This document shows positions 1-42,817 of a DNA stretch of 42,817 bases, piece after piece. The DNA is from Pseudorhodobacter sp. (GTDB taxonomy: Bacteria; Pseudomonadota; Alphaproteobacteria; Rhodobacterales; Rhodobacteraceae): NCBI GenBank assembly GCA_029254215.1, contig JAQWYA010000102.1, positions 1 to 42,817 of the forward strand, given 5' to 3'. The position numbers and the translations under genes are program-made. Within the stretch, counting starts at the first letter, position 1. Each line of letters starts with the position of its first letter. A model generated the notes under the pieces. That model ran no database searches, was not told where the DNA came from, and worked only from the letters and a program-made list of their open reading frames with translations.

Positions 1-809
1 GCGGCACAAGGGTCGCCGCGCGGGGTGGCCTTTGACCGGAGCCATAGATCGAAGGTTCCGGCCGGAACATCGCCGTCGCCTTCGATCTGCCCCACGGACA
101 AAACCGAGACCTGCGGGGCGGCAGCAGCAAGCGCCACGGGAATACCGCGCAGTTTATCCGCATGGCCCGAACCTGTGATGACAACCACCGGCCCCCCCGT
201 TTCCGTCAGAGCCTCCAAGGCTGTCCGCGCAAAGGCGGCATCGCGCAGGCGTTGGGCCGCGACCATGCCCGGCAGCATCTCGGTCGGTAAGGCGTTGCAA
301 TGGGCTGCTTGCTGATCGGCCTCGCGGGCGGCCTGTTCCTCGGGGGAAAGCGGCTCCAGAAGGCCATAACGCCCGGCATCAAGGCCAAAGACGGTGGCGG
401 CCCCATCGGCAAAGGCGCGGCGCACCTGATCGCGCGGCAAGGCCGCCCCATAAAGGCGCGCCTGCGGAGCTGCGGTGAACAACGGATGATATAAGGCGAA
501 ATCTGGCCAGCCGGAGTTTTTCCAGCCCAAAGCGGCCTCCAATGCGGGCTTGTCCGTCGGGTCAATACCAACGGCCGCCTCTGCCTGCGCCGGGTCCAGC
601 ATTTCAAACACCAGCGCCTTCGGCGCGATGGATGCAATCGCCAAAGCCTGATTGTCGTGGTGATATTTGTTGTCGTGGATTTCACCCAAAATCACGATCT
701 GGGCCTCTGGCAGGGACGTGAAATCCACGGTCTGCCCATAAGCAAACGGCGGCAGCAATGCCCCGAACAGGACCATCGCCACCGCCGAAATGCCAACTCC
801 AAATCTCAT
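1..809 (-). CDS. ChaN-family (DUF399) putative heme/iron-related lipoprotein, 3' part beyond window edge
   Basis: Reverse-strand reading from ATG at 809 gives MRFGVGISAVAMVLFGALLPPFAYGQTVDFTSLPEAQIVILGEIHDNKYHHDNQALAI...; signal peptide and GEIHDN..H motif typical of ChaN; no stop before the window edge (so absent from ORF track). Confidence 0.8.
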   Translation of the reverse strand, partial: MRFGVGISAVAMVLFGALLPPFAYGQTVDFTSLPEAQIVILGEIHDNKYHHDNQALAIASIAPKALVFEMLDPAQAEAAVGIDPTDKPALEAALGWKNSGWPDFALYHPLFTAAPQARLYGAALPRDQVRRAFADGAATVFGLDAGRYGLLEPLSPEEQAAREADQQAAHCNALPTEMLPGMVAAQRLRDAAFARTALEALTETGGPVVVITGSGHADKLRGIPVALAAAAPQVSVLSVGQIEGDGDVPAGTFDLWLRSKATPRGDPCA

Positions 810-1684
810 AGAAGGAAGTGTTGCACTTCCCGCGACTGGGTTTCAAGGCTGCGCCGCATCTTGGCAAAAGCCGCTGCTTCCAACTGGCGCACCCGCTCTT
901 TTGAAAGGCCAAGCTCTTCGCCAAGGCTTTCCAGTGTCCGCGTCTCATCGCGCAGCTTGCGCTCGGTCACGATGAAGCGTTCGCGGGCGTTCAGGTCGGT
1001 CATGGCTTTCACCAGCCAATTGCGCAGGCAGGCCGTGTCATGCGCGCCTTCGACCAGATCGCTGGCCTGCGCGCCATCATCTTCAAGCGCATCAATCCAT
1101 TCCCGGCCTTCATCTTCCGACGATTGGGTCGCGTTCAAGGAATAGTCCGACCCCGACAGCCGGCCCTCCATCATCTCGACATCCGCAAGCGGCACGCCCA
1201 CTTCTGTGGCAACCATCTGGCGAAGCTGATGCGCGTCAAGCGTTTCGCCAACCTGTGCTGCCTCCCGCTCCAGCTTGGCCTGAACGCGGCGCATGTTGAA
1301 GAAAAGCGCCTTCTGGCTGCTGGTCGACCCCGTCCGCACCATGGACCAGTTGCGCATCACATAATCCTGAATGCTCGCCTTGATCCACCAGACCGCATAG
1401 GTCGAAAAGCGCACGCCACGATCCGGATCAAACTTGTCGGCGGCCTTCATCAGGCCAAGGCTCGCCTCTTGGATCAGATCGTTCATCGGGGCGCCATAGC
1501 GACGGAACTTGGAAGCCATCGAAATCGCAAGACGCATATAGGCCGTGATCAGCCGGTGCAGCGCCTTTTCGTCGCGCTGATCACGCCATGCATAGGCGAG
1601 GCGCAGTTCCGTCTCGGCATCCAGCAGTTCCGCCTTCATAGCTTGGCGAGACATCGTCTGGTCACTATATCCAACTTGTGCCAT
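806..1684 (-). CDS. rpoH: RNA polymerase sigma-32-type factor (RpoH family)
   Basis: 292 aa; sigma region 2 (RLAISMASKFRRYGAPMNDLIQEASLGLMKAADKFDPDRGVRFSTYAVWWIKASIQDYVMRNWSMVR), RpoH-box-like QKALFFNMRR, region 4 HTH (ESLGEELGLSKERVRQLEAAAFAKMR). Confidence 0.93.
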   Translation of the reverse strand: MAQVGYSDQTMSRQAMKAELLDAETELRLAYAWRDQRDEKALHRLITAYMRLAISMASKFRRYGAPMNDLIQEASLGLMKAADKFDPDRGVRFSTYAVWWIKASIQDYVMRNWSMVRTGSTSSQKALFFNMRRVQAKLEREAAQVGETLDAHQLRQMVATEVGVPLADVEMMEGRLSGSDYSLNATQSSEDEGREWIDALEDDGAQASDLVEGAHDTACLRNWLVKAMTDLNARERFIVTERKLRDETRTLESLGEELGLSKERVRQLEAAAFAKMRRSLETQSREVQHFLL

Positions 1685-1759
1685 CTCTGTACCCCTGTCA
1701 GCATTTTGCTTTATCTGACAGTTCTACGCCCCCCAGCCCGAACCGGATCACATTTGCCG

Positions 1760-2287
1760 ATGACAATTTCACAAACCGCGCTAACGCTGGTGACCGGCGG
1801 GGCCAGATCAGGGAAATCCCGCTTTGCCGAAGGGCTGGTCACGGCGACACAAAGGCCGCGCGTCTATATCGCAACCGCACAGGCTTGGGATGACGAGATG
1901 CGCAACCGCATTGCCGACCACCGCAACCAGCGCGGCGCCGATTGGACAACTCTGGACGCCCCCTATGACTTGGCCGGTGCCTTGCGGGGCGTGGATGGCG
2001 GGGCCGCCGTGCTGGTCGATTGCCTGACGTTATGGCTGACAAATGTGATGCTGGCCGAGGCGGATATCGCCGCAGAATCCGCCACTTTGCTGGAGGCTCT
2101 GGCCGCCTGCCCGGCCCCGGTTACAGTGGTCACGAATGAGTTGGGTTGGTCCATCGTGCCGGAAAACGCCCTCGCCCGCCGCTTTCGCGATGCGCAGGGA
2201 CGGCTGAACCAGCAGATCGCGGCGCAGGCAGATCGCGTCATCACCGTGATTTCCGGCCTGCCACTTGTGCTGAAAGGCAGCCTGTGA
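1760..2287 (+). CDS. cobU: bifunctional adenosylcobinamide kinase/adenosylcobinamide-phosphate guanylyltransferase
   Basis: MTISQTALTLVTGGARSGKSRFAEGL; P-loop GGARSGKS, VDCLTLWLTN, VTNELGWSIVPENALARRFRDAQGRLNQ. Confidence 0.92.
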   Translation: MTISQTALTLVTGGARSGKSRFAEGLVTATQRPRVYIATAQAWDDEMRNRIADHRNQRGADWTTLDAPYDLAGALRGVDGGAAVLVDCLTLWLTNVMLAEADIAAESATLLEALAACPAPVTVVTNELGWSIVPENALARRFRDAQGRLNQQIAAQADRVITVISGLPLVLKGSL

Positions 2288-2841
2288 CCCGCTTTCATTT
2301 TCTGCGCCACGGCCCGACCCATGCCAAAACCATGGTGGGGTGGAGCGACCTTCCCGCTGATCTTTCCGACCATGCGGCCATCGCGCGGCTTCGGGCGCAT
2401 CTGCCCCACGCGCCGGTGATCTCCTCTGATCTGCTGCGCGCCACGGCCACGGCGAATGCCGTACAGGGCACGCGCCCCCGTTTGCCGCATGACCCGGACC
2501 TGCGCGAAATCCACTTCGGCGCTTGGGAATTGCAGCGCTTTGACGAGGTCGAAGACCAACCCCTGATCCGCCGTTTCTGGGAGGAGCCGGGCGATATCGC
2601 CCCCCCCGGCGGCGAAAGCTGGAACGCCGTGGCGGCCCGCGTGAACAACGCGGTGGACCGGCTGATCGGCCCGCAAGACATCATCGTCGTCGCCCATTTC
2701 GGGGTGATCCTGACGCAAGTGCAGCGCGCCCTTGGCATCGGGGCCTATGCCGCCTTCAGCCACCGGATCGACAATCTTTCGGTTACCGAGATCACCTTTG
2801 ACGGCGGCTGGCGTGCCGGGGCAATCAATCACATTCCGTGA
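2284..2841 (+). CDS. histidine phosphatase family protein (phosphoglycerate mutase-like; possibly CobC-type)
   Basis: GTG start overlapping cobU stop; FHFLRHGPT motif, SSDLLRATATA, EIHFGAWE, VAHFGVI. Confidence 0.85.
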   Translation: MTRFHFLRHGPTHAKTMVGWSDLPADLSDHAAIARLRAHLPHAPVISSDLLRATATANAVQGTRPRLPHDPDLREIHFGAWELQRFDEVEDQPLIRRFWEEPGDIAPPGGESWNAVAARVNNAVDRLIGPQDIIVVAHFGVILTQVQRALGIGAYAAFSHRIDNLSVTEITFDGGWRAGAINHIP

Positions 2842-2922
2842 TCTATTCCCCCACAAAACCGCGTTTCCGGAAATGATCCGCCCGCTTTAGGGTGGCATAT
2901 CTCGCAAATCAGGAAGCCCGAC

Positions 2923-3795
2923 ATGACCTATACCCTTGCCATCGGAGACCGCGCCTATTCCAGTTGGAGCCTGCGGGGCTGGCTGCTGTTTGAGGCCTTC
3001 GGCATCGCCGTCAAGACAGACCGGGCGCAGCTTTACACCGATGAATTCGCACAACTTCTGGCCCGGTTTGCCCCGGCCCGGTCGGTGCCTGCGGTAAGGC
3101 TGGAGGATGGCTTGGTGATCCCCGACAGCTTGGCCATCGCCGAAGAGCTCGCCTCTCGCCACCCGGACGCGGGCGTTCTGCCCGCCGACCCCAAGGCACG
3201 GGCCGTCGCCCGCGCGCTTATGGCGGAAATGCATTCCGGCTTTACCGCCTTGCGCAATCATTGCCCGATGAACCTGCGCGTCAGCTATTCCGATTGCTCC
3301 CCTCCCGAGGCGGTTCTCGCCGATCTCGCGCGGCTGGAGCAGCTTTGGGACTGGGCGCGGGCGCAGACCGGGGCGAAAGGGCCTTGGCTTTGCGGGGAGT
3401 ATTGCGCCGCAGATGTGTTCTTCGCGCCGGTCGCCGCAAGGATCGCAGGCTATGGACTGCGCGTCGGGGCCATGGCACAGGCCTATGTGTCGGCGCATCT
3501 GAACCATCCGTCCTTTCGGCAATGGCGCGCCATGGGCCATGCGGACGGCCCCGATCAGGCCCCTTACGCCCGCCCCTACCCCCAGCGCGAATGGCCGGGA
3601 CCGCGCCCGATTACGGCCAAGGCTGTTGCTTCTGGCCCCTCGGTGAACGCGCTCTGTCCCTATTCCGGCAAAGAGATCACCCATTATCTGGAGGCAAGGG
3701 GCCGCATCTGGGGTTTTTGCAACGCCTTTTGCCGCGACAAGACCGTGGCCGACCCGGAAGCCTGGCCAAAATTCATGGCGATTTACACTTCGTAA
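2923..3795 (+). CDS. glutathione S-transferase family protein with C-terminal Cys-rich YHS/TRASH-like tail
   Basis: 290 aa; GST N-terminal SSWSLRGWLLFEAFGI, VPAVRLEDGLVIPDSLAIAEELA; C-terminal LCPYSGKEITHYLEARGRIWGFCNAFCRDKTVADPEAWPKF. Confidence 0.85.
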   Translation: MTYTLAIGDRAYSSWSLRGWLLFEAFGIAVKTDRAQLYTDEFAQLLARFAPARSVPAVRLEDGLVIPDSLAIAEELASRHPDAGVLPADPKARAVARALMAEMHSGFTALRNHCPMNLRVSYSDCSPPEAVLADLARLEQLWDWARAQTGAKGPWLCGEYCAADVFFAPVAARIAGYGLRVGAMAQAYVSAHLNHPSFRQWRAMGHADGPDQAPYARPYPQREWPGPRPITAKAVASGPSVNALCPYSGKEITHYLEARGRIWGFCNAFCRDKTVADPEAWPKFMAIYTS

Positions 3796-3852
3796 ACCAT
3801 TCCCCGGCTACTCCTTAACCAAGGTTAGCACTGGTGCAAGGATGGTCGGGGA

Positions 3853-5367
3853 ATGGTCTCACGGGCCTTTACGGTCGCATTCGAGGGCGTCGACGCGCGT
3901 TTGGTCGAGGTGCAATGCACCACGACCCCCGGCTTGCCCTATTTCGGCATCGTGGGGCTGCCTGACAAGGCCGTGTCGGAGGCGCGCGAACGGGTGCGCG
4001 CTGCCCTTTCGGCTATGGCAATTGCCTTGCCCTCCAAGCGGATCGTGATCAACCTTTCGCCTGCCGATCTGCCGAAAGAGGGCTCTCACTTCGACCTGCC
4101 GATCGCCTTGGCCCTGCTGGCAGAATTGCAGATCATCCCGAAAGAGGATGTCGCGGAGACGGTATCGCTGGGGGAGTTGTCCCTAGATGGTCGGCTGATC
4201 GCCGTTGTCGGGGCCTTGCCCGCAGCGATGGCCGCCGCCGAAAGTGACCGGGCACTTTTATGCCCGAAAGCCTGCGGGGCAGAGGCAGCTTGGGTCGGCG
4301 CGACGCAGGTTCTGGCCGCAGCCGGGCTTGATGAGGTCGTTCGCCACTTCACCGGGCAAGCGCCATTGACCCCCGCCGAGGCTAAAGACGTCACGCCGGA
4401 TGCCCCGCAGCGGGATCTGCGGGATGTCAAAGGGCAGGAACGGGCCAAACGCGCCTTGGAAATCGCCGCGGCGGGGCGGCATCATCTGCTGATGGTGGGC
4501 AGCCCCGGCTCGGGTAAATCCATGTTGGCCGCACGGCTGCCCAGCATATTGCCGCCACTCGGCCCGCTGGAAGCCCTTGAAACGTCGATGATTCATTCGC
4601 TGGCGGGCATCCTGCCCGAAGGCGGCATCAGCCGCTCCCGCCCCTTTTGTGAGCCGCATCACACCGCCTCCATGGCCGCGATCGTTGGTGGGGGGAGAGG
4701 GGCCAAACCCGGCCAGATCAGCCTTGCGCATAACGGCGTGCTTTTCATGGATGAATTCCCCGAGTTTCCCCGAAACGTGTTGGAAACACTCCGCCAGCCA
4801 ATGGAAAGCGGCGAAGTGACCGTGGCGCGGGCCAATGCGCATATCCGCTACCCCTGCCGGTTCTTACTCGTTGCGGCCGCCAACCCCTGCAAATGCGGCC
4901 ATCTGGCCGATGCAAACCGCGCTTGCAGCCGGGCGCCAATCTGTGCCGAGGATTATATGGGCCGTATCTCTGGCCCGCTGATGGACCGCTTCGATCTGCG
5001 TGTGGAGGTTCCTCCCGTCGCCTATACCGACCTTGACCTTCCGGCGGCGGGCGAGACTTCTGCCACCGTCGCGGAACGGGTCACAAGGGCGCGGGATGTG
5101 CAAAGCAAGCGCTTCGCCAACCACCCCAAGATCCGGGTGAATGCCGAAGCAGAAGGGGCCGTGCTTGAAGACATCGCCCCCCTCGATGCCGAAAGCCGCG
5201 CGCTTCTGAGCAAGGTCGCGGATCGCTTCGGTCTGTCGGCGCGGGGCTATCACCGGGTCTTGCGCGTGGCCCGCACGATCGCCGATCTCGACCAATCCAA
5301 GGATCTGCGCCACCACCATCTGGCCGAAGCCATCAGTTTTCGGCTGACAATAGGTCCGAGGGAATAG
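3853..5367 (+). CDS. YifB family Mg chelatase-like AAA ATPase (ComM-type)
   Basis: 504 aa; VEVQCTTTPGLPYFGIVGLPDKAVSEARERVRAAL, Walker A GSPGSGKSMLAARLPSILPPL, FMDEFPEF, ANPCKCGH. Confidence 0.95.
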   Translation: MVSRAFTVAFEGVDARLVEVQCTTTPGLPYFGIVGLPDKAVSEARERVRAALSAMAIALPSKRIVINLSPADLPKEGSHFDLPIALALLAELQIIPKEDVAETVSLGELSLDGRLIAVVGALPAAMAAAESDRALLCPKACGAEAAWVGATQVLAAAGLDEVVRHFTGQAPLTPAEAKDVTPDAPQRDLRDVKGQERAKRALEIAAAGRHHLLMVGSPGSGKSMLAARLPSILPPLGPLEALETSMIHSLAGILPEGGISRSRPFCEPHHTASMAAIVGGGRGAKPGQISLAHNGVLFMDEFPEFPRNVLETLRQPMESGEVTVARANAHIRYPCRFLLVAAANPCKCGHLADANRACSRAPICAEDYMGRISGPLMDRFDLRVEVPPVAYTDLDLPAAGETSATVAERVTRARDVQSKRFANHPKIRVNAEAEGAVLEDIAPLDAESRALLSKVADRFGLSARGYHRVLRVARTIADLDQSKDLRHHHLAEAISFRLTIGPRE

Positions 5368-5402
5368 CGCAAGACCTCTACGGTAGGCTTTCTTTGGGAA
5401 AT

Positions 5403-5440
5403 GCCCCCCGTAAAGCGGGCTATGCTTCGGGGGGCGTTTC
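5403..5440 (+). terminator. Rho-independent-terminator-like hairpin downstream of yifB
   Basis: GCCCCCCG (5403-5410) pairs with CGGGGGGC (5428-5435), inner AAGC/GCTT pairing, preceded by AAA and followed by GTTTCT. Confidence 0.7.
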
Positions 5441-5623
5441 TACCGACCGTGGCTCAAAATGCTACATTGAGTGCAGAGGCGCCGAGCCTGCGACCGGGAG
5501 CAACGTTTGGGCACACAGCAGCAATCCGCCTCCGCACTGCCTACCGGCCGTCCGGGGTGGCAAAAAACCAGCGATGCGCCCCGCCGGTTGGATTTCCCCA
5601 AGCATTGCGCCCGGCGGCCAAAC

Positions 5624-6565
5624 TCAGGCCCGCTTCGCCTCAATGACGTCCCATATGAGGGCCGCGGCGTTGGTTCCGTCAAAACGCTCCAACTCCTGAA
5701 TTCCGGTGGGCGAGGTCACGTTGATTTCCGTCAGGAAGTCGCCAATCACGTCAATTCCCACGAAAATCTGCCCGTTGTCACGCAGCGTCGGGCCAATGGC
5801 CGCACAGATCTCAAGATCGCGAGGCGTCAGGCCAACCTTTTCTGCGCGTCCCCCGACATGCATGTTGGAACGGGTTTCACCCGCTTGCGGAACGCGGTTG
5901 ATCGCGCCCACAGGCTCCCCATTCACGAGGATAACCCGCTTATCCCCAGCGGAAACAGCCGGAAGGAACTTCTGCACGATCAACGGCTCACGATTGATCG
6001 ACGAAAAGAGTTCATGCAGGGAAGCGAGGTTGCGGTCCTGACGGTCGAGCCGGAAAACGCCCGCGCCGCCGTTGCCATAAAGCGGCTTCAAGATCACATC
6101 GCCGTGCTTTTCTTTGAAGGACCGGATGGCCTGAAGATCCCTTGCGATCATCGTCGGCGGCGTCAATTCGGCGAAGCGCAAAACCAAGAGCTTTTCGGGG
6201 AAATTGCGCACCCAGAAAGGGTCATTCACAACCAGCGTGCGAGGGTGGATCATCTCCAGCAGATGGGTCGTCGTGATATAGCCCATGTCGAACGGAGGGT
6301 CTTGGCGCAGCCAAACAACATCGTATTCCGCCAAATCGACTTCGGTTTCCTCCCCATAGCTGACGTGATTGCCTTTCTCGCGGCGCAGCGTGATCGGGAA
6401 CCCCCGCGCAACGACCCGGCCTTCGCGAAAGGCAAGCTTATCCGGAGTGTAGAAAAACAACGAGTGACCACGGTCCTGCGCTTCAACAGCGATCCGGAAC
6501 GTACTGTCTGCGTCAATATTGACAGATCCGATCGGATCCATCTGCAAGGCAACTTTCAGGCCCAT
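5624..6565 (-). CDS. gshB: glutathione synthase
   Basis: 313 aa; [91 protein letters not shown]. Confidence 0.96.
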
Positions 6566-6640
6566 CGCATTCCCCTTTTCAAGCTGCCCCTTTCTTGGCG
6601 CAAGGCGGAACCGTATGCAACGTGCGTTGTGACCTGCGGA

Positions 6641-7009
6641 TCATGCCGCCAAAGCGTTGTGGAGGATTTCGACGCGACCAAAAACATCCACCAAGGCAAC
6701 ATCAACACGACAGGGTGTCATCTGGCCGGCAGGTTCGCCCCGCAAGTAATCCGACGCAGATCTGAGAATCCGCCCGACCTGTCGCGGTGTGACCCGTTCC
6801 GCCGCCTGAGCATGACTTCGCGCCTTTTTGACCTCAACAAAAACGAGTTCGTCCTTGTCCCGCAAGATCAGATCGATTTCCCCAAAAGGTCCGCGCCAGC
6901 GCTCCGAAAGTACAGAATGGCCGGTATCTTGATAGTGGCGCGCAACTGCCCCTTCTGCCGCCCGCCCGGAATGATAGGCCACACTTCCGCGGATCTGTCG
7001 CTGCTGCAT
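6641..7009 (-). CDS. YraN family (UPF0102) endonuclease-like protein
   Basis: 122 aa; GRAAEGAVARHYQDTGHSVLSERWRGPFGEIDLILRDKDELVFVEVKKARSHAQAAERVTPRQ. Confidence 0.92.
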   Translation of the reverse strand: MQQRQIRGSVAYHSGRAAEGAVARHYQDTGHSVLSERWRGPFGEIDLILRDKDELVFVEVKKARSHAQAAERVTPRQVGRILRSASDYLRGEPAGQMTPCRVDVALVDVFGRVEILHNALAA

Positions 7010-7072
7010 TGCTTTGCGTCCCCCTATTGCTTCCGGACCAGCATGCCGCGAATCCCTTAATTTTTGGCGAAT

Positions 7073-7993
7073 TCACGTTTCATCCAGCGGCTCTTTGTCT
7101 TCGGCAGAGATTTGAAGCGCTCTTTGATAGAGGTCACGGCGGGACAAGGCAAAACGGGCCGCGACATCCGCTGCGGCATCTTTGACGGAGAGGGTAGAAA
7201 GGGCGGATCTTAGCGCATTATCTATCTGATCTGGATCATTTTCTGCCGGATCGGCCCGCCCCACCAAAAGAACAATCTCGCCCTTGACGGTCCGTTCGGC
7301 AAAACCCTCTGCAAGGCTTCCCAATGTCCCGCGCGAGACCTCCTCGAACCTTTTTGTCAGCTCGCGACAGACCACGGCCTCGCGTTGTCCCCCCCAGTTT
7401 TCCGAGAGTTCGGCCAGCAGCCGCGCAATTCGTTTCGGTGATTCGTAGAACACGAGCGTTGCCTGCACATCGCAGAGTTCGGCCAGCATGCGCTTGCGTG
7501 GCCCGCCCGAGGTGGGCAAAAAACCGGCAAACAGAAATCGGTCACTGGGCAGGCCTGCAACGGTCAGCGCGGCAAGCACGGCAGAGGGGCCAGGGGCCGC
7601 AAAGACCGGATGGCCAGCAGCGATGGCCGCGCGCGACAGTTGAAACCCCGGATCTGCGACAAGCGGGGTTCCTGCCTCGGAGGCATAGGCAACGGTCTTG
7701 CCCTCTGCCAGCGCGCGCAGGAGTTTGGGGCGCATCACTTCACCGTTATGATCGTGATAGGCAAAGACATGCCGATCCCCCAGCGCCACGCCGTGGATCT
7801 CCATCAGGTGCCGCAGGGTGCGGGTATCCTCTGCCGCCAGCACATCGGCTGTTGCCAGAATATCCAACGCCCGCAAGGTGATGTCGCGCGCAGCCCCGAT
7901 CGGCGTGGCCAGAAAGTACAGCCCCGGAGACAAGGGGCGTGGATCTGGACGGAACCGGGTGTCGCTACCGGTATTTCCTGCGTCGGAACTCAT
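7073..7993 (-). CDS. rsmI: 16S rRNA (cytidine(1402)-2'-O)-methyltransferase
   Basis: 306 aa; LYFLATPIGAARDITLRALDILATADVLAAEDTRTLRHLMEIHG, SEAGTPLVADPGFQLSRAAIAAG. Confidence 0.95.
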   Translation of the reverse strand: MSSDAGNTGSDTRFRPDPRPLSPGLYFLATPIGAARDITLRALDILATADVLAAEDTRTLRHLMEIHGVALGDRHVFAYHDHNGEVMRPKLLRALAEGKTVAYASEAGTPLVADPGFQLSRAAIAAGHPVFAAPGPSAVLAALTVAGLPSDRFLFAGFLPTSGGPRKRMLAELCDVQATLVFYESPKRIARLLAELSENWGGQREAVVCRELTKRFEEVSRGTLGSLAEGFAERTVKGEIVLLVGRADPAENDPDQIDNALRSALSTLSVKDAAADVAARFALSRRDLYQRALQISAEDKEPLDET

Positions 7994-8078
7994 CTGACAC
8001 CTCCCTTCGAAAGTTTACTTCACTTTTGTTAAGGCATAGGCTTCCTGCAGTGCCTGTACCACCGGAAAGAGGAAACCC

Positions 8079-9248
8079 ATGTTGTCCATACTGAACCGCC
8101 TTGGCCAAAAGATCAGACGCAGCAGTTTGGTAGTGGCGGCGCTTGCCGTGGCAGCCTGCCAACCCGTGGCCTCTCGTGGCCCGTCCGTTGACACGTCAGC
8201 CCCGGTTCCGGTGGCCTTGTTGGTCCCCGGTGGGTCAGGCCAGGCGGGGGATGAAACCCTTGCCCTGTCGTTGCAGAACGCGGCCCGTATGGCAATCGCC
8301 GATCTGGGGGGCGTTCGGATCGACCTGCGGGTTTACAAAACCGGTGGGCAGCCCGGTCAGGCGCAGGCGATGGCCGTGCGCGCCGCCGATGAAGGCGCCA
8401 AGATCATCCTCGGCCCGGTCTTCGCGCAAGAGGCCAATGCCGTTGGGGTGGCTATGGCCAGCCGCGGCATCAACGTCCTGAGCTTTTCCAACAACACTGA
8501 CATCGCGGGCGGCAATGTTTTTGTTCTGGGGCCGACATTCCAGAACACAGCCGACCGCCTTGCCTCTTACGCCGCACAGCAGGGCAAGCGCAAAGTCCTG
8601 ATCGTGAACGACCGCAACCCGGCGGGTGAGATCGGTCGGAATGCGATTTCACGAGGGGTATCTTCGGCGGGCGGGACAGTTGTCGGAACGGCAAGCTATG
8701 AATTCTCGCAAAACGGGATCGTCCAGGCGACCCCGCAGATCGCCGCCCAGATCCGCAGCACCGGCGCCGATGCCCTGTTCATGACCGCCGACACGTCGGG
8801 CGCGCTGCCGCTTCTGACACAGATGCTGCGCGACAATCGGATCGACCCCTCTGTGGCCCAGTTCATCGGCTTGACCCGCTGGGACATCCCGGCAGCCACA
8901 TTGGCGCTTCCTTCGGTGCAGGGAGGTTGGTTTGCCTTGCCCGACCCGGCACCAAACCAGCAATATCAGGCGCGCTATCAAAGCACCTTCGGCTCTGCCC
9001 CGCACCCGATCTCGGGCCTTGCCTATGACGGGATCGCCGCAATCGGCGCTTTGATCAAGCAAGGCAACGCGAATGCGCTCAGCACCAGCGGGCTGACGCA
9101 AGGGTCTGGCTTTGTCGGCGTGAACGGCATCTTCCGGCTGCGCAGCGATGGCACAAACCAGCGCGGCCTTGCCGTGGCCGAGATCCGCAACTCCCAGTTG
9201 GTGATCATTGATCCAGCCCCCCGCAGCTTCGGCGGTGCCGGGTTCTGA
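8079..9248 (+). CDS. penicillin-binding protein activator / LpoA-like lipoprotein (periplasmic-binding fold)
   Basis: 389 aa; N-terminal lipobox-like LAVAACQP; VPVALLVPGGSGQAGDETLALSLQNAARMAIADLGGVRIDLRVYKT; divergent from rsmI. Confidence 0.85.
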   Translation: MLSILNRLGQKIRRSSLVVAALAVAACQPVASRGPSVDTSAPVPVALLVPGGSGQAGDETLALSLQNAARMAIADLGGVRIDLRVYKTGGQPGQAQAMAVRAADEGAKIILGPVFAQEANAVGVAMASRGINVLSFSNNTDIAGGNVFVLGPTFQNTADRLASYAAQQGKRKVLIVNDRNPAGEIGRNAISRGVSSAGGTVVGTASYEFSQNGIVQATPQIAAQIRSTGADALFMTADTSGALPLLTQMLRDNRIDPSVAQFIGLTRWDIPAATLALPSVQGGWFALPDPAPNQQYQARYQSTFGSAPHPISGLAYDGIAAIGALIKQGNANALSTSGLTQGSGFVGVNGIFRLRSDGTNQRGLAVAEIRNSQLVIIDPAPRSFGGAGF

Positions 9249-9283
9249 CCCGGCAGCTTGCCCTCTTTTGAACGGCCCCCGAC

Positions 9284-12112
9284 ATGCCTGACCTCGTGGT
9301 ACCCGCGTCCGCCGTCACACCGACGGCACCGGCCCCTTTCATGAACCTGCCCGACGTGACCACAGATGATCTTCTGGTTTCGCCTGCCGATTTGTTCGAC
9401 GGTCCCGGCCTGCTTGCCTCCATCAAGGCCCAGATCGCGCACGCGGAACGCCCCGATGCCCGCGAGACCCGAGCCGTCGCCGTGCGCCAGATTGCGGCGG
9501 CGCGGCAAGCGGCCAACGCCAAGCTGGAAGAGGGGTTTCGCCTTGCCCCCCGCAAAGCGCGGGAACTGATCCGCGCGCAGGCCTGGCTAACGGATCGGAT
9601 CGTGGAAACCGTGCTGGCTGTCGCGTCCGATCTGTTGCACCCCTTGCCCAATCCAACCACCTCCGAGCAGATCTGCGTGGTGGCGGTCGGCGGCTATGGC
9701 CGGGCCGAGATGGCGCCCTTTTCCGACGTGGACCTCTTGTTTCTGACCCCCTACAAGGTGACCCCTTGGGCGGAATCGGTCGTCGAATCGATGCTTTATA
9801 TCCTGTGGGACCTGAAGCTGAAGGTCGGTCATTCGACCCGCACCGCAAAGGACTGCCTGCGCCTTGCCCGCGAAGACATCACCATTCGCACCGCCCTTCT
9901 GGAACGACGCTTCATCGCGGGCGAGGAAAGCCTTGCCAAGGATTTGCGCAACAAGCTCTGGTCGGAACTGTTTCGCAAAACAGGCCCTGAATTCATCGAG
10001 GCCAAGCTGGCCGAGCGTGCGGACCGCCACAAACGTCAGGGCGGGCAACGCTATGTGCTGGAGCCGAACGTCAAGGAAGGGAAAGGCGGGCTGCGCGATC
10101 TTCAAACGCTCTACTGGATCGGGAAATACCTGCATGAGGTGCAATCGGCTTCCGGCCTTGTCGCGGCGGGGTTGCTGACAAAGGACGAATACGAAACCTT
10201 CGCACGTGCCGAGAATTTCCTTTGGACTGTGCGCTGCCACCTGCATTACATCACGGCCCGCGCGATGGATCAGCTGACCTTCGATCTTCAGGTCGAGGTT
10301 GCAACCCGGATGGGTTATACCGACACCTCGGGCCGTCGTGCCGTCGAAATCTTCATGCAGCATTACTTTCGCCATGCAACGCGTGTGGGCGAGTTGACGC
10401 GCATCTTCCTGACCCAGCTTGAAGCGCGCCATGCCAAAAGCGAACCCGCCCTGATCGGGTTTTTCCGCCGCCGCAAGAAGCTCAAGCATGGGATGGTGGA
10501 GGTTCAGGGGCGGATCGATTTTGCCCCCGGTGTCAATCTCAAGTCAGAACCGCTCAGCCTGCTGCGGATCTTCGAGGAAGGGTTGCGCACGGGGATGCTG
10601 TTGCACCCGGCAGCGATGCGCCTGATTGCTGCCAACCTGTCCCTGATCGACGACAAGATGCGCGGCGATAAAGAGGCAATCCGCATTTTCCTTGATCTCT
10701 TGCTGCGCCACGGCAACCCCGAACGCGCCTTGCGGCGGATGAATGAACTGGGCGTCTTGTCGGCTTTCATCCCCGAATTCGAAGCGATCGTGGCGATGAT
10801 GCAGTTCAACCTTTACCACCATTACACGGTGGATGAGCATACGATCCAATGCATCTCGACCCTCGCGCAGATCGAGCGGGGGGAATTGGTCGAGGAACTG
10901 CCGGTCGCCTCGGGCATCCTCAAGGAAGGGGTGAACCGCAAGGTCTTGTTCGTGGCCTTGCTGCTGCATGACATCGGTAAGGGACGGCCCGAAGACCACT
11001 CGATCCTTGGCGCGCAGATCGCGCGGCGCGTGGCGCCCCGGCTGGGCCTGAATGCCGAGGAATGCGACACCGTGGAATGGCTGGTGCGCTATCACCTGCT
11101 GATGTCCGACATGGCCCAAAAACGCGACCTGTCCGACCCGCGCACCTTGCGGGACTTTGCCAAGCTCGTGAAAACCCGCAAGCGGCTGGACCTTCTGTGT
11201 GTCCTGACCGTCTGCGATATTCGCGGCGTTGGCCCCGGCACGTGGAACAACTGGAAAGCCATGCTTTTGCGGCAGCTTTACCGCGAAACCGCTGCAGCAC
11301 TTGAGGGCGGGCTGGAAACGCTCAACCGAGAAAACCGCGCCGATGCCGCGAAAAAGCTGCTGCGTGAGCGGCTCAAGGATTGGGACGCCAAAGAGATCCG
11401 CGCCGAAACGGCACGCCATTACCCGCCCTATTGGCAGGGTCTGGCCACCGAGACGCAGGTGGTCTTTGCCAATCTGCTGCGCGACATCAAAGACACCGAA
11501 ATCCGCATTGATCTTCACCCCGATTCCGACCGTGACGCCACGCGCGCGGCCTTTGCGCTTGCCGATCACCCCGGCATCTTTTCGCGGCTGGCAGGGGCCT
11601 TGGCGCTGGTCGGGGCCAATGTGGTCGATGCGCGGACCTATACCTCCAAGGATGGCTATGCCACGGCGGTTTTCTGGATTCAGGATGCCGAGGGCAGCCC
11701 CTATGAGGCAAGCCGCCTGCCCCGCCTGCGCAGCATGATCGGAAAGATCCTTGGCGGCGAGGTTCTGGCCCGCGAGGCTCTGAAGGACCGCGATAAGGTG
11801 AAAAAGCGCGAGCGCGAGTTCCGCTTTCCCACCCATATCATTTTCGACAACGAAGGCTCCGAGATTTACACCATCATCGAGGTGGACACCCGCGACCGCC
11901 CCGGCCTTCTGTATGATCTGACCCGCACGCTGGCCGCCAATAACATCTATATTGCCAGCGCCGTGATCGCGACATTCGGCGCACAGGTTGTGGACAGCTT
12001 TTACGTCAAGGACATGTTCGGCCTCAAGCTGCACACCAAATCCAAACAGGAAGCGTTGGAGAAACGCTTGCGGCAAGCGATTGTCGACGGTGCTGAAAGA
12101 GCAAAACTATGA
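9284..12112 (+). CDS. glnD: [protein-PII] uridylyltransferase/uridylyl-removing enzyme
   Basis: 942 aa; VGGYGRAEMAPFSDVDLLFL nucleotidyltransferase motif, HD domain (LLHDIGKGRPEDHSILGAQ), C-terminal ACT domains (EVDTRDRPGLLYDLTRTLAANNIYIASA). Confidence 0.96.
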   Translation: MPDLVVPASAVTPTAPAPFMNLPDVTTDDLLVSPADLFDGPGLLASIKAQIAHAERPDARETRAVAVRQIAAARQAANAKLEEGFRLAPRKARELIRAQAWLTDRIVETVLAVASDLLHPLPNPTTSEQICVVAVGGYGRAEMAPFSDVDLLFLTPYKVTPWAESVVESMLYILWDLKLKVGHSTRTAKDCLRLAREDITIRTALLERRFIAGEESLAKDLRNKLWSELFRKTGPEFIEAKLAERADRHKRQGGQRYVLEPNVKEGKGGLRDLQTLYWIGKYLHEVQSASGLVAAGLLTKDEYETFARAENFLWTVRCHLHYITARAMDQLTFDLQVEVATRMGYTDTSGRRAVEIFMQHYFRHATRVGELTRIFLTQLEARHAKSEPALIGFFRRRKKLKHGMVEVQGRIDFAPGVNLKSEPLSLLRIFEEGLRTGMLLHPAAMRLIAANLSLIDDKMRGDKEAIRIFLDLLLRHGNPERALRRMNELGVLSAFIPEFEAIVAMMQFNLYHHYTVDEHTIQCISTLAQIERGELVEELPVASGILKEGVNRKVLFVALLLHDIGKGRPEDHSILGAQIARRVAPRLGLNAEECDTVEWLVRYHLLMSDMAQKRDLSDPRTLRDFAKLVKTRKRLDLLCVLTVCDIRGVGPGTWNNWKAMLLRQLYRETAAALEGGLETLNRENRADAAKKLLRERLKDWDAKEIRAETARHYPPYWQGLATETQVVFANLLRDIKDTEIRIDLHPDSDRDATRAAFALADHPGIFSRLAGALALVGANVVDARTYTSKDGYATAVFWIQDAEGSPYEASRLPRLRSMIGKILGGEVLAREALKDRDKVKKREREFRFPTHIIFDNEGSEIYTIIEVDTRDRPGLLYDLTRTLAANNIYIASAVIATFGAQVVDSFYVKDMFGLKLHTKSKQEALEKRLRQAIVDGAERAKL

Positions 12113-13659
12113 AACCCATCCGCCTCGTCCGGGGCTTTCTGACGGTGGGCCTGTGGACGCTGGTCAGCCGTGGTGTGGGCTTTGCCCGTGACATCATGAT
12201 GGCCGCCTATCTTGGCTCCGGCCCTGTGGCCGAGGCTTTTCTGATCGCTTTCTCCCTGCCGAACATGTTTCGCCGCTTCTTCGCGGAAGGGGCGTTCAAC
12301 ATGGCCTTTGTGCCCCTTTTCGCCAAGAAGATGGAGGCGGGCGAAGATGCAAAGGGCTTTGCCAATGATGCTTTCAGCGCGCTTACGGCGGTCTTGCTGG
12401 TCTTTGTGATCCTTGGGTCTTTCGCGATGCCTTGGCTGGTTTGGGCCATGGCCTCGGGCTTTGCCGGGGATGAGAGGTTCGATCTGGCGGTTCTGTTTGG
12501 TCAGATTTCGTTTTCCTACATCCTGTTCATCTCGCTTGTGGCGCTGCTGTCGGGCATCTTGAACACGTTGGGGCGGTTTACCGAGGCGTCTTTCGTGCCC
12601 GTCCTTCTGAACCTGATGTTCATCGCGGCGATGCTTCTGGCCGACCGGCTGGGCTGGGATATGGGCCTGACGCTGGCATGGACGGTTCCGGCCACGGGCA
12701 TCGTGCAATTCGCCTTTACATGGTTCTGGGCCCGGCAGGCGGGGTTTGGCCTGCGCCTGTCGCGCCCGAAGTTCACGCCAGAACTGCGCCATCTGGCCGC
12801 CGTTGCCGCCCCTGCCGTGCTGGCGGGCGGGGTCGTACAAATCAACCTTCTGGTGGGTCGTCAGGTCGCCAGTTTTACCGAGGGCGCCGTGGCGTGGCTG
12901 TCCTATGCGGACCGGCTGTATCAACTGCCCCTCGGGGTGGTGGGCATTGCCATCGGCACGGTCTTGCTGCCCGATCTCAGCCGGCGTCTGCGCAGCGGGG
13001 ACGAGGTGGGCGGGCGCGACAGCTTTAACCGAGGCTGCGAATTCGCGCTGGCACTGACGGTGCCTGCTGCGGTGGCTCTGGTCGTGATTGCGGTGCCGCT
13101 GATCTCGGTCTTGTTCGAACGTGGGGCATTTTCCGCGCAAGACAGCACCCAAACCGCGCTGGCGCTGGCGATCTATGGGGTCGGTCTGCCTGCCTTTGTG
13201 CTGCAAAAAGTGCTGCAACCCTTGTATTATGCCCGCGAAGACACCCGCCGCCCGTTTCAATTCGCCTTGGTGGCGATGGCCGTAAATGCAGGCGTGGCAA
13301 TCGGGTTGATGCCGTTCATCGGCTTTGGCGCGGCGGCACTTGCCACGACGCTGGCGGGCTGGGTCATGGTCTGGCAATTGTGGCGCGGCGTTCGGGGGAT
13401 GGGCGATGCGGCACGGATCGACGCCCGCCTGCGCCACCGCCTGCCCCGGATAGCGCTTGCCTCCGGGATCATGGGCGGGGTGCTGTGGCTGTTGGCGCAA
13501 GCCTTGGGGCCGATGTTGATGACCCCCGGCCTGCGCTATGGCGCGCTGGCTGTGCTGGTCGTCAGCGGAATCCTGACCTATTTCGGCTCGGGCGGGCTGA
13601 TCGGCGCGTTTCGGATGGCGGATTTCGGCAGTGCCCTGCGGCGGCGCAAGAAAGACTAG
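12109..13659 (+). CDS. murJ: murein biosynthesis integral membrane protein MurJ (lipid II flippase)
   Basis: 516 aa; ATGA overlap with glnD; TLVSRGVGFARDIMMAAYLGSGPVAEAFLIAFSLPNMFRRFFAEGAFNMAFVPLF. Confidence 0.95.
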   Translation: MKPIRLVRGFLTVGLWTLVSRGVGFARDIMMAAYLGSGPVAEAFLIAFSLPNMFRRFFAEGAFNMAFVPLFAKKMEAGEDAKGFANDAFSALTAVLLVFVILGSFAMPWLVWAMASGFAGDERFDLAVLFGQISFSYILFISLVALLSGILNTLGRFTEASFVPVLLNLMFIAAMLLADRLGWDMGLTLAWTVPATGIVQFAFTWFWARQAGFGLRLSRPKFTPELRHLAAVAAPAVLAGGVVQINLLVGRQVASFTEGAVAWLSYADRLYQLPLGVVGIAIGTVLLPDLSRRLRSGDEVGGRDSFNRGCEFALALTVPAAVALVVIAVPLISVLFERGAFSAQDSTQTALALAIYGVGLPAFVLQKVLQPLYYAREDTRRPFQFALVAMAVNAGVAIGLMPFIGFGAAALATTLAGWVMVWQLWRGVRGMGDAARIDARLRHRLPRIALASGIMGGVLWLLAQALGPMLMTPGLRYGALAVLVVSGILTYFGSGGLIGAFRMADFGSALRRRKKD

Positions 13660-14345
13660 CGGCGTTCGCGGATCTTTTCGCGCACCCGCACCCAGCCGCC
13701 GGGGCTGACCACGAAGGACAACAGGAACCCGGCGGCAAAGCCCGAAAGCTCGGCCACCCAATCCCAGCCACCGCCGAACAACAGCCCGAACAACAACTGG
13801 ATCCCCATCAGAAAACCGATGAGTGAGAAGGCCCGGTATTGATTGGCCCCAGTCGCCCCCAGATTGGTCCAAAGCAGAAAGGTGAAAGCGCCAATCAGCC
13901 CGTAGACCGCCGGATAGCCCCCAATCAGCGGCGCATGGATCATCGGCAGCGCAGTATAGGCCGCAGCCCCCGCAACCGCCGCGCCGAAAAACACCGCAAG
14001 CACGGCCCACCAGCGAAACACCTCTCCCACCATTTTGCCCAGCGCCAGAAGGAAAACGATCACAAACACAGCATGGGTCAGGTTCAGATGCACCAGCGGA
14101 TAGCTGACCAGCCGCAGGACGTTCTGGGGCGCATAATTGCTTGTTTCGATCATCGCGCGCATCAGGTCGGGCGAGAAGGCAAAGCGCTCCATCGCCTGCA
14201 ACCGCCACCCCACGCCCTGCGCGCCCCCCAGAAGGCCCCGCCCGGCAAGCCCGACGACCAGCTCCATCGCGATGATCGGCAGCGCCAGCACCCAGACGAT
14301 CATCGGCAAGGGGTTCAGCGGGGCCGCGTTGTGATCTTGGTGCAT
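13656..14345 (-). CDS. rhomboid-fold membrane protein, probably catalytically inactive
   Basis: Start chosen at [18 protein letters not shown] (ORF extends to 14396); hydrophobic helices; [41 protein letters not shown] and [14 protein letters not shown] align to rhomboid TM2, TM4 and TM6. Confidence 0.85.
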
Positions 14346-14439
14346 CCTTGCTCTTTCCTCTGGATCGGGCAGTTCATTGACGCCCCTTTCCCACAAGGGT
14401 AAGCGAGGGACGCAGCAGTTTCCAGATGGAGTTATTGAT

Positions 14440-15483
14440 ATGGCCGAGCCGGTCCAAACGCCTCAGGCTTTCGCCCCCCGCATCTTTTCGGGCATCCAGC
14501 CCTCGGGTGGATTGACGCTGGGCAATTATCTGGGCGCGCTCAAGCGCTTTGTGCAAAAGCAGGACGAGGGGATCGAAACTGTCTATTGCCTTGTGGACAT
14601 GCACGCGATCACCGTCTGGCAAGACCCGGCCCGCCTGCGCCAGCAAACGCGCGAGGCGGCGGCCGGTTTCATCGCGGCCGGGATCGACCCTGCGCGCTCT
14701 ATCCTGTTCAACCAAAGTCAGGTGTCGGCCCATGTCGAGCTGGCATGGATCTTCAACACCGTGGCCCGTATGGGCTGGATGAGCCGGATGACCCAGTTCA
14801 AGGACAAGGCTGGCAAGAATTCCGAGAATGTTTCCTTGGGTCTGTTCGCCTATCCGGCGCTGATGGCCGCCGACATTCTAGCCTATAAGGCAACCCATGT
14901 TCCGGTTGGCGAAGACCAGAAACAGCATATCGAGTTGACGCGCGACATCGCCGCAAAGTTCAACAACGACTATGGCGTGAATTTCTTTCCCATCACCGAG
15001 CCGGTGATCGAAGGGGCGGCGACCCGCGTCATGTCCCTGCGCGATGGCACCAAGAAGATGTCGAAATCCGACCCGTCGGACCAAAGCCGCATCAACCTGA
15101 CCGATGACGCCGACACGATCTCTAAGAAGATCCGCAAGGCCAAGACCGACCCGGAGCCGCTGCCCGAAACGGTTGACGGTCTGGCAGACCGCCCGGATGC
15201 GCGCAATCTGGTCAATATCTACGCAGCCCTTGCGGATATGACCCCCGCGCAAGTGATCGCCGAATATGCGGGCGCGCAGTTTGGCACCTTCAAGCCCGCG
15301 CTTGCCGATCTTGCTGTCGCAAAAATGTCCCCCATTACGACGGAAATGACCCGTCTGATGCAGGACGAGGCCGAGATTGACCGCATTCTGGCCAAAGGGG
15401 CCGAGCGCGCAGACGCCATCGCCCGGCCCATCGTCGATGAGGTTTACGACATCATCGGCATGATCCGGTCCCGCTATCGCTGA
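14440..15483 (+). CDS. trpS: tryptophan--tRNA ligase
   Basis: [60 protein letters not shown]. Confidence 0.96.
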
Positions 15484-15485
15484 CA

Positions 15486-15510
15486 GGGTGGGGCCTCGGC
15501 CCCGCCCTTT
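15486..15510 (+). terminator. GC-rich terminator-like hairpin downstream of trpS
   Basis: GGGTGGGGCCTCGGCCCCGCCCTTT immediately after the trpS stop. Confidence 0.6.
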
Positions 15511-15629
15511 CCCCCCTATCCGCGCGCTTGCCCTGTCTCCGATTCCCGCACCGTTTCTGTGCGCGCTGGTGCCTATGCTTTGGGTAAAGCAGCCCCTATT
15601 CTGTCCTCAGCAACTCAACGGAGGCGCAG

Positions 15630-16115
15630 ATGACTTCCCCCCTTCCGCCCGAAACCCGCATCGGGCATGTGCATTTGAAAACCGCGGACCTTGATCGGGC
15701 CATCGGCTTTTATGCGGGCGTCCTCGGATTCTCGGTGGTCCAGAATTACGGAGAGCGGGCGGCCTTTCTGGCGGCGGGCGATTATCACCACCATATCGGC
15801 CTGAACACTTGGGAAAGCCTTGGCGGGCCGCCCCCTGCCCCCGGCACCACCGGGCTCTATCACACTGCTTTTCTGTTTCCTGACCGCGCCAGCCTTGGGG
15901 CAGCGATCAAGCGGGTGATGGCGGCAGGGATCGCGCTGGATGGGGCCGCCGATCATGGCGTCTCAGAGGCTGTTTACCTGCAAGACCCCGATGGCAACGG
16001 CGTGGAACTTTACCGCGACAAGCCGCAAGCCGACTGGCCGCGCGATGCATCGGGCAAGCTGAAAATGGTCAATGCGCCGCTGAATGTCGCGGCCTTGATC
16101 GCCGAGGCGGGCTAG
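15630..16115 (+). CDS. VOC family (glyoxalase/dioxygenase-like) protein
   Basis: 161 aa; RIGHVHLKTADLDRAIGFYAGVLGFSVVQ, DHGVSEAVYLQDPDGNGVELYRDKP. Confidence 0.92.
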   Translation: MTSPLPPETRIGHVHLKTADLDRAIGFYAGVLGFSVVQNYGERAAFLAAGDYHHHIGLNTWESLGGPPPAPGTTGLYHTAFLFPDRASLGAAIKRVMAAGIALDGAADHGVSEAVYLQDPDGNGVELYRDKPQADWPRDASGKLKMVNAPLNVAALIAEAG

Positions 16116-16202
16116 CCACCCTTTACAGACCTGCGCAAACCCCGTATCGCCCCCGGTCTTGTGACCGTCGCGGTTTCAAACAGGGCTTGGGGGGCAGAAA
16201 CG

Positions 16203-17462
16203 ATGGGTTTTGATATTCAGGCCTGCGGGATCGACTTTGGCACGTCGAATTCCACCCTCGCCGTGCCGACCCCGACCGGGGCCGCGCTGATCCCGCTGGA
16301 GGGAACCTCCCCCACCCTGCCCTCAGCCGTGTTCTGGGACGCCGACGGCCTGCCGCCGCGCTTTGGCCGCGACGCAATTGCGGCCTATACCAGCGGCGAG
16401 GATGGGCGCCTGATGCGCGGCCTCAAAAGCACGCTGGGATCACCGCTGATCCATGAGAAAACCCGCGTCGGCAACCGCGCTTTGGCTTTCACCGACATTC
16501 TGGGCAGCTTTTTCAGCCATCTGCGCCGCAAGCTGGAGGCAAAGGCCCCCGGTGTCACCCGCGCCGTTCTGGGCCGCCCGGTGCATTTCGTCGATGATGA
16601 CCCGGAAGGGGATCAGGCCGCGCAGGATGTCCTCGAATCCATCGCCCGCGCGCAGGGCTTCACCGAAATCGCCTTTCAGTTTGAACCCATTGCGGCGGCG
16701 CTGGAATATGAAACCCGCGTGACGGGCGAGGATCTGGTGCTGATCGTCGATATCGGGGGCGGCACCTCGGATTTCTCGGTTTGCAGGGTCTCGCCCGATC
16801 TTGCCAACAAAGCCGACCGCAGCGCTGATATCCTTGGCAATCACGGCATTCGCGTAGGCGGCACCGATTTTGACCGGCTTCTGAGCCTGTCTGACGTGAT
16901 GCCCTTGCTGGGCCTTGGCAGCCTGATCAACCATGGCAAGACGCCGATGCCGCTGCACTACTACCATGACCTGGCCACCTGGCACCGGATCAACGCGCTT
17001 TACGCCTCGCGCGTGCTGACCGATTTGCGCCAGATCCGGTATGAGGCCGCCCGCCCCGATCTGATCGACCGCTTGATGCGGGTGATTGAGGAGCGGCACG
17101 GACATTCTTTGCTGATCGCGGTGGAAGATTGTAAAATCGCCCTCTCCAGTGCCGAGACGGCCTTGATCCACCTTGCGGCCTTTACCGGCGGGGCCGATGC
17201 CACAGCGACCCGCGCCCGGTTTGAAGAGGCCGTGGCAAAGCCGATGGACCGGATCGGGGCTGCCATTGCCGAGGTGTTGTCGCAGGCCAGATTGCGCCCG
17301 GATCAGATCGGCACGGTCTTTACCACGGGCGGATCGTCGAGCTTGCCAGTGTTGCAGGCCTGCGTCGCGAAGGCCCTTCCGGGCATTCCGATTGCCACGG
17401 GGGATCTTTTGGGCAGCGTCGGCAGCGGTCTGGCGCTGGATGCCCGCCGCCGTTTTGCCTGA
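16203..17462 (+). CDS. Hsp70 family (YegD-like) protein, ATPase domain only
   Basis: GIDFGTSNSTLAVP phosphate-1 motif, IVDIGGGTSDFSVCRVS, VFTTGGSSSLPVLQACV; ends after the actin-fold ATPase with no SBD. Confidence 0.88.
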   Translation: MGFDIQACGIDFGTSNSTLAVPTPTGAALIPLEGTSPTLPSAVFWDADGLPPRFGRDAIAAYTSGEDGRLMRGLKSTLGSPLIHEKTRVGNRALAFTDILGSFFSHLRRKLEAKAPGVTRAVLGRPVHFVDDDPEGDQAAQDVLESIARAQGFTEIAFQFEPIAAALEYETRVTGEDLVLIVDIGGGTSDFSVCRVSPDLANKADRSADILGNHGIRVGGTDFDRLLSLSDVMPLLGLGSLINHGKTPMPLHYYHDLATWHRINALYASRVLTDLRQIRYEAARPDLIDRLMRVIEERHGHSLLIAVEDCKIALSSAETALIHLAAFTGGADATATRARFEEAVAKPMDRIGAAIAEVLSQARLRPDQIGTVFTTGGSSSLPVLQACVAKALPGIPIATGDLLGSVGSGLALDARRRFA

Positions 17463-17620
17463 CCGTCGTTCTACCTGACAGCGGTTGAGCCGGACAGCCG
17501 GTTTACCCGACAACCCCACCAAATGGATCCACCATCTGGACCCTTCGGTGCAGGAGTGGTTAACTCCCCCCAATCCTGCACTGCCCGGCGTCCGCCCGGC
17601 GAAAACCTATCGGGGGCCTC

Positions 17621-18484
17621 ATGGCATTTGGCACGAATATCCGCACCTATTTCAACGGCAGTTGGCATGACGGCGATCTGCCCGTGATGCGCGCCGCCGA
17701 TCACGGGCTTTGGCAGGGGTCTTCGGTCTTTGACGGGGCGCGGCAGTTCGACGGCGTTGTCCCCGATCTCGACAAGCATTGCGCCCGCGTCAATCGCTCG
17801 GCTGAGGCGCTGATGATCACCCCCACGGTCGATCCCTCGGACATGGAGGCGATCATCCGCGAGGGGCTCGCCGCCTATGACGCGCAGGCCGCAGTCTATG
17901 TCCGCCCGATGTACTGGGCCTTGGACGGGTCTGACATCGGGGTTGCCCCAAAAATCGGCGCGACAGGCTTTGCCATCTGTCTGGAAGAAATCGCCATGCC
18001 CGCCCCCGAGGCCGCAACAACCCTGACCCGCACCCGCTTTCGCCGCCCCGTGATGGAGGATAACGTGTGTGACGCAAAGGCAGGCTGCCTTTACCCCAAT
18101 AACGCGCGGATGCTGGTCGAGGCCCGGTCGAAAGGCTTTGGCAATGCCTTGGTAGCGGATGCGATGGGCAATGTCGCCGAAACCGCGACCTCCAACGTCT
18201 TCATGGTGCGGGATGGTGTGGTCTTCACCCCGATCGCCAACGGCACTTTCCTGTCAGGCATCACCCGCGCCCGCCATATCGCCAATCTGCGCGCCGATGG
18301 CGTGGAGGTGGTCGAAGCCGTTCTGAGCTTTGACGATTTCCACGCGGCGGACGAGGTTTTCCTGACGGGCAATTTCGCCAAGCTGATGCCTGTGACCGCC
18401 TTTGACGACACCGCCTATCAGATCGGCCCCGTCACCCGCCGCGCCCGCAGCCTGTACTGGGATTGGGCGCAAAGCACGGCCTGA
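17621..18484 (+). CDS. class IV aminotransferase, branched-chain amino acid aminotransferase-like
   Basis: 287 aa; MRAADHGLWQGSSVFDGARQFDG, CLYPNNARMLVEARSKGFGNALVADAMGNVAETATSNVFMVRDGVVFTP, FLSGITRARHI. Confidence 0.9.
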   Translation: MAFGTNIRTYFNGSWHDGDLPVMRAADHGLWQGSSVFDGARQFDGVVPDLDKHCARVNRSAEALMITPTVDPSDMEAIIREGLAAYDAQAAVYVRPMYWALDGSDIGVAPKIGATGFAICLEEIAMPAPEAATTLTRTRFRRPVMEDNVCDAKAGCLYPNNARMLVEARSKGFGNALVADAMGNVAETATSNVFMVRDGVVFTPIANGTFLSGITRARHIANLRADGVEVVEAVLSFDDFHAADEVFLTGNFAKLMPVTAFDDTAYQIGPVTRRARSLYWDWAQSTA

Positions 18485-18500
18485 AGCCGCAGCCTTACCC

Positions 18501-18546
18501 CGCAGGCGGTCCCGCCCTGCGAGGGTGACGCGGCAACCCCGTTGCC
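18501..18546 (+). terminator. Tandem intergenic hairpins between aminotransferase and USP genes
   Basis: CGCAGGCGG (18501-18509) pairs with CCGCCCTGCG (18512-18521, one bulge); GGCAAC-CCC-GTTGCC at 18532-18546; no strong T-run. Confidence 0.35.
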
Positions 18547-18594
18547 TCTGACGCCGTTCTCGGCCAATATCAGGCTCCGCACTGGGGGAATATC

Positions 18595-19050
18595 ATGCGC
18601 AAGTTTATGGTCGTACTGGATGACAGCCGGGAATGTCTGAATGCCATGCGCTTTGCCGCATTGCGCGCCGCCCATACCGGGGCGGGTGTCCAGATTTTGT
18701 CTATCATCCCGCCGGAAGAGTTTCAGCACTGGATGGGCGTTGCCGACTTGATGCGCGCCGAAGCCCGCGAGCGCATCGAGGCTCATTTTGAGGTGTTCGC
18801 CAAATGGATGCGCGACCGGCAGGGCGTCGATCCGGAACTGGTGATCCGGGAAGGTGACCCCGTGACCGAGATTTTGGCACAGGTGAACGAGGATCCGGAA
18901 ATCGGCGTGCTGGTTCTGGGGGCTGGCAATGACAAAGGTGGCCCCGGCCCGCTTGTCACACAAATGAGCCGCAATTCCGGCAGCCTCAATATCCCGATCA
19001 CTATCGTGCCGGGGGAAATGTCAAAAGAACGGCTGGAGCGGATCACCTGA
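18595..19050 (+). CDS. universal stress protein family
   Basis: 151 aa; KFMVVLDDSRECLNAMRFAALRAAHTGAGVQILSIIPPEE, VLVLGAGN, SLNIPITIVPG. Confidence 0.9.
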   Translation: MRKFMVVLDDSRECLNAMRFAALRAAHTGAGVQILSIIPPEEFQHWMGVADLMRAEARERIEAHFEVFAKWMRDRQGVDPELVIREGDPVTEILAQVNEDPEIGVLVLGAGNDKGGPGPLVTQMSRNSGSLNIPITIVPGEMSKERLERIT

Positions 19051-19113
19051 TCCCCTGGGCCCTGCCACGCGCCAACCTTTGCCCGCCCGATGATCTTAGA
19101 ATCGTTCCAATCC

Positions 19114-19142
19114 TTGACACATGGTCGGGACGGGTCCATATC
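19114..19142 (+). promoter_or_regulatory. Candidate sigma70-type promoter of nfu
   Basis: TTGACA (19114-19119), 17-bp spacer, CATATC (19137-19142); perfect -35 but weak -10. Confidence 0.4.
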
Positions 19143-19167
19143 TGACTGGAACTGTCGGAGATTTATC

Positions 19168-19728
19168 ATGTTCATCCAGACCGAGTCCACGCCGAACCCC
19201 GCCACCCTGAAATTCTTGCCCGGTCAGACCGTGCTGGAGATGGGGACGGCTGATTTCCCAACTCAGGAAGCAGCCGAGAAATCGCCGCTCGCCAAGCGCA
19301 TCTATGCCACTGGCGATGTGACGGGCGTGTTTTTTGGCAATGATTTCGTGACGGTCACCAAAGCCGAAACTGCGCAATGGGATCACATCAAGCCTGCCAT
19401 TCTGGGCGCGATCATGGAGCATTACCAATCCGGCGCGCCCGTGCTGGAAGGGGAACAAGCGGCCTCCGGCCATGCCGAGCACACTGGCGAAGATGGCGAT
19501 ATCGTTCGTCAGATCAAAGAGTTGCTGGATACTCGGGTGCGCCCGGCCGTGGCGCAGGATGGTGGCGACATTACCTTCCACGGCTTTGACCGCGGGGTTG
19601 TCTATCTGCATATGCAGGGCGCCTGTGCGGGGTGCCCCTCGTCTACGCTGACGCTGAAAATGGGGATCGAGAACCTGCTGCGTCACTATATCCCCGAGGT
19701 GCTGGAGGTTCGGCCCGTTGCCGCCTGA
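19168..19728 (+). CDS. NifU family Fe-S cluster carrier (Nfu-type, Nfu_N plus NifU domain)
   Basis: MFIQTESTPNPATLKFLPGQTVL (Nfu_N), DTRVRPAVAQDGGDITFHGF, CAGCPSSTLTLKMGIENLLR. Confidence 0.95.
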   Translation: MFIQTESTPNPATLKFLPGQTVLEMGTADFPTQEAAEKSPLAKRIYATGDVTGVFFGNDFVTVTKAETAQWDHIKPAILGAIMEHYQSGAPVLEGEQAASGHAEHTGEDGDIVRQIKELLDTRVRPAVAQDGGDITFHGFDRGVVYLHMQGACAGCPSSTLTLKMGIENLLRHYIPEVLEVRPVAA

Positions 19729-20356
19729 CCAGACGCTTTTGGCCTTCGACACATCGGCCGCGCATTGCGCGGCCGCTTTGCTGTCGCGGGGGCAGATTAT
19801 CGCCTCGGTCACCGAACCGATGGCCAAAGGGCAGGCCGAACGGCTGATGCCCTTGTTGGAAGAGGTGCTGAAAAGCGCGGGCGCGGGGTGGCGTGATCTG
19901 GATGCCCTCGCCGTTGGGGTTGGTCCGGGCAATTTCACCGGCATCCGCATCGCCGTATCAGCGGCGCGGGGTCTGGCGCTTGGCCTTGGCCGCCCCGCCA
20001 TTGGCGTGACGCAGTTCGAGGCACTGGCCCATGGCCTGCCCCGCCCGCTGATCGTCGCTGAAGATGCGCGCCGGGGGATGATTTATCTGCAAGGCTTTGG
20101 CATCGGCCCAAGCGGGGCAGCGCTGATGACTGACGCCGAGGCCCAACAGATCGCAGGTGGCGCAGCAGCAACCGGCTCTGCCGCCGAGCGTCTTGGCGGC
20201 CCCGTTCTTTTGCCCGGCCTACCGGTTGCCGAGGCCATGGCGCATGTTGCTGCCGCAAAGCCCCAGGGCCAGCCCCGCCCCGCGCCCTTCTATCTGCGCG
20301 CCGCCGATGCGACCCCGTCTTCCGATCCGCCTCCCGTCATTCTGGATGCGCCATGA
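19718..20356 (+). CDS. tsaB: tRNA threonylcarbamoyladenosine biosynthesis protein TsaB
   Basis: TTG start overlapping nfu; LLAFDTSAAHCAAALL, VGVGPGNFTGIRIAVSAARGLALGLGRPAIGVTQFEAL. Confidence 0.92.
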   Translation: MPPDQTLLAFDTSAAHCAAALLSRGQIIASVTEPMAKGQAERLMPLLEEVLKSAGAGWRDLDALAVGVGPGNFTGIRIAVSAARGLALGLGRPAIGVTQFEALAHGLPRPLIVAEDARRGMIYLQGFGIGPSGAALMTDAEAQQIAGGAAATGSAAERLGGPVLLPGLPVAEAMAHVAAAKPQGQPRPAPFYLRAADATPSSDPPPVILDAP

Positions 20357-20805
20357 CGCTTGGCGCTCAGGCGATGGCAACGCTGCACGCGGCCTGTTTC
20401 ACAACGCCCCGCCCTTGGTCCGCGGCGGAGTTTCAAGGCCTTTGTGATAGCCCTTTGGTCTTTGCGCTTGGCTCCGCACAAGGCTTCGTGCTGGGCCGAT
20501 GCATCGCGGATGAGGCTGAGGTTCTGACGCTGGCGGTGGACCCAATGGCACGGCGCAAAGGCCTTGGGCGGCACTTGATGCAGGAGTTTCTTGTCGAGGC
20601 GACAAAGCGAGGGGCAACGACCGCGTTTCTGGAGGTTGCGCGCAATAATCCAGCCGCCATTGGCCTCTATTCCCACTTGGGCTTTGTCCAAACGGGTCTG
20701 CGCAAAGGGTATTTTCAGGACCCGGACGGGCGTCGGACGGATGCTCTGGTTTTGGCACGGAGCCTTGACGCTACGGCAATCACCGGGCCCACGCCGCTAT
20801 TTTGA
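20353..20805 (+). CDS. rimI: GNAT family N-acetyltransferase, RimI-like
   Basis: LTLAVDPMARRKGLGRHLMQEFLVEATKRGATTAFLEVARNNPAAIGLYSHLGF; ATGA overlap with tsaB. Confidence 0.88.
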   Translation: MTLGAQAMATLHAACFTTPRPWSAAEFQGLCDSPLVFALGSAQGFVLGRCIADEAEVLTLAVDPMARRKGLGRHLMQEFLVEATKRGATTAFLEVARNNPAAIGLYSHLGFVQTGLRKGYFQDPDGRRTDALVLARSLDATAITGPTPLF

Positions 20806-20846
20806 CCAAACGGCCAAAAGCGAGCACAAAAGCCCTGAACTAGCTA

Positions 20847-20875
20847 TTGACCCCTCTCTGCAAACCCGCCCTAAT
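20847..20875 (+). promoter_or_regulatory. Candidate sigma70-type promoter of the BMP ABC transporter operon
   Basis: TTGACC (20847-20852), 17-bp spacer, CCTAAT (20870-20875). Confidence 0.45.
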
Positions 20876-20959
20876 TTGAAAACGATCCCCCTTGGCAGCC
20901 CGAACGCGGGCTGACGATTCTTTATCGTGGGGCCTCAAAAACACAACTGGGAGACGCAG

Positions 20960-21955
20960 ATGACCCTTATGAAGCACCTTGCGGCCGCAACCGCGACGCT
21001 GGCCCTGTCGGCTGGCATGGTTGCCGCCGATCCCGCCCTGATCTTCGATCTTGGCGGCAAGTTCGACAAATCCTTCAACGAGGCCGCCTATGAGGGCGCG
21101 CAGCGTTGGGCCACCGAAACCGGCGGCACCTACAAGGAACTTGAAATGCAATCCGAAGCCCAGCGCGAACAGGCGCTGCGCCGTCTGGCCGAGGCTGGCT
21201 CCAACCCGATCGTGATGACGGGCTTTGCCTTTGGGGACACGCTGGCACAAGTTGCGCCGGACTTCCCGGACACCAAATTCGCGATCATCGACATGGTTGT
21301 CGATCAGCCGAACGTGAAATCGGTGGTCTTCACCGAAGAGCAGGGCTCCTACCTCGTGGGCATGATGGCGGCGATGGCCTCCAAGACCGGGACCGTGGGC
21401 TTTGTCGGCGGCATGGATATTCCGCTGATCCGCAAGTTCGCCTGCGGCTATGCGCAAGGCGTCAAGGCCGTGAACCCGGATGCAACCGTGATCGCCAACA
21501 TGACCGGCACAACCCCCGCCGCGTGGAATGACCCGGTGAAGGGTGGCGAGTTGGCCAAGGCCCAGAAAGCCCAAGGCGCAGACGTGATCTATGCCGCAGC
21601 GGGCGGCACCGGCATCGGTGTTCTGCAAGCCGCTGCTGACGAAGGTATCCTGTCGATCGGCGTGGACAGCAACCAGAACTACCTGCACCCCGGCAAGGTT
21701 CTGACCTCCATGCTCAAGCGTGTCGACAACGCTGTTTATGACGCGTTCAAGGCTGGCACCGCGCTGGAAGCCGGGATCTCGGTCATGGACCTCGCCGCTG
21801 GCGGCGTGGGCTATGCGATGGACGAAAACAACGCAGCGCTCGTATCCGATGCCATGAAAGGCCAGATCGACAAGGCCGCCAAGCTGATCGGCAACGGTAC
21901 GCTGCGCGTTCATGACTACATGTCCGACGAATCCTGCCCGGCTCTTTCTTTCTGA
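20960..21955 (+). CDS. BMP family ABC transporter substrate-binding protein (nucleoside-type)
   Basis: Signal peptide MTLMKHLAAATATLALSAGMVAADP; LIFDLGGKFDKSFNEAAYEGAQRW, GIGVLQAAADEGILSIGVDSNQNYL. Confidence 0.93.
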   Translation: MTLMKHLAAATATLALSAGMVAADPALIFDLGGKFDKSFNEAAYEGAQRWATETGGTYKELEMQSEAQREQALRRLAEAGSNPIVMTGFAFGDTLAQVAPDFPDTKFAIIDMVVDQPNVKSVVFTEEQGSYLVGMMAAMASKTGTVGFVGGMDIPLIRKFACGYAQGVKAVNPDATVIANMTGTTPAAWNDPVKGGELAKAQKAQGADVIYAAAGGTGIGVLQAAADEGILSIGVDSNQNYLHPGKVLTSMLKRVDNAVYDAFKAGTALEAGISVMDLAAGGVGYAMDENNAALVSDAMKGQIDKAAKLIGNGTLRVHDYMSDESCPALSF

Positions 21956-23533
21956 ATGACCGATACGGCACATCAAACAGGGCGGCAGGCAACTGCCGCC
22001 CCCACCCCCCCTCTCGCGATTGAACTTCGCGGGATTTCCAAATCCTTTGGGCCGGTTCAGGCCAATAAAGACATTTCCATCAAGGTGGCCAAAGGGTCCA
22101 TCCACGGGATCATCGGTGAAAACGGCGCCGGAAAATCCACGTTGATGTCGATCCTCTATGGTTTCTACAAGGCCGACGCCGGAGAGATTTTCATCGGCGG
22201 CCAACTCACCCCCATTCCCGACAGCCAGAGCGCCATTCGCGCCGGTATCGGGATGGTGTTTCAGCATTTCAAACTGGTTCAGAACTTTACCGTTCTGGAA
22301 AACGTGATCCTCGGGGCCGAGGGCGGCGCGATGCTGCGGGGTGCTATGGCGAAGGCCCGCCAGACGCTTGCCGATCTGGCGCGGGAGTATGAGCTGGACG
22401 TTGACCCGGACGCGGTGGTCGAAGACCTGTCCGTGGGCCACCAGCAACGCGTGGAGATCCTCAAGGCGCTGTATCGTCAGGCCGAAATCCTGATCCTTGA
22501 TGAACCGACGGGCGTTCTGACCCCCGCCGAGGCCGATCAGCTTTTCCGCATTCTCAACGGCCTGAAAGAACAAGGCAAAACCGTTATCCTGATCACCCAT
22601 AAGCTGCGCGAGATCATGGAGATCACCGATACGGTTTCGGTGATGCGGCGCGGGCAGATGACCGCCACCGTCAAAACCGCCGAGACCAGCCCCGAAGAAT
22701 TGGCCGAACTGATGGTCGGGCGCAAAGTCTTGCTTCAGGTCGAAAAGAAAGCCTCCAACCCCGGCAAGACCGTGCTGGAGGTTGAAAACCTGCGGGTCTG
22801 GGACGAAGCCGGGGTGGAGCGCCTCAAGGGCATCAATCTGACCATCCGGGCGGGCGAAATTCTGGGGATCGCCGGGGTCGCGGGCAATGGCCAATCGGAA
22901 TTGCTGGAGGTTCTGGGCGGCATCGCCAAGGGCAAAGGCACCATTCGCATGAATGGCGAGGCGATTGACATGACGGGCAAGGCCGATGGCCAAAGCCGCC
23001 GGGCGCGGGGCATTGCCCATGTGCCCGAAGACCGGCAGGAACTCGGCCTGATCATGGATTTCACGGCTTGGGAAAACGTGGCTTTCGGCTATCACCACGC
23101 CCCGGAATATCAAAAATCCGCGCTGCTGATGGATAATGACGCGCTGCGCGCCGATACCGTCGCCAAGATGGAACGCTATGACGTGCGCCCGCCGATCCCG
23201 ACGCTCGCGGCCAAGAATTTCTCGGGCGGGAACCAGCAGAAAATCGTCGTCGCCCGTGAAATGGATCGCAACCCTGATCTTCTTCTGGTCGGCCAACCGA
23301 CACGCGGCGTTGATATCGGCGCGATCGAATTCATCCACAAACAGATCGTGGCGCTGCGGGATGCGGGCAAGGCCGTGCTGCTTGTCTCGGTCGAACTCGA
23401 TGAAATCATGAGCCTTTCAGACCGGATCGCCGTCATGTTCGATGGCCAGATCATGGGAGAGCGCGACCCCGCAACCACCGATGAACGCGCCCTGGGCTTG
23501 CTGATGGCTGGCGTAACAGAGGGAAGCAACTGA
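21956..23533 (+). CDS. ABC transporter ATP-binding protein (two ABC domains)
   Basis: 525 aa; IIGENGAGKSTLMSILYGFYKADAGEI, LSVGHQQRVEILKALYRQAEILILDEPTGVLTPAE, FSGGNQQKIVVAREMDRNPDLLLVGQPTRGVDIGAIE. Confidence 0.96.
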   Translation: MTDTAHQTGRQATAAPTPPLAIELRGISKSFGPVQANKDISIKVAKGSIHGIIGENGAGKSTLMSILYGFYKADAGEIFIGGQLTPIPDSQSAIRAGIGMVFQHFKLVQNFTVLENVILGAEGGAMLRGAMAKARQTLADLAREYELDVDPDAVVEDLSVGHQQRVEILKALYRQAEILILDEPTGVLTPAEADQLFRILNGLKEQGKTVILITHKLREIMEITDTVSVMRRGQMTATVKTAETSPEELAELMVGRKVLLQVEKKASNPGKTVLEVENLRVWDEAGVERLKGINLTIRAGEILGIAGVAGNGQSELLEVLGGIAKGKGTIRMNGEAIDMTGKADGQSRRARGIAHVPEDRQELGLIMDFTAWENVAFGYHHAPEYQKSALLMDNDALRADTVAKMERYDVRPPIPTLAAKNFSGGNQQKIVVAREMDRNPDLLLVGQPTRGVDIGAIEFIHKQIVALRDAGKAVLLVSVELDEIMSLSDRIAVMFDGQIMGERDPATTDERALGLLMAGVTEGSN

Positions 23534-24618
23534 TGCCGAAATGGGCCGATGCGGTTCTGGTGCCGCTGATCTCTTTGCTGATCGCCTTCGTGATTTCCGG
23601 GCTGGTCATTCTGGCTATCGGTGAAGACCCGGTCGCCGCGATGAAGCTGATGGTGACGGGCGCGCTCGGCTCGACCTATGGCTGGGGCTATACGCTTTAT
23701 TACGCCACGAATTTCATCTTTACCGGGCTGGCGGTCTCCATCGCTTTTCAGGCTGGGCTGTTCAACATCGGGGGGGAAGGGCAAGCCTCTTTGGGCGGGC
23801 TTGGCGTGGCGCTGGCCTGCCTTTACATCCCTTGGCCGCATTGGTCGCTGGCGCTTGCGGGCGCATTAATTGCGGCGGGCGTTTTCGGTGCGGCCTGGGC
23901 GGCGATTCCGGCCTATCTGCAGGCCAAACGCGGCAGCCATGTGGTGATTACCACGATCATGTTCAACTTCATCGCCTCGGCGCTGCTTGTCTATCTTTTG
24001 GTCAATGTCTTGCGCCCCGCAGGATCGATGGACAGTGCCTCTGCCCGGTTCGGTGAGGCGCTGCAACTTCCGTCGCTGTCGGATATTCTGGCGCTGGTCG
24101 GCATCCCGTTCAACAACCGCAACCCCGCGAATATCAGCCTGATCATCGGGCTTTTTGCCTGTTTCGGGGTTTGGGTCATGATGTGGCGCACCCGGCTTGG
24201 CTATCAGCTTCGCGCCTTCGGCAAATCGGAAAAAGCCTCGGTCTATGCAGGGATCAACCCGGTGCGGATCACCATGTATGCGATGCTGATTTCTGGCGGA
24301 TTGTCCGGGATGATGGCGGTCAACACCGTGATGGGGGAGGCGCAACGCCTGATCCTGAACTCCGTCGAGGGGGCGGGGTTCATCGGGATCGCCGTGGCGC
24401 TGATGGGCCGAAGCCACCCGTTCGGCGTGCTGCTGGCCGCGCTTTTGTTCGGCTTTCTGTATCAAGGCGGGGCAGAGCTTGCGCTGTGGACCAAGATCCC
24501 GCGTGAATTGATCGTTGTCATTCAGGCTCTGGTGATCCTGTTCACGGGTGCCTTGGACAATATGGTGCGCCGCCCCGTTGAGGCCGTGTTCATCATGGCG
24601 CGGAAGGGGAAAGCCTGA
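23533..24618 (+). CDS. ABC transporter permease (BPD_transp_2 type)
   Basis: 361 aa; hydrophobic; FQAGLFNIGGEGQASLGGLGVALA, YQLRAFGKSEKASVYAGINPVRITMYAMLISGGLSGMMA. Confidence 0.93.
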   Translation: MPKWADAVLVPLISLLIAFVISGLVILAIGEDPVAAMKLMVTGALGSTYGWGYTLYYATNFIFTGLAVSIAFQAGLFNIGGEGQASLGGLGVALACLYIPWPHWSLALAGALIAAGVFGAAWAAIPAYLQAKRGSHVVITTIMFNFIASALLVYLLVNVLRPAGSMDSASARFGEALQLPSLSDILALVGIPFNNRNPANISLIIGLFACFGVWVMMWRTRLGYQLRAFGKSEKASVYAGINPVRITMYAMLISGGLSGMMAVNTVMGEAQRLILNSVEGAGFIGIAVALMGRSHPFGVLLAALLFGFLYQGGAELALWTKIPRELIVVIQALVILFTGALDNMVRRPVEAVFIMARKGKA

Positions 24619-25583
24619 TGGATTTCGCAACGCTCATTCAGATCCTCGACTCGACCGTCCGGCTGGCCACGCCTTTGCTGTTTGCCTGTCTGGCGGGGCT
24701 GTTTTCTGAACGCGCCGGGATTTTCGACATTGGCCTTGAAGGCAAGATGCTGGCGGCCGCGTTTTTGTCGGCGGCGGCAGCGGCGGTGACGGGCAATGTC
24801 TGGCTGGGCGTTGGGGCGGGGATGTTTGCCTCGCTGATACTTGCGGGGATTCACGGACTGGCCTCGATCACTTTCCGGGGAAATCAGCTGATTTCAGGCG
24901 TTGCGATCAACTTTCTGGCCTCTGGGTTGACGGTTTTGCTGGGGCAGAACTGGTTTGGGCTTGGCGGGCGCACTCCGGCCCTGACAACAGGCGGGCGGTT
25001 TGAGCCGATCACCCTGCCCTTTGCCGATGCAATTGCCCCCTATCCGATTATCGGGCCGATCTATGCCGAGTTGATCTCAGGCCATTCGGCGCTGGTCTAT
25101 CTGGCGCTTGCGATGGTCCCTGCCTCTGCTTGGTTGCTATATCGCACCCGGTTTGGCTTGCGCCTGCGGGCCGTGGGCGAGAACCCTGCAGCGGTCGATA
25201 CGGCGGGCGTTTCGGTGATTGGCATCCGCTTTGCCGCCGTCGCCATCTGCGGCATTCTATGCGGACTTGCCGGGGCTTACCTTGCGCTTGGTCTGGCGGC
25301 GGGCTTTGGCAAAGAGATGACAGCCGGGCGCGGGTTTATCGCGCTGGCAGCCCTGATCTTTGCCAAGTGGCGGCCTTGGTATGCGCTGGGGGCCACGCTT
25401 TTGTTTGGGTTTCTGGAGGCTGTGGGCAACCGCTTTCCCAATATCGATCTGGGCCTGTTCACGGTGCCATCGCAGTTCATGCAAGCCCTGCCCTATATCC
25501 TGACGGTCATCATTCTTGCTGGATTTGTCGGCAAGGCCATCCCGCCTCGTGCAGGCGGGCAGCCCTATGTGAAAGAGCGGTAG
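24618..25583 (+). CDS. ABC transporter permease (BPD_transp_2 type)
   Basis: 321 aa; FSERAGIFDIGLEGKMLAAAFLSAAAA, RFGLRLRAVGENPAAVDTAGVSVIGIRFAAVAICGILCGLAGAYLALG. Confidence 0.93.
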   Translation: MDFATLIQILDSTVRLATPLLFACLAGLFSERAGIFDIGLEGKMLAAAFLSAAAAAVTGNVWLGVGAGMFASLILAGIHGLASITFRGNQLISGVAINFLASGLTVLLGQNWFGLGGRTPALTTGGRFEPITLPFADAIAPYPIIGPIYAELISGHSALVYLALAMVPASAWLLYRTRFGLRLRAVGENPAAVDTAGVSVIGIRFAAVAICGILCGLAGAYLALGLAAGFGKEMTAGRGFIALAALIFAKWRPWYALGATLLFGFLEAVGNRFPNIDLGLFTVPSQFMQALPYILTVIILAGFVGKAIPPRAGGQPYVKER

Positions 25584-25849
25584 CGCCCAATCGGGCCCCT
25601 GGGACCGACCGCCGATCTGGTTTGGCGCGTTTGCCCGCAAAGTTTTTTCACAGGCTGTAAGCTTTGTAACAAAACTTTTTCGCCAATCCGGGCGTCCCAA
25701 GCCCCGATACCGCCGTGAGGGGTTTGACAACGGGTGCAGAGGCGCGCAAGTCTTGGGTATTAAGCTTGAAAAGCTGATCCCGTGCATCCCGGCGTGACCG
25801 CGCTGACCTATTCCTTCCTTTTCGCCGAACGGCGCCCATCACCCCTGAT

Positions 25850-26770
25850 ATGCAGCTCTATCTGCCCATTGCCGAACTTTCCGTAAATGCCTTTGCCTTG
25901 CTGGGCCTTGGTGGGATTGTGGGTGTGCTTTCGGGCATGTTCGGCGTGGGCGGCGGGTTTATCATCACGCCGCTTTTGTTCTTCATGGGCATCCCGCCAG
26001 CCGTTGCAGTGGCGACCGGTGCCAATCTGGTCGTCGCCTCTTCGGTGTCCGGGGTTCTGGCGCAGCTAAAGCGTAAAGCCGTTGATTTCCGGATGGGCTT
26101 CGTTCTGCTGGCTGGCGGCTTGCTGGGGTCGGCCTTCGGCATCTGGGTGTTTGCCTGGCTGACCACGCTGGGGCAGATCGACCTGTTCGTACAACTGTCT
26201 TATGTGCTTTTCCTTGGGCTGATCGGCGCGATGATGCTGCGCGAAAGCCTTGGGGCTTTGATGCGCTCACGCAAGGCCAATGCGCCGATCCGGCGGTCGC
26301 ATGTGCATTACTCGGTCCATAAGCTACCGCTGAAGGTGAAGTTCCGGGCCTCGGGGCTGTATATCTCGGTAATCCCGCCCTTGCTGGCCGGGGCGTCGGT
26401 CGGGTTCTTGTCAGCGATCATGGGGGTTGGCGGCGGGTTTATCATGGTGCCGGTGATGATCTATCTTTTGGGAATGCCAACCAAAGTGGTCGTCGGCACC
26501 TCGTTGTTTCAGATCATTTTCGTAACCGCCTTCACCACCGTCATGCATGCCGTCACAAGCCAGTCGGTCGATATGGTTCTGGCCTTTGTTCTGATCATCG
26601 GCGGCGTGATCGGCGCGCAGATCGGCACGCGGCTGGGCGTCAAGCTGAAGGCGGAACAGCTGCGCATCCTGCTGGCGCTGATGGTGCTGGCCGTCTGCCT
26701 GCGGATCGCGCTTGATCTGTTGCTGACCCCGGATGAGCTTTACTCCATCACGCGCGGGGTGGCGATATGA
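25850..26770 (+). CDS. sulfite exporter TauE/SafE family protein
   Basis: 306 aa; GLGGIVGVLSGMFGVGGGFIITPLLFFMGIPPAVAVATGANLVVASSVSG, FLSAIMGVGGGFIMVPVMIYLLGMPTKVVVGTSLFQ. Confidence 0.93.
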   Translation: MQLYLPIAELSVNAFALLGLGGIVGVLSGMFGVGGGFIITPLLFFMGIPPAVAVATGANLVVASSVSGVLAQLKRKAVDFRMGFVLLAGGLLGSAFGIWVFAWLTTLGQIDLFVQLSYVLFLGLIGAMMLRESLGALMRSRKANAPIRRSHVHYSVHKLPLKVKFRASGLYISVIPPLLAGASVGFLSAIMGVGGGFIMVPVMIYLLGMPTKVVVGTSLFQIIFVTAFTTVMHAVTSQSVDMVLAFVLIIGGVIGAQIGTRLGVKLKAEQLRILLALMVLAVCLRIALDLLLTPDELYSITRGVAI

Positions 26771-27537
26771 CCCTGCGCCTGATCTCCCTTGCCGTTGCAG
26801 CCTTGCTTTGCGCCCTGCCTGCGCGCAGCGAAACCATTGTCGCGGGCCTTAGCCAGGACATGGTGTCGATCACCACGAATTTCACCGGCTCCGAGATTTT
26901 GATCTATGGCGCGGTGAAGCGCGAAGCCCCTGTGCCCCCCGATGATGCCCCCTTGGAAGTGGTGGTTACCGTGCAAGGCCCCTCGGCCCCGGTGGTCGTG
27001 CGCCGCAAGGAACGCCGCTACGGCATCTGGATGAACACTGAGGCCGTGAACATCTCGCAGGCCCCCAGCTTCTATGTCATCGCCTCGTCTGCGCCGATGG
27101 ACGTGGCGATGTCAGACACCGAAAAGCTGCGCCATTCGGTGACGATCCCGCGGGCGATCCGGGCTGTGGGCATTGCCTCCGAGGCCGAGGATGCCCCGAA
27201 TTTTGTCGACGCACTCGTCCGGCTGGAAGAAGAGCGTGGCGATTACGCGATGGCCGAAAACTCGGTCATTCTGGTGGAGGAGACGCTGTTTCGCGCCGAT
27301 ATCGCCCTGCCCGCCAACCTGACCGAAGGCAATTACATCGTCCGCCTGTTCATCACCCGCGATGGCGCAGTGGTTGACCTGCATGAGGAAGTCATCATCG
27401 TCAACAAGGCGGGGTTTGAGCGGCTGATCCATGTGCTCGCCCATGACCAACCTTTGCTTTACGGGCTCTTGTCGCTTTTGCTTGCGGTGATCGCGGGCTG
27501 GGGGGCTTCGGCAGGCTTTGCCTTGCTGCGCCGCTAG
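26767..27537 (+). CDS. TIGR02186-like conserved membrane-anchored protein of unknown function
   Basis: 256 aa; signal peptide, ETIVAGLSQDMVSITTNFTGSEILIYGAVKRE, C-terminal TM helix; ATGA overlap with tauE. Confidence 0.82.
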   Translation: MTLRLISLAVAALLCALPARSETIVAGLSQDMVSITTNFTGSEILIYGAVKREAPVPPDDAPLEVVVTVQGPSAPVVVRRKERRYGIWMNTEAVNISQAPSFYVIASSAPMDVAMSDTEKLRHSVTIPRAIRAVGIASEAEDAPNFVDALVRLEEERGDYAMAENSVILVEETLFRADIALPANLTEGNYIVRLFITRDGAVVDLHEEVIIVNKAGFERLIHVLAHDQPLLYGLLSLLLAVIAGWGASAGFALLRR

Positions 27538-28877
27538 ACCGTTGCGGAGGCGAGGCCCGCCTTGCGTTCCACCTCTGGCCATTGGCGGCCCATCGTCACC
27601 CCCCTTGTCAGGTTCAGGATCATCAGCGACATCCACAAGCCGTGGTTCCCCGCCACCGGGATCAACACGGCCAGCGCCAAAGCATAGACCGCCACCGATT
27701 GCAGCATAGCCCGGCGCATCTGGCGGGTCAGCGTGGCCCCGATAAAAATACCGTCGAGCATCCAGGCCGCAACGCCGATCAGGGGGGCGGCGATCAACCA
27801 AGGCAGATAGAGCCGCGCGGCGGCGCGCACCTCGACTGAGGTCGTCATCAGGTCGATGATCAGCGGGCCGGTCAGCGCATAGGCCAGCGACAGGCAGGCA
27901 ACCGCCCCCACCCCCCATTGAGAGGTCAGAATCGCCGCGCGCCGCGCCCCGCCCACCGAGCGCGCGCCAATCGCCCGACCAACCAGAGCCTCGGCGGCGA
28001 AGGCGAAACCGTCCAGAAAGAAGGCGGCCACCGTCAGCAACTGCATGAGCACCTGATTGGCCGCCAGCGTGACATCGCCTAGGCCCGCGCCCAAAAACAG
28101 AAAGCTGGTAAAGCTGATTTGCAGCAGGACAGAGCGGATCATGATGTCGCGATTGACCGCGATCATGCGGGCAATCGCCTCGGCCTCGCGCAGGCGGGCC
28201 AAGGCCGGGCCAAGCGCCGGGCCAAAGGCTTCGCGGCACAGCCACAGGCCGAACAAAAGCCCGGTCCATTCCGCGCAAAGCGTGGCCCAGGCAACGCCTT
28301 CAACACCCCAGCCAAGCCCGATCACGAACCAAAGATCCAGCGCGATGTTCAACCCATTGATCCAGAGTTGCAGCGCCAGAACGGCGCGGGTGCGTTCCAC
28401 CGCGATCAGCCAACCCGTCACGGCGTAAAGCGCGATTGTTGCGGGCGCGCCCCAGATGCGGATCTGCAAATATCCACGCGCGAGGCTTTCCACCTCGGCG
28501 CTGCCCGGCGAAAGGGCCAGCGCCACAAAGGTCAGGGGCACCTGCGCCAGAATGAACACCAGCCCCGCCAGCGCCCCCACCGCAAGGGCGCGCAGCAAAA
28601 TCGCGGTGCTTTCCACCTGATCGCCTTGCCCCTGCGCCTGTGCGGCAAGCCCCGAGGTGCCCATCCGCAGAAAGCCGAAAATCCAATAGACCGAAGACAA
28701 GATGATCGCGCCAAGGCCCACGGCGCCAATCGGGGCCGCCATGCCCATTTGCCCGACAACAGCCGTGTCGACGGCCCCCAGCAAAGGCACCGTCACATTG
28801 GCCAGCACAATTGGCACGGCCACGCGCAAGACGCGGCCATGGGTCAGGGCCCCAGTGCGGTCAAGGGGCGTTTGCAT
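27534..28877 (-). CDS. MATE family efflux transporter (DinF-like)
   Basis: MQTPLDRTGALTHGRVLRVAVPIVLANVTVPLLGAVDTAVVGQMGMAAPIGAVGLGAIILSSVYWIFGFLRMGTSGLAAQAQGQGD. Confidence 0.92.
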   Translation of the reverse strand: MQTPLDRTGALTHGRVLRVAVPIVLANVTVPLLGAVDTAVVGQMGMAAPIGAVGLGAIILSSVYWIFGFLRMGTSGLAAQAQGQGDQVESTAILLRALAVGALAGLVFILAQVPLTFVALALSPGSAEVESLARGYLQIRIWGAPATIALYAVTGWLIAVERTRAVLALQLWINGLNIALDLWFVIGLGWGVEGVAWATLCAEWTGLLFGLWLCREAFGPALGPALARLREAEAIARMIAVNRDIMIRSVLLQISFTSFLFLGAGLGDVTLAANQVLMQLLTVAAFFLDGFAFAAEALVGRAIGARSVGGARRAAILTSQWGVGAVACLSLAYALTGPLIIDLMTTSVEVRAAARLYLPWLIAAPLIGVAAWMLDGIFIGATLTRQMRRAMLQSVAVYALALAVLIPVAGNHGLWMSLMILNLTRGVTMGRQWPEVERKAGLASATV

Positions 28878-29413
28878 CAGGTGGCAGGCTCGTCGATGGG
28901 ATCGTCTGGCAAGGGCATCAGGAAATGCCCGGTCGCCTGTGCGAAAAGACGCGACCGATTGTCCTGCCATGCCTCGACATGCACCGAGGCATAGCGCCGC
29001 CCCGACCGGTTCACCCGTGCCCGCGCATAGGCATCGCGCGGCAGGCCCGACCGCAGGTAATCCACCGTGAAATCAATAGTCTTGGGCATCCGGAAAGCGC
29101 GCACTGCGGCAGGGTCCTGCGGGTTGCTTTCCATATCCTCCCACATCAGGGACCAGCTTAGCTCGATGATGGCGGTGACTTCCAGAAAGGCCGCTGTCAC
29201 CCCGCCATGGATCGCAGGCAGGATCGGGTTGCCGATCAACTTTTCGTCGAAGGGCAGGACCGCTGTCAGCTCATCCCCGCGCCGGTCAAACTGGATGCCC
29301 AGAAACTGGATATAGGGAACCCCATCCACCAGCCCGCGCAAGGCCGCATCGCGCCGCTGTTTGACCACTTGGACCGGTTCAGGCCGGGAGCGTTTCGGGG
29401 GCTGCTCGTTCAT
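28877..29413 (-). CDS. PaaI family hotdog-fold thioesterase
   Basis: 178 aa; VPYIQFLGIQFDRRGDELTAVLPFDEKLIGNPILPAIHGGVTAAFLEVTAIIEL. Confidence 0.9.
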   Translation of the reverse strand: MNEQPPKRSRPEPVQVVKQRRDAALRGLVDGVPYIQFLGIQFDRRGDELTAVLPFDEKLIGNPILPAIHGGVTAAFLEVTAIIELSWSLMWEDMESNPQDPAAVRAFRMPKTIDFTVDYLRSGLPRDAYARARVNRSGRRYASVHVEAWQDNRSRLFAQATGHFLMPLPDDPIDEPAT

Positions 29414-29844
29414 GCTTTTGCTCCTTTCGGGCGCTCAAGAGTGAAGGCCCCCGTCGCGGCAGCCACGGGGCGGCTGGCGTCATCATCCGTGGTGGTGACG
29501 CGCACAAAAGCCACCGTGCGCGTGACGTGATAGCATTCGGCCCGCGCCGTGATCCGCTGACCGGGGGTTGCGGGGCGCATGTAGTCGATGCGCAGGTCCA
29601 AAGTCGCGGTGGAGACCGACCCAGCCGGATGGCACATGACCGATGCACCGCTGGCGGTATCCATCAACGCCGAAACCGCGCCGCCATGAATGACCCTTGT
29701 GACCGGATCCCCGATAAACCGCTCGTCATAGGGCATAGAGACAACGGCAACCCCATCCTCCATCTTCTCAAGCACCATCCCCAAGGCCCGCGAATGGGGC
29801 AGCGCCTCCATGAATTGCCGCGCGACTTTATCAGATGCCTGCAT
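29410..29844 (-). CDS. PaaI family hotdog-fold thioesterase, second tandem copy
   Basis: LPHSRALGMVLEKMEDGVAVVSMPYDERFIGDPVTRVIHGGAVSALMDTASGASVM; start at MQASDK inside the longer ORF. Confidence 0.9.
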   Translation of the reverse strand: MQASDKVARQFMEALPHSRALGMVLEKMEDGVAVVSMPYDERFIGDPVTRVIHGGAVSALMDTASGASVMCHPAGSVSTATLDLRIDYMRPATPGQRITARAECYHVTRTVAFVRVTTTDDDASRPVAAATGAFTLERPKGAKA

Positions 29845-29984
29845 GTCGTTCCCTTCCGAGTCCCCTGTTCGCCCCCATGTTTGCCAATCAGCGCGAGGAC
29901 GCAAGGGCAATGGGGAATTCCGCCTCTGCCGATTGCGCAACTGACCACATCGGCATAACCTGCCCAAAGGGAGAGACGAGAGCC

Positions 29985-30350
29985 ATGCCTGATACAAAAC
30001 TAAGCTTCAAGGAAATGTGCGCCAAGTTTGACGTAACGCCCCGGACCTTGCGCTATTATGAATATATTGAGCTTCTGTCCCCGGAAAAGGATGGGCGCGC
30101 CCGTTGGTACGGATCGCGTGAGGTCGCCCGGATGACCCTGATCCTGCGGGGTCGCCGCTTTGGTTTCAGCCTTGAAGAAATCCGGCAATGGCTTTTGATC
30201 TATCGGAAAGACGGCACCCGCGCGCAACTTGAGGCGTGGATCGCCCTTGCAGACCGCCAATTGGCAGAGTTGGACCGCCAGCGGACCGAACTGACACAAA
30301 GCATCGAAGACCTGCGCGCCTTGCGCGAAACGGCTCAGAATTCGCTCTGA
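29985..30350 (+). CDS. MerR family transcriptional regulator (copy 1)
   Basis: KLSFKEMCAKFDVTPRTLRYYEYIELLSPEKDGRARWYGSREVARMTLILRGRRFGFSLEEIRQWL. Confidence 0.92.
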   Translation: MPDTKLSFKEMCAKFDVTPRTLRYYEYIELLSPEKDGRARWYGSREVARMTLILRGRRFGFSLEEIRQWLLIYRKDGTRAQLEAWIALADRQLAELDRQRTELTQSIEDLRALRETAQNSL

Positions 30351-30405
30351 GGCTTTGAAGCGCCGCTGACACCACGTCATCGCGGCCCCTGACGTGACGT
30401 CAGAC

Positions 30406-30420
30406 TTACGTTAACGTCAA
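30406..30420. promoter_or_regulatory. LiuR-like operator candidate
   Basis: TTACGTTAACGTCAA containing perfect palindrome ACGTTAACGT (30408-30417); TGACGTCA palindrome adjacent at 30395-30402; between the two merR genes. Confidence 0.5.
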
Positions 30421-30516
30421 GCACTCTGGTATCCCTCTCGCAAGCGCCCATGTTCAGGGCATATTCCAAAGCGGGTTGCAGGTGGCCACAGGCCCCGCCC
30501 CGCAGCGACGAGAGAC

Positions 30517-30927
30517 ATGATGACTGACACGTTGATGACCATCCGCGAGATGTGCGACGCCTTTGATGTAACGGCCCGCACCCTGCGCTTCTACGAGGGG
30601 AAAGAGCTGATCTTCCCGCAGCGCGACGGCACCCGGCGGCTTTACACAAAGCGCGACCGCGCCCGCCTGAAACTGATCCTGCGCGGCAAGCGCTTCGGCT
30701 TCAGCCTCGAAGATATCCGTCAGCTTCTCGACATGTATGACACGGACGGCTCTGAAAAGTCGCAATATCTGCGCACCTATGCGCTGGCGCAGGATCGGTT
30801 GGTCCAGATGGAAAACCAGCGCCGCGACCTTGATGAAGCCATTGCCGAACTGCGCCAACAATTGCGCGACGGTGCAGAGATGTTTGCCGCCTATTCTCAG
30901 GCGCGCCTTGGAAAATCAGCCGCCTGA
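30517..30927 (+). CDS. MerR family transcriptional regulator (copy 2)
   Basis: [69 protein letters not shown]; clear paralog of the upstream gene. Confidence 0.93.
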
Positions 30928-30964
30928 AAGGGCGCAAAAAACAACAGACGTTAGGGAGATTTCG

Positions 30965-32740
30965 ATGCCGATCTATAATGCCCCCGTAAAAGACATCCAG
31001 TTCCTGCTGCATGATGTTCTCAAGGTCTCTGCCAGCGATGTGCCCGGCTATGAGGATCTGGAGGCCGATTTCACCTCCGCCGTTCTGGAAGAAGCGGGCA
31101 AAGTGGCGCGCGACGTTCTGGCCCCGCTGAACGCGAGCGGCGACAAAGAAGGCTGCAGACTGGAAAACGGCGTCGTTCACACTCCCAAAGGGTTCGACAA
31201 AGCCTTTGCCGCGATGAAAGAAGGCGGTTGGACTGCGCTGGATTGCGATCCCGAATATGGCGGCCAGGGCCTGCCCTATCTGATGGGAACCGCCGTGGGC
31301 GAGATTTTCGTTTCCGCAAACATGGCCTTCAACATGTATCAGGGCCTGACCCATGGCGCCTATTCCGCGATCCATGCGCATGGCACGCCCGAACAAAAGG
31401 CCAAATACCTGCCCAAGATGGTGTCCTGCGACTGGACCGGCACCATGAACCTGACGGAACCGCATTGCGGCACCGATCTTGGCCTGATGCGCACCAAGGC
31501 CGAACCGCAGGACGACGGCAGCTATGCCATCACCGGGCAGAAGATCTTCATCTCGGCGGGCGAGCATGATCTGGCCGAAAACATCATTCACCTCGTTCTG
31601 GCCAAGGCCAGCGGCGGGCCGGAGGGGATCAAGGGGGTTTCGCTCTTCATCGTGCCGAAATTCCTCGTCAATGAAGACGGCTCCTTGGGCGCGCGCAATG
31701 GCGTCTCTGTCGGCTCGATCGAAGAGAAGATGGGCATTCATGGCAATGCCACCTGCGTGATGAACTATGACGGCGCGAAAGGCTGGCTGCTGGGCGATCT
31801 GCACAAGGGCATGCGCGCCATGTTCACCATGATGAACGAAGCCCGGCTAGGCGTCGGCCTTCAGGGCTATGCCGTGGCCGAGGCCGCCTATCAGAACGCT
31901 GCCGCCTATGCCAAGGACCGCCTGCAGGGCCGCGCCGTCACAGGGGCCGAGAACCCCTCGGGCCCGGCTGATCCGCTGATCGTCCACCCCGACATCCGTC
32001 GCAATCTGATGGATCAGAAAAGCTTCGTTGAAGGGGCGCGCGCCTTTACCTTCTGGGGCGCTCACCTGATCGACCGTTCCGTTCGCCTTGGCGATGCGGA
32101 TGCCGAAGGGCTGATCTCGCTGATGACCCCGGTCATCAAGGGGTTCCAGACCGACAAGGGCTTCGAGATGGCGGTAAATGCCCAGCAGGTTTATGGCGGC
32201 CATGGGTACATCGAGGAATGGGGCATGAGCCAATTCGCCCGCGATGCCCGGATCGCCATGATCTATGAAGGTGCGAATGGCGTGCAGGCGCTTGACCTTG
32301 TGGGTCGCAAGCTGGCGCAGGATGGCGGCAAGCATGTCATGGCCTTCTTCGAGATGGTCAAATCCTTCGTCAAGGAAAACGAAGGGGATGAACGGCTTGC
32401 CGGTTTCCTGCAGCCCTTGAAGAAAGCCTCCAAAGATCTGCAATCCGCCGGGATGTATTTCATGCAAAACGGCATAAAGAACCCGAACAATGCCCTGTCC
32501 GGATCCTATGATTTCATGCATATGATGGGGCATGTCTGCCTCGGCCTGATGTGGGCGCGGATCGCCAAAGCCGCCTATGCCGGGCTTGACGCCGGAACCG
32601 GGGATCGCGACTTCTACGAGGCAAAGATCGCGACCGGCCGTTATTACATGGCCCGCCACCTGCCGGCCACGACAATGCATCTGGCACGGATCGAAACGGG
32701 CGCTGATCCGGTTATGGCCCTTGCCGCAGACGCATTCTAA
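30965..32740 (+). CDS. acyl-CoA dehydrogenase with C-terminal extension (DmdC-like subfamily)
   Basis: 591 aa; [118 protein letters not shown]. Confidence 0.93.
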
Positions 32741-32801
32741 GTTGGACCAAGCCCTTATTTATCCTCGATAAATCGGGCTAATCCAGAAAGGGGAGGAGAC
32801 C

Positions 32802-33014
32802 ATGCCAAAACGCTTCCGCCTGACACGCCGCTTCCCGGTCGGTATGACCGAAGACGGCTACCGGGCCTTGAAACGCTTTTCCCAAGAGGCTGGTCTTGAC
32901 GAGGGCGAAGCCATGTCCTTTCTCTTCGAGAATTTCAACTCCGTCATCGACAAAGAGGCGCTCACCCATCGTTTGCGCCTCTTCAATGCTGAGTTGGAAA
33001 GTCGCAAAAAATGA
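32802..33014 (+). CDS. small (70 aa) conserved-looking protein, possible ribbon-helix-helix fold
   Basis: GGGGAGGAG RBS just before ATG; MPKRFRLTRRFPVGMTEDGYRALKRFSQEAGLDEGEAMSFLFENFNSVIDKEALTHRLRLFNAELESRKK. Confidence 0.65.
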   Translation: MPKRFRLTRRFPVGMTEDGYRALKRFSQEAGLDEGEAMSFLFENFNSVIDKEALTHRLRLFNAELESRKK

Positions 33015-33041
33015 CGGACAGCAAAGGGCCCATCCGAAGCA

Positions 33042-33068
33042 GGTATTTTTGCCAAGAAGAATTGGCAA
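33042..33068 (+). repeat. Copy 1 of GGTATTTnnnCCAAGAAGAA dispersed element, overlapping a perfect hairpin
   Basis: GGTATTTTTGCCAAGAAGAA (33042-33061); TTGCCAA-GAAGAA-TTGGCAA hairpin at 33049-33068. Confidence 0.6.
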
Positions 33069-33207
33069 GGAATGCGCCCCGGACAGGGGATCGGTCCAAC
33101 CCATGTGAGAGCTTCACGCAAGGCCGGGGCGACTTCTCCTTGGGCGGTCATCGGCTCCTCAGCCTGTACCGCCCCTCGATACTGGCGGAAGAATGGTTAA
33201 GACTTCG

Positions 33208-33230
33208 TTCTTCTTTTTGGCGAAAATACC
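33208..33230 (-). repeat. Copy 2 of the dispersed element, inverted orientation
   Basis: Plus strand TTCTTCTTTTTGGCGAAAATACC, i.e. minus strand GGTATTTTCGCCAAAAAGAAGAA. Confidence 0.55.
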
Positions 33231-33288
33231 TCACGGGGGTGCGGGGGTGTGAAACTCCCGCCGCGCTGAGGCAAGGGAGATCGGGAAC

Positions 33289-33924
33289 ATGACAGCAAAA
33301 CTTTACTGCTTCGGCGAGAGTGGCAACGCCTATAAGGCAGCACTCGCCCTGACACTTGCGGATATGGAATGGGCGCCGGTTTTCGTCGATTTTTTCAATG
33401 GTGAAGCGCGTAGTCCGGAATTCCGCGCCATCAACGAGATGGGCGAAGTCCCGGTCCTCGTGGATGGGGAGCAGACGCTGACGCAATCCGGCGTCATTCT
33501 GGACTATATCAGTTCCAAGACCGGAAAGCTCGGCGGGCGCTCAGCGGCAGAACGGCGCGAGGTCTTGCGCTGGATGTTCTGGGACAATCACAAGCTGTCG
33601 GGCCAGGTCGGAACAACCCGGTTCCTGATGAATTTCCTCGCCCCCGATAAGCGTCCTGCAGAGGTGATCGCCTTTCAGCAATCCCGCCTGAAGGCTGCGT
33701 ATAAAGTTCTGGATGCGCATCTGGCGAAGGCTGATTGGCTTGTGGGCGATCAGACCACGATCGCCGATCTGTCATGCTGCGGTTATCTTTATTACCCCGA
33801 GCCTTTTGGATTTGAGCGGTCCGACTGGCCTGCGATTGACCGCTGGCTTGACCGCATCGCCGCCCTTCCCGGCTGGCAGCACCCCTATGACATGATGCCC
33901 GGCAATCCATCGGAGCGGAGTTGA
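33289..33924 (+). CDS. glutathione S-transferase family protein
   Basis: 211 aa; KLYCFGESGNAYKAALALTLADMEWAPVFVDFFNGEARSPEFRAINEMGEVPVLVDGEQTLTQSGVILDYIS. Confidence 0.93.
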   Translation: MTAKLYCFGESGNAYKAALALTLADMEWAPVFVDFFNGEARSPEFRAINEMGEVPVLVDGEQTLTQSGVILDYISSKTGKLGGRSAAERREVLRWMFWDNHKLSGQVGTTRFLMNFLAPDKRPAEVIAFQQSRLKAAYKVLDAHLAKADWLVGDQTTIADLSCCGYLYYPEPFGFERSDWPAIDRWLDRIAALPGWQHPYDMMPGNPSERS

Positions 33925-33995
33925 CGCACAGGGCCACGGCCCTCCCCCCCTTTTCTGGCCCTTTCCGGCCAACCGATATGCATATGGAGACGACA

Positions 33996-35207
33996 ATGAC
34001 CGAAGCTTACATTTACGACGCCCTGCGCAGCCCTCGCGGCAAAGGTCGCCCCGACGGCGCGCTGCATGAGCTGACCTCCGTCGCGCTCTCTGCCAAAATT
34101 CTGAACGCCGTCAAAGCGCGCAACGGGCTTGAAGGTCATGCGGTAGAAGACGTGATCTGGGGCAATGTCACGCAGGTCGGTGAACAGGGGGGCTGCCTTG
34201 CCCGCTCTGCCGTACTCGCCTCGGATCTGGATGAGGCCATCCCCGGCCTTGCGATCAACCGCTTTTGCGCCAGCGGGATGGAGGCCGTCAACCTTGCCGC
34301 CAACCAGGTGCGCGGCGGGGCGGGCGACGGCTATATCGCGGGCGGCGTCGAAATGATGGGGCGGGTCGCGATGGGCAGTGACGGGGCGGCGATTGCCGTC
34401 GACCCGCATCTGGCCATGAAAAGCTATTTCGTGCCGCAGGGCATCTCGGCCGATATCATCGCCACTGAATACGGCTTTACCCGCGATGAGGCCGATGCTT
34501 TGGCCGTCGAAAGCCAGCGCCGCGCCGCGCAAGCCTGGGCCGAAGGGCGTTTCGCCAAATCGGTGATCGACATCACCGATCAGAACGGGCTCAGCATTCT
34601 GGACCGGGATGAATACATGCGCCCGCAAACGGATATGCAAAGCCTTGGCAGTCTGAAGCCTGCGTTCAAGGACATGGGCGAAACCATGCCGGGATTCGAC
34701 AAGATCGCGATGCTGAAATACCCGCATCTGGCGAAAATCAACCATATCCACCACGCTGGCAACTCCAGCGGTATTGTCGATGGCGGCGCCGCGGTTCTGA
34801 TCGGCAACAAGGAATTCGGCATCCGTCACGGCCTCAAGCCCCGCGCCCGCATCCGGGCCACGGCAAAGATCGGCACCGACCCGACGATCATGCTGACGGG
34901 CCCTGTGCCCGTGACGCACAAGATCCTTGCCGATCACGGCATGCAGATTTCCGACATCGACCTGTTCGAGGTGAATGAGGCTTTCGCCTCGGTCGTCTTG
35001 CGTTTCCAGCAGGCTTTCGGCGTGGACCCCGCCCTCGTGAACGTCAACGGCGGATCCATTGCAATGGGCCACCCCTTGGGCGCAACCGGGGCGATCATCA
35101 TCGGCACTTTGCTGGATGAGTTGGAGCGGGCAGACAAAGAAGTCGGCTTGGCCACGCTTTGCATTGCCTCCGGCATGGGTGCCGCCACAATCATCGAGCG
35201 GGTCTGA
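33996..35207 (+). CDS. acetyl-CoA C-acetyltransferase / thiolase (FadA-like)
   Basis: NRFCASGMEAVNLAANQVRGG active-site Cys, DLFEVNEAFASVVLRFQ, NVNGGSIAMGHPLGATGA, CIASGMGAATIIERV. Confidence 0.95.
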   Translation: MTEAYIYDALRSPRGKGRPDGALHELTSVALSAKILNAVKARNGLEGHAVEDVIWGNVTQVGEQGGCLARSAVLASDLDEAIPGLAINRFCASGMEAVNLAANQVRGGAGDGYIAGGVEMMGRVAMGSDGAAIAVDPHLAMKSYFVPQGISADIIATEYGFTRDEADALAVESQRRAAQAWAEGRFAKSVIDITDQNGLSILDRDEYMRPQTDMQSLGSLKPAFKDMGETMPGFDKIAMLKYPHLAKINHIHHAGNSSGIVDGGAAVLIGNKEFGIRHGLKPRARIRATAKIGTDPTIMLTGPVPVTHKILADHGMQISDIDLFEVNEAFASVVLRFQQAFGVDPALVNVNGGSIAMGHPLGATGAIIIGTLLDELERADKEVGLATLCIASGMGAATIIERV

Positions 35208-35255
35208 AAGATGTCGACCCGACCCGCACAACCCTTGTCCGATCAAGCAAACAAT

Positions 35256-35277
35256 CACGGCGCAGACCCACGCCGTG
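35256..35277 (+). terminator. Terminator-like hairpin downstream of thiolase
   Basis: CACGGCG-CAGACCCA-CGCCGTG followed by tgcgcctttgttt. Confidence 0.5.
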
Positions 35278-35385
35278 TGCGCCTTTGTTTGGTCTCAGCG
35301 CAAAGTTGTGCTACCATCCTTGAAGTTAACGATTTCGGATCGCGGCCAAACACCGGCACCGCATCTGTCTTTGAGGGGGTCGGAT

Positions 35386-35814
35386 TTGACAAATTCGGAT
35401 TTGCAGTTGTTCTTCACGCAACAATGCGACTTCCTCAACAAAGGTCTGCATCAGGAATTTGCGGATGGGTTCGGCTTTCCACTCCCGGTCCAACACGGCG
35501 AGGATCTGGAGGTTCACAGTACGGTCAACGCCTTCCTTGGCTGGCTGGGATCACAGGACAGCTGGCTCACTCTCGAAGAAGGTCAGTATTTTCAATATGC
35601 AGTAACCGCCGTGGATCCACCGCGAGAGGGTCGTTTTCGGGCTTATGTCACAGTGTCAGTGATGGGACCAAACGAACAGCGGCTGGGTCTGGCGAAGGCC
35701 ACCTATTACATGCGGCAAAAGCCCGGCGGGTTTGCAATCGAAATGGTCAACTGTCCGGGCGTCCAGATGACAGTCGCTGCCAAAAGGGAAGAGCCGCGAT
35801 ACCGGGTCAGTTGA
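35386..35814 (+). CDS. hypothetical protein (possible NTF2/SnoaL-like fold)
   Basis: TTG start with GAGGGGGT RBS-like sequence; LTNSDLQLFFTQQCDFLNKGLHQEFADGFGFPLPVQHGEDLEVHSTVNAFLGWLGSQDSWLTLEEGQYFQYAVTAVDPP... Confidence 0.65.
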   Translation: MTNSDLQLFFTQQCDFLNKGLHQEFADGFGFPLPVQHGEDLEVHSTVNAFLGWLGSQDSWLTLEEGQYFQYAVTAVDPPREGRFRAYVTVSVMGPNEQRLGLAKATYYMRQKPGGFAIEMVNCPGVQMTVAAKREEPRYRVS

Positions 35815-35847
35815 CGCCGCAGCCTTTCTTTCGCGGAAAGGCCAGCC

Positions 35848-36321
35848 ATGCCTAAGCTTGATCTGTCAAATCTGACGCCCCGAACCGGTTCAAACTATCC
35901 TGCCCCATTTGCGGCGATGATGGCCGGGCGGCAATCGTTGCGCCTTGGCGAGGCAGGCGGTCTGACGCAGTTTGGGGCAAATATCATCATTCTGGCACCC
36001 GGTGCCCTGTCTTCCTTGCGCCACTGGCACGAGAAGGAAGATGAATTTGTGATGATCCTGTCAGGCGCCTGCACGCTGGTACAGGATGCTGGTCCGGTCG
36101 TGATGCAAGCGGGCGATTGTGCGGCCTTTCCAGCCGGGCTGGCCGATGGGCATCATCTGCACAACCACACCGAGGCAGAGGCGCGTTTTCTGGTGATTGG
36201 CACCAAAGCCGCGTCCGAAGTGGCCCATTATTCCGACTTTGACCTCAAGGTCGTGGTCACCGGAAAATCCATGGATTTCCAGCACCGCGATGGCCGCCCC
36301 TACATCCCGGAGGTGCGATAA
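35848..36321 (+). CDS. cupin domain-containing protein (copy 1)
   Basis: 157 aa; SLRHWHEKEDEFVMILSG matches cupin motif 1 HXH(X)4E(X)6G; motif-2-like GDCAAFPAGLADGHHLHN. Confidence 0.92.
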   Translation: MPKLDLSNLTPRTGSNYPAPFAAMMAGRQSLRLGEAGGLTQFGANIIILAPGALSSLRHWHEKEDEFVMILSGACTLVQDAGPVVMQAGDCAAFPAGLADGHHLHNHTEAEARFLVIGTKAASEVAHYSDFDLKVVVTGKSMDFQHRDGRPYIPEVR

Positions 36322-36785
36322 TGCCCGTCATTCCCATGCCCAAACTCACGCAGGAGCTGCAGCCCATCCACCCGATCCTTGGGGCGGGCAATGGGCCTTA
36401 TTCTTATGCCATTCTGGGCGAAGCCGGGGGATTGACGCAGTTTGGCGTCCATATCGAGGTTTTACCGCCCGGTTCGCGATCTTCCTTCCGGCATTGGCAT
36501 GAGGCCGAGGATGAAATGATCCTGATGCTGGAGGGCGAGGTGATCCTGATCGAGGATACCGAAACCCTTTTGCGGGCAGGCGATGTGGCCACTTGGGCGA
36601 AGGCCGTGCCAATCGGCCATTGCCTTGAAAACCGGAGCACCGCCGACGCCCGCTATCTGACCGTCGGCACGCGCTTGCCGCAAGATATCATCCATTACCC
36701 CGATCACGATCTGATCGCCCACAAAGACAACACCTCTCGTCGCTACACCCATGCCGATGGACGCCCCCGCGCTTCCGATTGGTAA
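36321..36785 (+). CDS. cupin domain-containing protein (copy 2)
   Basis: 154 aa; SFRHWHEAEDEMILMLEG motif 1; GDVATWAKAVPIGHCLEN; TAATG overlap with copy 1. Confidence 0.92.
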   Translation: MPVIPMPKLTQELQPIHPILGAGNGPYSYAILGEAGGLTQFGVHIEVLPPGSRSSFRHWHEAEDEMILMLEGEVILIEDTETLLRAGDVATWAKAVPIGHCLENRSTADARYLTVGTRLPQDIIHYPDHDLIAHKDNTSRRYTHADGRPRASDW

Positions 36786-36878
36786 ATCAAACCGTTGCGG
36801 CCTGTTTTAAGGGCCGCAGCCCCGCCCCCTCCGGCCCGAAAAGCCGCCTTGATGCTGAGCCTCTGAAAGGATCAAACC

Positions 36879-39080
36879 ATGACCGATTTCACCTATGCCG
36901 TTGACGCCGAGGGCGTTGCCACAATCACTTGGGACGTTGCCGAAAAGTCGATGAACGTGATGAACCAGCCCGGCTTTGAACTGCTGGACAGTCTGATCGA
37001 CAAAGGTCTGGCCAATGAAGGCGTGAAAGGGATCATCATCACCTCGGGCAAGAAAGATTTTGCGGGGGGGATGGATCTGAACGTCATCGCCCAGATGAAG
37101 GCGGCGGGCGGCGATAACCCGGCCAAATCGGTCTTTGAAGCGACGATGGCCATGCATGGCATTCTGCGCAAGATCGAACGGGCGGGGATGGACCCGAAGA
37201 CCCTCAAAGGCGGCAAGCCGATTGTGGCCGCCCTGCCGGGTACGGCGCTTGGGATCGGGTTCGAAATTCCGCTGGCCTGTCACCGGATCATCGCCGCCGA
37301 CAATCCCAAGGCCAAGATTGGCCTGCCGGAAATTATGGTCGGCATTTTCCCCGGTGCGGGCGGCACCACCCGGCTTGTGCGCAAGATGGGCGCGATGATG
37401 GCAGCCCCTTTCCTGCTGGAGGGCAAGCTTTCCGCCCCGAAGGCCGCGAAGGCCGCAGGTCTGATTGACGAGGTGGTCGCCCCCGAAGACCTGCTGACCC
37501 GCGCCAAGGAATGGGTGCTGGGTGCCAAGGATGCCGATCTGGTAAAGCCATGGGATGCTAAGGGCTACAAAATGCCCGGTGGCGCGCCCTATCACCCCGC
37601 CGGCTTCATGACCTTTGTCGGCGCAAGCGCCATGGTTCTGGGCAAGACGATGGGGGTCTATCCTGCCGCGAAGGCGCTGCTGGCCGCCGTCTATGAAGGC
37701 GCTTTGGTGCCCTTTGACACCGCGTTGAAGATCGAGGCCCGCTGGTTCACGAATGTGCTGATGAACCCCTCCTCCTCTGCGATGATCCGCAGCCTGTTCA
37801 TCAACAAGGAAGCGCTGGAAAAAGGGGCTGTGCGCCCTGCCCTGCCCGACCAGAAGGTAGCCAAAGTTGGCGTGATCGGTGCTGGCATGATGGGGGCAGG
37901 CATTGCCTATGTCTCGGCCAATGCCGGGATTGAGGTTGTGCTGGTCGACGCCAAGCAAGAGGCCGCCGACAAGGGCAAGGCCTATTCCGAAGGCCTGCTG
38001 GACAAAGGGATCGCCCGCAAGAAAGTCACCGCCGAAAAGAAGGCCGAGGTGTTAGGCCGGATCACCGCAACCACCGATTACGCGGCACTGGCGGGCTGTG
38101 ACCTGATTGTCGAGGCGGTGTTCGAGGATATGGCGATCAAGGCCGAAGTGACCGCGAAGGTCGAGGCGGTTGTCGGCCCCGATTGCATCTTCGCGACCAA
38201 CACCTCTACCCTGCCAATCTCTGATCTGGCGAAGGCCAGCGCGCGCCCTGATCAGTTCATCGGGATCCATTTCTTCAGCCCTGTCGACAAGATGCTGCTG
38301 GTGGAGATCATTCGCGGCAAAGCCACGGGCGACCGTGCCGTGGCAAAAGCGCTCGATTTCGTGCGTCAGATCCGCAAGACGCCGATTGTCGTCAATGATG
38401 CGCGGTTCTTCTACGCTAATCGCTGCATCATTCCCTATATCAATGAAGGTATCCGCATGGTTGCCGAAGGGGTGGAACCGGTGCTGGTCGAGAATGCCGC
38501 GAAGCTGGTGGGGATGCCGCTGGGTCCGCTGCAACTGGTCGATGAAACCTCGATCGATCTGGGCGTGAAGATTGCCAAGGCGACACGGCTTGCGATGGGC
38601 GATGCCTACCCGGATGGGGCGGTGGACGCGGTCTTGTTCGCCATGGCCGATCAGGGGCGGTTGGGCAAGAAATCCAACTCCGGCTTTTACAGCTATGATG
38701 ACGCGGGAAAGCGGCAGGGCCTTTGGGACGGTTTGGCCAGCGCCTATCCCGTCGCGGAGGACCAGCCCGAGCTGACCCTCGTGCAGCATCGCTTGCTGAT
38801 GGCGCAGGTGCTGGAGGCGGTGCGCGCGCTGGAAGAGGGCGTGTTGATGGATATTCGCGAAGGCGATGTCGGTGCTATTCTGGGCTGGGGCTTTGCGCCG
38901 TGGTCGGGCGGGCCTTTGTCCTGGCTCGATATGATCGGCGCGGCACGGGCGGTTGAGATCTGCGACGGTCTGAGCGCTGAATTCGGCGCGCGTTTTGCGG
39001 CCCCGGCGCTGCTGCGCGAGATGGCAGAGAAGGGCGAAAGCTTCTATGGCCGGTTCGCGCCAGTTCAAAAGGCGGCCTGA
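36879..39080 (+). CDS. 3-hydroxyacyl-CoA dehydrogenase/enoyl-CoA hydratase multifunctional protein (FadJ/FadB-like)
   Basis: 733 aa; ECH domain GIIITSGKKDFAGGMDLN, ALPGTALGIGFEIPLACH; Rossmann VAKVGVIGAGMMGAGIAYVSANAGIEVVLVD; TNTSTLPISDLA. Confidence 0.95.
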   Translation: MTDFTYAVDAEGVATITWDVAEKSMNVMNQPGFELLDSLIDKGLANEGVKGIIITSGKKDFAGGMDLNVIAQMKAAGGDNPAKSVFEATMAMHGILRKIERAGMDPKTLKGGKPIVAALPGTALGIGFEIPLACHRIIAADNPKAKIGLPEIMVGIFPGAGGTTRLVRKMGAMMAAPFLLEGKLSAPKAAKAAGLIDEVVAPEDLLTRAKEWVLGAKDADLVKPWDAKGYKMPGGAPYHPAGFMTFVGASAMVLGKTMGVYPAAKALLAAVYEGALVPFDTALKIEARWFTNVLMNPSSSAMIRSLFINKEALEKGAVRPALPDQKVAKVGVIGAGMMGAGIAYVSANAGIEVVLVDAKQEAADKGKAYSEGLLDKGIARKKVTAEKKAEVLGRITATTDYAALAGCDLIVEAVFEDMAIKAEVTAKVEAVVGPDCIFATNTSTLPISDLAKASARPDQFIGIHFFSPVDKMLLVEIIRGKATGDRAVAKALDFVRQIRKTPIVVNDARFFYANRCIIPYINEGIRMVAEGVEPVLVENAAKLVGMPLGPLQLVDETSIDLGVKIAKATRLAMGDAYPDGAVDAVLFAMADQGRLGKKSNSGFYSYDDAGKRQGLWDGLASAYPVAEDQPELTLVQHRLLMAQVLEAVRALEEGVLMDIREGDVGAILGWGFAPWSGGPLSWLDMIGAARAVEICDGLSAEFGARFAAPALLREMAEKGESFYGRFAPVQKAA

Positions 39081-39093
39081 CCGGACCAGATGC

Positions 39094-39116
39094 CCCGCCC
39101 TGACGGGTGAGGCGGG
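39094..39116 (+). terminator. Weak terminator-like hairpin downstream of fadJ-like gene
   Basis: CCCGCC (39094-39099) pairs with GGCGGG (39111-39116), followed by acttta. Confidence 0.35.
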
Positions 39117-39185
39117 ACTTTAGGAAAAGAGATCGGGGCGGTTCGCGTGGCGAGGCCGCCCTGTTTTCTGAAAAGAGGGCGGCGT

Positions 39186-39851
39186 TCAAGGGCAGGGCAG
39201 ATCGTCGAAGCGATAGCCAAAGCGGGTGATATCCTCGGCGCAAAGATCGGCCAGAAGGGCGGCATCTTCCGGGGTGTAGTAGCTGCGCCAATCCGCCTGC
39301 CGATCAGATCGGTTAACACGGGCAAGCGGCATCAAGGCAAAGCCCAGATGCGCCTCGAAGGGGGCGATATCTTCGGCCAGATGTTCCAGCCGCAGATAGG
39401 CGCGGCAATGCTCGGCCCCGGTGGCGTCACGCATATAGGAGGAGGCGGGCGCATGGGCGAGGCTGATCCGGGTCTGGGGATGGTGCAGAAAGCGGCTGAA
39501 ATTCAACGTCTTGGCCAGACCGACGGCGGGATGCGCGAAGCTCTGGTCCCGAAGCCAGTGGTAATAGCTGACGGCGCGGTCCCAAGGGTTGCGCACCAGT
39601 GTCAGGGTGAACAGGCTGGCAATTTCGGCAGGGGTGATCAGCCCGTCAATATCGGCGAGGGTGGAATGCTTCCAAAGCCGCCCGGCGACTTTCAAACCCT
39701 TGAGCCGATTGCGCCGCGCCCTTGCCTTGGGCGTGTCTCCGATCAGGATATCGTCCTTTTTGGCCCGCGCCTCTAGCGCCAGTGCCAAGGCGGTTCCCCC
39801 CGTCTTGGGGATATGGACAAAGAGATATCCGCGCCCCCGCGACAGGATCAT
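39186..39851 (-). CDS. sulfotransferase family 2 domain-containing protein
   Basis: MILSRGRGYLFVHIPKTGGTALALALEARAKKDDILIG (PAPS-binding HIPKTGGT), LTLVRNPWDRAVSYYHWL; start could be further upstream (ORF to 39941). Confidence 0.87.
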   Translation of the reverse strand: MILSRGRGYLFVHIPKTGGTALALALEARAKKDDILIGDTPKARARRNRLKGLKVAGRLWKHSTLADIDGLITPAEIASLFTLTLVRNPWDRAVSYYHWLRDQSFAHPAVGLAKTLNFSRFLHHPQTRISLAHAPASSYMRDATGAEHCRAYLRLEHLAEDIAPFEAHLGFALMPLARVNRSDRQADWRSYYTPEDAALLADLCAEDITRFGYRFDDLPCP

Positions 39852-39957
39852 GGCACAAGGTTGCCGGTCTTGGGGCTGCCGGTCTTGGGGCCATCGAGGC
39901 CCCTCGACCGGCCTTGCCAGCGCGAGGGACTGACCGGGCACAGGAGCTTTGAGGCCG

Positions 39958-40012
39958 GCCCCTGACCAAGGGCCTTCGGCGAAGGTATTTGGACCAAGAA
40001 GAAGTCAGGGGC
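39958..40012. repeat. Structured element containing copy 3 of GGTATTTnnnCCAAGAAGAA
   Basis: GCCCCTGAC (39958-39966) pairs with GTCAGGGGC (40004-40012); inner CCTTC-GGC-GAAGG (39973-39985); GGTATTTGGACCAAGAAGAAG at 39984-40004. Confidence 0.65.
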
Positions 40013-40022
40013 TACCATCAGA

Positions 40023-40976
40023 TCAGACCGGGTTGGGCAGGGGCGCGCCATCGAAATGCGCGACGAGATTGGCCACGGCCATAAGGCCCATGCTTTCGCG
40101 GACCTCCAGCGCTGCAGTGCCAAGATGCGGGAGAAGCGTCACATTCTCGAGCTGGCGGAGCGCGTCGGGCAGTTTTGGTTCCTGCTCGTAGACATCCAGC
40201 CCTGCGCCCGCGATCTTGCCCCCCTGCAAGGCCGCGATGAGCGCCGTTTCGTCCACCACATCGCCGCGCGCGATATTAATCAGGAAAGCATCGGGGGACA
40301 TGGCGGCCAAGGCCTCGGCGTTGATCAGGTGGCGCGTGGCGGGGCCGCCCGGCACTGCGAGCACCACGAATTCTGCGCCCAGAGCCTCGGAAAGCGGGAC
40401 TTGTTGCGCCGGCACACCCGGATCTGCAACCTCGGAGCGGTTGTAGAACCGGACCTGCATCCCGAAACCGTGATGCGCCCGGCGGGCAATCGCCTTGCCG
40501 ATCCGGCCCATGCCGATCACGCCGAGGGATTTGCCCGACATATGCGTTCCCAGCATCTGTGTCGGATGCCAGCCTTGCCAGCCGCCCGCCCGGACCAGAC
40601 GTTCACCTTCGCCCGCGCGCCGCGCCGTCATCAGCATGAGCATCAGTGCGATGTCGGCAGTCGCCTCGGTCACGGCGCCGGGGGTATTGGTCACAGCAAT
40701 GCCTGCGGCTTTGGCGGCGACTACATCAATATGGTTATACCCGACCCCGAAATTGGCCAGCATCTGGCAGCGCGGCGCATGGGCCTCGGCAAAAACCTGT
40801 GCCGTGAAGGGGTCGCCCAGCGTGGGCAGCACCGCGTCATAGCCATGCAGCGCGGCGATACATTCGGCCTGCGTCATCGGTGTGGTGTCTTCGCGAAGGG
40901 TCAGCGAAAAGCGCGTCATAGCCTGCGCTATGACCTTGTCCGGCAAGGGCCGGGTTATCAGAACTTGCGGTGTCAA
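40023..40976 (-). CDS. D-isomer-specific 2-hydroxyacid dehydrogenase (glyoxylate reductase-like)
   Basis: 317 aa; LANFGVGYNHIDVVAAKAAGIAVTNTPGAVTEATAD, LGVIGMGRIGKAIARRAHHGFGMQV, NIARGDVVDETALIAALQGGKIAGAGLDVYEQEP. Confidence 0.94.
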   Translation of the reverse strand: MTPQVLITRPLPDKVIAQAMTRFSLTLREDTTPMTQAECIAALHGYDAVLPTLGDPFTAQVFAEAHAPRCQMLANFGVGYNHIDVVAAKAAGIAVTNTPGAVTEATADIALMLMLMTARRAGEGERLVRAGGWQGWHPTQMLGTHMSGKSLGVIGMGRIGKAIARRAHHGFGMQVRFYNRSEVADPGVPAQQVPLSEALGAEFVVLAVPGGPATRHLINAEALAAMSPDAFLINIARGDVVDETALIAALQGGKIAGAGLDVYEQEPKLPDALRQLENVTLLPHLGTAALEVRESMGLMAVANLVAHFDGAPLPNPV

Positions 40977-41305
40977 AACAGTTTTCCTCCCAATGGCACA
41001 TCATGGCCCGGCCCGATCAGCACGACCTCTCCCTCTGCGTCGGGCAGGCCCAGCACCAGAACCTCGGACATTACCTTGCCGATCTGGCGGGGCGGGAAGT
41101 TGACAACCGCCAGCACTTGTCGGCCCACCAGCCCCTCGGGCGTGTAATGTTTTGTAATCTGCGCGGAAGAGCGTTTCTCGCCCAGATCGGGGCCGAAATC
41201 CACCCAGAGCTTGATCGCAGGCTTGCGAGCTTCGGGATAGGGTTCGGCCCGAGTGATGCGGCCCACACGGATATCGACGGCTTCAAAATCGGCATAGCTG
41301 ATCAT
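40973..41305 (-). CDS. tRNA-binding protein, CsaA-like
   Basis: 110 aa; FEAVDIRVGRITRAEPYPEARKPAIKLWVDFGPDLGEKRSSAQIT, VNFPPRQIGKVMSEVLVLG. Confidence 0.92.
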   Translation of the reverse strand: MISYADFEAVDIRVGRITRAEPYPEARKPAIKLWVDFGPDLGEKRSSAQITKHYTPEGLVGRQVLAVVNFPPRQIGKVMSEVLVLGLPDAEGEVVLIGPGHDVPLGGKLF

Positions 41306-42114
41306 TTGCCCAACTCCTCGGCCCGCGCGGTTGCCGCAGCTACGGCGCGCCCCAGCAAATCCGGAAATCCGGTTTCCGGGTCCATCAAAACGGCCAGCCC
41401 GGCCGCGGTGGTACCGCCCGGAGAGGTGACGTTAATGCGCAACTGCTCTGCCGTTTCGGGCGCCTGATGCGCCAATTCCCCCGCGCCGCTGACCGTGGCG
41501 CGCGCAAGCCGCATCGCAAGGTCCGGAGCGAGGCCCTGCGCCTCACCCGCCGCGCCCATGGCCTCAATCAGGTGAAACACATAGGCGGGGCCAGAGCCCG
41601 AAAGCCCGGTCACCGCGTTGATCTGATGTTCGGTATCAAGACGCACCACCTCCCCCACAGACGAGAGCAGGGCCTCGGCGAGGGCCAGATGTGCTTCGGT
41701 GCTTTGCGCATTACCGACGATCGCGGTGATGCCGCGCGAAACCGCAGCAGGTGTGTTGGGCATCGCCCGGACGATGGGCGTTTGTTCCCCCAGAACGGTT
41801 TCAAAATATCCGATGCTGGTCCCGGCAGCGACCGACAGGAAAAGCGTCGCGCCATTGCCCATCGCCTGAAGGCTTGGCAAGGCCGCGGCCATCATCTGCG
41901 GTTTGACCGCCACCAGAACGATCGCCGGCGATGGCGGAAGTGCCGCATTCAGATGAACGCCCTGTGCTTTCAGCCAATCAGACGGGTTCGGGTCATTGAC
42001 CCAGACTGCATCTGCACGCAGCCCTTCGCGCAGCCATCCCTGTAGCATGGCAGAGCCCATCTTGCCGCAACCCAGCAAGACCAATCCCTTTTCATTCACC
42101 AGATCAAGTTTCAT
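41302..42114 (-). CDS. proC: pyrroline-5-carboxylate reductase
   Basis: MKLDLVNEKGLVLLGCGKMGSAMLQGWLREGL, VRAMPNTPAAVSRGITAI, VTGLSGSGPAYVFHLIEAM. Confidence 0.95.
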   Translation of the reverse strand: MKLDLVNEKGLVLLGCGKMGSAMLQGWLREGLRADAVWVNDPNPSDWLKAQGVHLNAALPPSPAIVLVAVKPQMMAAALPSLQAMGNGATLFLSVAAGTSIGYFETVLGEQTPIVRAMPNTPAAVSRGITAIVGNAQSTEAHLALAEALLSSVGEVVRLDTEHQINAVTGLSGSGPAYVFHLIEAMGAAGEAQGLAPDLAMRLARATVSGAGELAHQAPETAEQLRINVTSPGGTTAAGLAVLMDPETGFPDLLGRAVAAATARAEELGK

Positions 42115-42142
42115 GCCGCCCCCTGCTTTATAGCTGGGCAGA

Positions 42143-42643
42143 CTAGGCGCGTCCGTAAGCCTCTGCAATGGCGACCTTGATCGCATCGGCAGGGCTATGA
42201 TCGGCCCAAGTGACCAGTTGGAAGGCGGGGTAAAACCGCTCTGCCGCCATGACAGCCGCGGAAATCAGCCGATCAATCTGTTCTGGCCCCGCAACTTGGC
42301 CGCCCGCAAGGCACAGACCATAGCGCCAAACCATCAGCTTTTGGTCTGCCCACCAAGTGAACGCGCCTGTCCAGACCATATCATTGCAACGATTGAGAAC
42401 ATCGTACAATTCAGACAGGCGGCCGTCAGGGGGTTCCATCTCAAACGTACAGATCAGACGGAGCGTCTCATCCTGCGGCGACCAGGCGAGCGTCAGGGAA
42501 TAGGTTCGCCACTGGCCCTCGACCGACATTGCGATCTGATCGTCCGTGACGCGGTCAAATTCCCAGGCGTGATGCTCGGCAAGCGTTTCGACAATGTCGA
42601 TCGGATGCATATCCTCAGCGAGGAAGTCTTCAGAAAGTGACAT
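42143..42643 (-). CDS. YbjN domain-containing protein
   Basis: 166 aa; HPIDIVETLAEHHAWEFDRVTDDQIAMSVEGQWRTYSLTLAWSPQDETLRLICTFEMEPP; genomic context upstream of proC. Confidence 0.88.
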   Translation of the reverse strand: MSLSEDFLAEDMHPIDIVETLAEHHAWEFDRVTDDQIAMSVEGQWRTYSLTLAWSPQDETLRLICTFEMEPPDGRLSELYDVLNRCNDMVWTGAFTWWADQKLMVWRYGLCLAGGQVAGPEQIDRLISAAVMAAERFYPAFQLVTWADHSPADAIKVAIAEAYGRA

Positions 42644-42817
42644 GGCCCGGCCTCATTATTATGCCGCTTGAAGCCATGCCCCTCAGAAAGACATAAACCA
42701 CAAGAAGCTGGGTGCCAGGCCATCACAAGCAGAGACCCAACGCGCCCTTACTAGATATAGTGTGGGAGGAGGGAAACCCTGTAAAGCTTTTTCTGCAGGA
42801 AACAGTTGTGGGTAAGT

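Follow-up and report, generated by a model that had tools for sequence, protein, structure and literature searches.

The Pseudorhodobacter window (the whole stretch of DNA analyzed here, 42,817 nucleotides) encodes a pseudo-rhomboid, a protein that retains the rhomboid fold and, judged from the residues at its active-site positions, is almost certainly dead as a protease. It fits the definition of a pseudoprotease: the catalytic dyad is lost, and the protein is kept by selection. The gene lies antiparallel to both of its neighbors, murJ and trpS.

13656 to 14345, minus strand: pseudo-rhomboid gene, encoding 229 residues with six predicted transmembrane (TM) helices and a rhomboid-like L1 region.
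12109 to 13659, plus strand: murJ (lipid II flippase), convergent; the murJ and rhomboid stops overlap by four bases.
14440 to 15483, plus strand: trpS, divergent from the rhomboid gene; a 94-base upstream region is common to both.

The pseudo-rhomboid reading frame runs on the minus strand from an ATG codon at 14345 to the stop at 13656; an upstream TTG codon at 14396 is a possible alternative start, and the orthologs favor the ATG. A 735-residue open frame (12001 to 14208, minus strand), antisense to murJ, continues across the rhomboid gene and appears to be a fortuitous product of the high GC content.

The rhomboid fold is kept by the pseudo-rhomboid. The protein matches the Pfam Rhomboid family (PF01694) with an E-value of 4.3e-15 and a score of 56.6 bits against a cut-off of 22.6, and the AlphaFold2 model of all 229 residues reaches a mean pLDDT of 87.9 and a pTM of 0.83.

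Residues 15-35, 89-109, 112-132, 144-160, 169-190 and 195-213: helices of the six-TM rhomboid fold, taken from the model.

When the model was compared with the PDB using Foldseek, GlpG structures ranked first (TM-scores of 0.69-0.74, normalized by target, for the top three matches), followed by human iRhom2 and iRhom1. A phmmer search of the PDB with the single pseudo-rhomboid sequence gave no match, whereas a profile did find matches. The protein scores far below the cut-offs of two specialized NCBIfam families, the GlpG equivalog TIGR04239 (11.8 versus 250) and rhombosortase TIGR03902 (17 versus 84). The earlier note, working from an alignment by eye, had concluded that the fold was retained and the protease lost; the Pfam match, the GlpG-like model and the dyad columns bear this out, and the profile alignment that it had proposed as a check upholds its residue correspondence.

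What replaces the catalytic residues? Residue correspondence was established by aligning a profile of 65 window-like proteins to Haemophilus influenzae GlpG, and columns were counted in 119 distinct orthologs and 31 intact rhomboids aligned in the same way. GlpG Ser201, Gly202, His254 and Asn154 correspond to Tyr144, Pro145, Glu199 and Val95, exactly the replacements named from the alignment by eye, and Ser, Gly, His and Asn are invariant at these columns in all 31 intact rhomboids.

13914 to 13916, minus strand: Tyr144 codon, position of the Ser201 nucleophile; Tyr 88, Phe 18, Trp 3, Met 3, Ser 3, Thr 2 and His 2 among 119 orthologs.
13911 to 13913, minus strand: Pro145 codon, Gly202 position; Pro in 113 of 119 orthologs, Gly in 31 of 31 intact rhomboids.
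13749 to 13751, minus strand: Glu199 codon, His254 position; Asp in 78 and Glu in 37 of 119 orthologs, His never.
14061 to 14063, minus strand: Val95 codon, Asn154 oxyanion position; Val 65, Ala 37, Ser 9, Gly 7 and Cys 1 among 119 orthologs, Asn never.

Three features of rhomboid proteases are accordingly replaced, namely the GxSG serine of TM4 by Tyr144, the TM6 histidine by Glu199 and the TM2 asparagine by Val95. The surrounding landmarks are kept: Arg78 (Arg137 in GlpG), His86 (His145), His91 (His150), Tyr148 (Tyr205; present in 109 of 119 orthologs) and the GxxxG glycines Gly202 and Gly206. Serine occurs at position 144 in only three orthologs (L163, L164 and L173, with the motif GSSP), which have Asp or Asn at the His position and lack both the catalytic His and the catalytic Asn. 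The loss is no private mutation of the window, given that all 119 orthologs have lost the catalytic His and Asn. Tyr and Val are the commonest residues in the columns of Tyr144 and Val95, and position 199 is mostly Asp (78) rather than Glu (37).

Several other accounts of these columns were ruled out. The profile alignment and column counts place no other Ser/His pair at the active-site positions, which excludes a hidden alternative pair. Tyr144 is not a new nucleophile, since Phe, Trp and Met stand in its place, and sequencing error or chance is excluded by the complete lack of His at 199 and Asn at 95 among 119 orthologs, with Ser144 in three. A local error or pseudogene is ruled out by the breadth of the gene across the family and by its dN/dS ratio.

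Outside the active site, three elements characterize the protein.

14112 to 14114, minus strand: Arg78, at the Arg137 position of the WR motif; in 116 of 119 orthologs, with Met, Ser or Thr in most intact relatives.
13728 to 13742, minus strand: Gly202 to Gly206, the retained GxxxG of TM6, placed by column alignment.
13659 to 13703, minus strand: basic C-terminal tail, Pro215 to Arg229 (PGGWxR...RxR), kept in the pseudo-rhomboid clade and not a conserved element in intact relatives.

The tail consensus of the clade is PGG[WF]xR...RxR. In the WR motif the Arg is kept and the Trp is not at its canonical position. With regard to covariation between Arg78 and the acid at position 199, two of the three rows without Arg78 also lack the acid, which are too few events to use. 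Glu28, a membrane acid, is common to most intact relatives, and there is no second membrane acid specific to the clade. A conserved N-terminal NPLP motif seemed at first to mark the clade and was rejected as a clade-specific feature because a comparable motif, FNAPP, occurs in rhomboids outside the family.

Orthologs were gathered from whole genomes and from 80 named contigs (Pseudorhodobacter, Rhodobacter, Tabrizicola, Gemmobacter, Rhodovulum, Thioclava, Actibacterium and others). Any match was found in 387 of 398 Rhodobacteraceae genomes, leaving 11 without one; among the 25 matches weaker than about 1e-38, three proved to be pseudo-rhomboids, and the rest were intact relatives or short matches. 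By this reckoning, a count by profile score in which not every sequence was read, about 365 of the 398 genomes (92%) carry the pseudo-rhomboid. No match elsewhere in the class is better than 8e-20, and the catalytic residues are present in those copies that were read. The dead rhomboid is under purifying selection: the median dN/dS over 60 pairs of related species, which are not independent of one another, is 0.156, compared with 0.145 for murJ and 0.097 for trpS (Nei-Gojobori method, own implementation). A ratio this low makes a function very likely. Some lineages lack the gene, which is therefore not essential everywhere. In short, the protease-dead state is family-wide, ancient and selected.

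The genomic neighborhood is constant on one side. Of 121 loci, 120 have trpS next to the pseudo-rhomboid gene and divergent from it, and the stretch around the gene contains murJ in 98, mostly near and convergent (some loci end early). In several Pseudorhodobacter species trpS is adjacent and murJ is not; downstream of the rhomboid gene, two such loci (L045 and L053) have a sugar transferase-like or an elongation factor P-like gene, names given by reading the sequences. One typical Rhodobacteraceae locus (L118) comes from a metagenome-assembled record titled Exiguobacterium profundum isolate SSD5, whose organism label looks wrong.

How did a dead rhomboid come to occupy this site? In other Alphaproteobacteria and in family members that lack the rhomboid gene, trpS commonly comes immediately after murJ, and usp and nifU are often present as well. 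The murJ-trpS arrangement is the older alphaproteobacterial order, and the rhomboid gene was inserted between the two, antiparallel to both. An intact Ser/His/Asn rhomboid is found at the same locus in nine family genomes, with both flanks at L168, L169, L170, L172, L175 and L179, the trpS flank seen at L174 and L185, and the murJ flank seen at L186. In a TrpS tree, which is independent of the rhomboid sequence, a crown with support of 98/94 holds all pseudo-rhomboid lineages except the long-branch pair L163/L164, and the intact same-locus lineages lie outside it; a single clade of all pseudo-rhomboid lineages is not rejected on this tree (p-AU 0.55). The rhomboid tree likewise recovers one pseudo-rhomboid clade (support 100/99). 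The active-site columns do not drive this grouping, as the clade stays (98/98) after their removal. Where the clade falls with respect to intact paralogs from other genomic sites is weakly resolved.

Because the lineages with an intact copy at this locus diverge earlier in the TrpS tree than nearly all pseudo-rhomboid lineages, catalysis was probably lost in place and once, and the dead protein was then kept with its clade-specific basic tail. L163, L164, L173 and the Thr-bearing L037 group together at or near the base of the pseudo-rhomboid clade. This grouping suggests, tentatively because the branches are long, that Ser was the last of the three catalytic residues to go, after His and Asn, and the Ser-keeping L163, L164 and L173 possibly represent an intermediate stage of the loss. 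The simplest history is that an intact rhomboid at the site lost catalysis in one event, was retained almost universally and later disappeared from some lineages. At L188 and L192 the rhomboid gene is gone, and murJ and trpS are adjacent. A short open frame beside trpS at L197 (1143 to 1538, minus strand) looks like a truncated pseudo-rhomboid remnant.

What, then, might a rhomboid that does not cut be doing? Because catalysis has been lost yet the protein is strongly conserved, the pseudo-rhomboid may bind without cutting, and we give an even chance to a non-proteolytic role as a client-binding adaptor or chaperone. Client TM segments would still be bound through the rhomboid gate and the former active-site cavity, helped by a locally thinned membrane around the fold, and would be handed over or protected instead of being cut. 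The Tyr/Pro/acidic triad would reshape the old active site for binding, and the conserved basic tail is a candidate docking site for a cytosolic partner; most likely, the protein would act as a chaperone or would deliver substrates, as an adaptor, to a membrane protease such as FtsH. An inactive mutant of the Bacillus subtilis rhomboid YqgP still presents MgtE to FtsH (PMC7231995). Derlins bind and extract membrane substrates via rhomboid motifs and lipid thinning, and the Derlin Dfm1, which thins lipid, needs its WR and GxxxG motifs for substrate binding (PMC8641752). The retention of Arg78 and GxxxG, motifs comparable with those of Dfm1, favors an adaptor. However, YqgP works as an adaptor only when its active site is free (PMC7231995), whereas a bulky aromatic residue mostly fills the Ser position here; in addition, the WR motif has not kept its Trp in the canonical position, and some lineages lack the gene. 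More tentatively, the protein could be a bacterial Derlin counterpart, that is, a family-wide, tail-bearing, dedicated adaptor or chaperone for membrane-protein quality control whose intact ancestor type persists at the same locus in earlier-branching lineages. The genome context of the pseudo-rhomboid loci points to no pathway.

Other functions fit the data less comfortably. The dead protein could act in the manner of iRhoms, which inhibit rhomboid signaling via the ER quality-control machinery (PMC3149277), by binding or inhibiting intact rhomboid proteases of the same cell or by competing for their substrates. The window genome (G000) encodes two other rhomboids over the Pfam cut-off (contigs C144 and C22; L031 and L032), both with GASG and the TM6 His, and the organism therefore keeps intact rhomboid proteases; several family genomes likewise carry a pseudo-rhomboid together with an intact relative. 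However, intact relatives of the subfamily are patchy and the pseudo-rhomboid gene is nearly constant, and we regard such regulation as unlikely. It is equally unlikely that the protein serves a single membrane protein or complex, such as MurJ or one of the cell envelope, as its dedicated partner or chaperone. Although the rhomboid gene lies close to murJ and converges with it at most of the 98 loci that have both, it is on the opposite strand, the murJ-trpS order predates its insertion, and other genes lie downstream at L045 and L053; MurJ was set aside as the leading partner on these grounds. The convergent murJ gene to which the earlier note drew attention is thus real in the window and says little about function.

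An adaptor or chaperone also has to be weighed against new chemistry or a small ligand, in which the acid at the His254 position and its neighbors would form a new site for acid catalysis or for ion or lipid binding. Asp or Glu at position 199 in 115 of 119 orthologs and the frequent Tyr148 are compatible with such a site, but Phe, Trp or Met replaces Tyr144 in 24 of 119, so the Tyr hydroxyl is dispensable, and a second clade-specific membrane acid is lacking; this reading is improbable. That the protein is a rhomboid protease relic, neutral or in decay, is hardly credible. The lineages without the gene and the L197 remnant could be adduced for it, but a dN/dS near 0.16, close to that of murJ, refutes decay for the clade, length and tail are conserved, and about 92% of genomes by score keep the gene.

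Rhomboid pseudoproteases have been studied almost only in eukaryotes. Neither this gene nor any bacterial pseudo-rhomboid was reported in the open-licence papers searched, and isolated inactive members from bacteria may be listed in earlier surveys. YqgP, which has been put forward as a clue to how pseudoproteases arose, is catalytically active. The Rhodobacteraceae offer both states: nearly every genome has a dead rhomboid, and in earlier branches the locus holds an intact one. Such before-and-after pairs, many of whose carriers are cultured species, allow one to ask what a non-cutting rhomboid does, and the six intact rhomboids with both flanks are ideal comparison proteins. In hundreds of genomes, the automatic annotation "intramembrane serine protease" is probably mistaken.

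Compared with GlpG-type proteases (PF01694), the pseudo-rhomboid has the same fold, six TM helices, L1 region, His145/His150, Arg137, Tyr205 and GxxxG, and differs in the replacement of all four of Ser201, Gly202, His254 and Asn154. The intact same-locus rhomboids (L168-L170, L172, L175 and L179) share its site, orientation and subfamily (Glu in TM1, Arg in L1), but they have a GASG-type Ser, AHLGG and the Asn, lack the PGGW..RxR tail and mostly have a residue other than Arg at position 78. YqgP is likewise a bacterial rhomboid, with a demonstrated non-proteolytic function (PMC7231995); unlike the pseudo-rhomboid, it has the dyad and a cytosolic metal-binding N-terminal domain.

The comparison with iRhoms and Derlins drawn in the earlier note stands as an analogy of function and fails as membership. 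iRhoms are dyad-less, have brought a proline into the active-site motif and come second to GlpG in both the fold and the profile matches; however, they possess a long N-terminus and an iRhom homology domain, whereas the 229-residue pseudo-rhomboid has a short N-terminus and no such domain. A proline in this motif disrupts activity, as iRhoms show and as is also seen in bacterial AarA; the iRhom proline precedes the Ser position (PMC3149277), whereas the pseudo-rhomboid proline follows it. Derlins (Der1, Dfm1 and Derlin-1) are eukaryotic ER proteins, and the pseudo-rhomboid has no Derlin family among its Pfam matches at E ≤ 1 and lacks the WR Trp at its canonical place. Nevertheless, the Derlins and the pseudo-rhomboid have in common a dyad-less rhomboid fold and, as in Dfm1, the Arg of the WR motif and GxxxG.
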